The notes under the pieces: generated by a model
Seen by the model: the letters and a program-made list of their open reading frames with translations, nothing else
Databases searched by the model: none
Told to the model about the DNA's origin: nothing
From: Desulfurobacterium sp. TC5-1
GTDB taxonomy: Bacteria; Aquificota; Aquificia; Desulfurobacteriales; Desulfurobacteriaceae
NCBI RefSeq assembly: GCF_000421485.1
Contig: NZ_ATXC01000001.1
Span: forward strand, 1,295,087-1,359,086
Direction: 5' to 3'
Length of the DNA: 64,000 bases
Position numbers and translations under genes: made by a program
Part shown: positions 1 through 64,000 of the stretch, in pieces
Numbering within the stretch: the stretch's first letter is position 1
Layout of the letters: each line of letters opens with the position of its first letter

Positions 1-1
1 C

Positions 2-352
2 CCCGTTAAAAGGGGAAGTTCAGACCTAAAAGCTCTTAAAACTGCTCTTGCTGTCCTTAAAAAAGGTGAACTTCTTGCCATATTCCCTGAAGGAACAAGA
101 GCACCAACCGGAAAGTTTCTAAAGCCCAAAATAGGCGCAGGAATGATAGCTGTAAAGGCAAACGTTCCTGTTGTGCCGTGCTTAATAACCGGTAGTGAGA
201 ACCTTCTTCCAAAAGGGGCAAAATTTTTAAGGCCGGCAAATGTTAAAATCAAGTTTGGAAAACCTTTTAAACTCAACCTTGAAGATAAAAAAGAGAACTA
301 CGTTAAAGCGGCAGACATAATGATGGAAAAGATAAAGGAGCTTGCAGGTTGA
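2..352 (+). CDS. plsC: 1-acyl-sn-glycerol-3-phosphate acyltransferase, C-terminal part
   Basis: The frame is open from the first bases of the window, so the 5' end lies outside. The visible residues include IFPEGTR, the FPEGTR block of the PlsC/LPLAT family that contacts the glycerol-3-phosphate substrate, followed by the block IV-like VPVVPCLI. The enzyme should acylate lysophosphatidic acid at the inner membrane face to make phosphatidic acid. The catalytic HX4D motif would be upstream and is not seen. The TGA stop overlaps the TTG start of ispH (TTGA), which implies translational coupling. Confidence 0.88.
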   Translation, partial: PVKRGSSDLKALKTALAVLKKGELLAIFPEGTRAPTGKFLKPKIGAGMIAVKANVPVVPCLITGSENLLPKGAKFLRPANVKIKFGKPFKLNLEDKKENYVKAADIMMEKIKELAG

Positions 353-1224
353 AAATCGTAATTGCAAACAGTGCCGGCTTCTGCTGGGGTGTTAAAAGAG
401 CGGTTAATATGGCCATTGAAGCTGCAAAAGAAAAGGGCATTGTGTATTCTTTAGGTGAACTTATACACAATCCTCAAGAAATAAAAAGGTTAGAAAACTT
501 AGGGGTAAAAAAGATAGACTCTGTTGATGAAATAATTCCGAAAACAACTGTAATTATAAGGTCCCACGGTGTTCCACCAAAAATTATAGAAGCTTTAAAA
601 GAAAAAAGTGTTGAAATAATTGACGCCACATGCCCATTTGTTAAAGCCATTCAGGATAAAGCTGTCTCTCTTGAAAAAGAGCACTTTCCGGTATGTATCC
701 TTGGAAATAGTAAACATCCAGAAGTAATAGGTATCGCCGGTCACGTAAAAGAGCCCTTAATTCTTGAAACCGTGGAAGATGTCGAAAAGCTTCCTGAAAT
801 GCCAAAGTTAGGTGTTGTATGCCAGACCACTCTTAATTCAGAATTTCTCTCATTAGCAACATCCATCCTTGTTCAAAAGATAAAAGAGATAAAAATTTAC
901 AATACGATATGTAAGGCAACAAAGGTTCGCCAGGAAGAGGCGAGAAAGTTGGCTCATGAAGTTGACCTCATGATAATAATAGGCGGGAAAAATAGCTCAA
1001 ACACAACAAAACTCTACCTCATATCAAAAAAGGTAAACCCAAACAGCTTTCACATCGAATCGGCAGATGAAATAAAAAAAGAATGGTTCGATAATATAAA
1101 CAGTGTAGGAATAACGGCAGGGGCATCCACACCTCAGTGGATCATTGAAGAAGTGGTGGGAAGGGTAGAGACCATTTCCAAAGGGGGACAGGCAGTTGAA
1201 AGAGGATTTTGCAAAACTACTTGA
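349..1224 (+). CDS. ispH: 4-hydroxy-3-methylbut-2-enyl diphosphate reductase
   Basis: IspH (LytB) makes IPP and DMAPP from HMBPP in the last step of the MEP isoprenoid pathway, using a [4Fe-4S] cluster. The three expected cluster cysteines are visible: C12 in NSAGFCWGVKRAV, C95 in IDATCPFVK and C188 in YNTICKATKVRQ. The substrate-binding SHG and TAGAST-type motifs (RSHGVPP, ITAGASTPQWI) are also present. At 291 aa the length is normal. The start is TTG overlapping the plsC stop. The 3' end overlaps rpsA by 29 nt in another frame, a notable arrangement because IspH and S1 are fused in some clostridia. Confidence 0.96.
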   Translation: MKIVIANSAGFCWGVKRAVNMAIEAAKEKGIVYSLGELIHNPQEIKRLENLGVKKIDSVDEIIPKTTVIIRSHGVPPKIIEALKEKSVEIIDATCPFVKAIQDKAVSLEKEHFPVCILGNSKHPEVIGIAGHVKEPLILETVEDVEKLPEMPKLGVVCQTTLNSEFLSLATSILVQKIKEIKIYNTICKATKVRQEEARKLAHEVDLMIIIGGKNSSNTTKLYLISKKVNPNSFHIESADEIKKEWFDNINSVGITAGASTPQWIIEEVVGRVETISKGGQAVERGFCKTT

Positions 1225-2218
1225 AGAATATTTTGAGAAGAGGGAAAAGAAAAACGACATAATAGAAGGAACAGTAATAAAAATAAACGGGAAAGACGTC
1301 TTCGTGGATTATGGGGGGAAGTCTGAAGGCATAGTGCCGGCAGATGAATTCGACAAAATACCCGCTGTTGGCGACAAGGTTGAGGTTTGTATCGTAGAAC
1401 CTGAAACGGAAGACGGCTATGCCCTTTTATCCGTTTCAACTGTAAGGACACTTAAAAAGTGGGAAGAAACGGCCAATAGACTTGAAAAAGAAAAAATTGT
1501 TGAAGGAACAATAAGGCAGAGAGTAAGAGGCGGGTACAAGGTTGATATAGGAAACGGTATATTTGCATTCCTTCCCCTTTCTCAGGTAGATATTATCCCG
1601 GTAACAAGGCCGGATAACTGGTTAGAAAGAAAAATAAAAGCAAAAGTTCTTTCTATAGACAGAAAAAGACAGAGCATCGTCATATCAAGAAGGCAGCTTA
1701 TAGAAGAAGAAAGGGCGAAAAAACGAAAGGAAATTATCGCACATTTAAAAGAAGGGAACATTGCTGAAGGAACGGTTAAAAATATTGTAGATTTCGGAAT
1801 ATTCGTCGATGTTAACGGTGTCGACGGTCTTATACATAAAAGCGACATTTCCTGGTCAGGCTTAAAATCACCCTTTGAAGTAACCTCAATAGGAAAAAAA
1901 ATAAAGGTAAAAATTATAAAAATAGACAGAGAGAAAGAGCGGTTATTCCTCTCTATTAAACGTTTAACAGAAGACCCTTTTGAAAGAATAGACGAAATTA
2001 TCAAACCGGGACAAACGGTAAAAGGAAAGGTTGTCAGAATCTCATCAAAAGGTATATTTATTGAACTACCGGAAGACATAGCCGGTTTTGTTCCTATAGA
2101 ATCACTAAAAGGACGAAGGCTCCGTGAAAAGAAAACATACACATTTACGGTAGAAAGGATAGACGCAGACAAGAGGAGAGTTATACTGACATGCCAGGAA
2201 AAAGAACACCGGAAATAA
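1196..2218 (+). CDS. rpsA: 30S ribosomal protein S1 (four S1 domains)
   Basis: The protein is an S1-domain RNA-binding protein of 340 aa with four OB-fold S1 repeats at about residues 23-82, 101-167, 189-258 and 272-335, each with the (E/K)GxVxxI...GxFVxxx signature. It should help recruit mRNA to the 30S subunit. Proteobacterial S1 has six repeats, so this is a short form. The proposed TTG start follows a GGGGG ribosome-binding site inside the end of ispH. The gene overlaps ispH by 29 nt and smpB by 28 nt, so ispH, rpsA and smpB are probably translated as one coupled unit. Confidence 0.9.
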   Translation: MKEDFAKLLEEYFEKREKKNDIIEGTVIKINGKDVFVDYGGKSEGIVPADEFDKIPAVGDKVEVCIVEPETEDGYALLSVSTVRTLKKWEETANRLEKEKIVEGTIRQRVRGGYKVDIGNGIFAFLPLSQVDIIPVTRPDNWLERKIKAKVLSIDRKRQSIVISRRQLIEEERAKKRKEIIAHLKEGNIAEGTVKNIVDFGIFVDVNGVDGLIHKSDISWSGLKSPFEVTSIGKKIKVKIIKIDREKERLFLSIKRLTEDPFERIDEIIKPGQTVKGKVVRISSKGIFIELPEDIAGFVPIESLKGRRLREKKTYTFTVERIDADKRRVILTCQEKEHRK

Positions 2219-2652
2219 AAAATAAGAAGGCTTTTTACGACTATGAAATACTTGAAAAGTATGAAGCCGGTATAGAACTGAAAGGAACAGAGGTAAAATC
2301 TCTGAGAGAAGGAAAAGCAAACCTTAGAGACTCCTTCGTCAGGATAGACAATAACGAAGCTTACCTCTTTAATGCATACATAGCCCCCTACACCCACGGG
2401 AATTTATTCAACCACGAACCTACAAGGCGAAGAAAGCTGCTGCTCCACAAAAGAGAAATAAAGAGACTTTTGGGAAAATCGCAGGAAAAGGGACTCACCA
2501 TTGTTCCTCTTAGAATGTACTTTAATAAAAGAGGTAAGGTAAAAGTAGAAATTGCCCTTGCTAAAGGTAAAAAGCTCTACGACAAACGGGAAACAATAAA
2601 GAAAAGGGAACAGGAAAGAGAAGCACAGAAGGCGCTAAAATACTGGAGATAA
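2191..2652 (+). CDS. smpB: SsrA-binding protein SmpB
   Basis: SmpB binds tmRNA and delivers it to stalled ribosomes for trans-translation. The 153-aa sequence carries the family hallmarks GIELKGTEVKSLREGKANL and DSFVRI, then NAYIAPYTHGN, and the basic C-terminal tail (KKLYDKRETIKKRE), which occupies the mRNA channel on the stalled ribosome. Length is normal. It overlaps the end of rpsA by 28 nt and is followed two bases later by the flavin reductase-like gene. No tmRNA gene is seen nearby. Confidence 0.97.
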   Translation: MPGKRTPEIKNKKAFYDYEILEKYEAGIELKGTEVKSLREGKANLRDSFVRIDNNEAYLFNAYIAPYTHGNLFNHEPTRRRKLLLHKREIKRLLGKSQEKGLTIVPLRMYFNKRGKVKVEIALAKGKKLYDKRETIKKREQEREAQKALKYWR

Positions 2653-2653
2653 G

Positions 2654-3229
2654 ATGAAAGTCGTTGACGTAAGCAAAGGCAAGCAGAGAGAAATAAGCAA
2701 ACTCATATTCAATACCGTAGTACCAAGACCTATAGCGTGGATAACGACCGTTTCTGCTGATGGTATCGTAAATCTTGCACCTTTTAGTTTCTACAACGCT
2801 ATAACAACAAAACCACCTCTCCTTTTTGTATCTATTGGAAAGAGAAAAGATGGCACAGAAAAAGACACAGTCAGGAACATAAAAGAGACGGGAGAGTTCG
2901 TTATAAACGTCGTAACAGAAACTTTTTTAGAAGAGATGGTTAAAACGGGAGAAGATCTACCGCCAGAAGAGAGTGAAGTAGAAAAGTTCAACATAGAAAC
3001 CGTTCCATCAACAAAAGTTAAGCCGCCTATCGTTAAAGGTGTACCAGCAGCTTTTGAGTGCATACTTAAAGAGATTCTTGAAATTGGCGATACGCCGATG
3101 AACGTTGTTATCGGTGAAGTGGTAGCAATACACTATATTGAAGAGATTATCAACTCCTCTAAAGGAATAGTCGGAAGGTTGGGCGGAAAAAGGTACACCA
3201 TAATCAGCGATGAAGTAGAGCTTCGTTAG
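2654..3229 (+). CDS. flavin reductase-like FMN-binding split-barrel protein
   Basis: The 191-aa sequence begins with the split-barrel flavin-binding pattern of the flavin reductase domain family (VVPRPIAWITTVS, LAPFSFYNAITTKPPLLFVSI), and the later GEFVINVV and IVIGEVVAIH strands fit the same fold. The protein should bind FMN; members reduce flavin with NAD(P)H or have unknown substrates. GGAG lies six bases before the ATG. It is the last gene of the plus-strand group and its 3' end overlaps the convergent sulfotransferase-like gene by 26 nt. The exact reaction cannot be told from sequence. Confidence 0.85.
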   Translation: MKVVDVSKGKQREISKLIFNTVVPRPIAWITTVSADGIVNLAPFSFYNAITTKPPLLFVSIGKRKDGTEKDTVRNIKETGEFVINVVTETFLEEMVKTGEDLPPEESEVEKFNIETVPSTKVKPPIVKGVPAAFECILKEILEIGDTPMNVVIGEVVAIHYIEEIINSSKGIVGRLGGKRYTIISDEVELR

Positions 3230-4019
3230 AGGTTTTCACGTACTCAACGCACTTTTCCCAATCCTCTTTGAAAAACTCTCTCACCTCATTCAGCTTTTCC
3301 TTTTCCGGCATAAAATCAACGTCCGGAACAAACCTATCAGGAATATACTTTGCAAGGTACAGGATAGGATACCTTATCGGATAAACAAAGAGATACTTTT
3401 TAAGCTTACTATCACCGGGAATAAGGTTAATGTATCTTGAAACAGCATATATAAACTTAAGCTGCTTTTCATTATAGGATGCATGTTTTTTTGAAAACCT
3501 TATCTTTTCTTTGTCGTACGCCGTGCCTGTATAGGCAGCTATCTTATCAAGAAAACTTTCAGGATTACTTCTCAATTCATCGTAGAGAAGAACAAGAGGT
3601 TTTCTTGTAAAATGGCTTTCAAGAAACTTTATCTTTTCATAAAAAAGCATGTGTTTTATTCTAAAAAATCCCGTATTGTTGAGGTTAAAAAACTCGTCAA
3701 AAGAAAATCTGTGACCGTTCTTTATAAACCGTTTATACTGAGAAAGAATCCACTCATCGTGTCTTCTGATAACCATAATGGCACCGGTATCTGGAAAGTC
3801 TGCCGAAAACCACTCTACCTCTTTTTCAAATTGACGGTCAAATTCTCTGGAAACTAAAAACTTCCCGCTTCCCGCACGCTTTATTATCTCTTTGCTCTTT
3901 TTGTAACGGGTCATATGTATATAATTGATGCCTTTCAGTGCAGGAAAGAAAACAAACTGAAGATACTTTGAACCTGTTTTTCCAAGACCAACGTGAAAAT
4001 AGACTTCAACCATAAACAA
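3204..4019 (-). CDS. sulfotransferase-like protein
   Basis: The N-terminus VYFHVGLGKTGSKYLQ resembles the 5'-phosphosulfate-binding loop of PAPS-dependent sulfotransferases (GxxKTGTT-like). A second block, AIMVIRRHDEWILSQYKRF, matches the 3'-phosphate-binding region where an Arg and Ser contact PAPS. The rest of the 271 aa is basic and aromatic-rich with no signal peptide. It would transfer sulfate to a carbohydrate or other acceptor, but the acceptor is not predictable. It is the last gene of the minus-strand run after hisF (4-nt gap). Confidence 0.65.
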   Translation of the reverse strand: MFMVEVYFHVGLGKTGSKYLQFVFFPALKGINYIHMTRYKKSKEIIKRAGSGKFLVSREFDRQFEKEVEWFSADFPDTGAIMVIRRHDEWILSQYKRFIKNGHRFSFDEFFNLNNTGFFRIKHMLFYEKIKFLESHFTRKPLVLLYDELRSNPESFLDKIAAYTGTAYDKEKIRFSKKHASYNEKQLKFIYAVSRYINLIPGDSKLKKYLFVYPIRYPILYLAKYIPDRFVPDVDFMPEKEKLNEVREFFKEDWEKCVEYVKTSNEALLHR

Positions 4020-4023
4020 CTCC

Positions 4024-4779
4024 TTAAAGCCTGACCGTTACACCTCTTTTCTTTAGATACTCTTTCAATTCTCTTATAGTCATCTCTTTAAAGTGAAAGA
4101 CAGAAGCAGCCAAAACAGCGTCCGCCTTACCCTTAACAAGCCCTTCGTAAAAGTGTTCCTTCGTTCCTGCTCCACCGGAAGCTATAACAGGAACAGAAAC
4201 GGCATCTGAAATTGCCCTCGTTAACTCTATATCGTAACCGGCCTTCGTTCCATCCCTATCCATAGAGGTTAAAAGAATCTCACCAGCCCCAAGATCAACA
4301 ACCCTTTTAGCCCACTCAACAGCGTCAATGCCTGTCGGCGTTCTTCCGCCGTGAATGTAAACCTCCCAGGAATCGCCACTTCTCCTTGCATCTATTGCAA
4401 CAACGATACATTGAGAACCAAAAATCCTCGCCCCTTCAGAGATAAGTTCCGGATTTTTAACGGCTGCCGTGTTTATAGAAACCTTATCGGCACCGGCGTT
4501 CAGCAAATTCCTTATATCCTCCACAGTTCTTACACCACCACCAACGGTAAGAGGCATAAAGACGCATTCTGCCGTTCGCCTGACAACATCTATCATTATG
4601 GATCTTTTCTCGTAACTTGCCGTTATATCAAGAAATACAAGCTCATCAGCCCCCTGTTCATCGTAAACTTTAGCGTTTTCAACAGGGTCACCGGCATCTA
4701 TGAGGTTTACAAAATTGACACCTTTAACAACTCTACCCTCTTTAACATCAAGACAGGGAATAATTCTTTTGGCAAGCAT
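4024..4779 (-). CDS. hisF: imidazole glycerol phosphate synthase subunit HisF
   Basis: HisF is the (beta/alpha)8 cyclase subunit that combines PRFAR with ammonia from HisH to give IGP and AICAR in histidine synthesis. Both catalytic aspartates are visible: D11 in [19 protein letters not shown] and D130 in [10 protein letters not shown]. The phosphate-binding loops (VGGGVRT, ASGGAG) are intact and 251 aa is the standard length. A GAGG site lies five bases before the ATG. No other his genes are in the window, so the pathway is scattered, as in many Aquificota. Confidence 0.98.
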
Positions 4780-4794
4780 GGCAACCTCACAAAA

Positions 4795-5745
4795 TCAAAG
4801 TGTTTCAAAAAACCACCTGAAAAACGGCTTCTTTATGGGATTTTCAACAGGGAAAATCTCAACCTTTTCACTTCCCTTCAGTATATCCCTTGCCTTCCGG
4901 GTGTAGATTGAATCGGGATACTTTGTTATCAGGGTTTTCAGGGTCTTTTCTCCCTCCTCCCTTTCCATCTCCGCCAGCTTCTGCCAGTTTTCAATATCAT
5001 GAAGAATGATGGAAATTCTTCTATCCCGAACCTTTACTTCCTCATCTGTTTCTGCCTCTGCAAGCTTCTCTTTTTCAGCATCAAGTTGCTCTTTTAAATC
5101 TTCAATTTTCTCCCTCGCCTGAATAGGTATAAAGTACCGGGCCCTGCCTATCAAAAACAGAAGTTTGTCAGGCTCTTCCACATCACTGTAAAGATTTTGA
5201 ACCTCTTCATATCTTTGAAGGGATGCTGTAAACTGGTGAAGCATATCGTAGGTTAACCCTATATAGACTATGTGTTCCGCCAGAATTTTCCTGCATTCTT
5301 TCCTGATCTCTTCCGCCTTTGATCTAAGAGGTGAGTCAGGATAAGTCTCTATAAACGTGTTTATGGCATCTAAAGCTCTCTTTGTAAAGGTTTGATCCCA
5401 CTGAGGACCTTTAACCAACTGAAGGTAACACAGGGAAAGATTAAAAAGTGCCCTGTCAGCGAACTTTGAAGCAGGAAAAAGGTTCAAAAATTCTTTATAC
5501 TCAAGGGCTGCATCGGTGTAGTTACCATTCTTAAAATAAGCATCAGCAAGCATTATCATTGCCTCTTCTTTCTGTGAAGGCGTAAGATCCTTGGAAAGAG
5601 CTTCCTTCAGATTGAGAATCGCTTCTTTCCAATTTTCCGATTTAACAGCTTCTGTTCCTTTATTAAAAAGCTCCTGTCCCGTCTGTACCCGCTTTACACA
5701 GCCAGATATGAGAATAAATGCCAGCAGCGGCAAAATCTTTTTCAC
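4795..5745 (-). CDS. bamD: outer membrane assembly lipoprotein BamD-like (TPR)
   Basis: The GTG start follows AAGGAGG. A lipoprotein signal peptide ends at C16 (FILISGC). Repeated TPR helices follow: ELFNKGTEAVKSENWKEAI, then ADAYFKNGNYTDAALEYKEFL and the FP-x-SKFADRALFNLS pattern typical of BamD. The family works with BamA to insert beta-barrel proteins in the outer membrane. At 316 aa it is longer than E. coli BamD (about 245), with a charged coiled-coil insertion near residues 205-245. It lies nine bases after the RNase G gene. A general TPR lipoprotein is the alternative. Confidence 0.75.
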   Translation of the reverse strand: MKKILPLLAFILISGCVKRVQTGQELFNKGTEAVKSENWKEAILNLKEALSKDLTPSQKEEAMIMLADAYFKNGNYTDAALEYKEFLNLFPASKFADRALFNLSLCYLQLVKGPQWDQTFTKRALDAINTFIETYPDSPLRSKAEEIRKECRKILAEHIVYIGLTYDMLHQFTASLQRYEEVQNLYSDVEEPDKLLFLIGRARYFIPIQAREKIEDLKEQLDAEKEKLAEAETDEEVKVRDRRISIILHDIENWQKLAEMEREEGEKTLKTLITKYPDSIYTRKARDILKGSEKVEIFPVENPIKKPFFRWFFETL

Positions 5746-5754
5746 AACGCCTCC

Positions 5755-7230
5755 TTAATCACTCTTGGCTATCGTATATTTCTCTATGTGGTAATTCTCA
5801 ACCGGTATAACTTTTATTTCTTTGCCGTAAAGCTCCTCTATCCGCTCTATTATATCTTTTTCATCAACCCTCAGCTTTTCCGTTACCAGAGGGTGAGCAT
5901 AAACCTTTATTTTTCGTTTTCCGTTTTCTCTCGATATGAGCAGAAGTTCCCTTTCTATCTCAAAGGCAACCGTATCGGCAGACTTTACTCTTCCCTTCCC
6001 CTCACAGTAGGGGCAAGTCATTGTAAGACTTCTACCAAGACTCTTCTTAACCCTCTTTCGAGTCATTTCAACAAGGCCAAGATCCGACATACTGACAATC
6101 TTTGTTTTTGCCCTATCTTTGGAAAGCTCCTGCTCTAAAACCTCTATAAGCTTCTGCTTGTTCTCTTCAGATTTCATGTCTATGAAATCGATAACAATTA
6201 TCCCGCCAATATCCCTTAATCTTAATTGCCTTGCTATCTCCTTTGCAGCCTTACAGTTAACGTTAAAAGCCGTCTCCTCAAGGTTGCTTGACTTCTTGAA
6301 TTTCCCACTGTTAACATCGATGGAAACAAGGGCTTCCGTCTCATCTATAACTATGTACCCGCCACCGGGAAGATAAACTTTCCTTGAAAGTGCCTTTCCT
6401 ATCGCTTCTTCAACGGGATACTTTTCAAATATTGGCCTATCACTATCGTACAACTTTATCTTATCGGCAAGTTTAGGAATAAAGGCCCTGGCGAAGTTAA
6501 GAGCTCTCCTGTATTCAGGTAGAGAGTCTATAAGAACCTCATCAACATCATCGGTTAAAACGTCCCTTAAAATCTTTGGCACAATTTCAAGATCCTGATA
6601 GAGCAGAAGAGGCGGCGGCTTTTTTTCTATCTTTTTTTCCAGACTGCTCCACACCCTCAAAAGATAAGAGAGGTCTTTCCTTAAATCCTCTTCTGTTGCA
6701 CCTTCTGCAGCCGTTCTCAAAATTATTCCGTAACCTTTTGGAACTATAGATTCTCCTATCTTTTTTAACCGCTCCCTCTCCGCCTCGTCTGTTATCCTGC
6801 GGGATATACCTATCTTCTCTATGGTTGGAAGAAGAATCAAATAATGACCGGGAATGGTAAGGTTTGTGGTAACCCTTGGCCCTTTCGTACCAAGAGGCTC
6901 TTTTGTAACCTGAACAACTATCTCTTGTCCCGGCGATAGAACTTCTTCTATCGGTGGAAGTTCTATCTCATGGTTATCTTCATCAAAAAGTTCATCCTCA
7001 AACTCCCAGCTCACCGCATCTTTAACGTACAGAAAAGCGTTCTTGTAGTGGCCAAGGTCAACAAAAGCTGCCTGAATGGCAGGAAGAATCTTTAAGACCT
7101 TTCCCTTGTATATGTTTCCAACGATACCTCTGCTTCCCTTTCTCTCAACGTAAAACTCAACTAACTGTCCCTCTTCAAGGATAGCTATCCTGACTTCCTT
7201 AGGAAGCGCATTTATAAGTATCTTCTTCAT
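5755..7230 (-). CDS. rng: ribonuclease E/G family endoribonuclease
   Basis: The 491-aa protein has the RNase G layout: an N-terminal S1 domain (about residues 38-110, GNIYKGKVLKILPAIQAAF), the catalytic DNase I-like core with VSIDVNSGK and GGIIVIDFIDM carrying the two metal-binding aspartates, and a CPYCEGKGR zinc-link motif near residue 410. It lacks the long RNase E degradosome tail. The family cleaves single-stranded AU-rich RNA and matures rRNA. Its ATG overlaps the stop of the upstream radical SAM gene (ATGA), a pairing common in many bacteria. Confidence 0.95.
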   Translation of the reverse strand: MKKILINALPKEVRIAILEEGQLVEFYVERKGSRGIVGNIYKGKVLKILPAIQAAFVDLGHYKNAFLYVKDAVSWEFEDELFDEDNHEIELPPIEEVLSPGQEIVVQVTKEPLGTKGPRVTTNLTIPGHYLILLPTIEKIGISRRITDEAERERLKKIGESIVPKGYGIILRTAAEGATEEDLRKDLSYLLRVWSSLEKKIEKKPPPLLLYQDLEIVPKILRDVLTDDVDEVLIDSLPEYRRALNFARAFIPKLADKIKLYDSDRPIFEKYPVEEAIGKALSRKVYLPGGGYIVIDETEALVSIDVNSGKFKKSSNLEETAFNVNCKAAKEIARQLRLRDIGGIIVIDFIDMKSEENKQKLIEVLEQELSKDRAKTKIVSMSDLGLVEMTRKRVKKSLGRSLTMTCPYCEGKGRVKSADTVAFEIERELLLISRENGKRKIKVYAHPLVTEKLRVDEKDIIERIEELYGKEIKVIPVENYHIEKYTIAKSD

Positions 7231-9650
7231 AAGCCCACCACTATCTCTCTTTCAACTGAAACGGATGAAAGGTCCTTCCCTATCCAGAAGAGAAAGTCCT
7301 GTATATTCAGTATTCTCCCGTTAATAACATTGAGGTGCAGTGTTATTATACCTTTACTGACGGAAAAATCGGCCACTAAAGGACTTACCTGTGTTAACTT
7401 TCCCTTCCTGTTTTCAAGCTCCTGTGCCGTCAAAACACTTTTCACAGTATCTACATCAAAATCACCCTCTACTTTATAAACTACCTCCTTCACCTGTTCA
7501 AGAAGAGAGGCTTTCCTTCCAAGGGAAACAACCTTTTTAAACCGCAAACCTTCAGGCAGGACATCGTTAAAGTCAGAGAGTAACTGCTCATCAGGAAGAA
7601 ACTCCCTGTAAAGCTCCACTTCCACGATTTCGTTTTTACTTTCAACACCGGTTGGAATGCCTAAAAGGATTGAAAAACGTGGATGGGGATTAAACTTTCC
7701 CTGATACCTTACCGGAACAGCAAAACGTCTGAATATTCTCGTAAAAACTCTGTTTATATCAAGGAGAGAAAGAAAACGGCTCTTCCCCCTTTTTTCAAAA
7801 AAGAATGCAACCTTTGAAATCAGAGGAAATTCTCTCCTTTCAACAGGTGGAACGGAAAACTCTATTCTCTCCGGTATTGGAAAATCCTTCAGTTTATTCA
7901 CCTCCTCCGGCGTACACGCTCCACAACCGTGACAGCCTACAATCCTGCAGTCAGGCGTTCTCTCCTCTCTATAAGCTTTTTCTCTCTCTTTCAAAAGGAA
8001 CTTCCTGGAAACAACACCCTCTATGAAATCCCAGGGAAGAGGCTTATCAATTGGTCTTTCTGCAATCTCATCCTCCATATTAATTCCCGTCTCCCTAAAA
8101 GCCCTCTCCCAAACATCAAAACGGAAATACTCATCCCAGCTGTCAAGAGAAGCGCCAAGACGGAAAGCAACTTCGATAGCCTCCGCCATCCTTTCATCTC
8201 CCCTCGTTAGAAGGGCCTCCAAAAGGGACATCTCCGGATTGTGAAAACGAAGCCTGAAAGTTTTAGGCGAATACCTCTTAATGTACTCTATCTTCGCCCT
8301 TGCTTCTTCCGTAGAAATAAACCTCTCCCATTGAAATGGTGTGAAAGGCTTTGGAACAAATATGGAAAACCCAGCTGCAAGATGCTTCCTGCCCCTATAC
8401 CTTTTTCCTATCTTGTGAATTTTCCAAAGAAGTTCCGTCAAAGCTTCTATATCTTCATCCGTCTCCGTCGGAAGGCCTATCATAAAGTAAAACTTCAGCT
8501 TACTCCAGCCCCTCTCAAACAGCCCCTCCACAAGCGAGAAAATGTCATCGTCAGAAAGATCCTTGTTTATAACCTTACGTAATCTCTCCGTTGCCGCTTC
8601 CGGAGCTATGGTAAAACTTGACTTCCTTATCTTCATCAACTGTGTCGCAAGGTCTGGATTAAACCCTTTAACCCTCATTGAAGGGAGAGAAAGGCCTATC
8701 ATCTCAGAGTGGCAGAGTTTCATAACGGCAGGAATGAGCTCGTTAAACCTTGAATGATCTGAAATACTAAGAGAGAGGAGAGACGCTTCCTCGTAACCGG
8801 TATTTCTAAATGTCTCATTAACGATGGAAACTATCTCATCCACGCTCCTTTCTCTGTAAGGCCTGTAGGCAAAACCCGCCTGACAGTAGCGGCAACCTCT
8901 GAGGCATCCTCTCATGGCCTCAACAACTATCCTATCGTGAACGGTCTCAACAGATGGAACAACCGGTTTAACAGGGTAAAATTCCCTCGCCAAATTGCGG
9001 AAAACCGCCTTTTTCACAGGTCTTTTCCCAAAAACGGGAACATAGACACCCTCTATCTCTGCAGCCTTCTCCAAGAATTCTTTTTTTGCCAGACCTTTCT
9101 CTTTTTTTTCTCTCATTAAATCGGCAAGTTCCAGCATAACTTTTTCGCCATCACCAATGACAAAAAGGTCAATAAACGGCGAAAGAGGTAAAGGATTTAG
9201 CGCACAGGTACCTCCAGCCTGAATAATGGGGAATTCTTCTACCCTTTCAGAAGCCCTCAATGGAATCTGTGATAACTCAAGCACCTTCAATACGTTGGTA
9301 TAAACAAGCTCCGTGAGAAGGGAAAATCCAATAAAATCATATTCCTTCAAAGGTTTCATAGACTCAAGGGCATAGAGAGGAATACCCCTTTCCTTCAAAA
9401 AGACCTGCATATCCGGCTTTGGCAGATAGACTCTATGACATAAAGCAAAATCGGTAAGGTTGTTAATGACGTGGTAGAGAATTTTTCCTCCGGCATGAGA
9501 CATTCCTATCTCATAAAGGTCTGGATAGCAGAGGACAAATCTAACTGGCCTCTCATTAAAGGAAATATTCGAAAGATTCATCTCAAGTGGAAGGTAAGAG
9601 CCGGGTTTTGAAACCTTAATAAGCGCCTTTTCGAACTCTTCTATGCTCAT
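7227..9650 (-). CDS. TIGR03960-type radical SAM protein fused to a DUF2344 domain
   Basis: This 807-aa protein has an N-terminal cobalamin-binding-like region, a radical SAM core with the CX3CX2C cluster motif at C249, C253 and C256 (RGCLRGCRYCQAGF), and a C-terminal domain from about residue 600 (FFFEKRGKSRFLSLLDINR, then FNPHPRFSILLGIPTGVES) matching the TIGR03936/DUF2344 family. The substrate is unknown; this family sits next to rng in many genomes, which suggests an RNA-linked role. Translation is coupled to rng downstream, and its own ATG overlaps the stop of a possible 24-codon ORF upstream. Confidence 0.9.
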   Translation of the reverse strand: MSIEEFEKALIKVSKPGSYLPLEMNLSNISFNERPVRFVLCYPDLYEIGMSHAGGKILYHVINNLTDFALCHRVYLPKPDMQVFLKERGIPLYALESMKPLKEYDFIGFSLLTELVYTNVLKVLELSQIPLRASERVEEFPIIQAGGTCALNPLPLSPFIDLFVIGDGEKVMLELADLMREKKEKGLAKKEFLEKAAEIEGVYVPVFGKRPVKKAVFRNLAREFYPVKPVVPSVETVHDRIVVEAMRGCLRGCRYCQAGFAYRPYRERSVDEIVSIVNETFRNTGYEEASLLSLSISDHSRFNELIPAVMKLCHSEMIGLSLPSMRVKGFNPDLATQLMKIRKSSFTIAPEAATERLRKVINKDLSDDDIFSLVEGLFERGWSKLKFYFMIGLPTETDEDIEALTELLWKIHKIGKRYRGRKHLAAGFSIFVPKPFTPFQWERFISTEEARAKIEYIKRYSPKTFRLRFHNPEMSLLEALLTRGDERMAEAIEVAFRLGASLDSWDEYFRFDVWERAFRETGINMEDEIAERPIDKPLPWDFIEGVVSRKFLLKEREKAYREERTPDCRIVGCHGCGACTPEEVNKLKDFPIPERIEFSVPPVERREFPLISKVAFFFEKRGKSRFLSLLDINRVFTRIFRRFAVPVRYQGKFNPHPRFSILLGIPTGVESKNEIVEVELYREFLPDEQLLSDFNDVLPEGLRFKKVVSLGRKASLLEQVKEVVYKVEGDFDVDTVKSVLTAQELENRKGKLTQVSPLVADFSVSKGIITLHLNVINGRILNIQDFLFWIGKDLSSVSVEREIVVGL

Positions 9651-9721
9651 TTCAATTTTCCCGAGTGTTTAAGATAGAAAAGAAAGAGAACCATAAAGAT
9701 AGTGAAACCTATTATTCCCAT
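9647..9721 (-). CDS. possible 24-aa membrane microprotein upstream of the radical SAM gene
   Basis: An ATG at 9721 opens 24 codons encoding a hydrophobic stretch (GFTIFMVLFLFYL) followed by a basic tail, ending in a TGA that overlaps the ATG of the radical SAM gene (ATGA). The single-span profile and the coupling geometry favour a real small ORF or a translational leader. No Shine-Dalgarno sequence is visible before the ATG, and the ORF is short enough to occur by chance. It fills most of the gap between the serA terminator and the next gene. Confidence 0.25.
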   Translation of the reverse strand: MGIIGFTIFMVLFLFYLKHSGKLK

Positions 9722-9730
9722 TTTTAGAAA

Positions 9731-9760
9731 CAAAAAAGGTTATGGCGCCGCCTGGCGCCT
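9731..9760 (-). terminator. Rho-independent terminator after serA
   Basis: Read on the minus strand, GGCGCC, a four-base loop and GGCGCC form a GC-only six-bp stem just past the serA TGA at 9764, followed by ATAACC and a run of six T. The shape fits an intrinsic terminator, with the U tract starting a few bases later than ideal. Confidence 0.6.
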
Positions 9761-9763
9761 GTA

Positions 9764-11356
9764 TCATCCAAGGTCAACTTTTTTAATCTCCATAATTTCT
9801 GGAAGCTGACTCATCTCTTTAATAGCTTCCTCTGGAACCTCATCATCAACGAGAATAACAGCCTTTGCCTCTTTTCCTCTCTCGACTCTACCAAGCTGGA
9901 ATCCTGCAATGTTAACGTTGTGCTTTCCAAGAATAGAACCGAGCTTCCCAATAACCCCCGGAATGTCAATGTTCTTGATAAGGAGAAACTTCCCTTCCGG
10001 AGAAAGATCAAAGAGAAAACCATTGATCTCAACGATTTTCGGGAACTTATCCTCTATAACCGTTCCAGCTATTGAGAACGTCCCCTCCTGCGTTCCACAG
10101 CTTATCCTTATAAGCCTCTTAAAGTTGATACCCTCTTCTCTTCTAACTTCAACGATGTTTATACCCCTCTCTTTTGCAAGAAAAGGAGCATTAATGTAGT
10201 TAACGGGAAGGTCAACTATCGGTGCAAGAAATCCTTTTAAGAATGCTGCAGTAAAGGCTTTAACATCTTCGCCAAGGTCACCGCTGTACTCTATAACAAC
10301 CTCTTTTGAACGGGCACAGGCAACCTGAACGGCAAATCTTCCAAGTTTCTCTGCAAGTTCCATCCAGGGTTTCATAACCTTTGCAGTTGTCTCCTCAAAC
10401 GGCGCATTAACCGAAAACTCAACCTCCTCGCCGCGGAGAGCAGCAAGCACTTGATTTGCAATGATTACAGCAACGTTAGTTTGAGACTCGTAGGTATTAG
10501 CACCAATATGAGGCGTAACGATAATGTTCGGAGCCTCAAGAAGAATGTTGTCGGTAGCAGGTTCCTTAACAAAAACATCAACGGCAGCTGCTCTCACTTT
10601 CCCACTTACGAGGGCATCATAGAGATCCTTTTCGTTAATGATGCCGCCCCTTGCTATGTTTAAAAGGATAACCCCGTCCTTCATCTTCTCTATCTCTTTC
10701 TTCGTTATCATATTTCTCGTTTCATCGGTGAGGGGCGTATGAACAGTTATAATATCAGCTTTTTCAAGAAGGGTATCGAGCTTATCAACAAGCTCAACAC
10801 CAAGCCTTTCAGCCTTTTCCCTTTTTATGTAAGGGTCGTAGGCAATCACCTTCATATCAAACGCCTTAGCCCTTATACCAACCCTTGAACCAATACGCCC
10901 AAAACCTATAATGCCAAGCGTCTTACCTGAAAGCTCAACGCCCATAAACTTCTTTCTGTCCCACCTTCTCTCATCCTTCAAGGATCTGTGGGCGTAAGGA
11001 ATCTGACGGGCAGCTGCAATCATCATTCCCATTGTGTGCTCTGTTGCAGCAAGAGTATTACCGGTCGGGGCATTAACAACTAAAATACCTCTCCTTGATG
11101 CCTCTTCAAGATCAATGTTGTCAACACCAACGCCTGCCCTACCGATAACTTTAAGCTTTTCTGCCCTTGAAATAAGCTCCTTGTTAACAGGTGTCCCGCT
11201 CCTCGTTATTATGGCGTCGTACTCCGGAATAATCTCAAGAATCCTTTCAAAATTTCTGAAAAGTTCCGGGTCATAGGTTAGCTCAACATCCGGCTGACTT
11301 TTGAGAATGTTTATCCCCGGTTCTGCAATGTGTTCCGTAACAAGCACCTTAAACAT
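9764..11356 (-). CDS. serA: D-3-phosphoglycerate dehydrogenase
   Basis: SerA oxidises 3-phosphoglycerate with NAD+ in the first committed step of serine synthesis. The 530-aa sequence shows the long form: a 2-hydroxyacid dehydrogenase core with the nucleotide-binding GKTLGIIGFGRIGSRV (about residue 145), the catalytic-His region VTPHIGANTYESQ, an intervening domain from about residue 315, and a C-terminal ACT regulatory domain (IDIPGVIGKLGSILGKHNVNI). The ACT domain suggests serine feedback. GGAGG lies upstream of the ATG. It is monocistronic, with a hairpin terminator behind it. Confidence 0.97.
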   Translation of the reverse strand: MFKVLVTEHIAEPGINILKSQPDVELTYDPELFRNFERILEIIPEYDAIITRSGTPVNKELISRAEKLKVIGRAGVGVDNIDLEEASRRGILVVNAPTGNTLAATEHTMGMMIAAARQIPYAHRSLKDERRWDRKKFMGVELSGKTLGIIGFGRIGSRVGIRAKAFDMKVIAYDPYIKREKAERLGVELVDKLDTLLEKADIITVHTPLTDETRNMITKKEIEKMKDGVILLNIARGGIINEKDLYDALVSGKVRAAAVDVFVKEPATDNILLEAPNIIVTPHIGANTYESQTNVAVIIANQVLAALRGEEVEFSVNAPFEETTAKVMKPWMELAEKLGRFAVQVACARSKEVVIEYSGDLGEDVKAFTAAFLKGFLAPIVDLPVNYINAPFLAKERGINIVEVRREEGINFKRLIRISCGTQEGTFSIAGTVIEDKFPKIVEINGFLFDLSPEGKFLLIKNIDIPGVIGKLGSILGKHNVNIAGFQLGRVERGKEAKAVILVDDEVPEEAIKEMSQLPEIMEIKKVDLG

Positions 11357-11488
11357 CTATGCAAACCTCCAGATTTTATTACAATATTAATCACGGATAC
11401 AGCCGAACAAAAGTCAACAAATTCTAAAGATTATGATAACACTTATTTTTATCTTTAAAGTATGAATAGTCAAGGAATGGAGGCACAG

Positions 11489-12196
11489 ATGACAATCATT
11501 GGAACCAGTGGATTCATGTATAGAGAGTGGAAAAACACGTTCTACCCCGAAGGATTCCCCATGTCCTCCTATCTCAGCTATTACAGCAGAAACTTTAACG
11601 GTGTTGAGATAAACTCCACGTTTTATCGCTTACCGGTAAAAAGCTCCATTAAAAACTACAAAAGGGTAAATTTAACCTTCGTTTTTAAACTATTTAGAGG
11701 AATCACCCACTACGGTCACCTTGAAGAGAAAAACATAAAACCGTTTTTAGAGATAAAAGATATTCTGGAAGAAAAACTCTTCGGTTTTTTAGCCCAGTTT
11801 CCGGCAAGCTTCAAGGCAACAGAAAAGAACAAAAACTTCATAATTGACATAATCAATGCTTTCAGCGGCATTCCAGTAGTCTGCGAACTGAGATCAAAAG
11901 ACTGGGAAAAAGAGAGCATGTTCTTTAAGGAAAATAACATTCCTGTCTGTTTTTCCGACTTCCCGATAACCTTTCACTGGTTCAAAAAGGGAAATGCAAC
12001 CAGGGAAATTGCATACTTTAGATTTCACGGCAGGAGAAAACTCTACGACTACTGCTACTCGGACGAAGAACTTAAAGAGTTTGCAGAAAAGATAAAATCC
12101 GTAGAATCAAAAACAAAATTATGCTTTTTCAACAATACAGCAAAAGGATATGCTCCGAAAAATGCCCTGAAATTAAAAGAGCTCCTTCAAATTTAA
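11489..12196 (+). CDS. DUF72 domain protein (YecE-like)
   Basis: The sequence MTIIGTSGFMYREWKNTFYP matches the opening of the DUF72 TIM-barrel family, and later blocks (VEINSTFYRLP, FAQFPASFK-like, VVCELRSKDW, AYFRFHGR) follow in family order. The function of DUF72 proteins is not established. The frame is open from an ATG at 11462, but GGAGG at 11479-11483, five bases before the ATG at 11489, makes the later start much better (235 aa). The stop overlaps the convergent end of flhB by four bases. Confidence 0.85.
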   Translation: MTIIGTSGFMYREWKNTFYPEGFPMSSYLSYYSRNFNGVEINSTFYRLPVKSSIKNYKRVNLTFVFKLFRGITHYGHLEEKNIKPFLEIKDILEEKLFGFLAQFPASFKATEKNKNFIIDIINAFSGIPVVCELRSKDWEKESMFFKENNIPVCFSDFPITFHWFKKGNATREIAYFRFHGRRKLYDYCYSDEELKEFAEKIKSVESKTKLCFFNNTAKGYAPKNALKLKELLQI

Positions 12197-13236
12197 AGCT
12201 TTCCACGACGACGGTAGATTTTTGCAAGGATACGGGCAATGGCAACGTAAAGTTCCTCTGGAATCGTATCACCAACGTCACAAGATTCATAAAGTGTTCT
12301 TGCCAGGGGCGGGTCTTCAACAATAGGAACGTTATGTTCCTTGGCTATCTCTTTTATACGTAAAGCTATCTCATCAACACCCTTTGCAACAACTGTCGGT
12401 GCTACCATCTTTTTACGCTCATACTTAAGAGCAACAGCATAGTGTTCCGGGTTTGTTATAACTACATCTGCCTTCGGAACCTCTGCCATCATCCGCCGCA
12501 TCGCGATTTCTCTTTGTTTCTTTCTGATTGCTGACTTTATAAGGGGATGACCTTCCTGCTGCTTATATTCTTCTTTCACTTCCTGCTTTGTCATTTTCAA
12601 ATTCTCTTCATACTCCCATCTGCGGTAGAAAAAGTCTATACCGGCAATGGGAATTGAGAAGAGGCCAAAAGCAAGAATAAGAATCAAGGTGTACTTCATC
12701 ATGAAGTAGGCCTGTTGATGGATTGAAAAAGTAAACATGCTGAATATTTCAGGAAATATCGGCTTAACCGTGTAGTAGGCAACAACAATGGCAACGGTCA
12801 ATTTTAAAATATTTCGGAAAGTCTCAAAAACAGTTTTTAAAGAAAGCAACCTCCCCAAACCTTTTATCGGGTTAATCATCTCAAATTTTGGCTGAATGGC
12901 TTTTGTTGAAAAAATAAAACCAAACTGAAGAACATTTGAAGCAATTCCAGAGATAAGAAGAGGTATCATAACGGCAATGGCGAGGACTGCAAAAATCTTA
13001 CCTGTAAGCAGAAAAAATGACGGATAAAAAATGTTGTTACACTGAGAAAAAGTAAAACGAAAATAGCCAACAAGTTTTTGAGAAGCAAAAGGAATATAAA
13101 AAATCAAAACTAAAAACATCATTATAAGCGTAGCAGCTATGGGAACATCCTGACTCTTTAGTACCTGTCCTTCTTCCCTGGCTTTCTGCCGCCGCCGCGG
13201 GGTTGCCTTTTCGGTTTTACTTGGATCTTTTGCCAT
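12193..13236 (-). CDS. flhB: flagellar export switch protein FlhB
   Basis: FlhB is a core component of the flagellar type III export gate and switches substrate specificity after hook completion. The 347-aa protein starts with the typical KTEKATPRRRQKAREEGQV, has four membrane spans (about residues 33-210) and ends with the cytoplasmic domain. The autocleavage site reads N262-P263-E264-H265 instead of the usual NPTH; the N-P bond and the His are kept, so cleavage is plausible. It is the last gene of the flagellar cluster, four bases after fliR. Confidence 0.97.
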   Translation of the reverse strand: MAKDPSKTEKATPRRRQKAREEGQVLKSQDVPIAATLIMMFLVLIFYIPFASQKLVGYFRFTFSQCNNIFYPSFFLLTGKIFAVLAIAVMIPLLISGIASNVLQFGFIFSTKAIQPKFEMINPIKGLGRLLSLKTVFETFRNILKLTVAIVVAYYTVKPIFPEIFSMFTFSIHQQAYFMMKYTLILILAFGLFSIPIAGIDFFYRRWEYEENLKMTKQEVKEEYKQQEGHPLIKSAIRKKQREIAMRRMMAEVPKADVVITNPEHYAVALKYERKKMVAPTVVAKGVDEIALRIKEIAKEHNVPIVEDPPLARTLYESCDVGDTIPEELYVAIARILAKIYRRRGKL

Positions 13237-13239
13237 CTA

Positions 13240-14022
13240 TCAACCGCCAAACAGCTTAATAAGTGTAAACAAATTGGATGTAAGCATTTCAACAAGTGAA
13301 CTTATAGCATAGACTATAGCTGAAAAACCAACGATAAGAGCAAAAAGGCCAACAAATATTTGAAGTGGAAGCCCCACTATAAAAACGTTTATCTGAGGAA
13401 TTAACCTGTTTATAAGGGCAAGGGCAAGGTTCGTAACAAAAAGCGTAAGCATTACAGGAAAAGCTAACTTAAAAGCTAAAGAAAAAAGCAGAGCCGCCTT
13501 TGTAATCAAAAATTCAAAAATTCTGCCTGCGCTGAATGGAACCACTTTCCCGGCGGGAATAACTTTAAAACTGGCTATCGCTGCACCTATTAAAAGCCTG
13601 TAGCTTCCCGTAATGAAAAAAACAAGATAAAAAAGCAGAATATAGAGTCTATCAAGAACAGAAATAACACCAAACGTCGGATCAAACATGTTGGCGACTG
13701 TTAAGCCCATTGAATAACTGATAAGCTCCGCCGCATAGGAAACAATTCCTATAAAAATCGCCGTAACAAGGGCAAAAGAGAGACCTATAAAAACTTCCTT
13801 TAAAACCATAGCCGCCATATCAATAAGTGTATAGTGTTCTATCGGAACCTGAACGTTAACTATCATAGAAACAAAAAATGACAGTGAAACAATAAGAATA
13901 ACTCTTACATTTACAGGAACCATAGAAGTATTAATAAAAGGAAAAGCCATAAAAAAAGCACCCAGCCTGGACAAAACAGCGAAGAAACCACCTATCTGAG
14001 AGGGCGTAATAAATCCGTTCAT
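13240..14022 (-). CDS. fliR: flagellar export gate protein FliR
   Basis: FliR is the fourth transmembrane subunit of the export gate and packs into the FliPQR complex inside the MS ring. The 260-aa sequence is almost wholly hydrophobic with about six spans and shows the family motifs RLGAFFMAFPF near the start and GLPLQIFVGLFALI near residue 215. The start overlaps the fliQ stop by four bases (ATGA), so FliR synthesis is coupled to FliQ. Confidence 0.96.
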   Translation of the reverse strand: MNGFITPSQIGGFFAVLSRLGAFFMAFPFINTSMVPVNVRVILIVSLSFFVSMIVNVQVPIEHYTLIDMAAMVLKEVFIGLSFALVTAIFIGIVSYAAELISYSMGLTVANMFDPTFGVISVLDRLYILLFYLVFFITGSYRLLIGAAIASFKVIPAGKVVPFSAGRIFEFLITKAALLFSLAFKLAFPVMLTLFVTNLALALINRLIPQINVFIVGLPLQIFVGLFALIVGFSAIVYAISSLVEMLTSNLFTLIKLFGG

Positions 14023-14288
14023 TTCAGCAGCGACGCAATCAGGTTAAAGTTTTCTTTAGTGTAATCAACAAGCTTCACCATCATCCAGCTTCCAAAAATA
14101 AAAAGAGCAATAATCGCAGCAAGAATTTTGGGGATAAAGGTAAGCGTCATTTCATGAATCTGAGTGGCAGCTTGAAAAATGCTTATAACCAGACCAACAA
14201 CAAATGTGATAAGCAGAACCGGTGTTCCCACAAGGAGGGTAACTTTCAACATGCTGTGACCAACCGTTATAGCCTGATCTATCGTCAT
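14019..14288 (-). CDS. fliQ: flagellar export gate protein FliQ
   Basis: FliQ is the small two-span subunit of the export gate. The 89-aa protein has the expected hydrophobic segments (residues about 16-40 and 50-75) and the family motif VGLVISIFQAATQIHEMTL. It overlaps fliP upstream and fliR downstream by four bases each, the classical fliP-fliQ-fliR order. Confidence 0.96.
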   Translation of the reverse strand: MTIDQAITVGHSMLKVTLLVGTPVLLITFVVGLVISIFQAATQIHEMTLTFIPKILAAIIALFIFGSWMMVKLVDYTKENFNLIASLLK

Positions 14289-15001
14289 CGATAACTCCCG
14301 ACAATTGCTTTAACCAAAAGCTCCCACCCGTCGGCAAGAACAAAAAGTATCAATTTAAAAGGAAGTGATAACATCATCGGTGGAATCATCATCATACCCA
14401 TCGACATGAGAATGCTTGCAACCAACATATCTATAACGATAAACGGCAGGTATATCACAAACACAACTATGAAAGCCGTTTTTATCTCGCTTATCATGAA
14501 AGCAGGAATAAGAGTGATCATGGAAAGCTCATCGGGTGATTTAACCTCTTTTCCAGACAGATTTATAAAAAGCTTAAGATCCTCCTTTCTGGTATTCTTA
14601 AGCATAAACTCTTTAATAGGTTGCATCGACCGTTTTATAGCTTCAACATCTGTTATCTCTTTTTTCATGTAAGGTTGAATCGCCACCTCGTCTATTTGCT
14701 TAAAAACTGGCTGCATAACGAAAAAGGTTAAAAATAAAGAAAGGGCGATAACCACCTGATTTGGCGGTGTTTGAGGTGTTCCAAGAGCGTTCCTTAAAAG
14801 GGAAAGAATTATGACGATACGGGTAAAAGCTGTAACAGTTATAAGGATAGCCGGTGCAAGAGTAAGAATTGTCAAAAGCAGAATAATTTTCAAATTAACA
14901 TCTAAATTTCCCAAATTAGACACAATGTTTTGAAGAGTCTCCCCGTGTGCAGCGGCAGGAACCATTAGAACGAACAAACTACATGTCAGAATCTTCTTCA
15001 T
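14285..15001 (-). CDS. fliP: flagellar export gate protein FliP
   Basis: FliP forms the pentameric core of the export gate. The C-terminal family motif (MLSLPFKLILFVLADGWELL) and the central FTRIVIILSLLRNALGTPQTPPNQV are unmistakable. The open frame extends to an ATG at 15040, but starting at the ATG at 15001 gives a clean signal peptide (MKKILTCSLFVLMVPAAAHG), as FliP proteins have, with a GTGGAG site just ahead. I therefore prefer 15001 (238 aa). The start lies within the end of fliO. Confidence 0.95.
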   Translation of the reverse strand: MKKILTCSLFVLMVPAAAHGETLQNIVSNLGNLDVNLKIILLLTILTLAPAILITVTAFTRIVIILSLLRNALGTPQTPPNQVVIALSLFLTFFVMQPVFKQIDEVAIQPYMKKEITDVEAIKRSMQPIKEFMLKNTRKEDLKLFINLSGKEVKSPDELSMITLIPAFMISEIKTAFIVVFVIYLPFIVIDMLVASILMSMGMMMIPPMMLSLPFKLILFVLADGWELLVKAIVGSYR

Positions 15002-15248
15002 TACTCCACTCTTTAAGTTTCTTAAAACCTGTTTCATCAAAAGATAGAAGTATTTTACTATCTTTCACCTCTATCAGAACAAAACCTCTGTTTCTTGAAA
15101 TATACTTTATTTCAATAATTTTTATAGAACCGGAACGGCCGGTTTTCATCGGAAAAGAGATTTTCCCAACAGAAAAATAGATAACGGCAAGCGAAACAAC
15201 AATAATGAGAAAAACTACAATTAACTTTAAGAGATAAGTCTCAATCAA
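14979..15248 (-). CDS. fliO: flagellar biosynthesis protein FliO-like
   Basis: The 89-aa protein has one N-terminal membrane span (LLKLIVVFLIIVVSLAVIYF) and a small beta-rich cytoplasmic domain with the FliO-type run IKIIEIKYISRNRGFVLIEV. FliO is a scaffold for FliP assembly. Sequence conservation is weak in this family, so position (between fliN and fliP, overlapping both) carries much of the call. Confidence 0.8.
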   Translation of the reverse strand: MIETYLLKLIVVFLIIVVSLAVIYFSVGKISFPMKTGRSGSIKIIEIKYISRNRGFVLIEVKDSKILLSFDETGFKKLKEWSNEEDSDM

Positions 15249-15471
15249 GGTCTATCACCTTAACGCCAAACTTATCATTTACAACGATAAGCTCACCAAC
15301 ACCAAACCGCTGCCCGTTTATTTTTATTGAGAGAAACTCCTCCATCGTTTTATCAAGGGGGATAATATCCCCCTCTTTAAGCTTCAAAAGATATCCGAAA
15401 GGTTTTACCGTTTTCCCAACCTCAACAGACAGATCAAGGGTAATGTCTTTCAAATCTTCTATCTTTATCAT
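15241..15471 (-). CDS. fliN: flagellar motor switch protein FliN (SpoA domain only)
   Basis: The 76-aa protein is a single SpoA/surface-presentation domain, with the family pattern LDLSVEVGKTV, LKEGDIIPLDK and INGQRFGVGELIVVNDKFGVKV. FliN lines the bottom of the C ring and binds FliH during export. It lacks the N-terminal extension of longer FliN proteins. No fliM or fliG is in the window; either they are encoded elsewhere or this gene was separated from them. Confidence 0.9.
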   Translation of the reverse strand: MIKIEDLKDITLDLSVEVGKTVKPFGYLLKLKEGDIIPLDKTMEEFLSIKINGQRFGVGELIVVNDKFGVKVIDLD

Positions 15472-15475
15472 TACA

Positions 15476-15997
15476 CTATCCCGTCTGAATTATAAAGTCA
15501 GTAAAGTAAACATTTTTAACACCACCAAGGGGAAGTATGGCGTTTACTCTCTTGGCTATCTCTTCTTTCAAAAATTCTATACCTTCCGGAGTCTTTAGAT
15601 CGGATGAACGTTTCGTCAAAAGAAGTGTTATTATTGCATCCTTTATTTCAGGAAGTCGCTTCTCCACCTCCTGCTGAACTTTCTGATTTTTAAGCTCAAG
15701 TATAATAGAAATCCTTAGGTATCTCTCTATATCTTTATCTGCAAGGTTAACCGTAAAAGTGCCGAGGTCAAACATTATCCCGACATTTTCGGTGGCTTTA
15801 ATCTCCTCTATTATCTTCTGTGTCTGCTTCTCCTGAGAAACTTTCTGATTTTTGGCAAAAATAAATTTATAAGCGGCAAAACCGCCACCACCTAAAACAA
15901 GAAGCAAAACAACAAGAAGAATTAGCTTTTTCTTGCCACCACCCTGCTGCTGCTCACCTTCAGCCGGAACCTGCTCCTGCTTTTCCTCTTCCGCCAT
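15476..15997 (-). CDS. fliL: flagellar basal body protein FliL
   Basis: FliL is a single-pass inner-membrane protein that surrounds stator units and supports torque. The 173 aa comprise a polar, Gln/Glu-rich cytoplasmic start, a KKKLILLVVLLLVLGGGGF membrane span at residues about 22-41, and a periplasmic domain containing FDLGTFTVNLAD and RYLRISIILEL, both family signatures. It follows flgE after a 43-nt gap and precedes fliN by four bases. Confidence 0.94.
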   Translation of the reverse strand: MAEEEKQEQVPAEGEQQQGGGKKKLILLVVLLLVLGGGGFAAYKFIFAKNQKVSQEKQTQKIIEEIKATENVGIMFDLGTFTVNLADKDIERYLRISIILELKNQKVQQEVEKRLPEIKDAIITLLLTKRSSDLKTPEGIEFLKEEIAKRVNAILPLGGVKNVYFTDFIIQTG

Positions 15998-16040
15998 ACA
16001 TCCCTCAACTCATCGATATTTTTATAAGACCCTTAAAAAT

Positions 16041-17279
16041 TTACCTCTTAATGTTCATCGTTTCCTGAAGAATCTGGTCATCAGTCGTTATCACTCTTGC
16101 ATTTGCCTGGTAGGCTCTCTGGGCAGTAATAAGATTAATAAACTCAGAAGCTATGTCAACGTTTGACATCTCAAGCATCCCACTTCTTATCTTGGAAATA
16201 ACACCACCTGGCATGATAACCGGCGTAAAGGTCTGCTGGTTGGGAAGGTATAGCCAGCTTCCCTTCCTGGTGAGAATCTCCTTATCTTTAAATGTGGCTA
16301 TTGCAAGCCTCGCAATATCTTTAACTTTACCGTTAGTGTAAGAGGCTTTTATGATACCATCCTCACTTACAGAAACGGCCATCAGATCGCCTTTGCTGTT
16401 TCCGTCCTGTTCTGCATAGAATATGAAGTCTGAAGCAACCTGTCTCATACCGTCAAACTGAAGACTTATATTCATGGGACTGGTAGCACCGTTCGTAAGC
16501 ACCACGGAGACTGTTGTGGGTGAACCGCCGGTTAAGTTACCGTCACTGTCAAACGTAAGAGTGGTGCTTCCTACCTCTGTAGTCGTATCTCCGTCAGCAT
16601 AAACATGGACATCCCAGGAGTTTGTCGCCGCATCTGTATGAACGAAGTAAAGATCAAGCGTATGAGGATTGCCAAGAGAATCGTAAACAGTTACAGAGTT
16701 TACATAGTTATAGGTCGTTGAATCTGTCGGATTAAAAGCAGCAGCAGGCAGAACAGGTGCTCTTGAGTCAAGATTGCTCGGTTCTTTCATCTTTACGTAG
16801 GTGGTTTTTGCAGGCTGCATACTCATAGGTATGTTGATGCTTCCAATTGAACCCGACATATTTCCAACATCATCAAGCATCCATCCCTGAACTTTCATAC
16901 CGAGCATATTTATAAGATCACCATTTGCATCAAGCCTGAACTGACCATTCCTTGTGTAGTATGTAACACCGTCGTTAGACCTTACCATAAAGAAGCCTTC
17001 ACCATCAAGAGCCATATCAAGAGGATTGTTGGTGTTCATAAAGGTTCCTTGAGAAAAATCTTTGACAGTTGCACCAACAAAAACACCACCACCAATTTCT
17101 CTATTTATTGGAGAACCATTGCTGTAAGTTGTAAGGCTGCTCGCAAGTAAATCTTCAAAAACTGCCCTTTCCGCTTTATATCCCACCGTGTTTACATTAG
17201 CTATGTTATCTGAAATAACTGAAAGCCAGTTCTTTTCAGCATTTAATCCTGTAAAAGCCGTATAGAATGACTGTAGCAT
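16041..17279 (-). CDS. flgE: flagellar hook protein FlgE
   Basis: FlgE polymerises into the hook. The 412-aa sequence has the rod/hook N-terminal motif (LQSFYTAFTGLNAEKNWLSVISDNIANVNTVGYK region), the FlgE-specific NNPLDMALDGEGFFMV block near residue 84, a Thr/Ser-rich variable middle, and the C-terminal SNVDIASEFINLITAQRAYQ helix. It is exported through the flagellar type III gate, so it has no cleavable signal. It follows flgD by one base, and FlgD is its cap protein. Confidence 0.97.
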   Translation of the reverse strand: MLQSFYTAFTGLNAEKNWLSVISDNIANVNTVGYKAERAVFEDLLASSLTTYSNGSPINREIGGGVFVGATVKDFSQGTFMNTNNPLDMALDGEGFFMVRSNDGVTYYTRNGQFRLDANGDLINMLGMKVQGWMLDDVGNMSGSIGSINIPMSMQPAKTTYVKMKEPSNLDSRAPVLPAAAFNPTDSTTYNYVNSVTVYDSLGNPHTLDLYFVHTDAATNSWDVHVYADGDTTTEVGSTTLTFDSDGNLTGGSPTTVSVVLTNGATSPMNISLQFDGMRQVASDFIFYAEQDGNSKGDLMAVSVSEDGIIKASYTNGKVKDIARLAIATFKDKEILTRKGSWLYLPNQQTFTPVIMPGGVISKIRSGMLEMSNVDIASEFINLITAQRAYQANARVITTDDQILQETMNIKR

Positions 17280-17280
17280 A

Positions 17281-17934
17281 TCACCCTCCTATTCCTACAA
17301 GTTTAGAATCATCTATCGTAAATGAAGAAGTGCTCAAAACGATTGAGCCGTCACTTTCCTTCTCAACACCCGTAACAAGAGCCTGACTTATTACCGTTGC
17401 ATCTACCGGATTACCGCCTGATGTAGCCTCAACGCTAACCGTGTAATAACCATCAGGAAGGGAAGGATTATCAATAGAAATTGGATATGAAACGCCACCC
17501 TGAAGGTTGTATAGCGTCTCAGAATCAACAACGTTACCGGCTGAGTCGAGAATATTTACCTTAACGGTATCGGCCGCCGAATCAAGTTTAATTTCAGCAT
17601 AGCCGGAGCCACCTTCAATATATGTTCTATTACCTTCATACTTAACTACTTTTCCAATAAGAGAAGAGGCCGTCAAAAGCGCATTGGATTGGTTTGCTTC
17701 CAGCAATTGCTTAACGCTCGTTTCAAAGTCATCGTAAGTCTGAAGTTCTTCAAGCTTCACCGTATTATCTATAAAATCTGAAATGTCCTCCGCCTGCAGA
17801 GGATCCTGCCATTGAAGGTCTGCAAGGAGAACTTTAAGAAAATCCTCCTGTGACATTTTCGAATTATCATAATTGGCATCAACAATCTTAACTTGCTGAG
17901 CGTCAGGATTATATGTTATTCCACTGATATCCAT
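17281..17934 (-). CDS. flgD: flagellar hook capping protein FlgD
   Basis: FlgD caps the growing hook and is needed for FlgE polymerisation. The 217 aa carry the N-terminal signature MSQEDFLKVLLADLQWQDPLQ, then SDFIDNTVKLEELQ, and a C-terminal FlgD-Ig/Tudor-like region with VNILDSAGNVV and LPDGYYTVSVEAT. A GGGGG site precedes the ATG, and the start overlaps the end of fliI by 26 nt. Confidence 0.95.
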   Translation of the reverse strand: MDISGITYNPDAQQVKIVDANYDNSKMSQEDFLKVLLADLQWQDPLQAEDISDFIDNTVKLEELQTYDDFETSVKQLLEANQSNALLTASSLIGKVVKYEGNRTYIEGGSGYAEIKLDSAADTVKVNILDSAGNVVDSETLYNLQGGVSYPISIDNPSLPDGYYTVSVEATSGGNPVDATVISQALVTGVEKESDGSIVLSTSSFTIDDSKLVGIGG

Positions 17935-19234
17935 ACTTTCCCCCTTCGTTACCTATATATTCTATCAAAGATTTCAAAGAGGACAAGCTCTCCTCAAGGG
18001 AAACTCTCTCTTCTATCCGTTGCTTCATAAACTCTTCCATCTTATTATGAACAGCCATCGCAAGATCAATCTTTGGATTTGTCCCCTTTTTATAAAGACC
18101 AAGATTTATCATATCCTGACTCTCTCTGTAAGTTGCTTCAAGGTCAATAAAAAAGGACTGCCACCTTAAAACCTCTTCAGGTACAAGTTGAGGTGTTAAA
18201 CGGCTTATGCTCTTTAATATATCTATTGCCGGAAAAATTCTTCTATTTGCAAGAGTCCTGGAAAGGACTATGTGACCATCAAGAAAACCAACCGCTGCAT
18301 CAGCTACAGGATCAAGCGCAATCTCATCTCCTTCAACTAAAACTGTGTAGATTCCCGTTATACTTCCCTGTCCGGCAAAATTCCCTGCCCTCTCTATAAC
18401 TTTTGAAAGGAGGGAAAAGACTGAAGGAACGTAACCCTTGGTTGTCGGTGGTTCTCCAACAGTTAGGCCAATTTCCCTCTGTGCCATGGCAAGTCTCGTC
18501 AGAGAATCAAGGAGAAGAAGAACATCGTTATTTTGAGAAGAGAAATACTCTGCAATGGCACAACCTGTAAGAACAGCTCTTATCTTTGCTAAGGGCGGCT
18601 GATCCGACGTTGCGACAACAACCACAGACTTTTTAAGACCTTCCTCGCCCAGGTTATCCTCTATAAATTCCCTTACCTCTCTACCCCGCTCACCAACTAA
18701 AACAATAACATTAACATCCGCTGCCGTGTAGCGAGCAATCATTCCTAAAAGGGTACTTTTTCCAACACCGGCACCTGAAAAGATACCTATACGCTGGCCT
18801 TTCCCAACCGTAAGAAGAGCATTAATACTGCGAATGCCTAAATCTAACGGCTCACGGATTCTATCCCTTTTGAGAGGATTTATAGATTCCCCTTGAAGGT
18901 AGGTAAAGTCAGTATAGGTAATCCTATCTCTATTAAGAGGCTTTCCAAATGGATCTATAACTGTCCCAAGAAGTTCCCTGGAAACACCAATTTTAACGGA
19001 ACCTGGCTTTGGCTCTATTTTACTTCCTGCACTAATTCCGGTGGTGTCTGAATACGCCATGAGAAGCGTTCTGCCGTCTTTAAATCCAACAACCTCTGCC
19101 TCTACTTTACCATCTATCGTGCAAAAATCACCAAGACAAACCTTTGGAAGAGCACTCTCTATCAAAGGTCCCTTTACGCCTGTTACCTTTCCAATAATCC
19201 TATACTGAGGAAGATTTCTTAATCTCTCTTTCAA
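17909..19234 (-). CDS. fliI: flagellum-specific ATP synthase FliI
   Basis: FliI is the hexameric ATPase that energises substrate unfolding at the flagellar export gate. The Walker A loop GAGVGKST is at residues 154-161, the catalytic-Glu VGERGREVREF block follows, and Walker B is VLLLLDSLTRLAMAQRE. The N-terminal beta-barrel domain and an alpha-helical C-terminus complete the normal 441 aa. The start lies inside the end of fliH (35-nt overlap), and FliH is its partner. Confidence 0.97.
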   Translation of the reverse strand: MKERLRNLPQYRIIGKVTGVKGPLIESALPKVCLGDFCTIDGKVEAEVVGFKDGRTLLMAYSDTTGISAGSKIEPKPGSVKIGVSRELLGTVIDPFGKPLNRDRITYTDFTYLQGESINPLKRDRIREPLDLGIRSINALLTVGKGQRIGIFSGAGVGKSTLLGMIARYTAADVNVIVLVGERGREVREFIEDNLGEEGLKKSVVVVATSDQPPLAKIRAVLTGCAIAEYFSSQNNDVLLLLDSLTRLAMAQREIGLTVGEPPTTKGYVPSVFSLLSKVIERAGNFAGQGSITGIYTVLVEGDEIALDPVADAAVGFLDGHIVLSRTLANRRIFPAIDILKSISRLTPQLVPEEVLRWQSFFIDLEATYRESQDMINLGLYKKGTNPKIDLAMAVHNKMEEFMKQRIEERVSLEESLSSLKSLIEYIGNEGGKYGYQWNNI

Positions 19235-19856
19235 TCTCTTCCCTCAATAGTGAAAATTTCTCTTTAATGTCGTGAACAACTGTGAAATCCTCAAACTTTA
19301 TAACAAAATTGCCCGGTTCTAACTCCTTATTAATCTTCACAGTTATTCCATTAATATCTTTCAAAACAGCCCCTAAACGCTCATCAGCTTCTATAGAAAT
19401 AACTGTTGATGTTGATTTAAACTCTTCCAGAATCTCTTCAATTTTCTCTTTTATAAAGGGAAGATTGTCGTCACTTATCAAGAGAAAGCGGAAAATCTCT
19501 TCAAGAGAATCGGCGACTATCTCAAGTATTTTCCTTGTAAATTTAACGTTTTCTTCCCGCATAGAACCTACAAACCGTTTCACTTCCCTTTTCAGGTTCT
19601 CTACTTCCCTCTTTACAACATCGTCTATCTTTCTCTTTTCTATCTCAAACCTTTGCTCCCACTCTTGTCTGGCATCCTCCCTCCCTTTTTCATAGCCCTT
19701 CTTAAAAGCCTCTTCTTCTGTCCTTTTCAAAATTTTTCTATACTTTTTTTCAAGCTCCTCAATACGGGCAATGTAAATTCTTTCCACTTCCTCAGGTGAC
19801 ATATTTTTTCTTTCAGAACCACTCAAAAGATGGGAAAAATCATCAAGGTTAAGCAT
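19200..19856 (-). CDS. fliH: flagellar assembly protein FliH
   Basis: FliH is the stator-like regulator of FliI. The protein is highly charged with a long central coiled coil (residues about 25-105, including EEAFKKGYEKGREDARQEWE, a FliH/V-ATPase E-subunit-like pattern) and a small C-terminal domain. The frame opens at a TTG at 19871, but GGGGAG seven bases before the ATG at 19856 favours that start (218 aa), which gives an 8-nt overlap with fliF. Confidence 0.88.
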   Translation of the reverse strand: MLNLDDFSHLLSGSERKNMSPEEVERIYIARIEELEKKYRKILKRTEEEAFKKGYEKGREDARQEWEQRFEIEKRKIDDVVKREVENLKREVKRFVGSMREENVKFTRKILEIVADSLEEIFRFLLISDDNLPFIKEKIEEILEEFKSTSTVISIEADERLGAVLKDINGITVKINKELEPGNFVIKFEDFTVVHDIKEKFSLLREEIEREIKKSSSV

Positions 19857-21459
19857 TCTGTTTCTCCCCAAGCCATTCTCTTAAAAGCTCCGCTATAAGC
19901 TCGGGATGTTCCTTTGTTATTTCAAGAATTTTTATATAGGAAGGTTCCGACTTTATATCAAAGCTTTCTATCTCTTTTCTCTCTTTTTCCATCTTCTCTT
20001 CAGCCGTCTGGATGGCTTCACCGTAAGCTTTTACCGCTGCAGATTGAACGGCAGGCATTGCTTCAGGTGCTCGCTTTTTCCTCTTTAATACTAAGAATAG
20101 AGTACCTGCAAGGAGAAGAAATGCAACACCACCACCGATAGCCACAGGAATTACCGGAAAAACTTTACCGGTCACAATATTTTCCTCTGGTGGCGGTACT
20201 TCAAACGGAACACTTACAACCGTGACTTTATCTCCCCGTTTCTCGTCGTAACCTATTACGCTTTTGACAAGATTTTCATAGGTTTTAAGCTCCTCTGGCG
20301 TTCTTGGGAAAAACTCCTCTTTTTCCTTTCCGTCCTTTCCTTTAACCTTCTTGTACCGACCATCTATAAGAACACCAACACTTATCCTTTTAACAACAAA
20401 GATAGGAGCAACCGTTTTCTCAACGGTTTTTGAAACATCATAGTTAGTGGTAACATCCTTTTTCTCTCTGCTGCTTTTTACGGTTCCATTACCACCGTTG
20501 CTTATAACCGGCGGAACGTTCGTTCCACTACCCGGAACACCTGAAGGTTTCTCTTCTACACCTTTTTCACTTTCTTGAATCTTTCTTTCACTAACAACAG
20601 CAGTCATATCCGGATCGTAGATTTCAGACTGCTTCTCTAACTTTCCTGTCTCTATCTCGACGGTAGCACGTGCAATAACTCTGTTTGAACCAAGGGCTTT
20701 TGAAAGTATAGATTCAACCTTCCTCTCAATATCCCTCTCAAGCTCTTTCTTTATTGCAAGTTCTTTATTTGAATCAGTGGTGTTATCTTCTTCAAGCATG
20801 TCGGAAAGAACACGTCCTCTGTTATCCACAACAGTAACGTTCTGCGGTTTCAATCCGGGAACGGCATGAGAAACGAGAAAAACAATAGCTTTAACCTGCT
20901 CTTTTGTAAGATCTTTCCCGGGCCAGAGCCTCAAAATAACGGAAGCTTTTGGCTCTTCAGTTTCTCTTACAAAAACGGACTCTTTTGGAAGAGCAATGTT
21001 GACTTTATCACTCCAGACGGCATCTATCTGCTGAATTGTCTTCTCAAGTTCACCTTCAAGGGCACGAAGATACTCTATGTGTTCCTGAAACTGGGTTATT
21101 CCAAGTTTCGGTTCATCAAATATTTCAAACCCGACTATCTTTCCAGAAGGAAGCCCTTTAGCGGCAAGTTTAAGTCTCACATCGTAAACCTTGTCCTTTG
21201 GAACAAGAATAATACTTCCGTTACCCTCAACCTTATACGGAATGTGCTCTTCCTGAAGGACTGTGAGAATATTGCCCGCGTCATCGGGACTCAAATGGGT
21301 ATAGAGAACAGCATAATCAACATTTGAAGCCATTTTAACAACAGCAATTGAAAGAAAAGAAATAAGGGCAAGGCTTCCAATAAGAATGGCAAGCCCCTTT
21401 ATATTTGCATACTTCGACACAACTTCCGAAAATTTATTCTTAATCTCTTCCGAATTCAC
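19849..21459 (-). CDS. fliF: flagellar MS-ring protein FliF
   Basis: FliF builds the MS ring in the inner membrane. The 536-aa protein has two membrane spans, one near residues 22-44 (LAILIGSLALISFLSIAVV) and one near 435-458, with a large periplasmic ring-building region between. Family blocks include VLYTHLSPDDAGNIL, GKIVGFEIFDEPKLG, QFQEHIEYLRALEGELEKTI and KVNIALPKESVFV. The C-terminal cytoplasmic tail would bind FliG, whose gene is not present here. Confidence 0.97.
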   Translation of the reverse strand: MNSEEIKNKFSEVVSKYANIKGLAILIGSLALISFLSIAVVKMASNVDYAVLYTHLSPDDAGNILTVLQEEHIPYKVEGNGSIILVPKDKVYDVRLKLAAKGLPSGKIVGFEIFDEPKLGITQFQEHIEYLRALEGELEKTIQQIDAVWSDKVNIALPKESVFVRETEEPKASVILRLWPGKDLTKEQVKAIVFLVSHAVPGLKPQNVTVVDNRGRVLSDMLEEDNTTDSNKELAIKKELERDIERKVESILSKALGSNRVIARATVEIETGKLEKQSEIYDPDMTAVVSERKIQESEKGVEEKPSGVPGSGTNVPPVISNGGNGTVKSSREKKDVTTNYDVSKTVEKTVAPIFVVKRISVGVLIDGRYKKVKGKDGKEKEEFFPRTPEELKTYENLVKSVIGYDEKRGDKVTVVSVPFEVPPPEENIVTGKVFPVIPVAIGGGVAFLLLAGTLFLVLKRKKRAPEAMPAVQSAAVKAYGEAIQTAEEKMEKERKEIESFDIKSEPSYIKILEITKEHPELIAELLREWLGEKQNA

Positions 21460-21472
21460 CTATTTAACCTCA

Positions 21473-21763
21473 TTAAACCTGCATTCTCATTATCTCCTGA
21501 TAGCTTTCAAGTGCCTTGTTTTTAATCTCAACAAGCAACCTCAGGGATAATTCTGATTTAGATATGGTATATAAAAGCTCCTCAAAATTCTGAACATTAC
21601 CATCCATCAGCTTTCTTTCAGCTTCAGAAGCAGCTTTCAAATCATTGTTAACATCTCTTATAAAGTTTTCAAATATCTCCTCAAACCCGCTCTTTTTATC
21701 TAACTTTTTATCTGATACTGCAGGAAGTACATTAAAAACCGCGTCGTTTTCTACTTTCATCAT
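21473..21763 (-). CDS. fliE: flagellar hook-basal body protein FliE
   Basis: FliE joins the MS ring to the proximal rod. The 96 aa end in the characteristic helices VQNFEELLYTISKSELSLRLLVEIKNKALESYQEIMRMQV, split here across residues about 55-94, with the conserved LxxxxEIxNKxxxxYQEIMxMxV pattern. It lies between flgC and fliF, the usual order flgB-flgC-fliE-fliF. Confidence 0.94.
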   Translation of the reverse strand: MMKVENDAVFNVLPAVSDKKLDKKSGFEEIFENFIRDVNNDLKAASEAERKLMDGNVQNFEELLYTISKSELSLRLLVEIKNKALESYQEIMRMQV

Positions 21764-21771
21764 TGCTCCCC

Positions 21772-22182
21772 TTAAACTCTGAGGATTTCAAGACTTGAAG
21801 TTAACATATTTTTATGAGTATTAAAAGCTGTTAAATTTGCCTCATAGGCTCTCATTGCAGAAATCATATCAACCATCTCTTTCACAGGGTCAACATTTGG
21901 AAGTTTTACATATCCCGTTTTATCCGCAAGTGGACTGGAAGGATCATACTTTTCTCTAAACGGCGAATTATCGTAAACTATCTTTTTAACCCTGACTTCT
22001 TCAAGGGGAACTTTACCGTCAGAGGTGAGCAGCGTCTCAAAAACAGGGACTTTTCTTATGTATGGCTGTTTTGTTTCTGGATCTATTGAATTTGCATTTG
22101 CAAGATTACTTGAAGCAATATCCATACGAATTCTTTCTGCTTCCATTCCAGTTAATGATATTTCAAGACCTTTAAAAAGCAC
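21772..22182 (-). CDS. flgC: flagellar proximal rod protein FlgC
   Basis: FlgC is a rod subunit. The 136-aa protein has the N-terminal ASSNLANANSIDPETKQPY (family pattern NxANxxT) and the C-terminal NVDPVKEMVDMISAMRAYEANL and FNTHKNMLTSSLEI helices that polymerise in the rod. It is six bases after flgB and nine before fliE. Confidence 0.96.
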   Translation of the reverse strand: MLFKGLEISLTGMEAERIRMDIASSNLANANSIDPETKQPYIRKVPVFETLLTSDGKVPLEEVRVKKIVYDNSPFREKYDPSSPLADKTGYVKLPNVDPVKEMVDMISAMRAYEANLTAFNTHKNMLTSSLEILRV

Positions 22183-22188
22183 TTTTTA

Positions 22189-22569
22189 TTACCTCCCCGT
22201 GATGCTTATTTTTAATTTTGCAAGTTCCACATGTAAACTTTGAACCATCGTTTTATACATGATAGCGGTTTCTGCCAGTTTACCCAATTCCTCATCAACG
22301 TTCACCCTGTTTTTATCGTAACCGGCAATTTTATTAAGTTCCACTACCTTAAACTGTGCCTTATCGCACGGCTCAGGTTCTATGTGTTTTGGATCTGTTG
22401 TCTTTAATTTTAACGTTTCTTTATCCAGGCATTTTTCGAATTTTAGATCCTTCGGCACATACCCCGGTGTATCAGCATTGGCTATGTTGCTCTGTATCAC
22501 TTTTGAACGTTCAAGGTAGTAAGCAGCCGTTTCTGAAATAGCATCCGTTTTTCCCCACAGCTCACTCAT
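22189..22569 (-). CDS. flgB: flagellar proximal rod protein FlgB
   Basis: FlgB is the first rod subunit. The 126 aa carry the motif SNIANADTPGYVPKDLKFE and a C-terminal helix with NVDEELGKLAETAIMYKTMVQ. The start overlaps the end of the upstream TPR gene by eight bases, which ties expression of that unusual gene to the rod genes. Confidence 0.96.
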   Translation of the reverse strand: MSELWGKTDAISETAAYYLERSKVIQSNIANADTPGYVPKDLKFEKCLDKETLKLKTTDPKHIEPEPCDKAQFKVVELNKIAGYDKNRVNVDEELGKLAETAIMYKTMVQSLHVELAKLKISITGR

Positions 22570-24532
22570 TTTTCAACTTCCTGTATATGATTTGATCTTC
22601 ATAAACAATCTGAGCTATCCTGCTCATAGTATCTTTACACATTCTAACTTTTGGCAGTATAGCCTCTGCAAGGTTTATTTTATCAAGTCTTGAAAGAGAT
22701 ATAAGTTTTGCAGAAGCCAAAAAACAGTTGTTACTTTTGGGCTCTATAACATCTATTACTTTTAAACATCCTTCGTAATTATTAATAGCTAACAAATAAG
22801 AAATAGTTTTATAAATGGCCAACTTCAAAACCGGGTCTTTATCGTAAAATTCAGCAATCTTTTTTTTGTTTTCTTTTATTATCCACATTGCCCTTTGTGG
22901 ATTTTTTTGCTCTATACTCGCAAGAATCTCATAAGCCTTTACCTCTATATCATCAGATGGACATATGTCTTCCATCTCTCTCAACATAGGCAAAAATTCT
23001 TTTGCGGATTTTCCAAGAAAAACAAGATTTTTGATGTAAATTTTATAATAACGACAGTTCCTTTTTTTTACTTTTTTTAATATTTCTAAAGAGTCGTTAA
23101 AATCCTTACTTTCCGTTAAAGCTTCTGCAAGCATCAAAAGGTCATTGTCATCTCTCCATTTAGCAGCAATATAGCGTATAAGATTCAATCTCTCTTTCCT
23201 CTCATTACACTTACCTAAGGCTTCCGCTATTTTTATAAGTGTTTCCTTATCAAAAATTACCTTAAAAAAGTCCGGATTCGTTTTATAAAGTTCACACAAC
23301 CTTTTAGAAGCAAGTTTTAAAAGATAAGGTTTCCACTCCCTAACGATAAATTCTTTCTGTTCATATTTAAGCTGTTTAGGAAAAACCAGAGAAATTTCCC
23401 ATTCAAGCTGCTTAAAAAGGTTATCGCTGTCGGTCTGCAAAACGTAGGCACCGAAGTTTGCCAGAGCAAAAGCACCAAGATAAGTGTCTCTCGAATGAAT
23501 CAACGTTTCAAGCACAAATCTCAAAGGTTGCTTAAACGCTTTTATATCTGTCTGCTGTAGCCTGTATTTTAAAGCTGGATCCTTTTCCATTAGAGCTATT
23601 AACTTTAACTTGGCAATTGTGGTTTCCGGAGAATCTGGATATGTCGTTACAAGGTTGTAGTATGTAGCTACTGCAAGTTTCTTATCTCCCTTTTTTAATT
23701 CAGTATCACCAAGACGCAACATCGCTTTCCTTATAACACTCTTATCCCTTGTAAGACTTATTATTCTCTTAAAAAGCTGCTCTGCAAGACGGTAATCACC
23801 TTTCCTGTAAATATCCTCTGCAACAAGGTAGTAATATTCAGGATTTTCTATAAGATAGGCTTCGTTTTTTCTGTAGGTTTTAAAAAAGTATCTGAAAGCT
23901 TCCCTGTACTTACCTTTACTGAAAAGTATTAAGCCTTTCAAAAACTCAAGTTCTTTCTCATCCTGCCTTGTTAAAGGAGAGGTTGACAGCAGAATATAAT
24001 ATTCATCTACAATATCCGGCCTCCTCAGATAAACAGCAGACCTTAGAATTCCTATAACAGTTTTTATCTGTTGTCTATCATTTTTAGCTTTTAGAAAAGC
24101 AACTCTGTATATGTCAAGACTTTTATCGTAAAAACCTAAATTTTCATAAATGCGAGCTTTCGTGTAGTAAAAATCCCAATCAACATTTTTAACTGTATTA
24201 AAGTAAAGCTGGAGAAGATCCAGAGCCTGCCATAGATATTCTTTATCACCAATCTTTCTGCCTATCTTCATGTAGGTTTTTGAAAGCATAAAAAGAGCTT
24301 TTCTATAATAGTCATCTCTCTTTTTATCTTTAGCTAATATTTTCAAAAAATATTCAAGTGCCGCGTTGTAAGAGCCTATTTTATACTGATACATTCCCTT
24401 TTTTAACCAGATTTCCGGCTTATAAACAAACACACTTTCTTCTGTTCTTTTTATCGTATTATTCCCTTCATTGGTGACAGCAAAAGCATTGCAGAAAAAA
24501 ATAAAAGATAGAAGGACAATAATGGCTCTCAC
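22562..24532 (-). CDS. exported TPR-repeat protein inside the flagellar cluster
   Basis: I do not recognise a named family. The 656-aa protein begins with a cleavable signal peptide (MRAIIVLLSFIFFCNAFA), and most of the rest is helical TPR-like repeats (for example KGMYQYKIGSYNAALEYFLKIL, and RKGDYRLAEQLFKRII with a YP-x-SPET turn). No lipobox is seen, so it should be periplasmic. It overlaps flgB by eight bases and lies two bases after fliK, so it is co-transcribed with rod and hook genes. Architecture and context recall PflA, the periplasmic TPR motor protein of Campylobacter, but homology is not shown. Confidence 0.75.
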   Translation of the reverse strand: MRAIIVLLSFIFFCNAFAVTNEGNNTIKRTEESVFVYKPEIWLKKGMYQYKIGSYNAALEYFLKILAKDKKRDDYYRKALFMLSKTYMKIGRKIGDKEYLWQALDLLQLYFNTVKNVDWDFYYTKARIYENLGFYDKSLDIYRVAFLKAKNDRQQIKTVIGILRSAVYLRRPDIVDEYYILLSTSPLTRQDEKELEFLKGLILFSKGKYREAFRYFFKTYRKNEAYLIENPEYYYLVAEDIYRKGDYRLAEQLFKRIISLTRDKSVIRKAMLRLGDTELKKGDKKLAVATYYNLVTTYPDSPETTIAKLKLIALMEKDPALKYRLQQTDIKAFKQPLRFVLETLIHSRDTYLGAFALANFGAYVLQTDSDNLFKQLEWEISLVFPKQLKYEQKEFIVREWKPYLLKLASKRLCELYKTNPDFFKVIFDKETLIKIAEALGKCNERKERLNLIRYIAAKWRDDNDLLMLAEALTESKDFNDSLEILKKVKKRNCRYYKIYIKNLVFLGKSAKEFLPMLREMEDICPSDDIEVKAYEILASIEQKNPQRAMWIIKENKKKIAEFYDKDPVLKLAIYKTISYLLAINNYEGCLKVIDVIEPKSNNCFLASAKLISLSRLDKINLAEAILPKVRMCKDTMSRIAQIVYEDQIIYRKLKNE

Positions 24533-24534
24533 TA

Positions 24535-26409
24535 TTACACCCTTATTTCTACTGAAGAACTTTCATCCTCTCTGTAAAATGTCTCAGAATAAAGATTTTT
24601 ACCGCGGGACTTGATTTTAACACGAAATCCAGAAAGTCCGGTACTATTTAAAATTTCTCTGATTTCATCGCTAAGACCTGCAGCGTTAAAAACAGACTGT
24701 GGTAACTCTATGGAAATATTGAGAAACTTCCTGACCATACTTGCCCTTACTCTCATATCTTCAAATGTCGCCGTAAGAGTGTACTTAGTGCCGTTTCCTA
24801 CATCTGCCTTTCCACTCTGTCCCCTATTTCCCTGAGAAAACCCTTTGCCTTCTTTGTGCAAACTTTTCTGGACTGAAAGCGAAGCTTGAGCAACAGATTC
24901 AGAGTGAGAAACACTGAGTTTATGTGATGCTTCCTGTTTTGCAGAACTAAAAGCATCTAAATTTCCAGCCTGACTTTCAGCATTTTCTGTTACTTTGTCA
25001 GAAAGTTTGGGAGTTTCTTTTCTCATAGTAGAAACAGCACTATCCACTTTCTCTTTATAACTTACAATTTTAAATCTCTTGTCCACATTTGAATTATTAA
25101 TCCTCTTATTATGAGAAATCGGAAACCGAACTATTCTGTTTGTCTTCTTAAAAACAGCCTCTCCATTTTTCAAAAGAGAAACACCTTTTTGAAGTGCCGT
25201 TTCTTCTTTAAAGTTAAAATCTAAACCTTTTAAAGACTTGTTAAGTATAACCTCGCCGCTTTTCAACTTACTATCTTCTTTTACCATAAACATTTTTTCA
25301 CTAAAAACTTTTCTTTGTAAAGATTTTAGATTTTCAGTGTTTGAATGAGAAACTGTAGAATCACCGTTTTTAGAAATTTTTCCTATAGCTAAAAAAATAT
25401 CCTTATTCTTTAAATTTTCTCTCGTATTGCAAGAAATTCCAGCAAAATCTTTACAGGCTACATTTAAAACAGATAGTTGACCTTTATCAACAGTATCCGT
25501 CAATTGCTTTTCAGATTTAACGCTCTTCCTTTTACCCTCAAAATTACTGACGAAATTTAAGCCTACAGGAGGAACCTCTTTCTGTGATGTTTCAACAACA
25601 TCCTGTGACTTTAACTCCTTACGGTGGAAGTTGTGACTCCCAACGTAAAACCCGGCAGACAAATTATGAAATGGGGATTTATCTGCTACCTTTTTATCGC
25701 CACTTTTTAAGATACCAGCTGAAGTGCCATTCTTAACATCCAGATGGTTTAAAACCCAACTTCTTTTAATAAATTCAGGTTGCTTTTCCGCAGAAACCTG
25801 TCTAAAAATCTTTTCTCCAGATACCTCACTAAACTCTAAAAGTTCACGAATATTGTCAGGGCCATCTTTCTCTTCTAACACCTCTTTACCAGAATTAGAC
25901 TGAACTTTTTTACTAACCTGTAAACTTAAACGATTACTCTTCCTCTGCCTGTATGAAACAACTTCTGATTTTATTTTTCTAATAAATTTTACATCTTCTT
26001 TATTCAATGAATCTTCTTTTTCCGGGATATCGTTAAAAAACATTTTATGCTTTTCTAAAAACTCAGAGGCATTAATATTCGGTTTCTTGATCCCTTTTTC
26101 ATCCATCACAGACAATTTTTTTAAGTTTTTTTCTTCTTTTTCAGTTTTCAGCATTTCTGGAATGGAACTCGTAACATCTTGTAAAGCAGTTTTGCTCTCA
26201 AAAATATTTTGTTCTTTATTTCCTTTAAATATAAGAAGATGACTGCCAAGTTGTGACATTAACGCTAATTTTTCCTCTTTATCCAGATTTTCTTCACCGG
26301 AAAAGGCAGAAAACAGAATATCAAAAAGCGAATGCTCACCTTTCTTTTCCTCTTTATTTTTCACACCTGCTGTTCCGGCAGATAAAATTAGATTTACCCT
26401 TATCATCAC
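24535..26409 (-). CDS. fliK: flagellar hook-length control protein FliK-like
   Basis: The 624-aa protein is low-complexity, Lys/Ser/Glu-rich and probably disordered up to about residue 540, as expected for the molecular ruler region. The last 80 residues form a compact domain (DMRVRASMVRKFLNISIEL, then LNSTGLSGFRVKIKSRG) matching the Flg_hook C-terminal domain that contacts FlhB. Position between fliA and the TPR gene supports the call. Either of two adjacent ATG codons may be the start. Confidence 0.75.
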   Translation of the reverse strand: MMIRVNLILSAGTAGVKNKEEKKGEHSLFDILFSAFSGEENLDKEEKLALMSQLGSHLLIFKGNKEQNIFESKTALQDVTSSIPEMLKTEKEEKNLKKLSVMDEKGIKKPNINASEFLEKHKMFFNDIPEKEDSLNKEDVKFIRKIKSEVVSYRQRKSNRLSLQVSKKVQSNSGKEVLEEKDGPDNIRELLEFSEVSGEKIFRQVSAEKQPEFIKRSWVLNHLDVKNGTSAGILKSGDKKVADKSPFHNLSAGFYVGSHNFHRKELKSQDVVETSQKEVPPVGLNFVSNFEGKRKSVKSEKQLTDTVDKGQLSVLNVACKDFAGISCNTRENLKNKDIFLAIGKISKNGDSTVSHSNTENLKSLQRKVFSEKMFMVKEDSKLKSGEVILNKSLKGLDFNFKEETALQKGVSLLKNGEAVFKKTNRIVRFPISHNKRINNSNVDKRFKIVSYKEKVDSAVSTMRKETPKLSDKVTENAESQAGNLDAFSSAKQEASHKLSVSHSESVAQASLSVQKSLHKEGKGFSQGNRGQSGKADVGNGTKYTLTATFEDMRVRASMVRKFLNISIELPQSVFNAAGLSDEIREILNSTGLSGFRVKIKSRGKNLYSETFYREDESSSVEIRV

Positions 26410-26445
26410 CTTTCCCCTTCCCGGCGAATCCAGCTAACGCTAATA

Positions 26446-27057
26446 TTATACATCCTTCTTTAAAATTTCTGAAAGCTTTTTCAAAGCCCTTGTCTTTATC
26501 TGAGAAATCCGCGAAACAGATATGTCAAGAATGTGTGATATTGATTTTAAATCAAGCTCTTCCACAAAAATAAGCTGAAGAATGAGCTTTTCCCTATCGG
26601 AAAGATTATCAAGTGCCCTGGCCAGACGAAATTTTAAATCCTTAAATATTGTTTCCTCTTCCGGATCAGGAGTATCAGACCTTAAGGTATCGGCTATCGT
26701 TATCCTTTCAGCCCCCTGAAACAAGGCCTCCTCTATACTTGTCATATACATCATTTCCGCTTTTAAAAGGTCTGCTTCACCACTTTTCATTTTTTCCCGT
26801 GCACCCCGGGACATAAAGTCCACGGAACGTAAAAAATCCATTATTTCACCGCGAATCCTTATGTATGCATAGGTGGAAAAGTTGGCTTTCTTCTCATCAT
26901 ACTTATCGATTGCTTTCATAAGACCTATCACACCGGTATTAACAAGATCTTCAAAATCTATTATTCCCTCTGGCATTCTGCGGTAAATTTTATTTGCTAT
27001 TTTCTTCACAAGAGGCAAATGTTCTATCACCAATTCTTTCCGACTCTTTCCATACAT
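26446..27057 (-). CDS. fliA: FliA/WhiG-type sigma-28 factor
   Basis: The 203-aa protein has region 2 (LVKKIANKIYRRMPEGIIDFEDLVNTGVIGLMKAIDKYD split over residues 15-55, then FSTYAYIRIRGEIMDFLRS) and region 4 (LSDREKLILQLIFVEELDLK and ISVSRISQIKTRALKKL, a helix-turn-helix). FliA directs late flagellar gene transcription. At 203 aa it is shorter than typical FliA (about 240), the reduction being in region 3. It follows flhG by four bases and precedes fliK by 36. Confidence 0.9.
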   Translation of the reverse strand: MYGKSRKELVIEHLPLVKKIANKIYRRMPEGIIDFEDLVNTGVIGLMKAIDKYDEKKANFSTYAYIRIRGEIMDFLRSVDFMSRGAREKMKSGEADLLKAEMMYMTSIEEALFQGAERITIADTLRSDTPDPEEETIFKDLKFRLARALDNLSDREKLILQLIFVEELDLKSISHILDISVSRISQIKTRALKKLSEILKKDV

Positions 27058-27061
27058 AAAC

Positions 27062-27922
27062 CTAACCTTTAACTTTAAAGAATTTCTTAAGCTTACTCCA
27101 GAAACTGGGTGATTCTTCTCTTATAACCTCACCGGTCTCTAAAGAAGCTATCTCTTTAATTGCCAGTGTGTAGGGATCGGAGGGAAAAGCAGTTGCAACA
27201 GGTTCTCTGTACCTTACGGATATTTTAACATTACTGGACTCCGGCAAAATGCCCGCCGTTTTCGGTCTGAAGGAAAAAAATTTTTCGCAAGAGGCTGTTA
27301 TCCTTTCAAGAATTGAAAAACACTCATTCTTATTTCTGCACATATTGGCCACAAGTTTTATATTTTCATAGTTGTACAGCTTATAAAGACTCTTTATAAG
27401 AGCATACGCATCTGTTATCGCTGTTGGCTCCGGAACTGTTACAACATAAGTGGTATCAGAGGAAACAGCAAATTTTAAAACATTTTCATTTATACCGGCA
27501 GATGCGTCAAGAATAATAAAATCATAGTTGTCCGAAATCTTCTCAAGTTTATTTATAACAGTGATAACATCCAAATCTTCCAGCTCCTGAAAGGTATCTA
27601 TTCCGGAAAAACCAAGAAGCACATCAAGTTTTTCAAAATGCTGGATCAATTCCTGAATATCTACCCCCTTCATCAACATCTTTAAATTTCTGTCCGGCCT
27701 TAGACCAAGAAGAACATGTACATTGCCCAATCCAACATCACCGTCAAGAAGGAGAACCTTCTTATCAAAAACATCAGCAAGAACATAAGAAAAATTTACA
27801 GAAAAGTTGGTTTTACCCACTCCTCCCTTACCACTTGCAACACAGATAAATTTTGCCCTTCTCTTTTTAGGATTATGTCTCTCCTTAACTAACTCTATTA
27901 ATTTTTCTGCCTGAATGTTCAT
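27062..27922 (-). CDS. flhG: flagellum number regulator FlhG (MinD-like ATPase)
   Basis: The 286-aa protein has the deviant Walker A motif ASGKGGVGKTNFSVNFS near residue 32, the A' block KVLLLDGDVGLGNVHVLLGL and the Walker B-like DFIILDASAGI, all typical of the FlhG/YlxH branch of MinD ATPases. FlhG restrains flagellar number by acting on FlhF and C-ring assembly. It overlaps flhF by four bases (ATGA), the conserved flhF-flhG pair. Confidence 0.94.
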   Translation of the reverse strand: MNIQAEKLIELVKERHNPKKRRAKFICVASGKGGVGKTNFSVNFSYVLADVFDKKVLLLDGDVGLGNVHVLLGLRPDRNLKMLMKGVDIQELIQHFEKLDVLLGFSGIDTFQELEDLDVITVINKLEKISDNYDFIILDASAGINENVLKFAVSSDTTYVVTVPEPTAITDAYALIKSLYKLYNYENIKLVANMCRNKNECFSILERITASCEKFFSFRPKTAGILPESSNVKISVRYREPVATAFPSDPYTLAIKEIASLETGEVIREESPSFWSKLKKFFKVKG

Positions 27923-29085
27923 AAATCCCCTAAAAGATAATCAGCTACTTTTTTCGGTGTTAATAGTTTTATATCCTCAGGAACCCTTTGCCCGGTACTG
28001 AGGTAAGAAAGTGAAAGTTCAGTTTTAACAGGCAGGTTTAAAAGTATGCCGGGCTTTCGGGTCTCGTCAATCTTTGTAAGCAAAAGAGCTGTAACGGGAA
28101 ATATAGACCTGTATCTGTTAACCACTTCTATGGCTTCTTCGTTGCTGTAGTTACAACTTATAACCAGGTTAACCTCCATCTCTTTTTCCGAACCGTGAAG
28201 TATGGCTTTTATTTCGCCCAGCCTCCAATAATCGTAATGACTCCTGCCAACGGTATCTATGAGAATAACATCAACATCCGTAAGATTGGCAAGCGTCTCT
28301 TTCAACTTCCTGCCTTCAGATACGGTAAAAAATGGTATGTTTAAAATATTGGCATACATGCGCCCCTGTTGAATGGCACCAACCTTGAATGTATCAATAC
28401 TAACAACCCCAACTTTTAACTGCTGATTTATCACAAGATCAGAAGCTATCTTAAAAAGATTCGTCGTTTTTCCAACACCGGTCGGACCAACAAAAGCAAC
28501 TATTTTGGGCTTATTCTCCGCAGAAATCCTACCCGTAAACTTTATCTTTTCTGCAATGCCCTTTTCAAGAGCCTCTTTCAAAGTGGGAACGCTTAAATCT
28601 AACTTTCCCGTTTCAAGATCAAGACCGCAGGCTGGCTCAACAATTTCCCTGGCAACGTCAGGAAAAACATTTTTTGATTCTAAAATCCTCAAAAGTTCAA
28701 GAGCATCACCCGTGAACTCATGAAAATTTATATTAACAGAAGGGGGAGGAACGGCAGATTTTATATGGGACGGAAGGTCTGCTGGAGGAACATAAGGCGA
28801 AAGTACCTCCTGTTGACTCTTTTCAGGTGATTGTTTTATCTCCTCTTTTAACTCTGAAAGGAGAGCTTTTAGAGTGTCCAATTCCTCTTTCAAAGCCTTA
28901 GTTTCATCTTCCTTCCTATCCGCCTCCTTAAAAAAGAGCCTGTAGTATTTTTTCTTCTTAAAAGGTAATAGTCCTGACCTGGTCTCTACCTCATAATAAA
29001 GAATCTCTATGTCATTACCATAGGACGCCTTTGCTTTCTCTATCAGAGCCTCAAGATTCTCACCTTCAAGGATTTTAACAGACAT
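27919..29085 (-). CDS. flhF: flagellar biosynthesis GTPase FlhF
   Basis: FlhF is an SRP-family GTPase that sets flagellar placement. The G domain shows AFVGPTGVGKTTNLFKIA (P-loop), VGVVSIDTFKVGAIQQ and VILIDTVGRSHYD (G3), after a basic N-terminal region. The frame opens at an ATG at 29109, but GGGAGG directly ahead of the ATG at 29085 and the family-like opening MSVKILEGENLEALIEKA favour the later start (388 aa). It is the first gene of the flagellar cluster, with a TATAAT box at 29127-29132 upstream. Confidence 0.93.
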   Translation of the reverse strand: MSVKILEGENLEALIEKAKASYGNDIEILYYEVETRSGLLPFKKKKYYRLFFKEADRKEDETKALKEELDTLKALLSELKEEIKQSPEKSQQEVLSPYVPPADLPSHIKSAVPPPSVNINFHEFTGDALELLRILESKNVFPDVAREIVEPACGLDLETGKLDLSVPTLKEALEKGIAEKIKFTGRISAENKPKIVAFVGPTGVGKTTNLFKIASDLVINQQLKVGVVSIDTFKVGAIQQGRMYANILNIPFFTVSEGRKLKETLANLTDVDVILIDTVGRSHYDYWRLGEIKAILHGSEKEMEVNLVISCNYSNEEAIEVVNRYRSIFPVTALLLTKIDETRKPGILLNLPVKTELSLSYLSTGQRVPEDIKLLTPKKVADYLLGDL

Positions 29086-29126
29086 ACCTCCCTGCTCTCC
29101 TTCTTCCATTTTTCTTTACAGAAGTT

Positions 29127-29132
29127 ATTATA
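29127..29132 (-). promoter_or_regulatory. candidate -10 box for the flagellar cluster
   Basis: The minus-strand hexamer at this position is a perfect TATAAT, about 40 nt before the preferred flhF start. No convincing -35 hexamer is seen 16-18 nt further upstream (AAAAGC-like). A sigma-70 promoter with a weak -35 is the simplest reading. Confidence 0.4.
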
Positions 29133-29213
29133 ACCCATTTTCCTCTTTTGCTTTTCTCTGTGCTATTATTTTCGTTGCAGAAGAGTATTCACAGCCCGAC
29201 AGGAGGATGAACA

Positions 29214-31967
29214 ATGTACGACTTTAAAAATATTGAAAAAAAGTGGCAGAATATATGGAACGAAAAAAAGACGTTTAAATCAGAAGCTGATAAAAAGAAA
29301 AAGAAATACTACGTCCTTGAAATGTTCCCCTACCCATCAGGCAAAATACATATGGGACATGTCCGAAACTACACTATCGGTGATGTAATAGCAAGGTTCA
29401 AAAGAATGTTCGGATTCAACGTTATACATCCAATGGGCTGGGATGCATTTGGCCTTCCAGCAGAAAACGCAGCAATTAACAGAGGTGTTCACCCGAGAGA
29501 CTGGACATTAAGCAATATAGATTACATGAAAAAAGAACTTAAAAGACTCGGTTTCTCTTATGACTGGGATAGAGAAATAGCAACCTGCCTTCCGGATTAC
29601 TACAGGTGGAACCAGTGGATATTCCTCAGGATGCTTGAAAAAGGGATAGCTTATCGTGCAAAAACAACCGTTAACTGGTGTCCAAACTGTCAAACGGTTT
29701 TAGCAAATGAACAGGTAGATGAAGATGGAGGATGCTGGCGTTGCGGAACAACCGTTGAACAAAAGGAGATAGACAGCTGGTATTTGAAAATCACCGATTA
29801 CGCTGAAGAGTTATTAAAAGATCTTGAACTTCTGAAAGGCCACTGGCCAGATCCGGTAATAGAGATGCAGAGAAATTGGATAGGAAAAAGTACAGGTGCA
29901 AGGATAAAATTCCCGATAAGAAAAAGCGATAGACCTGAAGGTATAGAGGCAATAGAGGTATTCACGACAAGGCCTGACACCCTCTTTGGCGTAACTTACT
30001 TAGTTTTAGCTCCAGAACATCCCTTTGCCGAAAAACTTGCAAAAGAAGAACAGAAAGAAAAAGTAAAAGCGTTTATAGAAAAAATGAGAAGAACCGAGAA
30101 GAGGAAAAGAACGACAGGCGAGCTTGAAAAAGAAGGTGTTTCCACAGGTTCTTACGTTATCCATCCCCTAACCGGCGAAGAGATACCTGTCTATCTTGCA
30201 AACTTTGTTCTTATGGACTACGGAACAGGTGCCGTCATGTCCGTTCCAGCCCACGATCAGAGAGATTTTGAGTTCGCAAAGAAGTACAATCTTCCAATAA
30301 AAATCGTCATCTCACCAGAAGACGAAGAGCTTTCACCAGAAACAATGGAAAAAGCTTACGAGAAACCTGGAATAGTCGTAAACTCCGGTAAATTTAACGG
30401 AATGAAAAGCACCGATGCAAAGAGAGCAATAACAGAAGAACTTGAAAAGAAAGGACTTGGAAGGAAGACCGTTCAGTACAGATTGAGAGACTGGAACATC
30501 TCCAGACAGCGTTACTGGGGAACGCCTATTCCCGTTATCTACTGTGAAAAGTGCGGAATCGTACCGGTACCAGACGAAGAACTTCCAGTAAAACTGCCTG
30601 AAAACGTTGAATTTACAGGCGAAGGAAATCCCCTCTCAAAAGTTGAATCTTTCGTAAATACAACATGTCCAAAGTGTGGAAGTCCCGCAAAAAGAGAAAC
30701 CGACACAATGGACACATTCTTTGATTCTTCCTGGTATTTCTTAAGGTACTGTTCCCCGAAATTTGAAAAAGCACCGTTTGACACAGAAAAGGCCGAATAC
30801 TGGATGGTGGTTGACCAGTATATCGGAGGTATAGAACACGCCGTTTTACACCTGCTCTACTCACGATTCTTCACAAAAGTTCTGAGGGACTTAGGTCTGT
30901 TTAAAGCCGACGAAACACACCGTCAATACGACTTTTTCAAAGCAGGAGAACCTTTCCAGAACCTCCTCACTCAGGGAATGGTATGCAAAAGGTGGATAAA
31001 GGTAAAAACTGCTCTCTCTGTTCTCAACATTTCAGAAAGTGACGATATTGAGAAGCTGATAGAAGCTCTTGGCGGGAAAGGCGAAACAACCGGCAAAACC
31101 GTTGGTGAATTCCTCTCTGAAAACCGCATAGGCAGCGGCGATAACTTTCTCCTTGTTGTTACACATCCAGAGATAGAAAAGCACCTCAATAATCCAGAAG
31201 AGGTACTTGAAAACCTGGTAAAAGAGTACGGCGAACTTTCAAAGATGAGCAAGTCAAAACTTAACATAGTCAACCCTGCTGAAATGATAGAACGCTACGG
31301 CGCCGACGCCACAAGACTTTACATACTGTTCGCCGCTCCACCAGAAACAGAATTCGAGTGGAAGATGGAAGACATAGACGGTGCCTACAGATTTTTAAGG
31401 AGAGTCTTCACCTTTGTTGAAGAAAACAAAAACCTCTTCTCAAAAGAGATAAAAAGCACAAGGCTTTCAAAGACCGGAAGAGAATTAAGGCGCAAAACCC
31501 ACGAAACACTCAAAAAGGTAACTGACGAATTCAACGAAAGGTTCAAGTTTAACACCGCAATCGCAGCAATAATGGAACTCTTTAACGCAATATCCCGATT
31601 TAAACCCGAAAAAGAAGGCGATGAAAATGCTTTGAAAGAAGCAATAGAACTTCTCATAATAATGCTTTCCCCGGTTGCTCCTCACATAGCGGAAGAGATG
31701 TGGGAAATGACGGGGCACAAAACACTCATATCGACGGAAAAGTGGCCAGAAGTTGATGAAAAGGCACTTGTCAAAGATGAGATAGAACTGCCTATCCAGA
31801 TAAACGGAAAGGTTAGAGATAGAATAACCGTTGCTCCTGACACTGGTGAAGAAGAACTGAAAAAACTTGTATTTGAAAGGGAAAAGGTCAAAAAATATAT
31901 GGAAGGCAAAGAGCTAAAGAAATTCATCTACGTCAAAGGAAGATTGATAAATGTGGTTATTAAGTAG
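29214..31967 (+). CDS. leuS: leucyl-tRNA synthetase (single chain)
   Basis: LeuRS charges tRNA-Leu. The 917-aa class I synthetase has the HIGH-type motif H46-M-G-H49 after PYPSGKI, a zinc-binding knuckle ([14 protein letters not shown]), the CP1 editing domain (about residues 225-420, [20 protein letters not shown]), and the KMSKS loop at 677-681 ([10 protein letters not shown]). About 75 residues just before KMSKS form a leucine-specific insertion. Aquifex aeolicus LeuRS is split into alpha and beta chains; here the gene is unbroken. AGGAGG lies upstream of the ATG. Confidence 0.98.
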
Positions 31968-32481
31968 GATTTTTCTCGTTTTGATAGTAGGTGCCGGCAT
32001 CAGCGGATGCGGCACCATAACCTACGTGGCAAAAAGAGAAGTTGTGAAACATGTTTACATTTCACCTGTAACAAACAGAACCCCTGAAGAAGGGATAGAT
32101 ATTCTCTTCACAAGGGCAGCAGACGACACCTTCTACACCGATTCCCGATTTGCCGTTGATAAAACGCCAATACCCGATGAAACTATAATCGTGAAACCGT
32201 CCGTTGACTCCATCTCCGCATTCTCAGTTGGATACAACGCAGACGACCAGGCAATAGAATACAGACTCAGCGTAACAGCCACAATCAAACTTATAAAATA
32301 TGGTTACAAAAAGCCCTTCAAAACATTCAAAATCACCTGCTACGGCTTTTACGATGCAACAGGAACACCTACAGAAGCAGAAATGAAAAGGAAAGAGTGT
32401 ATAGAAAGCATAGCAAAAGATATATTTAGAGAAGTTGGAGAAAAGCTCCTTGAAGGAGGAAGCGATGGAAAGAACAATTGA
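31951..32481 (+). CDS. lptE: LptE-like outer-membrane lipoprotein
   Basis: The 176-aa protein has a lipoprotein signal ending at C20 (GAGISGC) and a small alpha/beta domain with [19 protein letters not shown] and [14 protein letters not shown], the pattern of LptE/LptE-like proteins that plug LptD during LPS export. In enterobacteria lptE also follows leuS directly, and here the ATG overlaps the end of leuS by 17 nt, which supports the call. Overall similarity in this family is low, so a general lipoprotein remains possible. Confidence 0.7.
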
Positions 32482-33061
32482 CTGTACAGGCCTTGCATGT
32501 CCCCTGCCGGTTTTAAAAACGAAAGAAGCACTTGAAGAGATAGAGGAAGGTATAATAACTGTAATTGTTGACAACAAAGCGGCAAGGGAAAACGTAAAGC
32601 GCTTTGCTCAGAAACAGGGATGCACAGTAGATGTTGAAGAGAAAGATGGTCTCTTCTATGTAAAAGTGATAAAAGGATACACCTGCGAAATTCCACAACC
32701 GGAAGAAGAAAAAGAAAAGACAGGAAACTACGCCGTCCTTATAGCTTCAACCCATGTAGGCGAAGACAGAGAACTTGGCGAAATTTTAATAAAGGGCTTC
32801 ATAAAGACATTCCTCAACGCCGACCCGCTTCCAAAAGGCATAGTTTTAATAAACACTGCCGTGAAACTTGCATGCAAAGGTGGTGATAAAGAGATTTTAG
32901 AAGCGTTAAAAGAACTTCAGAAAAAAGGCGTAGAAATCATCTGTTGCGGAACATGCCTTAACTACTTCAACATACTTGATGACCTTGAAGTAGGTATAGC
33001 ATCCAACGCATACGACGTTGTTCAATTCTTAGCAAATGCAGACAGTGTTGTAAGGCTTTAA
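32465..33061 (+). CDS. yedF: selenium metabolism protein YedF (TusA domain plus DsrE-like domain)
   Basis: The first 70 residues are a TusA/SirA domain with the signature [19 protein letters not shown] and its reactive cysteine. The second half (NYAVLIASTHVGEDRELGEIL, then GVEIICCGTCLNYFNI) is DsrE-like. This fusion defines the YedF family found in selenium-using genomes, thought to handle sulfur or selenium transfer. The open frame starts at 32435, but AAGGAGG five bases before the ATG at 32465 gives the right start (198 aa). The Sec-containing selD at 54.2 kb supports a selenium role. Confidence 0.88.
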   Translation: MERTIDCTGLACPLPVLKTKEALEEIEEGIITVIVDNKAARENVKRFAQKQGCTVDVEEKDGLFYVKVIKGYTCEIPQPEEEKEKTGNYAVLIASTHVGEDRELGEILIKGFIKTFLNADPLPKGIVLINTAVKLACKGGDKEILEALKELQKKGVEIICCGTCLNYFNILDDLEVGIASNAYDVVQFLANADSVVRL

Positions 33062-33072
33062 GGGAGAATCCT

Positions 33073-33534
33073 ATGAAAGTTGTTATTCAGCGCGTAAAAG
33101 AAGGAAAAGTTGTGGTAAACGGCGAAACGGCAGGTGAAATAGGCAAAGGCATTGTTGCACTAATCGGATTTGAAAAAGGCGACATATACTCCTTCCTTGA
33201 AAAGATGGCAGAAAAGATAATAAACCTGCGAATCTTTGAAGACAAAGAAGGGAAAATGAATCTATCCTTAAAAGATATAAAAGGAAAACTTTTACTTGTT
33301 CCAAACTTTACACTTGCAGCAGACTGTAAAAAAGGCAGACGGCCAAGCTTTCAATCGTCCGAAAATCCGGAAGCGGCAAAAAAGATGTTTGATAAGTTTG
33401 TAGAAATATGTAGAGAACAGATACCTGTTGAAACCGGAATATTTGGTGCAGAAATGGAAGTTTACATCCTTAACGACGGCCCTGTAACCTTTATACTTGA
33501 CTCCAGAGAATTGTTCCAGGGAGGTCTGTCGTGA
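33073..33534 (+). CDS. dtd: D-aminoacyl-tRNA deacylase
   Basis: DTD hydrolyses D-amino acids from mischarged tRNA. The 153-aa protein starts with MKVVIQRVKEGKVVVNGE and carries LLLVPNFTLAADCKKGRRPSF (the SQFTL-type motif, here NFTLAAD) and the Gly-cisPro-type block near the C-terminus, NDGPVTFILDS. Length is normal. The stop overlaps the GTG start of the mscS-like gene. Confidence 0.96.
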   Translation: MKVVIQRVKEGKVVVNGETAGEIGKGIVALIGFEKGDIYSFLEKMAEKIINLRIFEDKEGKMNLSLKDIKGKLLLVPNFTLAADCKKGRRPSFQSSENPEAAKKMFDKFVEICREQIPVETGIFGAEMEVYILNDGPVTFILDSRELFQGGLS

Positions 33535-34610
33535 ACACCGGCTATGAAGTTTATCTGAAGTATCTCCCTGGCATGCTTTTTATTTCAGCTTCCTTTATAA
33601 CACTCAAGGTCAAAACTCCTGTAAACAGAATCCTAAAAAGAATCTTTTTAAAAGACAGAAGAATATCAAAAGTAGAAAAGCTAATTCTTGAACTATCCAA
33701 TCTTTTGAATTATATTCTGTCCACCTTTCTTTTTCACTTCGGCCTTCTTCAGTTTAACCCACCTCCTGTCTGGAAAAACGCAATCAACACAGGTGCATAC
33801 ACACTCTACATAGGGTTTGCAACATTAGCCGTACTTAAAACCGTTGACATCTTCATTGAATTCCTATCTGAAAGGGCAAAAAAGACCGTTCCCGTATCGG
33901 AAATTCCCCTGGTTGAAACTTACTTTTCCATGATCTCTAAAATAGTCAAAATTTTTACTGTCCTTATCTCCGCCATCATACTCTTAGACAAGCTCGGATT
34001 CAACGTAACATCCCTAATAACATCCTTAGGTGTAGGTTCTCTTGCTGTTGGTCTTGCCGCTCAGGACACGATTAAAAACTTTATATCCGGAATACTCCTT
34101 GTCACCGACAGACAGTTCAGGATCGGCGACAGGGTTTACATAAAAGACATCGACGTGGACGGCTACGTTTATGACATTGGTCTTAGAACTACGCGAATAA
34201 TAACCATATCCGGCAACAACCTTATAATCGTCCCGAACTCAAAACTCACAGAAGGCGTTATAGAAAACGCCCTTTATCCGGACATGAAGTTCAAAGATTC
34301 TGTAAAAATCGGCGTGGAATACGGAAGTGACGTTGAACTCGTAAAGAAACTTCTCCTTGAAGCAATAACCACGACAGACGGTGTCTTAAAAGAGCCACCA
34401 CCGTCTGTATTCTTTATAGACTTCGGCGATTCCGCCTTAATTTTCCAGGCATTTTACTACGTTAAAAAGAAAGACATTGCTTACGGCGTAAAATCAAAAA
34501 TAAACGAAAAAATAAACAAACTTTTTGCCGAAAATGGTATAAATATACCGTTCCCGTGTCAGACAAACTACTTTCCTGAGGGGGTCAAAATAAAAATTGA
34601 AAAGGAATAA
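33531..34610 (+). CDS. mscS: small-conductance mechanosensitive channel MscS family
   Basis: The 359-aa protein has about four N-terminal hydrophobic segments and the MscS pore helix SLGVGSLAVGLAAQDTIKN near residues 161-180, followed by the beta domain motif DRQFRIGDRVYI and the C-terminal alpha/beta vestibule. It should act as a tension-gated osmotic valve in the inner membrane. The start is GTG after GGGAGG and overlaps the dtd stop by four bases. Confidence 0.93.
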   Translation: MNTGYEVYLKYLPGMLFISASFITLKVKTPVNRILKRIFLKDRRISKVEKLILELSNLLNYILSTFLFHFGLLQFNPPPVWKNAINTGAYTLYIGFATLAVLKTVDIFIEFLSERAKKTVPVSEIPLVETYFSMISKIVKIFTVLISAIILLDKLGFNVTSLITSLGVGSLAVGLAAQDTIKNFISGILLVTDRQFRIGDRVYIKDIDVDGYVYDIGLRTTRIITISGNNLIIVPNSKLTEGVIENALYPDMKFKDSVKIGVEYGSDVELVKKLLLEAITTTDGVLKEPPPSVFFIDFGDSALIFQAFYYVKKKDIAYGVKSKINEKINKLFAENGINIPFPCQTNYFPEGVKIKIEKE

Positions 34611-35400
34611 CCTTTTCAGCATAAAAATGAGAGCTTCAAGTGAAAGAGAGCATATCTCCGGCGCAGAGAGAATCGTGCCGGAGAATGAAATCTCAAAAGT
34701 TGTAAAGGAGTTAACCGAAAGAGCTCTATATCATCCTAAAGGGAAACCTGATTCTATCCATATTAAGATAGAACTCCTTGAAAAATCCCCGATTTACTTA
34801 AAACTTTTAGACATCTACGAAATCGCTGACAGGGAAAATTACACGATAAAAGAGATTCTGACAGAACTGTTTAAAAAGGCAAAAATTGATAGCAATATTG
34901 GACTCTCAATATACAGAGCCTTAATAAGCGGAGCTTCGCCCGCCGGCACGGTAATGAGAGGCGCCATGATTGTTGACTGCCAGACCGGAATAAGGCTTGA
35001 ACCCGACAAGTTCAGAGGGATAAGAGCCTCCTACATGGACATTACGCCGGAAGCAGAAGAGAACCTAAAAAATCTGGTAGGTGAAAGGTTCACCCCGAAC
35101 ATGAAAGACGCTGTTGTCCTTTCAACAAAAGTACTAAGCCATCCTGACGTCATCGCTGAACTGTGCATATCTGACGATCCAGACTACACAACCGGCTACT
35201 TTTCAATTAAAGGTCTTGGCTACATAAGAATAAGAAACATAAAACCTTACGGACTATCAAAAGGCGGCAGAGCCTTCTTTGTAAAAGGAAAAATAAACAG
35301 AAAAGGGTTCATAGAATATATGGAAACAACGCCCGTTCTTATCAACGAAGTGGGGAACTATACTTTTGCACCTTTATCTTCAATTATTTTAGGCGCTTGA
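34597..35400 (+). CDS. bioW: 6-carboxyhexanoate-CoA ligase (pimeloyl-CoA synthetase) BioW
   Basis: BioW activates pimelate to pimeloyl-CoA, the entry to biotin synthesis in organisms without the BioC/BioH route. The start FSIKMRASSEREHISGAERIV is nearly diagnostic, and RALISGASPAGTVMRGA and RGIRASYMDI are further family blocks. The TTG at 34597 overlaps the end of mscS by 14 nt; a GGGGG site is 13 bases upstream, longer than usual. At 267 aa it is a little longer than typical BioW. No other bio genes are in the window. The 3' end overlaps the bactofilin gene by 43 nt. Confidence 0.93.
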   Translation: MKRNNLFSIKMRASSEREHISGAERIVPENEISKVVKELTERALYHPKGKPDSIHIKIELLEKSPIYLKLLDIYEIADRENYTIKEILTELFKKAKIDSNIGLSIYRALISGASPAGTVMRGAMIVDCQTGIRLEPDKFRGIRASYMDITPEAEENLKNLVGERFTPNMKDAVVLSTKVLSHPDVIAELCISDDPDYTTGYFSIKGLGYIRIRNIKPYGLSKGGRAFFVKGKINRKGFIEYMETTPVLINEVGNYTFAPLSSIILGA

Positions 35401-35786
35401 AAGGAGGCTATTTCCTTGTAAAAGCTACCTGAACTCACCTTTCCAGAAACGCTCGCACCAGCCTCAACAGTAAGATTTTTAACGGAAATTTCTCCGGTCA
35501 CAGATGCCGTCGATTTCAACTCTAAAGAGTCTGCATGGATGTTTCCTTTTACCGTTCCCTGAAGAATCAGAACATCGGCACGAACATTCCCCTTCACAAC
35601 TGCGGAAGAGCCAAGGATAACGTAATCCCCTTCTATGTCACCCTCTATCTCACCGTCAATCCTTACCTTACCTTCAGACTTTATGTTACCGGAAATTTTA
35701 AGCTCTTTTGAAAGAATGCTCTTTATCTCTGAACCTGCATAAGACTTTACAGGCTTCTTCCCTTTTTTATCGTTTTTTCCAAACAT
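35358..35786 (-). CDS. bactofilin (polymer-forming cytoskeletal protein)
   Basis: The 142-aa protein has the bactofilin core: a right-handed beta-helix of repeated short strands (GKVRIDGEIEGDIEGDYVIL, VVKGNVRADVLILQGTVKG) flanked by short polar tails. Bactofilins form filaments that scaffold cell-wall enzymes. It follows and overlaps an M23 peptidase by 20 nt, the same pairing as CcmA with Csd peptidases in Helicobacter, which suggests a role in cell shape. Confidence 0.95.
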   Translation of the reverse strand: MFGKNDKKGKKPVKSYAGSEIKSILSKELKISGNIKSEGKVRIDGEIEGDIEGDYVILGSSAVVKGNVRADVLILQGTVKGNIHADSLELKSTASVTGEISVKNLTVEAGASVSGKVSSGSFYKEIASFQAPKIIEDKGAKV

Positions 35787-36657
35787 TAGAAACCTCCAGA
35801 AATTTCATAGGATTAACCCACCTATCGTTTATCTCGATTCCGTAGTGAAGATGGGGCCCTGTGCTTCTGCCCGTATCTCCCATTTCACCTATAACCTGAC
35901 CAAGCTTAACTTTTTGTCCCGGTTTAACAAATATTTTCCTCAGGTGAGCATATATCGTTATATAACCGGATGGATGTTTAACTAAAACTACCTTTCCCCA
36001 GCCAGCCCACCATCCAGCTCTTATAACCTTACCGTCAGCAGTAACCCTTACAGGAGTTCCCGGCTTATTTGCTATGTCAATGCCCGGATGAAAAGCAAGC
36101 AGATGTGTAAAAGGATCCCTTCTAATGCCAAACTTTGAAGTGAGTCTTCCGTAAGCGGGAATCCCAAATGGATATTTCCTGAAATCAGATATAAGAGAAT
36201 CTATAACAGAAATGGAATCTGAAAGCTCTTCAGGACTCATGTTTTCAAGCGGTATGTAAATACCACCTTCTCCACTTTCTGAAGATGAGGAAAGAGAAAC
36301 CGGCGTTTTCAGTCCTGCCGTTTTCATTATAGAATCTATTACTTTTATCCTTTTTGCAAGCTCCTTAACAGTTTTATCTCTTTCTTCTTTTAGCTTCGCA
36401 ACTTCTAATGAAAGTCTCTTCTTAGTTGAAGAGAGCTCTGCAACCTGTTCCTTCAATTCCCTATTCTCGGAAGCCACCCTTTTAAAAGAAACGGTAGAAT
36501 GAACTGCTGTATATGTAACGAAAGTAAAAAGCACAAGCAAAAATGCTGCCAATGCTTTAATCTTTTTCCTCGAGAGATGATAGGTTTTTATCTCCCCTAA
36601 CTCACTCTCAATAACAATTATCTGAAACTTATCTCCCTTCAATCTCCTTCCTCGCAA
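35767..36657 (-). CDS. M23 family peptidoglycan endopeptidase
   Basis: The 296-aa protein has one membrane anchor near residues 33-52 (ALAAFLLVLFTFVTYTAV), a periplasmic coiled coil (about 58-110) and a LytM/M23 zinc peptidase domain with HPGIDIANKPG (HxxxD ligand pair) and GPHLHYGIE (HxH). It should cut peptide cross-links in peptidoglycan. The zinc ligands are intact, so it is predicted active. It is co-transcribed with the bactofilin gene. Confidence 0.94.
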   Translation of the reverse strand: MRGRRLKGDKFQIIVIESELGEIKTYHLSRKKIKALAAFLLVLFTFVTYTAVHSTVSFKRVASENRELKEQVAELSSTKKRLSLEVAKLKEERDKTVKELAKRIKVIDSIMKTAGLKTPVSLSSSSESGEGGIYIPLENMSPEELSDSISVIDSLISDFRKYPFGIPAYGRLTSKFGIRRDPFTHLLAFHPGIDIANKPGTPVRVTADGKVIRAGWWAGWGKVVLVKHPSGYITIYAHLRKIFVKPGQKVKLGQVIGEMGDTGRSTGPHLHYGIEINDRWVNPMKFLEVSNVWKKR

Positions 36658-36687
36658 AAAGTTTTGAAAATTTTAGCATAAAAAAAT

Positions 36688-37632
36688 TTATTTTTTTCTC
36701 TTCTCGTCAAGAAGCAAAACCGTAGCGTAAACACAGTGGTTGCAGGGAACATTTATTCCTTTCTTCTTTGCTTTCCTTATGAGAGCCCCCGTTATCCCTT
36801 CAATCTCAAGTGGTTTTCCCCTTTCAAAATCAAGAAGCATGGATGTTTTATAAGCCATAAGGTCCGGCGACGATTTTAAGTACTTCTCCATAGTTTCTTT
36901 TTTAAGCTCAACGCCCCAAGCCTTTGCCACTTCCATACATTCTTCCATCAAACGCTCTAACACTTTAAACGTTTCAGGATGTTCAAGCATTTCACCAACA
37001 GTTGCTCTCGTAACGACAGAATAAGGATTGAAGGCAACGTTCCACATGAGCTTTTTCCAGAGAGTATAGTTGATATCTCGCGAAATCCTGATCTCTATTC
37101 CCGTTTCTGCCATATCCTCTGCAATACGCCTGATTCTATCAGTAACAGTTGTAGTTACAACTTCTCCAATCTCAAGAAGTCCGGCAGCTTCATGAACAAC
37201 AACGCCCGGTTCTTTAACGTAAGCACCGATAAAGGCCGTAGCACCAATAACTCTATCACTGCCAAGGTATTTTGCCAGAATCTCCTCATTCTCTATACCG
37301 TTTTGAACAGAAACAACGGCAAACTTTCCATCTATCTCAGAGAGCTTTCTGGCAATCTCTTCCGTATCGTAGGACTTAACGCAGAGAAGAACAACATCAA
37401 CATCTTTTAAAGCATCGAACGAATCAGAAAAAACAACCCTGTCAGACTCTCTAACGGTAAACTTACCGTGCTTAAAACTTTCAACCGTTAAACCTTTGCT
37501 TTTAAAAACCTTCACATGGTGGGACTTACCGATAAAAACAATCGCTTTTCCGCCGTTTGCAAGCATACCTCCGTAAAAGCCGCCAACACCACCAACACCG
37601 ATTACACCATACTTCATGGCAATCTCCCGCAA
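36688..37632 (-). CDS. panE: 2-dehydropantoate 2-reductase
   Basis: PanE reduces ketopantoate to pantoate with NADPH for CoA synthesis. The 314 aa show the Rossmann start MKYGVIGVGGVGGFYGGMLA after a six-residue lead, VVSVQNGIENEE, the ketopantoate-binding region LWKKLMWNVAFNPYSVVT and the C-terminal KPLEIEGITGALIRKAKKKG. MKYGVIG (residue 7) is an equally possible start. It is divergent from ligA and 30 bases from the M23 gene. Confidence 0.93.
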   Translation of the reverse strand: MREIAMKYGVIGVGGVGGFYGGMLANGGKAIVFIGKSHHVKVFKSKGLTVESFKHGKFTVRESDRVVFSDSFDALKDVDVVLLCVKSYDTEEIARKLSEIDGKFAVVSVQNGIENEEILAKYLGSDRVIGATAFIGAYVKEPGVVVHEAAGLLEIGEVVTTTVTDRIRRIAEDMAETGIEIRISRDINYTLWKKLMWNVAFNPYSVVTRATVGEMLEHPETFKVLERLMEECMEVAKAWGVELKKETMEKYLKSSPDLMAYKTSMLLDFERGKPLEIEGITGALIRKAKKKGINVPCNHCVYATVLLLDEKRKK

Positions 37633-37707
37633 TCTGTTCTATACTTCCAAATCTTACCAAAAGAGGATATTATATTTTGTATTGTAAGGTTTTAGCGGAG
37701 GTAAGCC

Positions 37708-39879
37708 ATGCGATATACGGTAAAAGACGAAGAAGCCCTTCAGTCATTAACAGATAAACTTCTAAAAGAAATAGAGAAAAAAGACTTCATCAAAAAGCTA
37801 TCAAAAGAAGAAGCAAAAAAGATAGCGGAAGATTTAAGAAAAGTCATAAGGTATCACGATTATAAATATTATGTTGAAGCAAATCCAGTTATTTCAGACT
37901 ACCAGTACGACCGCCTATTCCACGCACTTGAAGGAATAGAAAGGCATTTTCCTGAACTCGTTACGCCAGATTCACCAACACAGCGAATCTCACCGGCATT
38001 CACCGGCGAATTTAAAAAGGTTAAACATCTGGCCGAGATGACCTCCCTCGAAAATACTTACTCAGCAGAAGATTTAAAGGAATGGGACAGAAAGGTAAGA
38101 ACCGCTCTCGGCGTAGAGACGTTAGAGTACGTCGTTGAACCAAAATTTGACGGTGCGAGCATAGAGCTTGTTTACGAAAACGACATCTTCGTAAGAGGTG
38201 TAACGAGAGGCGACGGACTTGTCGGCGAAGACGTAACAATGAACGTTAAAACCATAAAATCCATTCCTTTAAAAGCACCCTTTTCAAAACACGGCATAAA
38301 AAAGGTTTCCCTCCGTGGCGAAATCATAATGCCAAGGAGCGTTTTCATAGAACTTAACAGAGAAAGGGAAAAGCAGGGACTTACACTCTTTGCAAACCCG
38401 AGAAACGCGGCAGCCGGAACGATGAGACTGAAAGATCCGGGCGAAGTTGCAAAGAGAAAACTTGACTGCTACACCTATTTCATCCTCTACAGCGAACCGA
38501 AAAAACTTTGCAGAGACATTAAAACCCAGTGGGAAGCCCTTGAAATCCTTAAGGACTGCGGATTTAAAGTCTCACCGTTAAACAAGCTATGCAAAGGAAT
38601 AGACGAAGTTATAGACTATATAATGAAGTGTCAGGAAGAGAGAGAATCCTGGGACTTTGAAGCAGACGGAATGGTCGTTAAGATAAACAACACCTGCGCC
38701 TGGGAGAAACTTGGCGAAACACTCCACCATCCACGTTGGGCAGTTGCATACAAATTCCCGGCAAAACAGGCAGTAACAAAACTAAAAGACGTCGTATGGC
38801 AGGTGGGAAGGACAGGAGCTCTTACACCTGTTGCAGTCCTTGAACCTGTTGAGGTTGGCGGTGTTGTTGTATCAAGGGCATCTCTCTTTAACCCTGACGA
38901 GATAAAGAGAAAAGACATCAGAATCGGCGACTACGTTATCGTTGAACGTGCCGGCGAAACAATCCCCTACATCGTTGCTCCTGTAAAAGAGAGAAGAACA
39001 GGAGAAGAAAAACCGATAGAAGTACCTAAAACATGCCCTGAGTGCGGTTCACCAATCGTTCACGAACTTGACGAAGCCGTTCCAAGATGCCCGAACATCA
39101 ACTGTCCGGCTCAACTGAAAGAACACCTTATATACTGGGGAAAGGTGCTTGACATCAAAGGACTTGGTGAGTCAACCGCAAACCTGCTTACCAGAAAAGG
39201 CTTTGTTAAAAACATCGCAGACCTCTATACCCTTGACAGAAGCCAGCTTATCAGACTTCCCGGCTGGGGCGAGAAAAAGACAGACAATCTCCTTTCCCAG
39301 ATAGAAAAGTCAAAAAGTGCAGAGTTTTACAAAAAACTTACAGCTCTTGGAATCAGACATGTTGGCGAAAAAACAGCAATGCTCCTTGCAAAGCGGTTCA
39401 AAAATCTTGACGAACTGATGAATGCGCCTTTTGAAAAACTTGCTTCCATTCCCGGAATAGGACCAATTACCGCAACAAGCATTAAAAACTTCTTTAAAGC
39501 AGAGAAAAACATCGAAATGATAGAGAAGCTCAAAAATGTTGGCTTCACTTTTGAGAGAACAGCGGAAGAGGAAGAGGAGAGAGAACTTCCAAAACCTTTA
39601 GCAGGACAGAACGTCGTATTCACCGGCGAGCTTGAGCACTTTAAGAGAAAAGAGGCACAAAAAATCATAGAACTTTTAGGCGGAAATCCAACAAACTCCG
39701 TAACAAGAAAAACTTCTTTCGTGGTCGTAGGTGAAAACCCCGGATCAAAACTTGCAAAGGCTGAGAAGTTAGGAATAAAACGGATGAACGAACAGGAATT
39801 CATAGAGTTCATAAAACCTTTAGCAAAGGAAAATCCCGAAGTTGCCAGAATCCTTGAAGAGAAAGGGATAAAAGTATGA
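37708..39879 (+). CDS. ligA: NAD-dependent DNA ligase LigA
   Basis: LigA seals nicks in DNA using NAD+. The adenylated lysine is K146 in VEPKFDGASIEL. The Ia domain (YHDYKYYVEANPVISDYQYD) precedes it, and the OB fold, a four-cysteine zinc finger (CPECGSP to CPNINCPAQL), helix-hairpin-helix repeats and a C-terminal BRCT domain (LAGQNVVFTGELEHF) follow. At 723 aa it is slightly longer than usual (about 670). GGAGG lies before the ATG. mnmE overlaps the stop by four bases. Confidence 0.98.
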   Translation: MRYTVKDEEALQSLTDKLLKEIEKKDFIKKLSKEEAKKIAEDLRKVIRYHDYKYYVEANPVISDYQYDRLFHALEGIERHFPELVTPDSPTQRISPAFTGEFKKVKHLAEMTSLENTYSAEDLKEWDRKVRTALGVETLEYVVEPKFDGASIELVYENDIFVRGVTRGDGLVGEDVTMNVKTIKSIPLKAPFSKHGIKKVSLRGEIIMPRSVFIELNREREKQGLTLFANPRNAAAGTMRLKDPGEVAKRKLDCYTYFILYSEPKKLCRDIKTQWEALEILKDCGFKVSPLNKLCKGIDEVIDYIMKCQEERESWDFEADGMVVKINNTCAWEKLGETLHHPRWAVAYKFPAKQAVTKLKDVVWQVGRTGALTPVAVLEPVEVGGVVVSRASLFNPDEIKRKDIRIGDYVIVERAGETIPYIVAPVKERRTGEEKPIEVPKTCPECGSPIVHELDEAVPRCPNINCPAQLKEHLIYWGKVLDIKGLGESTANLLTRKGFVKNIADLYTLDRSQLIRLPGWGEKKTDNLLSQIEKSKSAEFYKKLTALGIRHVGEKTAMLLAKRFKNLDELMNAPFEKLASIPGIGPITATSIKNFFKAEKNIEMIEKLKNVGFTFERTAEEEEERELPKPLAGQNVVFTGELEHFKRKEAQKIIELLGGNPTNSVTRKTSFVVVGENPGSKLAKAEKLGIKRMNEQEFIEFIKPLAKENPEVARILEEKGIKV

Positions 39880-41264
39880 AAGACTACCTGTGCGAAGACA
39901 CGATAGCGGCAATAAGCACGCCATTATCAAAAGGTGCCATTGGAATCGTGAGAATTTCAGGGGAAAGAGCCCCTGAAATTCTTAAAAAGGTATTCAGAAC
40001 AAAGAGCGGAAAACCAAAAGAAACCTTTGAAGATAGAAAGATGACCTACGGCATTATCGTTGACGAAAACAATAATGAGATAGACGAAGTCCTTGCCGTT
40101 TACATGAAAGGGCCAAAAACGTTCACCGGCGAAGACGTGGTGGAAATCCACTCCCACGGCGGAATTTATGTGGTTAGAAAAATCCTCAAAAGAGTTCTGT
40201 TGGAAGGCGCACGCCTTGCAGAACCTGGCGAATTCACCAAGAGAGCCTTCATAAACGGCAGGATTGACCTTGTCCAGGCGGAAGCGATAAACGAAATAAT
40301 CAACGCTGAAAGTGAATTATCACTGAAAGTTGCCGTAAACCACCTTAAAGGAAACCTGAGCAGCAAGATAGAATCCATAAGAGACAGGCTCTTTCACTTA
40401 AAAGCATTCATAGAAGCAGCCGTTGACTTTCCGGAAGAAGAAATTGAAATCATCGAAACGGGCAGGGTAAAAGAAGAGGTTGAAAAAGCAGCCAGAGACA
40501 TAGAAAAGCTCCTTGAGACATACGACGACGGCAGAATTATTCGTGAAGGCATAAAAATAGCGATAGCAGGAAGGCCAAACGTCGGTAAATCTTCCCTCCT
40601 TAACGCCCTTCTAAAGGAAGAAAGAGCAATCGTCACGGACATTCCCGGAACGACAAGGGATGTGATAGAAGAGGCAGTAACGCTGAAAGGCATTCCCGTT
40701 CGCCTTATAGATACCGCCGGCATCAGAGAAGCAAGAGATACTGTTGAAAAGATAGGCATAAGCCGAACAATGGAAAAACTGAAAACAGCAGACGTTATAC
40801 TCTTTGTCATTGACGGCTCTACCGGATTTACCGAAGAAGACAGAAAGATATACAATATCTTAAAAAACAACCCTAACCTCATAGTCGTGATAAACAAAAA
40901 AGATCAGGGACTAAAGGTTACCTGCAAAGACTTTAAACAAACTTGCATTGAAATAAGTGCAAAAACAGGCGAAGGCATAGAAAACCTTTCCGAAACAATA
41001 ATGAAAAAGCTCCTTCTTGAACCTGAAACACTCTTTAAAGAAGCCGAAACAATGATAACAAGCGAAAGACATAAAAATTTACTTGAAAAAGCACTCAAAA
41101 ACCTTCAAAACATGAAAGTAAGTATAGAATCAGGTGTGGAATCACCGGAATTTTTAGCCCTTGACCTTGACGAAGCCCTCGATACCCTCGGCGAAATCGT
41201 CGGCAAAAAAGGCGTTGAAGACATGCTGGATATTATATTTTCAACGTTTTGTATCGGAAAGTGA
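39876..41264 (+). CDS. mnmE: tRNA uridine-5-carboxymethylaminomethyl modification GTPase MnmE
   Basis: MnmE with MnmG modifies wobble U34 of several tRNAs. The N-terminal domain (DTIAAISTPLSKGAIGIVRISG) is followed by a helical domain, an inserted G domain with GRPNVGKSSLLNAL, DIPGTTRD and INKKD, and the C-terminal FCIGK motif with its catalytic cysteine. Length is normal at 462 aa. It is coupled to ligA by an ATGA overlap. It is the last core gene before the AT-rich accessory island. Confidence 0.98.
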   Translation: MKDYLCEDTIAAISTPLSKGAIGIVRISGERAPEILKKVFRTKSGKPKETFEDRKMTYGIIVDENNNEIDEVLAVYMKGPKTFTGEDVVEIHSHGGIYVVRKILKRVLLEGARLAEPGEFTKRAFINGRIDLVQAEAINEIINAESELSLKVAVNHLKGNLSSKIESIRDRLFHLKAFIEAAVDFPEEEIEIIETGRVKEEVEKAARDIEKLLETYDDGRIIREGIKIAIAGRPNVGKSSLLNALLKEERAIVTDIPGTTRDVIEEAVTLKGIPVRLIDTAGIREARDTVEKIGISRTMEKLKTADVILFVIDGSTGFTEEDRKIYNILKNNPNLIVVINKKDQGLKVTCKDFKQTCIEISAKTGEGIENLSETIMKKLLLEPETLFKEAETMITSERHKNLLEKALKNLQNMKVSIESGVESPEFLALDLDEALDTLGEIVGKKGVEDMLDIIFSTFCIGK

Positions 41265-41271
41265 GAGAAAT

Positions 41272-41838
41272 TCAATCCAACCTCACTACATAACAAATAT
41301 CAGCCACCTCGTGAGGTTTATATTTAACGTGATATCGGATAATTTCCTCTGTTATTCCTAATGTTCCTGACCACGGTTCACCTAACTTCGTCATTATTTG
41401 TTTCAGAAGCAATCTTTCTTTTTTAATATACTTCTCTACATCCGAGACATCACAATAATCCTCATCGCACCAAACACCTCTATGCACTCGTTTGATGTAG
41501 ATGAGGCAATCAATTTCGGTTTTAATCCTTTCTAAAACGTGAAGCAAGCAAATTCCCTCAATAATAATAAAACAGTCAAACTTCAAAACTTCTGTTTTTA
41601 AATCTTTATACTTTAGATATTTTAAATACTATCCCTTACGTTTATCCAGATAATCATCCAAACAAAAATGAGTTACAATCAATACATCGGACAACTGACA
41701 TACCAAAGTTGATTTACCAACACCATTAACACCATCAATTCCTATCCGACAACAATTTTTTCTTTTTAAAAGTGACACTAGTTCTTCAATAGTATCAATC
41801 TGCCTCATTATAACTCTATGTAATAATACTTTAATCAT
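41272..41838 (-). pseudogene. P-loop nucleoside kinase-like gene interrupted by an in-frame TAG
   Basis: The 5' part (41838 to 41629) encodes RIGIDGVNGVGKSTLVCQL, a Walker A loop of the uridine kinase-like type, and FCLDDYLDKRKG, then meets a TAG. The same frame continues without other stops through 14 codons into FDCFIIIEGICLL, a matching internal kinase block, and ends at 41272. One base change therefore explains the break, which fits a young pseudogene, though readthrough or a sequencing error is possible. The full reading would be about 188 aa. The gene is convergent with mnmE. Confidence 0.65.
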
Positions 41839-41872
41839 ACAATACTGTAACCCAAAAAATTACATTCCCATT

Positions 41873-41899
41873 GGTAGTGTACGATATTTTGTGTAAGCT
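41873..41899 (+). repeat. left terminal inverted repeat of the IS256-type remnant
   Basis: Read inward this repeat is GGTAGTGTACGATATTTTGT followed by GTAAGCT. It pairs with 42336-42362 on the opposite strand at 19 of 27 positions, with solid agreement over TTTT and TGTAAGC. Confidence 0.65.
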
Positions 41900-41916
41900 T
41901 GAAGAATTAGGTAAAA

Positions 41917-41957
41917 ACCTCCTGGGGAACACCCCACAAATACCAACCCCAGGAGGT
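41917..41957 (+). promoter_or_regulatory. hairpin masking the transposase ribosome-binding site
   Basis: ACCTCCTGGGG at 41917-41927 and CCCCAGGAGGT at 41947-41957 form a perfect 11-bp stem with a 19-nt loop. The right arm contains AGGAGG, five bases before the ATG at 41962. In a transcript entering from outside, the stem would hide the ribosome-binding site, a known way for insertion sequences to avoid transposase expression by read-through. Confidence 0.55.
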
Positions 41958-41961
41958 GAAA

Positions 41962-42130
41962 ATGAAACTACAGAAAATTTTACCAGACATCATTAAAGAA
42001 GTGGTAAAGCAGACACTGGAATTCATCATGACAGTAGAAAGAAAAGTGTTTCTTAAAGAGCACGGAGGAACAAAAACGGCTTTTATAAAAGTATTTTTAT
42101 GATGCAACCTTTGGAAAACTTTAAAATCTG
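41962..42130 (+). pseudogene. IS256 transposase 5' fragment, frameshifted
   Basis: The ATG follows AGGAGG. Codons 1-38 read as an IS256 transposase N-terminus (IKEVVKQTLEFIM, then ERKVFLKEHGGTK). The frame then shifts: NGFYK and YDATFGKL, both expected next in this family, lie in other frames, and stops end each frame. This is decay, not a working gene. Confidence 0.65.
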
Positions 42131-42335
42131 AAAACAGATGATAGATAAAGACTATAAAGAAAACAAGGAAGTAAGTTAAGCTAATAGAAGCGTTACCGTC
42201 TGTTAGTTCTGCTTTTGAAGTTCGTTTACTTAAGGGTAACAATGCTTAACAATAAGTGATCTAAAAGGATAGTGAATGGTTTTCTGGAAGCCAAGAAGGA
42301 GATTCAGAACATGTTCTGCAGAAGGTATTCATAAT

Positions 42336-42362
42336 GGCTTACATAAAATTATTGACACAACC
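42336..42362 (+). repeat. right terminal inverted repeat of the IS256-type remnant
   Basis: This 27-bp sequence (GGCTTACATAAAATTATTGA and seven more bases) is the inverted partner of 41873-41899. It also contains a consensus TTGACA at 42352-42357 pointing outward to the restriction genes. Confidence 0.65.
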
Positions 42363-42380
42363 TTATAGGAGTTATATTTT
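42352..42380 (+). promoter_or_regulatory. candidate promoter of the McrBC-like operon, -35 inside the IS end
   Basis: TTGACA (42352-42357) is a perfect sigma-70 -35 box, followed after 17 nt by TATTTT (42375-42380); an overlapping TATATT lies at 15 nt. The -35 is within the right IS256 repeat and the -10 is in flanking DNA, so this is a hybrid promoter of the kind IS256-family ends are known to create. The first restriction gene starts 60-115 nt downstream. Confidence 0.5.
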
Positions 42381-42442
42381 CATATTTCGTAGGTTTTGCT
42401 TAAATTAATTTATTTCGACTTATACAAAACAATTCATGCTAT

Positions 42443-43945
42443 TTGGAGGAAAGAAAAAGTTGTAGAAAAAATCAAAAATGGAGTTATGCCAAAGTGAAAC
42501 TGATTTTTGCGGAATATGGATTCAAAAAAGAAGAAATAAAAGATACTTTCAAATATATTATGGACCATCTAGTAGAAAAAGACCAAGCAGAAATCATTGG
42601 CAATACAGTTGTTTTTAAAAACTTTACTGGAATATTGGAAACTAATAAAGACAGATATTTAATAATACCAAGGAAACTAGCGGAACACTTTTGCCTTATA
42701 GATGAAAATGGAAAACCTTTAAGTAATTTTTATCATATCTATACCAATAAATTTGAAAAATTTCTTAACTACATACTGGAAAAGCTTTTAAAGGAACAAA
42801 TAATTTATACAGTTGGCCTAGCCAAGTTTCCAGTTGAAGAAAGCACGTTAAACGATAGCAAAATTTTTAAATTATTACTTCTTTTAGAAAAGAAAGATGA
42901 ATTAATTAACTCTCTACAGCTTATTCTTTCTAATCCCCACAGAAAACTTTTTGAGTACAAAACATACAAAAGTTTAGAGGAAATTAGCTATATAAATTCA
43001 GAAGTAATAACCGATATATGTCAAAGCCCGGAAAGGTTGTATCAAACAGAAAACGGAATTTTTGAATATAAAGGACAGAAATATTCTCCAATTTCCGTCT
43101 TACAGTATGAAGTAGATGAAACTTATGATACTCTGGAAAATAGATTTGTAAAACTTTTTCTAAAAGAACTGGAAAACATACTTTCTGAGGATTTAAAGGA
43201 TTTCCAGTTTATTCTTGAACTACAGATGATAAAGGAAAACATCGAATATGCACTTCAAAGCGATATTTTCTCAAGAGTAGGAGATCTTTCTATTTTTCCT
43301 TCAAGTTCACAAGTTTTAATGAAAAAAGCAGGTTATCGAGAAATTTTTCAGATTTATAGGCTTTTGCACATTTCATACATTCCCAAGTTCTTTAAGGATC
43401 TGGATCTGGCCTTTTCATTAAAGGATATGGCAACTCTCTGGGAATACTATGTTTTGGTTAAATTGCTTGAAGAATTTAAAAAAGAGTTTGGAAACTATAA
43501 GGTAGAAATTGACTTTGAACCAAAGAAAATAGGAAAAACAATATATGATAAAGCTAAATTCAGTTTCAACAATGGATTAGTATTACACTTTCAGGCAACA
43601 AAATATACATATTCAAGATTAGAATTTAGACCTGATTTTTTGATTTATTTCGATGATAAAAATAAAAAGATAGTATTTGACGCAAAGTTTAGACTATTTG
43701 ACAATAATAATAAAAGCGATATCTTTAAAAATATGCATTATTACAGAGATGGTCTACAGTTAGATGCAGCAATTGCTGTTTGTATAGGGAAGGAAAATGG
43801 AGAGTTCTATTATGAAAATAACAATACTGAATCCTTTAACCTAACCAAAGTTTTAAAAAGCCTCAAAAATAATAGTAAAAAAGAGTTAAAAGGTATTGGA
43901 TACCTTACTATATCCATAAAGGAGGTCTATAATGAAACCAAATAA
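42443..43945 (+). CDS. McrC-like DUF2357/PD-(D/E)XK nuclease
   Basis: The 500-aa protein matches the DUF2357-plus-nuclease group (COG1700-like) partnered with McrB-type AAA+ proteins. The C-terminal nuclease core reads RPDFLIYFDD then KIVFDAKFR, the D...(D/E)XK signature with a conserved neighbouring Tyr-rich helix (MHYYRDGLQLDAA). It should cut DNA when loaded by its partner. The start is uncertain: the TTG at 42443 overlaps a GGAGGA site, whereas the GTG at 42494 has GGAG ten bases ahead. Base composition is more AT-rich than flanking genes, which suggests horizontal transfer. Confidence 0.82.
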   Translation: MEERKSCRKNQKWSYAKVKLIFAEYGFKKEEIKDTFKYIMDHLVEKDQAEIIGNTVVFKNFTGILETNKDRYLIIPRKLAEHFCLIDENGKPLSNFYHIYTNKFEKFLNYILEKLLKEQIIYTVGLAKFPVEESTLNDSKIFKLLLLLEKKDELINSLQLILSNPHRKLFEYKTYKSLEEISYINSEVITDICQSPERLYQTENGIFEYKGQKYSPISVLQYEVDETYDTLENRFVKLFLKELENILSEDLKDFQFILELQMIKENIEYALQSDIFSRVGDLSIFPSSSQVLMKKAGYREIFQIYRLLHISYIPKFFKDLDLAFSLKDMATLWEYYVLVKLLEEFKKEFGNYKVEIDFEPKKIGKTIYDKAKFSFNNGLVLHFQATKYTYSRLEFRPDFLIYFDDKNKKIVFDAKFRLFDNNNKSDIFKNMHYYRDGLQLDAAIAVCIGKENGEFYYENNNTESFNLTKVLKSLKNNSKKELKGIGYLTISIKEVYNETK

Positions 43946-45611
43946 GGTTATAAAGATTTCAGGAAATAAACGAATGCAAGAAAATTTCAAAAAAACTATA
44001 CTAGATGGTATTTATATTAACAACGATAGGAAATACTTCTGGAATGATAGACCTGGAGGATGTAACGTAGAAAAGGGTAATATTTTACTTTTTCTTGACA
44101 TTATCAATAACAAGGGAGTTCTGACAAGAGTAAAAGAAAAAGGGAGTGATGAAAGAATATATCAGATTCTGAAAAAGGCTTGGAAAGATGAAAGCGAAAG
44201 TTATCGTAATTATATTGAACTAAAAATACTAAAAATTTTCGAAAATAATCAAATAAAGGATGTTGCAAAAAAAATCTTTAAAGGACAAACTGTATGCCGA
44301 AATTTCAATGATCTTGAGGAAGAAATTCAAGATATAATAACAAGATGGATAAGTGAAAGTGAAAAGAATACAAAAGTAAAGATAGAGTATAATGCAAACA
44401 AAATAAATTGTCTCTCAAAGAAACTAAACTTGGATCAACACATTATCAAATCCTTTTATAATTCCCTAAAAACAAAAGGCTTTGTGATTCTTGCCGGACT
44501 TTCCGGAACAGGAAAAACAAAGATTTTTGAAGAGTTTGTAAAATGCTTTCCTAAAGTCGAAAAAGAATTTATATCCATAAGGCCAGACTTTAAAGACACA
44601 AAATCATTACTCGGATTTTACAATCCTCTAAAAGAAACATATCATTCCACACCTCTTTTAGAGTTTATCCTAAGGGCTTCTAAAAACTATTCAGAAAAAG
44701 GAAAAGAAGCCGATCCGTTTTTCATTCTATTTGATGAAATGAACTTAGCAAGAGTTGAATATTATTTTGCTGATTTTCTATCTATTTTAGAAACTAAACG
44801 CTTCGAAGACAAAGAAGATGCATTGAAAAACCATAAATTCAAAGAGTTCATTAAAACTTTAGGGATTAATTCCTTAAAAGAAGACAACTTTAGATTTACT
44901 TCTCAAAGTATAAAACTTCATAGCGAGAACTTAAATGACGTTCCTCAAGAACTATTTCTCCCACCCAATCTTTACTTTGCTGGTACCGTAAACATAGACG
45001 AAACTACATATATGTTTTCTCCAAAAGTTTTAGACAGATCTTTTACAATTGAATTTGATGTCGGAGATTTTTTTGAATACTTAAAATTTTTAAAGGAAGA
45101 TAACACTGAAAATAACAAAACGAATATGACGGAGGACTTTAAAACTCAACTAAAAAAAGACTTTATAAACGAAGGTAAATTTACACTTATAGATAAAGAA
45201 AAAATAAAAGAGTTTGCAGATAAACCTCAGAATTTCGTCGAAAAGCTTGAAAAAATAAACTCTATCCTTAAACCTTACAATTTACATTTTGGATATCGTG
45301 TTTTTGATGAAATAATAATGTTTCTTTATAACAGCCAGAACTCTTTACTAAAATTTGAAAATCTTAATGAAGCCTTTGACCTAGCTATAAAAATGAAAAT
45401 CCTGCCAAAATTCAATGGAACAAGACAAAGATTATGGGATCCTATTGTAAAACTCTTAAAAGAAATTAGTATAGAAAAACCTGAAAACTTAATAGAAAAT
45501 GGAGTTCCAGATTTAAAATCAATAAGCAATCAAAAGTACAAACATACAGCCCACAAACTTCTGGAAATGTTATATAAATTGAAGACACAAGGTTTTGCAA
45601 GCTTTATATAA
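43932..45611 (+). CDS. McrB-like AAA+ NTPase of a restriction system
   Basis: The 559-aa protein has a Walker A loop (LAGLSGTGKTKIF, about residue 190), the McrB-specific Walker B segment FILFDEMNLARVEYYFADFL, and FAGTVNIDETTYMFSPKVLDR as the sensor/arginine-finger region. The GTP-specifying MNTAD of E. coli McrB is replaced by VNIDE, so nucleotide preference may differ. Residues 1-170 are a separate N-terminal region that may read modified DNA. A GGAGG site precedes the ATG, which overlaps the nuclease gene by 14 nt. Together they form a type IV-like defence operon. Confidence 0.85.
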   Translation: MKPNKVIKISGNKRMQENFKKTILDGIYINNDRKYFWNDRPGGCNVEKGNILLFLDIINNKGVLTRVKEKGSDERIYQILKKAWKDESESYRNYIELKILKIFENNQIKDVAKKIFKGQTVCRNFNDLEEEIQDIITRWISESEKNTKVKIEYNANKINCLSKKLNLDQHIIKSFYNSLKTKGFVILAGLSGTGKTKIFEEFVKCFPKVEKEFISIRPDFKDTKSLLGFYNPLKETYHSTPLLEFILRASKNYSEKGKEADPFFILFDEMNLARVEYYFADFLSILETKRFEDKEDALKNHKFKEFIKTLGINSLKEDNFRFTSQSIKLHSENLNDVPQELFLPPNLYFAGTVNIDETTYMFSPKVLDRSFTIEFDVGDFFEYLKFLKEDNTENNKTNMTEDFKTQLKKDFINEGKFTLIDKEKIKEFADKPQNFVEKLEKINSILKPYNLHFGYRVFDEIIMFLYNSQNSLLKFENLNEAFDLAIKMKILPKFNGTRQRLWDPIVKLLKEISIEKPENLIENGVPDLKSISNQKYKHTAHKLLEMLYKLKTQGFASFI

Positions 45612-45658
45612 AGCCATATAATACTATGCAATACTAAGTAATTTATTGTTTTTTATTG

Positions 45659-45687
45659 CCAATTTCTAAAATTGGTTTGAAAATTTT
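45659..45687 (+). terminator. weak AT-rich hairpin after the McrBC-like operon
   Basis: CCAATTT and AAATTGG form a seven-bp stem with a three-base loop, followed by TTTGAAAATTTT, 48 nt past the stop of the McrB-like gene. The stem is AT-rich and the U tract interrupted, so termination would be inefficient. Confidence 0.3.
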
Positions 45688-46480
45688 ACTTAACCGCCAC
45701 AAACTCCAAACGCTGCATTGAAACCTTAATCCTGCCGTTACCGTCTATAGGATGTTTATCAAGGTATCTCTCAACAACCAGATCAATAAAACTATTTCTT
45801 AACTCCTCAGGAACTCTATTGATATAAGGAAGCCACGTTGTTCTTATCCAGCCCTTAAATTTTTCAACACTTTCATAAATCATCATTTTAGGTTTCAGCT
45901 CAATGTACTGAACTTTAAAACCTGCATCTATAAGCCGTGGCTTATATCTTTCCGGTGAATAGAAACCGTAAGGGAAAGAAAAGTCAAGAAAGTATTCTTT
46001 CCACGGATTTTCAGTCATTATTTTGTTCAATACTTCCACAACACCGGCAGCATTTCCCTTCCCTCCCATCTGGACAACTGCCCTACCACCAGGTTTTAAA
46101 GCTCTAAACATTCTCCTTAAAACAGGTTTGTGGTCTATAACCCAGTGAAGTGCCGCATTTGAAAAGATAACGTCAAATTCTTCAAAGAAATCCATTTCCC
46201 GAACGTCTAAAAGCTTAAAAGAAAGATTGGGATATTTCGAAGGCGGAAACATTTTAGAAGCAAGCTTTACCATCTCCTCCGAACTGTCTATCCCGACGGC
46301 ACATCCATCAGGAACATGCTGTGCAATTTCAAAAGTTACTTTTCCGTCTCCGCAACCGATATCAAGTATCCGCTCATTTCCCTTCAGAGAAAGCTTCTTT
46401 ATAAGCTCCCGCGCCCATTTCTTCTGGAAAAGTGAATTTTTAGCGTAATCGCCCGCGTTCCAGCTGTACTCATTCTCCAT
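45686..46480 (-). CDS. SAM-dependent methyltransferase (class I)
   Basis: The 264-aa protein has motif I ERILDIGCGDGKVTFEIA near residue 38, an acidic residue after the second strand (VGIDSSEEM), and motif post-II VIFSNAALHWV, a pattern close to trans-aconitate methyltransferase and BioC-like enzymes. The substrate is not clear; BioC is worth considering only in passing because bioW supplies pimelate activation here. It lies three bases after the epimerase gene and is probably co-transcribed. Confidence 0.8.
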   Translation of the reverse strand: MENEYSWNAGDYAKNSLFQKKWARELIKKLSLKGNERILDIGCGDGKVTFEIAQHVPDGCAVGIDSSEEMVKLASKMFPPSKYPNLSFKLLDVREMDFFEEFDVIFSNAALHWVIDHKPVLRRMFRALKPGGRAVVQMGGKGNAAGVVEVLNKIMTENPWKEYFLDFSFPYGFYSPERYKPRLIDAGFKVQYIELKPKMMIYESVEKFKGWIRTTWLPYINRVPEELRNSFIDLVVERYLDKHPIDGNGRIKVSMQRLEFVAVK

Positions 46481-46483
46481 AAG

Positions 46484-47431
46484 CTACTTTTCCATCTCCC
46501 ACTCAAAAAGCAGTTTCAACCCTTCCTGAGCGGTAAACGAGGGTGAAAAGCCAAGCTTTTTCAACTCCGATATATCAGCAAGGGAGTGTTTTATATCACC
46601 CTTCCGCGGCGGCTCAAAGTGAATCGGCGGAAGTTTCCCGGCAATCTTTGCTAAATAATCAAGAAGGTCAAGTAAAGAGGTGGCTTTCCCCGTACCCACA
46701 TTAAAGACTCTTCCCACAGCTTCATGGCACCTTTCAACAAGGAGAAGCGCCTTTACAACGTCCTTGACAAATATAAAGTCTCTCGTCTGCTTCCCATCAC
46801 CGAATACCGTTATCGCAACTTTCTCACCTTTCAGGTTCCTTATAACTCTATCAACAAAAATCGATATTACTCCAGAGTAGGGCGATGAAGGATCCTGACG
46901 GGGACCAAATACGTTGAAAAACCTTAAAGCGGTAGTTTTAAGTCCGTAAAGCTCATAAGCGTTAATTACATATCTTTCAGAAGCGTACTTGTCAACGGCA
47001 TAAGGCGTTAAAGGTTTAACCGGATCTGTCTCTTTTTTGGGAAGTCCCGGAAGATCTCCGTAAACGGCAGCTGAAGAAGCAAAAATAAACCTTATAACAC
47101 CGTACTTAACAGATTCCTGTAGAAGATACAGCGTCCCGTCAAAATTTGTTTTGTGAGTCTCTTCCGGATTCTCAACACTTTTTACAACAGATGCAATGGC
47201 TGCCAGGTGAAAAACCGTATCAAATCGGTATTTTTTAAACAAGTTTTCTACCTGAAATCTATCAGAAATATCTCCTTTAACAACGTGAACAAGCTTGCTG
47301 TCTGGAATATTTTCAATTTTTCCAGTAGAAAAGTCGTCAAAAACTAAAACTTCTCTGCCTTCTTTAACTAAAGCCTCTACAAGATGAGAACCGATAAATC
47401 CTGCTCCCCCGGTAACGAGCGTCCTTTTCAT
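46484..47431 (-). CDS. NAD-dependent nucleotide-sugar epimerase (GalE-like)
   Basis: The 315-aa short-chain dehydrogenase has the N-terminal VTGGAGFIGSHLVEALV dinucleotide loop, SSAAVYG (catalytic Ser/Thr region) and YAVDK (YxxxK catalytic pair), plus ALRFFNVFGPRQDPSSPYSG, typical of UDP-glucose/UDP-N-acetylglucosamine 4-epimerases. It should supply activated sugars for surface polysaccharide. The exact sugar is not predictable from sequence alone. Confidence 0.85.
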   Translation of the reverse strand: MKRTLVTGGAGFIGSHLVEALVKEGREVLVFDDFSTGKIENIPDSKLVHVVKGDISDRFQVENLFKKYRFDTVFHLAAIASVVKSVENPEETHKTNFDGTLYLLQESVKYGVIRFIFASSAAVYGDLPGLPKKETDPVKPLTPYAVDKYASERYVINAYELYGLKTTALRFFNVFGPRQDPSSPYSGVISIFVDRVIRNLKGEKVAITVFGDGKQTRDFIFVKDVVKALLLVERCHEAVGRVFNVGTGKATSLLDLLDYLAKIAGKLPPIHFEPPRKGDIKHSLADISELKKLGFSPSFTAQEGLKLLFEWEMEK

Positions 47432-47498
47432 CCTCTTCCCTTAAAAATAAATTCTAACAATACATTATCTCAAATTTTCAGGAAGAGGAAAAGCTAAC

Positions 47499-47972
47499 TT
47501 AATCTCTCTTTTTTACAAGAAGAACAGGACACTTTGCTTTTCTAACTATTTCAAGTGAAACACTTCCTAAAATAAGCTGAGCTAAAAGACTCTTACCGTG
47601 AGCACCAAGAATAATAACATCCACTTTCTCTTTCTCTGCAATTTCAAGAACAGTTTTTGAAACATCCGGTGCAGCTTTCAAACAAAGTCTTGTCTTAAAT
47701 CCCTCTTTCTTCAGATCTCTCTCTATGGCTCTCGTTCTTTCTATCAATTCGTAAAGGTGCTTTGCTTCATTTTCAGGAAGTTCAAGCGCAAGTTCTGTCT
47801 TTCTCTCTATCAGATCCGCACCGTCAGGAAGTGCCGTCGTTCTCGAATCAACAACATGAACTATCACTACCTCTTCTGTTCCGGCACTTTTAAGTTTCTT
47901 CACAAATTTTAAGGCATACTCTGCAAGTGGCGAAAAATCGGTTGCATAAAGAACTTTCCCGAATACTGACAT
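47499..47972 (-). CDS. universal stress protein UspA family (copy 2)
   Basis: The 157-aa protein is a Usp domain starting KVLYATDFSPLAEYALKFVKKL and ending with the ATP-binding GAHGKSLLAQLILGSVS, the G-2x-G-9x-G(S/T) motif. It is a tandem paralogue of the next gene upstream; both share LYxTDFSPLAEYA near the start and end KCPVLLVKKRD. The function is generally stress tolerance or nucleotide sensing. Confidence 0.94.
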   Translation of the reverse strand: MSVFGKVLYATDFSPLAEYALKFVKKLKSAGTEEVVIVHVVDSRTTALPDGADLIERKTELALELPENEAKHLYELIERTRAIERDLKKEGFKTRLCLKAAPDVSKTVLEIAEKEKVDVIILGAHGKSLLAQLILGSVSLEIVRKAKCPVLLVKKRD

Positions 47973-48009
47973 CTTTACCTCCCCCTCGCCTGATAAAAAG
48001 ATTTATCAA

Positions 48010-48486
48010 TTAATCCCTCTTTTTAACAAGCAGTACAGGACACTTCGCTTTTCTAACTACATCATGAGAAACGCTACCAAGAATAAGCTGTGTTAAAAGT
48101 CCTTTACCATGAGCACCAATAACAATCACGTTCACATTCTCCTCTTCTGCCACCTTCACTATCTGTCCCGCAGTATTAGAAGCCGCTACTATTTTTAGTT
48201 TAACAGAAATTCCCTTATTTTTAAGTTCCTTTTCTAAAGCTTCGGCTCTCTCAATAACATTTAAAAGATACTCCCTATCTGCCCTGGAAAGAACATCCAT
48301 GGCTTCCCTTTCCTGCATAACGTCCAATCCTTCGGGAAGCTCAACGGAAAGCTCGTTAACGACGTGAACGATTACAACTTCTCTCATTCCTGCACTTTTG
48401 AGCCTCTTAACATAATGAAATGCATACTCTGCAAGAGGAGAAAAGTCCGTAGAGTATAAAACCTTTTCAAAAAGCGGCATCCTCAC
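48010..48486 (-). CDS. universal stress protein UspA family (copy 1)
   Basis: This 158-aa Usp protein has KVLYSTDFSPLAEYAFHYVKRL and the ATP-binding GAHGKGLLTQLILGSVS, and ends in the same 11 residues as its neighbour (KCPVLLVKKRD), so the pair arose by tandem duplication and diverged in the middle. It lies nine bases after the PP-loop gene. Confidence 0.94.
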   Translation of the reverse strand: MRMPLFEKVLYSTDFSPLAEYAFHYVKRLKSAGMREVVIVHVVNELSVELPEGLDVMQEREAMDVLSRADREYLLNVIERAEALEKELKNKGISVKLKIVAASNTAGQIVKVAEEENVNVIVIGAHGKGLLTQLILGSVSHDVVRKAKCPVLLVKKRD

Positions 48487-48495
48487 CTCCCCGTA

Positions 48496-49461
48496 TCAAG
48501 TCACCCTGTAAGAATCAAAATTTAGCAGGGGCTTTATTTTAATTTCTTCCCTTTTTCCATCCCTTTCAACCGCAACAAGAACAGCATCTCTGTTTTTACC
48601 GTCGGAATATCCTGCTACTATTCTTGAAGCAAGTTCAACATCTTCAGGTGAAAAAGAGTGTCTTAAAATAGCAGCAGGACCTGGAACGTCAACCGAGTAA
48701 AACAGAATATCCCCACCTTTCACAAAATTTTTAAGAAAAAGATTTTCCTCTCTGTTTCTTCCAACAACAAGCTTACCATCCGAAAGTCTAAAATGTCTGC
48801 CTATTTTTAAAAGGGCAATATCTCTTTTCGTCAACTGGTCGTGTTTAATCAAATCTTTTACCTTTTTTGCAAAAGCAGGTTGAGTTAAAAGACATCCACC
48901 TGCAGGTGTAGGTAAATCAGCATCTATCCCGAGAAACCTTACAATCTCGGGATACCTTTTCCTTGAACGTCCTTGAATATCTAAAAGCCAATCTCTCTTT
49001 ATAAATCCCTCTTTTTCATAAACTGTAGGTGGTAAAAGCTTTCCAGAAAGAGGTCTCAGAATTCGTTCTTCAAGACCCGCTATTTTTTCTATAAGCCGCA
49101 GAGCCTGAGCTCTTTGTGACATTGGACGCTGACCTACAACTTCACCTGTTGCAATTATTCCACCGCCGGCAGCCTCTTTTAATTTCCTGAGCATTAAAGC
49201 CTTACAATCAATACAGGGATTGGCGTTCTTTCCGTAGCCGTGAGGCGGATTCTTCAAAATGGGCAAAAACTCATCTGTAATGTCAAAAACCTTAAGTTCA
49301 ACACCTATTCTATCGGCAAGCCCTTTTAATTCACTCTCTTCCTTTCCAAAAAAGGGCGTTTTGAAGTGAACAGCCTCAACATCAAATCCTCTAAGTTTCA
49401 GCAATCTTGCGGCAATGATGCTATCAAGACCACCGGAAAACAGGAGAAAAACTTTTTTCAC
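48496..49461 (-). CDS. PP-loop (MnmA/ThiI-like) protein with a DUF814-like C-terminus
   Basis: The 321-aa protein has the PP-loop ATP-pyrophosphatase motif LFSGGLDSIIAA at the start, then NPCIDCKALML with two cysteines and IATGEVVGQRPMSQR, as in tRNA thiolation enzymes. The C-terminal part (RHFRLSDGKLVVGRNREEN) looks like the DUF814/NFACT-R fold. The combined family is conserved in thermophiles and is thought to modify tRNA or transfer sulfur, without a firm substrate. It is divergent from hpf. Confidence 0.8.
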   Translation of the reverse strand: MKKVFLLFSGGLDSIIAARLLKLRGFDVEAVHFKTPFFGKEESELKGLADRIGVELKVFDITDEFLPILKNPPHGYGKNANPCIDCKALMLRKLKEAAGGGIIATGEVVGQRPMSQRAQALRLIEKIAGLEERILRPLSGKLLPPTVYEKEGFIKRDWLLDIQGRSRKRYPEIVRFLGIDADLPTPAGGCLLTQPAFAKKVKDLIKHDQLTKRDIALLKIGRHFRLSDGKLVVGRNREENLFLKNFVKGGDILFYSVDVPGPAAILRHSFSPEDVELASRIVAGYSDGKNRDAVLVAVERDGKREEIKIKPLLNFDSYRVT

Positions 49462-49481
49462 AATACCTCTCTTCCCAATTT

Positions 49482-49509
49482 TTGGTTTTGGCGTTACTTT
49501 AAATATAAG
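49482..49509 (+). promoter_or_regulatory. candidate hpf promoter
   Basis: TTGGTT (49482-49487) and TATAAG (49504-49509) are separated by 16 nt, a sigma-70-like pair 25 bases before the hpf ATG. The short leader contains the AAGGAGG ribosome-binding site. Confidence 0.4.
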
Positions 49510-49533
49510 ACCAAAGAAAAAGGAGGACGGGGT

Positions 49534-50094
49534 ATGATGGCGACTCTCAAGCTAAACCTCATCGGAAAAGACCTGGAACTCACAGACGCTCTAAAGTCCA
49601 TTATTGAGGAAAAATTCAGCCGTCTCGAAAAATATCTTGGAGGTGGAAAAGAAGAAGTATTCGCCGATGTAATCGTTTCAAAGGAAAAGTACAGAGCTTC
49701 CGTTGAAATAGTAATATACAACATTTTTGATCATACAATCAGAATTAAGAAAGAAACGGACGACCTCTATACATCTATAGATGAAGTCGTTGATGCCGCC
49801 GAAAAGCAACTTAGAAGATTAAAAGAGAAAGTACAAAAATCAAGGAGAAACAACAAAGAAGGCGTAAAAGAGTTTTCTCTCATAGAAGAAGAGACTGTAG
49901 AAAAACCCATAAGGATTATTGAAGTAGAACCAGAACTTTACAAGCCGATAACCGTTGAAGACGCTGCTGTTAAACTTCTCAGCTCTAACAGAGAATTTGT
50001 TGTATTCTGCGATGCTTCTACAAAAAAAGCGGCCGTTCTTTATAAAAGAAAGGATGGAAATTTAGGACTTATAGAAATTCCTTCCTGTACGTGA
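49534..50094 (+). CDS. hpf: ribosome hibernation promoting factor, long form
   Basis: The N-terminal S30AE domain (LNLIGKDLELTDALKSIIEEKF, residues about 4-105) would bind the 30S decoding site, and the C-terminal domain (YKPITVEDAAVKLLSS to the end) is the dimerisation domain that lets long HPF form 100S ribosomes. AAGGAGG lies before the ATG at 49534; a second ATG directly follows. The frame is open upstream to 49366, but that stretch overlaps the divergent gene and is not coding. Length is about 186 aa. Confidence 0.94.
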   Translation: MMATLKLNLIGKDLELTDALKSIIEEKFSRLEKYLGGGKEEVFADVIVSKEKYRASVEIVIYNIFDHTIRIKKETDDLYTSIDEVVDAAEKQLRRLKEKVQKSRRNNKEGVKEFSLIEEETVEKPIRIIEVEPELYKPITVEDAAVKLLSSNREFVVFCDASTKKAAVLYKRKDGNLGLIEIPSCT

Positions 50095-50096
50095 GA

Positions 50097-50124
50097 TTGA
50101 AAAGTTAAAAAACTTTGATAAATT
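50097..50124 (+). promoter_or_regulatory. candidate promoter of the thiamine operon
   Basis: TTGAAA (50097-50102) and TAAATT (50119-50124) are spaced by 16 nt. A start about seven bases later would begin the transcript just ahead of riboswitch stem P1 at 50136. The -35 begins right after the hpf stop. Confidence 0.4.
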
Positions 50125-50135
50125 TAAGAATTGAA

Positions 50136-50224
50136 GCCGCAGGGGTGGGACTTAGTCCCTGAGAGTCCGGGAAACCGGACAACCCTTTGAACCTGATCCG
50201 GGTAATGCCGGCGTAGGGAGCGGC
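50136..50224 (+). ncRNA. TPP riboswitch (THI element)
   Basis: The conserved thi-box cores are present: CTGAGA at 50159-50164 and ACCCTTTGAACCTGATCCGG followed by GTAATGCCGGCGTAGGGA. P1 is formed by GCCGC (50136-50140) and GCGGC (50220-50224). The optional P3a hairpin is short (GTCCGGGAAACCGGAC). It senses thiamine pyrophosphate and controls the thi4-thiC operon by transcription termination, as the downstream arms show. Confidence 0.97.
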
Positions 50225-50258
50225 TAAAATTCCTACTCTGCGTTAGGATTTTAGCCGC
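50220..50258 (+). promoter_or_regulatory. antiterminator hairpin of the TPP riboswitch
   Basis: GCGGCTAAAATTCCTA (50220-50235) pairs with TAGGATTTTAGCCGC (50244-50258) over 15 bp with one bulged T. Its left arm includes the 3' strand of riboswitch P1 and its right arm includes the 5' strand of the terminator, so it excludes both. It should form when TPP is low. Confidence 0.85.
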
Positions 50259-50290
50259 TAACTTCTAAAAGTTAGCGGCTTTTTTATTTT
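50253..50290 (+). terminator. TPP-controlled intrinsic terminator
   Basis: AGCCGCTAAC (50253-50262) and GTTAGCGGCT (50271-50280) form a perfect ten-bp stem with an eight-base loop, followed directly by a T-rich tract (TTTTTATTTT). The 5' arm overlaps the antiterminator, so TPP binding frees it to form and stops transcription before thi4. Confidence 0.9.
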
Positions 50291-50319
50291 AAGGCAAATT
50301 TAATACCGGGAGGAACAGC

Positions 50320-51114
50320 ATGGAGAACCTCAGCGAGATAAAAATCTCAAAAGCAATCATCGAGAGATTCACTGAGAAACTTCTCTCGAACCTTGAAGTT
50401 GACGTTGCAATTGTAGGCGGCGGACCTTCAGGCCTTGTGGCCGCATACTACCTTGCAAAAGAAGGACTCAGAGTGTCTCTTTTTGAAAGGAAACTCTCCA
50501 TCGGCGGCGGAATGTGGGCTGGCGCTATGTTCTTCAACGAAATAGTTGTCCAGGAAATGGGAAGAGAAATACTTGACGAATTCAGCGTTTCATACAGAAA
50601 ATACGAAGAAGGATACTACACTGCAGACGCCGTTGAAGCAGTAACAACAATAGCATCAAAAGCAGTTAAAGCTGGAGCAAAAATATTCAATGGTGTAACA
50701 GCTGAAGATGTTGTGCTCAAAAAAGTAAACGGTCAATATAAAGTTTGCGGCCTCGTCATAAACTGGAGCACCGTTGACATAACAGGGCTGATGGTTGATC
50801 CTTTAGTTGTTACATCAAATTACGTCATAGACGCCACAGGACACGACGCAACAATAGTTTCAACACTCCAGAAAAAGGCCGGCATAAAACTTGACACAGA
50901 AACAGGATGTGTAGTTGGTGAAAAACCGCTCTGGGCTTCTGTAGGTGAAGAAGACACCGTTAAAAACAGCAGAGAAGTCTATCCCGGCATCTACGTCAGC
51001 GGTATGGCAGCAAATGCCACCTGCGGTTCCCACAGAATGGGACCTGTTTTTGGAGGCATGCTCATGTCCGGGAAAAAGATAGCAATGGAAATAGCTCAAA
51101 AGCTTAAATCTTAA
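50320..51114 (+). CDS. thi4: Thi4-type thiazole synthase
   Basis: Thi4 makes the thiazole half of thiamine from NAD and glycine. The 264-aa sequence has the dinucleotide loop VGGGPSGLVAAYYL (G33-G38), FERKLSIGGGMWAGAMFF, and the C-terminal SGMAANATCGSHRMGPVFGGML. At the position where eukaryotic Thi4 has its sacrificial cysteine, the local motif here is GLMVDP with Met158, so this is a non-Cys Thi4 expected to use free sulfide catalytically, as archaeal forms do. The ATG has GGGAGG upstream. It lies behind the TPP riboswitch and 11 bases before thiC. Confidence 0.95.
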   Translation: MENLSEIKISKAIIERFTEKLLSNLEVDVAIVGGGPSGLVAAYYLAKEGLRVSLFERKLSIGGGMWAGAMFFNEIVVQEMGREILDEFSVSYRKYEEGYYTADAVEAVTTIASKAVKAGAKIFNGVTAEDVVLKKVNGQYKVCGLVINWSTVDITGLMVDPLVVTSNYVIDATGHDATIVSTLQKKAGIKLDTETGCVVGEKPLWASVGEEDTVKNSREVYPGIYVSGMAANATCGSHRMGPVFGGMLMSGKKIAMEIAQKLKS

Positions 51115-51125
51115 CTGGAGGCGTA

Positions 51126-52430
51126 ATGGCTACCCTTGTTGAACTTGTCAAAAGGGGAGAAATTCCCGCAGAAGTAAAAAAGGTCGCAGAAGAAGAAAAA
51201 AGAGACACTGAATATATAGTCAACGGTTTAATTGATGGAACCATTGTTATTCCTGCAAACATCTATCACAGAAGCAGGGATAACTTTACGCCGAAAGGTA
51301 TAGGAAAAGGGCTAAAAACAAAAGTCAACGTTAACTTAGGAACCTCCGCCGACGTTGAAGATATAGAACTTGAGCTGAAGAAATTAGAAGTTTCAATAAA
51401 GTATGGCACCGACGCCGTAATGGACCTCTCAACAGGAACCCGGATAGAAAAGACAAGAAAAATTATTGTAGAGCACTCACCCGTAATGGTTGGAACCGTC
51501 CCCATATACCAGGCGGTTGTTGAAGCAATAGAAAAGCATGGCTTTATGGGGAAAATGACCGTTGACGAACTCTTTAATGTTATAGAGAGACACTGCAAAG
51601 ACGGCGTTGACTTTATTACCGTTCACTGCGGCGTGACACTATCTTCATTAGAGCGGCTCAAAAAAGAAGGTAGACTGATGAACATCGTTTCAAGGGGCGG
51701 TGCACTTATTGCCGAATGGATGGTTTACAACGAAAAAGAAAATCCACTGTTTGAACACTACGACCGGCTCCTTGAAATAGCCAAAAGGTACGATGTAACA
51801 CTTTCTTTAGGCGACGGCATGCGGCCAGGGTGTCTCGCAGACGCAACAGACAGGTGTCAAATAGAAGAACTGATAACCTTAGGTGAATTAGTTGATAGAG
51901 CAAGAAAAGCAGACGTACAGGTGATGGTAGAAGGACCAGGACACGTGCCGCTCAACCAGATAGAGACAAACATCATACTTCAAAAAAGGCTATGCCATGG
52001 TGCACCGTTCTACGTATTGGGCCCTATCGTAACAGACATAGCACCGGGATACGACCACATAACGGCAGCAATCGGAGGTGCAATAGCCGCAAAAGCAGGA
52101 GCTGACTTCCTTTGTTATGTAACGCCGGCTGAACATTTAGCATTACCTGATGTTAATGATGTTAAAGAAGGGCTTATAGCATCAAAAATTGCAGGACATG
52201 CCGCAGATATTGTTAAAGGCGTACCTGGTGCAATGGAATGGGATATAGAAATGGCAAAAGCCAGAGATGCCCTTGACTGGGAAAGACAGTTTGAACTTGC
52301 ACTTGACCCCGAAAAGGCAAGAGAATACAGAAACAGAAGGGCTCCAAAGAAAGATGAAGAAACATGCAGTATGTGCGGTAATTTGTGTGCCGTTAAAACT
52401 TTCAACGAATACATCAAAAAGGAAAAGTAA
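51126..52430 (+). CDS. thiC: phosphomethylpyrimidine synthase ThiC
   Basis: ThiC is a non-canonical radical SAM enzyme that turns AIR into HMP-P for the pyrimidine half of thiamine. The 434-aa short form carries GTSADVEDIELELKKL, DAVMDLSTG, SRGGALIAEWM, LSLGDGMRPGCLADATD and VEGPGHVPLNQI, and ends with the [4Fe-4S] motif CSMCGNLC (CX2CX4C). It is co-transcribed with thi4 under the TPP riboswitch, so both halves of thiamine are controlled together. Confidence 0.98.
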   Translation: MATLVELVKRGEIPAEVKKVAEEEKRDTEYIVNGLIDGTIVIPANIYHRSRDNFTPKGIGKGLKTKVNVNLGTSADVEDIELELKKLEVSIKYGTDAVMDLSTGTRIEKTRKIIVEHSPVMVGTVPIYQAVVEAIEKHGFMGKMTVDELFNVIERHCKDGVDFITVHCGVTLSSLERLKKEGRLMNIVSRGGALIAEWMVYNEKENPLFEHYDRLLEIAKRYDVTLSLGDGMRPGCLADATDRCQIEELITLGELVDRARKADVQVMVEGPGHVPLNQIETNIILQKRLCHGAPFYVLGPIVTDIAPGYDHITAAIGGAIAAKAGADFLCYVTPAEHLALPDVNDVKEGLIASKIAGHAADIVKGVPGAMEWDIEMAKARDALDWERQFELALDPEKAREYRNRRAPKKDEETCSMCGNLCAVKTFNEYIKKEK

Positions 52431-52439
52431 ATGCAGTAC

Positions 52440-52463
52440 GCCGCCTTAAAAGGCGGCATTTTC
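52440..52463 (+). terminator. terminator after thiC
   Basis: GCCGCCTT and AAGGCGGC (52440-52457) form an eight-bp GC-rich hairpin with a two-base centre, ten nt past the thiC stop, followed by ATTTTCT. The short U tract makes it a moderate terminator. Confidence 0.65.
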
Positions 52464-52518
52464 TCACCAATACAACCTGTTATAATAAAAGGAAATTAAA
52501 AACTTTCTGGAGGTGAAC

Positions 52519-52872
52519 TTGGATACAATTGAAAAACTTAAAACAGCTCTTCAAGCAGCTTCTGACAAAAAAGCTGAAGAGCCTGTAATACTTGACCTTA
52601 GAGAATTAAGCGCCCTTGCCGATTTCTTTCTCATCGTCTCATCATCTTCTGACATACACGGAAGAACCATCGCAGATGAAATAACAAAAAGATTAAAAGA
52701 AAAAGAAACTCTTCCCATAAGTGTAGAAGGTTACGATCTTGGTAACTGGATACTCATAGACTACGGCGACATAATAATCCACATATTCCGCCCGGAAACA
52801 AGAGAACTATATGGACTTGAAAACCTCTGGATAGACGCACCACGCATAGAACCGGTAGAGCTTTTAAAATGA
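52519..52872 (+). CDS. rsfS: ribosomal silencing factor RsfS
   Basis: RsfS binds L14 of the large subunit and blocks subunit joining when nutrients are low. The protein has VILDLRELSALADFFLIVSSSS and the C-terminal NWILIDYGDIIIHIFRPETRELYGLENLW, split here at residues about 78-106, both characteristic. The frame is open from a GTG at 52513 that overlaps the GGAGG site; the TTG at 52519, five bases after GGAGG, is the better start (117 aa). It overlaps rlmH by four bases. Confidence 0.94.
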   Translation: MDTIEKLKTALQAASDKKAEEPVILDLRELSALADFFLIVSSSSDIHGRTIADEITKRLKEKETLPISVEGYDLGNWILIDYGDIIIHIFRPETRELYGLENLWIDAPRIEPVELLK

Positions 52873-53288
52873 TAAAAGTTATTGCCGTTGGAAAGATAGC
52901 ACCCCATTTAAAAGAAGCTCAAGAACACTACATCAATAGACTAAAAAAACTGACAGACATCGAAATTGTGAAAGTCAAGAAACAGAGAACAAAAGAAGAC
53001 GAAGGGGAACTGTTGCTTTCAAAAACAAAAGGTTTTATCATCGCCCTTGACGAAAGGGGAAAGGAGCTAACCTCAAAAGAGTTTGCAAAACTGTTACAAA
53101 AACATCGGCACATCTCTTTTGTAATCGGAGGTGCCGACGGCCTCTCAGAAAATGTCAAAAAAGAATCCAATATGTTGTTATCCCTATCAAAACTAACTCT
53201 CCAGCACGACATCGCAAGAATTGTCCTGCTTGAGCAGATATACCGGGGATTCCAGATCATAAAAGGAACACCTTACCACAGGGAGTGA
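52869..53288 (+). CDS. rlmH: 23S rRNA (pseudouridine1915-N3)-methyltransferase RlmH
   Basis: RlmH is a small SPOUT-class methyltransferase. The 139 aa include FIIALDERGKELTSKEFAKLL, FVIGGADGLSENVKKES (SAM-binding knot) and RIVLLEQIYRGFQIIKGTPYH at the C-terminus. It follows rsfS with an ATGA overlap, a conserved pair. One aspect differs slightly from E. coli: the final YHRE tail is one residue away from the usual YHH/YHK. Confidence 0.95.
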   Translation: MIKVIAVGKIAPHLKEAQEHYINRLKKLTDIEIVKVKKQRTKEDEGELLLSKTKGFIIALDERGKELTSKEFAKLLQKHRHISFVIGGADGLSENVKKESNMLLSLSKLTLQHDIARIVLLEQIYRGFQIIKGTPYHRE

Positions 53289-53290
53289 AG

Positions 53291-54166
53291 ATGTTATTAA
53301 AAAAATGGCAACCTAATACTGAAGCGATAGAAGAGCTAAATAGTATATTAAAATCATACAAACTTTCACAAAGGCAAAAAACACTTATAAATATTATGAT
53401 TACCAACATCAAAAAAGGAATTCAAGGAGAAAAAACAGCAGCGTACTACATAGATTATTATCTAAAGGATTCAAAAAATTGGGTTGTCATTCATGATTTA
53501 AGAATAGAATTCAAAGGCCAAATCGCACAAATAGATCATCTTTTAATCAATAGACTTTACGATATGTATGTTATAGAAACTAAAAATTTCCATGCTCAGT
53601 ATATGGAAATAAATGATTATGGCGAATTCACACTGAAATACAAAAATAGCAAAATCGGAATCCCATCTCCTATAGAACAAAATAAAAGGCATATTCATCT
53701 TTTAGACAAGATATTAACCAATAAAGATATGTATCCTCGCAGATTTATTCGAATAAAACCCAAATTCTTAAATGTAATTATGGTATCTCCTAACACAATA
53801 GTGAAAAGGTCTTCGAAATTTGACACAAGCAATATAATAAAAGCGGATATGATAATGAAATTCATTGAAGAAAAAATAGATAAAATGTCTATTACCGATA
53901 CGTTTTCCGCAATAGGCAAAATAGCATCTCATGAACAACTTATGAATTTCGGCAAAAAGATACTCATGTTACATAAACCTATTAAAATTGACTGGCTATC
54001 CTATTTTGGAATCAAAAAAGAACAGAAGAAAAAATACTTCTGTGCCAGATGTAAAAAAGACATTTCCGAAAAAGAAGCAACCTACTGCTGGAATCACAAA
54101 AGTTTATTCGGCGGGAAGGCTTATTGTTATGATTGTCAAAAATTTATAAAAAACGCTAAAATTTAG
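53291..54166 (+). CDS. NERD-domain protein with a C-terminal zinc-binding segment
   Basis: Residues about 38-150 form a nuclease-related NERD domain (GEKTAAYYIDYYL, then IAQIDHLLINRLYDMYVIETKNF with the D...E-x-K pattern of PD-(D/E)XK folds). The C-terminal 50 residues hold CARCKKDI and CYDCQKF with an intervening Cys, a likely zinc ribbon. A nucleic-acid role is likely but undefined. GGGAG before the ATG at 53291 favours it over the GTG at 53285. It sits between rlmH and selD in one operon, and its AT-rich codons are unlike its neighbours, which hints at insertion. Confidence 0.8.
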   Translation: MLLKKWQPNTEAIEELNSILKSYKLSQRQKTLINIMITNIKKGIQGEKTAAYYIDYYLKDSKNWVVIHDLRIEFKGQIAQIDHLLINRLYDMYVIETKNFHAQYMEINDYGEFTLKYKNSKIGIPSPIEQNKRHIHLLDKILTNKDMYPRRFIRIKPKFLNVIMVSPNTIVKRSSKFDTSNIIKADMIMKFIEEKIDKMSITDTFSAIGKIASHEQLMNFGKKILMLHKPIKIDWLSYFGIKKEQKKKYFCARCKKDISEKEATYCWNHKSLFGGKAYCYDCQKFIKNAKI

Positions 54167-54201
54167 CCAAATTCCCATAAAAACTGACTGGCGGAGCAAA
54201 A

Positions 54202-55245
54202 ATGGCAGACAAGTTTAAGCTGACAACAACAGTAAGAGCTTCTGGCTGAGGTGCAAAGCTAAGCCCGGTCGGGCTTGAAAAGGTTCTAAAAAATCTCAGC
54301 TTATATAGGGATAAAAACGTACTGATAGGACTTGAAACAGCAGAGGATGCAGGTGTCTATTTGTTAAACGAGACCACTGCGTTGATTCAAACTGCTGACT
54401 TCATAACACCTGTCGTTGATGACCCGTACATATACGGTCAGATAGCCGTTGCAAATGCCCTATCAGATATATACGCCATGGGAGGCACGCCTATTACCGC
54501 AATAAATCTGGTGATGTTCGCCTCATGCAACGTCCCTGAATCTTACTTGCCTAAAATCCTTCAGGGTGGCGCTGATAAACTAAAAGAGGCTGGCGTTTCT
54601 CTCATCGGCGGTCACACCGTTGACGATCTTGAAACAAAATACGGACTTGCCGCAACAGGCATAGTTCATCCTGAAAAAATTGTTAGAAATTCTACGGCAA
54701 AGCCCGGTGATATTCTTTACTACACAAAACCCTTAGGAATAGGAGTTATAACAACGGCTATAAAAGCTGACATGGCTGACGAAACAACTACAGAAGAAGC
54801 ATCTAAAGTCATGATAACACTCAACAAAGACACCGCAGAAGTTATGAAAGAGATAGGTGTCAACGCCTGTACAGACATAACAGGATTTGGACTTTTAGGT
54901 CATCTATACGAAATGGTGAAATACTCAAAAGTAAACGCAATCATAAATATAAACGCTTTTGATTTTCTTCCTCAATCAATAGAATTTGCTGAAATGGGAC
55001 TGTTCCCGGCAGCAACCTACGAAAACATAGATTACGTTGGAAACAATGTAACATTTAATAGTAATATCAAAGAAGAGCTACAGCTTTTACTGTTTGATCC
55101 CCAAACATCCGGTGGACTGCTCATATCTGTTCCAGAAAATAAAAAAGGTATCTTTGAAGAAAAATGTAAGTTGAAAAACTTAAGTTGCTACGAAATAGGC
55201 AAAATAACGGAAAAGGGAACCGGAAAGATTAGAGTCAGAGGATAA
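54202..55245 (+). CDS. selD: selenide, water dikinase SelD containing selenocysteine
   Basis: SelD makes selenophosphate from selenide and ATP. Reading through the TGA at 54247-54249 as selenocysteine 16 gives a full 347-aa protein: the active-site stretch VRASG-U-GAKLSP aligns with the GCGCK motif region of E. coli SelD (C17, K20). The rest is normal (DFITPVVDDPYIYGQIAVANALSDIYAMGG region, ITGFGLLGHLYEM). A hairpin with a GGTC loop follows the TGA by 17 nt. GGCGGAG lies before the ATG. Standard gene callers would begin this gene wrongly near 54361. Confidence 0.95.
54247..54276 (+). promoter_or_regulatory. selenocysteine codon and bacterial SECIS-like hairpin
   Basis: The in-frame TGA at 54247 is followed by a stem AAGCCC (54261-54266), apical loop GGTC (54267-54270) and GGGCTT (54271-54276). 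The loop sequence and the 17-nt distance from the TGA match the E. coli fdhF SECIS, which SelB recognises through a GGUC apical loop. Confidence 0.8.
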
Positions 55246-55309
55246 AAATCCGGCGAAGACAAGAGGCAAATTTTATAAACACACCTTCCGTAAAGAATCC
55301 CTAAATAGT

Positions 55310-55338
55310 TTGTCTCTATAAAACTTTAGGAATATATT
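55310..55338 (+). promoter_or_regulatory. candidate promoter of the envelope operon
   Basis: TTGTCT (55310-55315) and TATATT (55333-55338) are separated by 17 nt, a good sigma-70 pair. The start would fall near 55345, about 33 nt before the TTG start of the mltC-like gene. It is the only good promoter seen before the seven-gene operon. Confidence 0.5.
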
Positions 55339-55377
55339 ATGAATTAGGGTTATATAGAAATCTTGCGGGAGGAAAAG

Positions 55378-56571
55378 TTGAAAAGGGGTATTCTAATTTC
55401 TATCGTTATCGGGGGATTATTTATCTCTCAAAACGTAAAAGCGGAAAACTTCAATACATATTATCAAAATACATACAATGAGTTTAAAAGTTACAACTCG
55501 GAATTTTACAAATACAAAAAAAGGATTGATGAAGAATTTGAAGCTTACAAAAAAATAATGGAAGAAGAGTTCGAAAATTACAAGAAAAATATCGAGAAAG
55601 AGTGGAAAAACCCTATAGTACCATCACAAAAAGTATTTGTAGAATACAGCAACAACTATAAAGCCCGTAAAATTGTTGACTTTAATAACACAACGGTGAA
55701 AATAGAAGTACTTCGGCCACAAAATTACAAAAAAGAGCTCCTAAACAATCTAACAGAATTAATAATCGAAAAAACAAAAGATGCGTTTAAAAGAAATCCG
55801 GTAATTACAAACACCGACAAGAGGCTGAAACTGATAGCTGCTGGAGCTACAGTAATAAGCCGCCCACCAAACAGTGAATTCATAATAGGCGACATCCTGA
55901 CAGGAAAAACAGAAATAACCAAAAAAGAGGCTGAAAAAGAAGCCGAAAAAATACTAAAAACGGCAAAGATAATTAAATCAAAAGACAAAGGCGGAACAAA
56001 ATACACACTCACATTTAAGTTTCCGAAGAATAAGCTATACCTTAAGGCCAGGGAGTACAGGCCTCTTGTTGTTTCTATATCTCAAAAATACAACGTGGAA
56101 TACCCGCTGGTTCTCGCAATAATACACACCGAAAGCAGTTTTAATCCCATGGCTGTTTCATATATTCCAGCGTACGGACTCATGCAGATTGTTCCACAAA
56201 CTGCCGGAAGAGACGTAACGAAAAATCTATTTGGTAAGCCAATGATTTTAACACCATCATACCTCTTCAATAAGAAAAATAACATAAACATAGGAACGGG
56301 TTACCTTTACCTGTTGTACTATAAATACTTCTCCGGCATCAAAAACCCCGAAAGCAGATTACTCTGCACAATTGCCGCCTACAACGGAGGCCCCGGTAGT
56401 GTCGCAAGGGCATTTACAGGAACAACCAAGCTATACCTTGCTGAAAAGAAAATAAACGCAATGACACCAAAAGAAGTTTATAGAGTTCTAACCACAAGAG
56501 CACCGATGAGAGAAACAAGAAACTATGTAAAAAAAGTTTATAATAGAATTAAGTTCTATAAAAACTTCTAA
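55378..56571 (+). CDS. mltC: MltC-like membrane-associated lytic transglycosylase
   Basis: The protein starts at TTG 55378 after GGGAGG; upstream codons of the open frame are the ribosome-binding site itself. A signal peptide (MKRGILISIVIGGLFISQNVKA) without lipobox is followed by a coiled coil (about residues 30-75, repeated EEFxxYKK), a DUF3393-like region, and an SLT domain with the catalytic Glu in IIHTESSFNP, then GLMQIVPQTAG and AAYNGGPG. Order and the C-terminal NYVKKVYN match E. coli MltC. It should cut glycan strands with 1,6-anhydro products. First gene of the envelope operon. Confidence 0.88.
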   Translation: MKRGILISIVIGGLFISQNVKAENFNTYYQNTYNEFKSYNSEFYKYKKRIDEEFEAYKKIMEEEFENYKKNIEKEWKNPIVPSQKVFVEYSNNYKARKIVDFNNTTVKIEVLRPQNYKKELLNNLTELIIEKTKDAFKRNPVITNTDKRLKLIAAGATVISRPPNSEFIIGDILTGKTEITKKEAEKEAEKILKTAKIIKSKDKGGTKYTLTFKFPKNKLYLKAREYRPLVVSISQKYNVEYPLVLAIIHTESSFNPMAVSYIPAYGLMQIVPQTAGRDVTKNLFGKPMILTPSYLFNKKNNINIGTGYLYLLYYKYFSGIKNPESRLLCTIAAYNGGPGSVARAFTGTTKLYLAEKKINAMTPKEVYRVLTTRAPMRETRNYVKKVYNRIKFYKNF

Positions 56572-56591
56572 CAACATCATGGGAGGAAAGG

Positions 56592-57179
56592 ATGAGAGTA
56601 AAAAAGCTTCTTACAGCAACACTCATAGGTGCGGCCGTAATGGTTGGCGGTTGTGGTAAAAAACCGGCACCAAAAACAACAGCCGTTGTAAGTACACCCT
56701 GGGATGATTTCTGCAACAAGTATGCAAACATGGAAGGTGGTGTAGCTGCGTGTAAGTGTGTATTTGCCAATGATCTTGAAGAAGCCCAAATAGCAAGAGA
56801 AGAAGCTGTCGCAGACGCAAGAAGTGAACTCGCAAGAATCCTTGAAGTAAAAGTTATGACAATGGTTAAAAGGTACAAGAACAGAACTGTTGCTGGTAAA
56901 AAGAGGTACATGGGAAGCACTTTTGAAGAGGTCGCAAAACAAGTTGCAAAACAATACCTAAGAGGAAGCAGACCGATAAGCACAAAAACGTTCCGTGCCG
57001 ATGATGGTAGATATGTTGTATGTTCTGTAGTAGCTCTCCAACCAGCTGTAGTCAAGAATATGATTAAAGAGATGGCACAAAAGATGGAGATGTCACCAAG
57101 AGACGAAGACATCCTATACCAGGAATTTAAAGCCTATAAAGCTCAGCAGGAACTTGAGAAAGAGATTAAAGGATACTAA
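56592..57179 (+). CDS. LPP20-like lipoprotein
   Basis: The 195-aa protein has a lipoprotein signal ending at C21 (AVMVGGC). The mature part contains the LPP20-type helix EAVADARSELARILEVKVMTMV and a C-terminal strand region (FRADDGRYVVCSVVAL) like the LPP20/FlgP lipoproteins, which in Campylobacter and Vibrio include the flagellar outer-membrane disk protein FlgP. The last 30 residues are a charged helix. GGGAGG precedes the ATG. The stop overlaps the next ATG by one base (TAATG). Confidence 0.78.
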   Translation: MRVKKLLTATLIGAAVMVGGCGKKPAPKTTAVVSTPWDDFCNKYANMEGGVAACKCVFANDLEEAQIAREEAVADARSELARILEVKVMTMVKRYKNRTVAGKKRYMGSTFEEVAKQVAKQYLRGSRPISTKTFRADDGRYVVCSVVALQPAVVKNMIKEMAQKMEMSPRDEDILYQEFKAYKAQQELEKEIKGY

Positions 57180-58264
57180 TGCGAAAAGCGGCTCTACTGA
57201 TAACAATAGGACTAACATTGCTATCATACGGATGCGGCAATAAAAAAGTAGTCAAAGTTACGCCTCCCTGGTTCTTCGAACCGGGGAGGCCCCATTTCCC
57301 TGGTTCTGTTGGATTTTCAAACCCATGTGTAACAGAGAAAAAGGCTTTTCAACTTGCTAAAAAAAGAGCTCTGCAAAGTTTATGCACAACTCTTAACGTT
57401 AACTGTGAAGCTGCAATTAAATCACTCAAAATTAGAAAACCAGTTAAATTAAAAAACAAAAAAGTCACATTTCTAACCTACAAATACAAAGACGATAGAT
57501 TTGTAGCAGGTGAAATATATGCTGCCTTTGCGGGACTAAAAAAACCGACACCACCTTTTAAATACTACAAAGACTGTAAAAATCCAAGTCTTCAAAAATG
57601 CAAACCCAAATGGCTCTGTAACTACGAGATAGAAGGTTATGCCGGAGCAGTTGGAATTTCAAATATATCCAGTAACTTTTTCGATGAATACCTATACGCT
57701 GTCCGAGACGCTGTTGAAAAACTTGCACTAATGTACGGCATCTCTGTCAATGGAACCGAAATCAGGAAAAGTATCCGAACGCCCGTTGGTGCGTATAAAC
57801 TTTCAATAAAAGATTTCTCTTTCAAAGCAACAGACCATCCTGAGATTAACTTTCTCGTACGTTCAATGTTTGTCGACAAAAAAGGACGCCTTTTCGTGTA
57901 TGTCATTACACCGAATATAAAGAAAAAACCCTATCCCACCATAGACGGAAAACCCTGCTGGCTAATAGATCCTTTCTGTCTCAAAAGTAAAGGATACATA
58001 TACATCGGTTCTGCAGGCGAAAATATCTCTGGCATAAAAGCTCAAATTAAAAAAGCTATAGAAAACGCCCTAATACAGATGGCAAAATCAAAAGGCGTAG
58101 AGATAGACACTGAAAGGGTAACTGTAAGATTAAATAACGCCAGATGGATCTCTCTATTTACAAAAGAAAATACGACAGAAGTTGTTAAAGGCGAACTCAT
58201 AGGCATCTACTTTTCACCTTCTGGAACCGTTTTTGCAGGCATAGCCGAATTAAAAAAACCTTAG
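57179..58264 (+). CDS. lipoprotein with three LPP20-like repeats
   Basis: A lipoprotein signal ends at C19 (LTLLSYGC). Three similar modules follow, each opening with a Pro/Trp segment and a Gly-Ser-x-Gly turn before a helix: PPWFFEPGRP...GSVGFSNPC (about residues 29-60), KPKWLCNYEI...GAVGISNI (about 141-165) and KPCWLIDPFC...GSAGENI (about 258-290). The later ALQSL, AVEKLALMYG and ALIQMAKSKG helices line up. LPP20-domain repetition is unusual. The function is unknown; it is expected at the outer-membrane inner leaflet. Confidence 0.7.
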   Translation: MRKAALLITIGLTLLSYGCGNKKVVKVTPPWFFEPGRPHFPGSVGFSNPCVTEKKAFQLAKKRALQSLCTTLNVNCEAAIKSLKIRKPVKLKNKKVTFLTYKYKDDRFVAGEIYAAFAGLKKPTPPFKYYKDCKNPSLQKCKPKWLCNYEIEGYAGAVGISNISSNFFDEYLYAVRDAVEKLALMYGISVNGTEIRKSIRTPVGAYKLSIKDFSFKATDHPEINFLVRSMFVDKKGRLFVYVITPNIKKKPYPTIDGKPCWLIDPFCLKSKGYIYIGSAGENISGIKAQIKKAIENALIQMAKSKGVEIDTERVTVRLNNARWISLFTKENTTEVVKGELIGIYFSPSGTVFAGIAELKKP

Positions 58265-58275
58265 GGGAGGAGATA

Positions 58276-59565
58276 ATGAAACTAAAAATACTAATTTCAA
58301 CACTGAGTTTTCCTGTTATTTTGTTCTCCTGCGCCTCTTCACAACCCGCTTCCCAGACCACAACACTTCAGGACGCTGAAATTCAAGCAATACAATCAAA
58401 ATCAGAAAAGGCATTTGAAGAACTTGAAAACGAATTCCAACCTGAAAAACCATCAACATCCGAAAACACACCAGAAACCATCCGCAAAGAAAAACCAGCC
58501 TCTCTCGAAGAAGAAATCGGAACAGTTCCTCAATACAAATCGGGAAAAATCGTTCTAAAAGAGTGTGCCTACGGAAAAGACCAAAAAGACGCAAGAAGCA
58601 CTGCCGTTAAAAGACTATCACAGGACATACTTTCAAACGTCAGTGCCCTTGAAATTGCACAAAAAAGTCTCAGCAAAGGCAAAATATCCCGCGAATACTT
58701 CTCACAAACTGTAATTGGAACAAGAACAATCCTTAAAGGACTCAGATTTCAGGACTTAGGAAGAACGAAAGAAGGCTATAAAGTGTGTGCCATAATAACA
58801 GAAGAAGGATTAAAGAAGACTATTGCCTACTTAAGCTCTACACTAAAAAGGGACATGTTGCACCTTTCAAAAGATGAATTACGAAAATTACAAAATCAAG
58901 CTTTTATTCTTCTATCTCTTGCAGAATCGGCAAATGACAAAAACACCATTAACTTTGCAATGAAAAAACTAAAATACATAGACAGGCTTCTAAACTTTGG
59001 CAGACTTAACGTTAACACCATGCCAGCCAGCGCGGTAATAGTCATAGGGAAAAAGGAATACTCACCCGGAGAAATTATCTTTCTTGAACCGGAAAAAGAG
59101 TATTTCATAACTATTAAATCTAAGGGTTACAAAACTGTAAGAAAGAAAATCTACATAGGCCGAGGGGAAATAAAAAATATCTCCATAGAACTTCCTAAAA
59201 AGGTTGAAGGATTCATCCCGGTAGCTATAGAAGCAAACATGCCTTTCGTAACAGACATAGCAAAAAAAGCACTGATAGATAGTGGATTTAACGTTCAAAA
59301 CCAATCTGAAAACAAGTTAACCATCACGGTCAAAGACTACTCTTCCAGGGTAAAGGGATACACGAAACACGAATTAGAAGTAATAGCCACTTTTTATGCT
59401 AACGGTCAACCTATTACAAGTAAAAAAGGAAAAATAAAACCTTTCTTCACAACCGAAGAAACGGAGAACTCCATACTTAAGTCAAAGTTGGAAAAATTAA
59501 CAAAAGCCGTTTTAAACAGCCTGCTGAACAACATTGACACAAAACGATTAGGAGGAGGAAAATGA
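58276..59565 (+). CDS. lipoprotein with LPP20-like and PEGA domains
   Basis: The 429-aa protein has a lipoprotein signal ending at C19 (FPVILFSC), a polar linker rich in Glu/Pro/Thr (about residues 20-90), an LPP20-like module (KDARSTAVKRLSQDILS, then GYKVCAIIT), a helical stretch, and a PEGA domain near residues 238-295 (RLNVNTMPASAVIVIGKKEY, GYKTVRKKIYIGRGE). PEGA domains are surface or wall-associated. A further alpha/beta domain ends the protein. Its stop overlaps the next ATG (ATGA). Confidence 0.7.
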   Translation: MKLKILISTLSFPVILFSCASSQPASQTTTLQDAEIQAIQSKSEKAFEELENEFQPEKPSTSENTPETIRKEKPASLEEEIGTVPQYKSGKIVLKECAYGKDQKDARSTAVKRLSQDILSNVSALEIAQKSLSKGKISREYFSQTVIGTRTILKGLRFQDLGRTKEGYKVCAIITEEGLKKTIAYLSSTLKRDMLHLSKDELRKLQNQAFILLSLAESANDKNTINFAMKKLKYIDRLLNFGRLNVNTMPASAVIVIGKKEYSPGEIIFLEPEKEYFITIKSKGYKTVRKKIYIGRGEIKNISIELPKKVEGFIPVAIEANMPFVTDIAKKALIDSGFNVQNQSENKLTITVKDYSSRVKGYTKHELEVIATFYANGQPITSKKGKIKPFFTTEETENSILKSKLEKLTKAVLNSLLNNIDTKRLGGGK

Positions 59566-61400
59566 GAAAAGCGCTCTTTGCACTCACTATCTGTCTCGCC
59601 CTAACAGGAAACGTATTCGCAGTAGAAAACACCGGTACCCTAACTTCTGACATAACACAGAAAAAATACGAAAGAAAAACCGCCGTCAGCATTGGTGAAC
59701 TCGAGTTCCAAAAAACGTTTGTCAGGCTGCCCGTAATAGACAACACTAAAAGGGGAGCCGCCAATGTAATAACAAGCATTATAAGATCCGTGACGGGAAA
59801 CACGGTTTATACCTATCCCATAACAGATGCTCAAATCGAAGAGCTAACAAGGACATTTTATAAATATGTAATCACACAACGATTCGATAAGCTTATCATC
59901 CTTCCAGATCAGGTTATCTTAATGACAAAAACGGGCGAAGCTACGCTAAACGCTCAACTTCCGCAACCATCCATTCCACAGGGAATCGGTTTAAACGAAT
60001 ACAGATCAAAAGTTGAAAGGTACCTAAACGGCAATATCGCACCAATAATGAAAAAACTGATGGAAATCACGTTAGATCAAAGATACAGGGAACTTCCCGA
60101 ACAGGAGAAGGCAACCTTTATAACGCAAAAGGCTAAAGAACTCGGCCTAACTGCAGAAGTAGCGGAAAAACTAATGAACTCAGGATTCGCCTTTGCAACA
60201 TACATCCCGACCATAGAAGGAGCCTTTTCTCTTAATATATCTCAAGGCCTTGAAAAACTTACAGCACCCTACAACGCAAAGATCTCTTTACAGGCCAAAC
60301 CAATCCTCCTCGTATATAAATTCGACGGCGATAAAGGAAAATTCACCTTTTACAAAGAGATCAGGGGAGACTCAGGTGCAACCATTGAAAGTAAACCTCT
60401 AAAGGTGCCAATATACAATCAAGCTTTCTACCGGGACCTCTTTAACAAAACACTCTTTACTACAGTCAAAGCCGCCGCAATAAACACCGGAATGAAACTA
60501 AAAGAAGATGATAACTTCGCAATATTCACACCGGCAGAAGAGGTGGAAGATAAAACATTTAAAGCTAAAATCGGTGTAGCAGAAGCCATAAGAATAGACG
60601 CACCGTTTGACATATATGAATTTGAGAACGGTAAGAAAGTTTATAAAGGATTCGGTAAGGCAAGAGAAGTGGCCTATAACTGCGAAATTAATTCAACGAA
60701 CAAGACAAAATTCGACATTATAAAAGGAAAGGCAGAAGAGTATGATTTACTGAGAGAGCATCCATGGAGCGGCATTCTTTTCGGAATTCAGGGAGGAATG
60801 ACACCGTTTACTGTAACAGAGGTGGCAGGTTACACGGCAGATGGCGGCGGAAATTGGGGCACAATGAGAGTAACCATTGATGCAGATCTTGGCTACATTA
60901 GAAACTCTAAATTACTCTCAGAATGGTGGCTCAGACTGTTCGCCGGCGCCGGGTCAGGCGGCGATGACATCACCATTCCTGCTTTAGGTGCAACAATATC
61001 GCCTGACAGTTATATTGAAGGTGGCCTCGGTATTTATAAAAGAATATACCTTGGAACAACAGGACTTGCAGTTACCCCCGGAATAGACCTGTCATATAGA
61101 TACCTCCAGTTTACCGGAACAGGCGGCGATAAGCTGACCATAGGCGCCGTAACAACAACACCCCATGTGGGTGTCGTTTACAACATTTCCGCAAACTTTG
61201 AAATAAACGGAGAAATCGGCTACCCTGTCAATGTATCTTCCGACACAACATACACAGACATATGGGGCATCCAGTACACCGGAACTGCCCAAACAGAAGG
61301 TGGTGTAAACTTCTTTATAGGTGCATCCTACCACTTCGGGATAGTGGGCAGTCTGTCTAAACTTTACTCTGAACCGCCTTCCTGCAGGAGAACAAAATGA
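59562..61400 (+). CDS. exported protein with a C-terminal outer-membrane beta-barrel-like domain
   Basis: The 612-aa protein begins with a signal peptide (MRKALFALTICLALTGNVFA). Residues about 20-390 are a mixed periplasmic region with a helical SIIRSVTGN segment. The last 220 residues alternate Gly/aromatic/polar strands (LFGIQGGMTPFTV, ADLGYIRNSKLLSEWWLRLF, PGIDLSYRYLQFTG, FFIGASYHFG), consistent with an eight-stranded barrel. No named family is recognised. The last 14 residues after the final strand are polar. It is coupled by ATGA to both neighbours. Confidence 0.65.
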   Translation: MRKALFALTICLALTGNVFAVENTGTLTSDITQKKYERKTAVSIGELEFQKTFVRLPVIDNTKRGAANVITSIIRSVTGNTVYTYPITDAQIEELTRTFYKYVITQRFDKLIILPDQVILMTKTGEATLNAQLPQPSIPQGIGLNEYRSKVERYLNGNIAPIMKKLMEITLDQRYRELPEQEKATFITQKAKELGLTAEVAEKLMNSGFAFATYIPTIEGAFSLNISQGLEKLTAPYNAKISLQAKPILLVYKFDGDKGKFTFYKEIRGDSGATIESKPLKVPIYNQAFYRDLFNKTLFTTVKAAAINTGMKLKEDDNFAIFTPAEEVEDKTFKAKIGVAEAIRIDAPFDIYEFENGKKVYKGFGKAREVAYNCEINSTNKTKFDIIKGKAEEYDLLREHPWSGILFGIQGGMTPFTVTEVAGYTADGGGNWGTMRVTIDADLGYIRNSKLLSEWWLRLFAGAGSGGDDITIPALGATISPDSYIEGGLGIYKRIYLGTTGLAVTPGIDLSYRYLQFTGTGGDKLTIGAVTTTPHVGVVYNISANFEINGEIGYPVNVSSDTTYTDIWGIQYTGTAQTEGGVNFFIGASYHFGIVGSLSKLYSEPPSCRRTK

Positions 61401-62128
61401 AAAGATTGTTCCATATCCTGTTGTTACTAATTTTTATACCTGTAAACGCTTCTGCCGGCCTCTATGCCGGCAGAATAACTAAAACAGAAGGCCGCGTTAA
61501 AATTCTTACCGACGACAATCTGAGGGGAGAAATAGTTAGAACAACACCCGAAGAGATACCAGTAAACTCACGAGTAAAAACCTACAGAAAATCAAAAGCT
61601 TTTGTGATTCTTTCAGAAAAAACACACATTGTATTACTGGAAAAAAGCGTCCTATTTATAGAAAACAGCAAAACTATCGATCAGGAAAATGGAACAATTC
61701 TGTACAAAATCAAAAAATACGGCGGAACATCAGGCATAACAGTTAAAACACCTGTTTCTATAATAGGTGTAAAAGGTACCATGTTTGCCGTAACTGTAAA
61801 CAGGCAAAATGCAGACATTTTCCTCAAAAAAGGTTCTCTATCTATAAGATCACCTGAAAAAGAATTTGAAGTATATAGATTAAAAACTCTTAAAGAATTT
61901 AGCGATTTTCAAAAAGAGTTTAAACAATACCAAAACAGAACTATGGAAGAATTTAAAAATTACAAGAAAAAAATTCAGGAGGAATTTTTATTCTATACCA
62001 GAGAATTTGTGCTTCCTCCAGGAAAAAGTGTATCCATAAAAGGAAACAAAGTTTACATTAAAGACACTATTCCTGAAGAAATAGAAGAGAACTTCAAATT
62101 ATTTGAATATTTTGGGGGGTCACAATGA
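61397..62128 (+). CDS. FecR-domain exported protein with a coiled coil
   Basis: The 243-aa protein has a signal peptide (MKRLFHILLLLIFIPVNASA) and a FecR-type domain: AGRITKTEGRVKIL, ILSEKTHIVLLEKSVLFIE and TPVSIIGVKGTMFAVTV, the characteristic (A/S)xxGVRGTxFxV pattern. Residues about 158-195 form a coiled coil (KEFSDFQKEFKQYQNRTMEE) like that of the MltC-like protein in the same operon. Stand-alone FecR proteins without TonB receptors are often wall-associated. ATGA overlaps link it to both neighbours. Confidence 0.8.
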   Translation: MKRLFHILLLLIFIPVNASAGLYAGRITKTEGRVKILTDDNLRGEIVRTTPEEIPVNSRVKTYRKSKAFVILSEKTHIVLLEKSVLFIENSKTIDQENGTILYKIKKYGGTSGITVKTPVSIIGVKGTMFAVTVNRQNADIFLKKGSLSIRSPEKEFEVYRLKTLKEFSDFQKEFKQYQNRTMEEFKNYKKKIQEEFLFYTREFVLPPGKSVSIKGNKVYIKDTIPEEIEENFKLFEYFGGSQ

Positions 62129-63345
62129 AGAAAAAAGTAACCTTGCTGTTAGTTGGTTTGCTACTATCAACATCATGTGCATCAACAGGGAAACAGCTCT
62201 GCCGTATGCCAAACACCGTTGAACCTCTCTCAAGAGAAGCACAATTTGTTGAGTCTTCAAGTACTGCAGAATACATCATCTTGGCCACGGGAAAAGGCTG
62301 CACGGTAGATCAGGCAAGAAACGACGCCAGAAAAGCAGCCATATGGTTTGTTCTCTTTGGTGGTGATAGGCCACTACTGCAGACATCAAAAGAGAGAAGA
62401 AAGGCAAAAGCTATACTGGGAGAAATTTTAAGAAATCCTCAGAATTATATAAGATGGGAAAGCGAACCAAAGTCAAAAAGGAAAGAAGGTCCTTACATCG
62501 TAATGTCTTTCCTGTTCAAAGTAGATGTGGAAGCCCTAAAGCAAAAGCTCCTTGACGAAGGCGTATTAGAGGCAACCGAAGAAATATCTGAAGAAGTTGG
62601 ACTACCGTTCATTGCCGTCCTTCCAGCATCAAATGATGAGTTTTCAAAATTCGCGGTAACGGTAATTGAAGAATACCTTCAGGACAGAGATTACGAAGTT
62701 TACGTGCCGGAAGGAAACGAAAAGATTGACAAGATAATTAAAACTGTTGCAGCCCTTGAAGGAAAAACTGATCCGTACTACATGGAAGCGATGCAGGCTG
62801 GAAGTGACATTTTCGTAAAAGTGAAAACATCCGTGTGGAAAGTAAACAAATACGGGAGAACATTCCTTAAAGCATCAGCAGAGGCGAAAGCCTACGAAAC
62901 AGCTACAGGAAAGCTCCTTGGTGCTTCAACAGGATTTTCACCAGAAAGAAATGTAACATCGCCTGAAGCAGTTGTTCAGGAAGCGACAAACGACCTTGCA
63001 GACAAAATTACACTCCAGATAAGAAAGGCATGGATCAAAGAAACAAGAAAAGGAAAACCTTTCAAAGTCGTAGTTTTCTCCTCAGAGGATCAATTTAGAG
63101 ACGTTGACAGAAGCCTTTACAGACTGTTTAGAAAACTTTCAAGGAGACCCATTAAACGTTTAGCTTCAGGAAAATCGGCAACAACCTACGTTGTGTATGT
63201 AAAAGACATACCAAACGCTTATGAACTCTTTATGAAACTTGAAGACATGTATTCTGGACCTGGAAAATTGGAAAAAGTTCTTGATACAGGTTCTCTCCTC
63301 ATCATCAAAGCCGGTTCTGGTGATACAGATATAGAAATTGAATAA
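62125..63345 (+). CDS. lipoprotein with an LPP20-like N-terminus (DUF6175-like)
   Basis: The 406-aa protein has a lipoprotein signal ending at C18 (LLLSTSC). Its N-terminal module (YIILATGKGCTVDQARNDAR and a following helix) resembles the opening of LPP20 and FlgT-type proteins. A middle domain (LPFIAVLPASNDEFSKFAVT, then GKLLGASTGFSPER) resembles TolB/CsgG-like nucleotide-free beta-alpha domains, and the end (FKVVVFSSEDQFRDVD) is another small alpha/beta unit. The DUF6175 assignment is tentative. It is the last gene of the operon and is followed by a hairpin. Confidence 0.6.
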   Translation: MKKKVTLLLVGLLLSTSCASTGKQLCRMPNTVEPLSREAQFVESSSTAEYIILATGKGCTVDQARNDARKAAIWFVLFGGDRPLLQTSKERRKAKAILGEILRNPQNYIRWESEPKSKRKEGPYIVMSFLFKVDVEALKQKLLDEGVLEATEEISEEVGLPFIAVLPASNDEFSKFAVTVIEEYLQDRDYEVYVPEGNEKIDKIIKTVAALEGKTDPYYMEAMQAGSDIFVKVKTSVWKVNKYGRTFLKASAEAKAYETATGKLLGASTGFSPERNVTSPEAVVQEATNDLADKITLQIRKAWIKETRKGKPFKVVVFSSEDQFRDVDRSLYRLFRKLSRRPIKRLASGKSATTYVVYVKDIPNAYELFMKLEDMYSGPGKLEKVLDTGSLLIIKAGSGDTDIEIE

Positions 63346-63349
63346 TCCT

Positions 63350-63375
63350 CTGCCCCCGGCCGGGGGCAGTTTCAA
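63350..63375 (+). terminator. strong hairpin ending the envelope operon
   Basis: CTGCCCCCGG and CCGGGGGCAG (63350-63369) form a perfect 20-nt palindrome two bases past the stop of the last operon gene, followed by TTTCAAT. The stem is very stable but the U tract is short. Confidence 0.65.
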
Positions 63376-63456
63376 TCCTCAAATTTCCTATTAGTTGCCC
63401 TGCCTAAAAAAGTTAGTATATTTAAACCAACAAAAGTAAAATATCTGGAGGAAAAG

Positions 63457-63750
63457 ATGAAAATAGCCGTTCCTGTAACTGAAGATAGAAGAGAAGCAGA
63501 AGTTACAGAATTTGGAAGAGCACCGTTTTTTGCGATCATAGAGGAAAATAATGTTAAGTTTGTTAAAAATCCGGGTAGTGAAACTTCAAGCGGTGCTGGT
63601 GTAAAGGCCTCCCAATTTATAATTAATGGCGGTGTTGAGAAAGTTATCCTTAAAAAGCCTGCCGGTCCTCACGCTTCATCGGCATTGGAACAGGCAGGCA
63701 TTGAAGTCGAAGTAAGAGAGGGACTGAGAACGTTAAATGAAGTTCTTTAA
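63457..63750 (+). CDS. NifX/NifB-type iron-molybdenum cofactor domain protein
   Basis: The 97-aa protein is a stand-alone dinitrogenase iron-molybdenum cofactor domain: MKIAVPVTEDRREAEVTEFGRAPFF, then GAGVKASQFIINGGVEKVIL and GPHASSALEQAGIEV. Such proteins bind iron-sulfur or metal clusters and are common in anaerobes next to MinD-like ATPases. GGAGG lies before the ATG. It converges with and overlaps the ATPase gene by 18 nt. No nif genes are in the window, so nitrogen fixation is not implied. Confidence 0.92.
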   Translation: MKIAVPVTEDRREAEVTEFGRAPFFAIIEENNVKFVKNPGSETSSGAGVKASQFIINGGVEKVILKKPAGPHASSALEQAGIEVEVREGLRTLNEVL

Positions 63751-64000
63751 GTTTTCATAAACCTTTTTTACAGCTAATGAAAACGGAGACTCGGGGAAAA
63801 TCTCTACTGCAGGTTTTCCCCCTAACATTGCATTTACGACATTCTTATCGTACGGTACATATCCGATAATTTCGGCATCTGCCTCCTTAAGAAATTCTTC
63901 CACTACCGGAACAAAACCAGGATGAACGTCAAATTTGTTTATCACCCCTACCCTTTTTAAACCAAAATGATCAAGCACCTTTATCAATCTTTTAGCATCG
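63733..64000 (-). CDS. MinD-superfamily P-loop ATPase, C-terminal part
   Basis: The frame is open to the window edge (the last codons read D-A-K-R before LIKVLDHFGLKRVGVINKFD), so the 5' end is outside. The visible part has VGVINKFDVHPG, the nucleotide-binding NKxD-like block of MinD-type ATPases, then EIIGYVPYDKNVVNAML and a typical C-terminal helix. In anaerobes these ATPases, often carrying an inserted ferredoxin domain, pair with NifX/NifB-type proteins, as here. The Walker A motif is not in the window. Confidence 0.8.
   Translation of the reverse strand, partial: DAKRLIKVLDHFGLKRVGVINKFDVHPGFVPVVEEFLKEADAEIIGYVPYDKNVVNAMLGGKPAVEIFPESPFSLAVKKVYENLKNFI

Follow-up and report, generated by a model that had tools for sequence, protein, structure and literature searches.

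Selenophosphate synthetase of a Desulfurobacterium-like bacterium: a conserved in-frame UGA, almost certainly read as selenocysteine, followed by a GGUC-loop SECIS hairpin

The SECIS element of the Escherichia coli fdhF gene carries a GGUC apical motif that is recognised by SelB. In 2005 the selenophosphate synthetase (SelD) of Aquifex aeolicus was predicted to be a selenoprotein (PMC1242214), a survey of 2006 reported FdhA and SelD as the most widespread bacterial selenoproteins (PMC1794560), and a review of 2026 describes SelD as the second most expansive selenoprotein family of prokaryotes (PMC13188914). Many bacteria, the related Aquifex among them, are already known to encode selenocysteine (Sec) in SelD by UGA, and the case described here is correct but ordinary, a further example of a well-described family. 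The gene comes from a 64,000-nucleotide stretch of DNA from Desulfurobacterium sp. TC5-1 (the window, to whose first letter the positions refer), and a literature text search with incomplete coverage returned no paper combining Desulfurobacterium and selenoprotein.

The selD gene is located on the plus strand at 54202..55245 and encodes a selenophosphate synthetase (selenide, water dikinase) of 347 residues with Sec at residue 16. A plausible ribosome-binding site (GGCGGA, 54191..54196, plus strand) was recognised by eye ahead of the ATG at 54202. Translation confirmed a single frame of 347 codons, open throughout and broken only by the TGA at 54247..54249 (codon 16), as the initial annotation had proposed. 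Its further statement that default annotation would truncate the gene to about 54361 also proved right, as an ORF finder blind to Sec takes the TGA as a stop and begins at the first start after it (TTG 54361); the start of selD is consequently corrected from 54361 to 54202.

The identity of the product was established with two curated models, the full-length profile TIGR00476 (371.6 bits, cut-off 125) and NF002098 (331.4 bits, cut-off 299). The closest solved structure is 2yye, a selenide, water dikinase (240 bits), followed by 3u0o (234 bits), and the cysteine of both aligns with the UGA, so that the TGA does occupy the active-site Cys position (SG-U-GAKLSP) to which it had been assigned from the sequence. 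We take 2yye, together with 2zod and 2zau, to be the Aquifex aeolicus enzyme. The peptide around the UGA reads VRASG-U-GAKLSPVGLE, where SG-U-GAK fits the SG-C/U-xxK motif of the N-terminal glycine-rich loop, with its catalytic pair of Cys/Sec and Lys (PMC7595633).

Directly upstream of selD (53285-54166) there is a gene for a protein with a NERD (nuclease-related) domain and a C-terminal cysteine-rich stretch. Elsewhere in the window, a TPP riboswitch (50131-50236; 85.2 bits) precedes the ORFs 50320-51114 and 51126-52430, which by eye resemble thiamine-synthesis genes (thi4-like and thiC-like), and a gene on the minus strand (48496-49461) encodes a fusion of a ThiI/MnmA-like domain with an NFACT-R RNA-binding domain, which stays below the curated cut-off of each named tRNA-thiolation family.

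Genome searches recovered SelD over most of its length from 20 other Desulfurobacteriaceae and 9 Aquificaceae. Each of the 30 genes (21 from the family, including that of the window, and 9 from Aquificaceae) contains exactly one in-frame TGA, always at the same codon. In a species-level genome collection, 80 named SelD loci were considered, the nearest of them from Desulfurobacterium and Desulfurobacteriaceae; the site was readable in 75, with TGA in 63 and TGC or TGT in 12. The segment that follows the site folds better after TGA than after Cys codons (mean -6.9 versus -3.7 kcal/mol, p = 0.0015), and some Cys-type genes retain a hairpin at the same place, perhaps as a relic.

In the window, the TGA is followed by a hairpin on the plus strand (54261..54276; AAGCCC-GGUC-GGGCUU) with a 6-bp stem and the GGUC loop at 54267-54270. 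The GGTC-looped stem of the initial annotation was thus upheld, whereas the distance of 17 nt given for it is that of the apical loop, the stem starting 11 nt after the TGA. The published criteria for bacterial SECIS elements ask for a loop of 3-9 nt with a G in its first two positions, an upper stem of 4-16 bp, a distance of 16-37 nt from the UGA and a minimum free energy of at most -7.5 kcal/mol (PMC13188914). The selD hairpin lies within all these limits (loop of 4 nt, GGUC; stem of 6-7 bp; 17 nt; -10.4 to -11.9 kcal/mol), and the published model includes a loop in which pairing is possible between the first and the last base around G-G/U (PMC13188914). No SECIS family in Rfam matched the hairpin, even at a permissive threshold.

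The 24-nt segment of the hairpin folds with -10.4 kcal/mol, compared with a mean of -2.6 (s.d. 2.1) in synonymous recodings, 0.4% of which reach this value. Stem length by itself is not significant, since 13% of the synonymous recodings of the same peptide match it, and comparative evidence therefore gives better support for the hairpin. Codons AGC CCG GTC GGG are identical in 20 of the 21 Desulfurobacteriaceae genes, with an entropy of 0.28 bits per codon (mean of 1.5 at other invariant four- or sixfold degenerate residues), and they rank among the least variable synonymous codons of selD; low synonymous variation in the five stem codons is significant over these 21 genes (p = 0.0002). The codon immediately 5' of the UGA is as fixed as those of the hairpin. 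Besides, one genome has both AGT for AGC and GGA for GGG, which keeps the pair (C-G to U-A), and in another the loop G-GU-C has become A-GU-U, again with the pair kept. Altogether three pairs have changed on both sides, each change in a single sequence, and none of 500 shuffles reached this number.

The initial annotation had considered that absence of selB and selC would speak against Sec. The genome contains selA (613.6 bits), selB (381.6 bits; an ORF of 622 amino acids) and a tRNA-Sec (selC) with the anticodon TCA (UCA), as well as mnmH/ybbB, which confirms a complete selenium-use system in this Desulfurobacterium-like bacterium. Among 41 genomes searched, those with a recognisable SelD are the ones with selA plus a single addition, the Aquificaceae genome G029.

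A second gene with an in-frame UGA was found in the same genome (locus L178, G000:C1:53500-54700, TGA at 479-481 of the locus). It encodes a PrxU-like peroxiredoxin with the UGA at the peroxidatic position (FYPADFTFV-U-PTE), a feature also seen in the other family members read, and its hairpin (AGCUGC-GGUC-GCAGCU) has the 17-nt spacing of selD. This GGUC hairpin, common to two unrelated genes, probably shows what the SelB of the lineage recognises. The idea of SelD as the sole selenoprotein in the genome, serving itself and selenouridine, was attractive at first because formate dehydrogenase had no match at a strict threshold and no FlpD/MvhD was found, but it was rejected on account of the peroxiredoxin.

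The search for selenoproteins covered a small number of families and two loop patterns, and the resulting list is partial. The pattern TGA-N(15-17)-CGGTCG gave 5 matches in the genome and the reversed control pattern 15; of the 5, a stem is formed only in SelD and in the peroxiredoxin, with 7 pairs in each case, and the others have 1 or 2 pairs. The pattern GCC-GGTC-GGC occurs four times, with support as a SECIS for SelD only: one of the other matches lies inside the intact ORF 59562-61400 and lacks such support, another is near an in-frame TGA with no known family context, and the last yielded no candidate frame. With a covariance model built on the hairpin of SelD, SelD scored 59.7 bits and the next sequence 13.9; this model is too specific and missed the peroxiredoxin.

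A small hydrogenase large subunit (hydrogenase/sulfhydrogenase-like) has a UGA near its C-terminus in other genera of the family (DP-U-IACAVH; L189, L190, L191, L192 and L194) and Cys instead in the genus of the window (DPCISCSVH; in the genome of the window, L195 59-1366). In two relatives (L065 and L066; G012 and G005), the formate dehydrogenase alpha subunit has an in-frame UGA and a GGUC-loop hairpin; in the remaining members of the family, homologues either contain no UGA or are absent.

These data indicate that the UGA at the catalytic codon of selD is almost certainly read as Sec, and we hold with great confidence that the gene encodes a Sec-containing selenophosphate synthetase. The rival that survives best, though very improbable, is that the UGA is a relic, either because translation begins later and omits the Sec loop or because selD is no longer decoded. 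A start is available at 54361, and G029 (Aquificaceae; one contig, listed as 100% complete) offers a precedent: its tRNA-Sec gene and its UGA-containing selD with hairpin are intact, no selA was found, selB has an internal deletion that keeps only the two ends, and mnmH is a short remnant (L157 3722-4305; L158 around 4539-5519, minus strand; L159 3610-3709; G029:C1:644142-644327). The Sec system of G029 is apparently caught in decay, and its selD makes clear that a conserved UGA alone is no proof of decoding. However, selA, selB, selC and mnmH are intact in the genome of the window, which has its second UGA gene too, and a start at 54361 would drop the entire catalytic loop, whose residues and codons are conserved. 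Even less probable is that a near-cognate or reassigned tRNA inserts another amino acid at the UGA, such as Trp or Cys; the sequence alone is compatible with it, but the genome has a full Sec system and selD a SECIS hairpin, homologues elsewhere carry Cys or UGA at this position, and the ORFs of the window end normally, with no sign of a general sense reading of UGA. The possibility of a Cys-type selD with a sequencing error or a recent nonsense mutation (a pseudogene), which the initial annotation would have seen in relatives with a sense codon, can be practically discarded: a single base separates TGA from TGC or TGT, but nothing else was found in its favour, the TGA is not an error because all 30 genes compared carry it, the rest of the frame is intact and the hairpin codons are under purifying selection.

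From the established knowledge on SelA, SelB, SelC and SelD we infer that Sec is actually inserted at this UGA, what its catalytic role is and how the selenophosphate is used. A ribosome at codon 16 would meet SelB carrying GTP and Sec-tRNA-Sec, the GGUC hairpin just downstream would hold SelB at the UGA, and Sec would be inserted. In the mobile N-terminal loop, this Sec would be the reactive residue, acting with the lysine three residues on, and the enzyme would make selenophosphate from selenide and ATP. The product may then be delivered to SelA, providing Sec for SelD itself and for the peroxiredoxin, and to MnmH for 2-selenouridine in tRNA. It is conceivable, but rather unlikely, that the UGA works as a selenium-sensing feedback switch giving all-or-none selenium use: scarce selenium would truncate SelD and selenophosphate would drop further, with a joint shutdown of tRNA selenouridylation and of the remaining selenoprotein genes.

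Regarding known systems, the SelD of the window is like the Sec-SelD of Aquifex aeolicus in enzyme family, class of bacteria, UGA codon and SECIS hairpin directly behind it. Its identity to the Aquificaceae proteins in the comparison is about 40-44%, and its apical loop has 4 nt (GGUC) whereas theirs has 3 nt (GGN). The Sec-SelD of Clostridia, Campylobacterota, Helicobacter and others likewise has its UGA at this codon and a hairpin behind it, although across other bacteria the sequence and loop of the hairpin vary and some relatives have Cys. With the SECIS of E. coli fdhF the GGUC apical motif is shared, but the gene is a different one and the GGUC of the window is a tetraloop closed directly by C-G.
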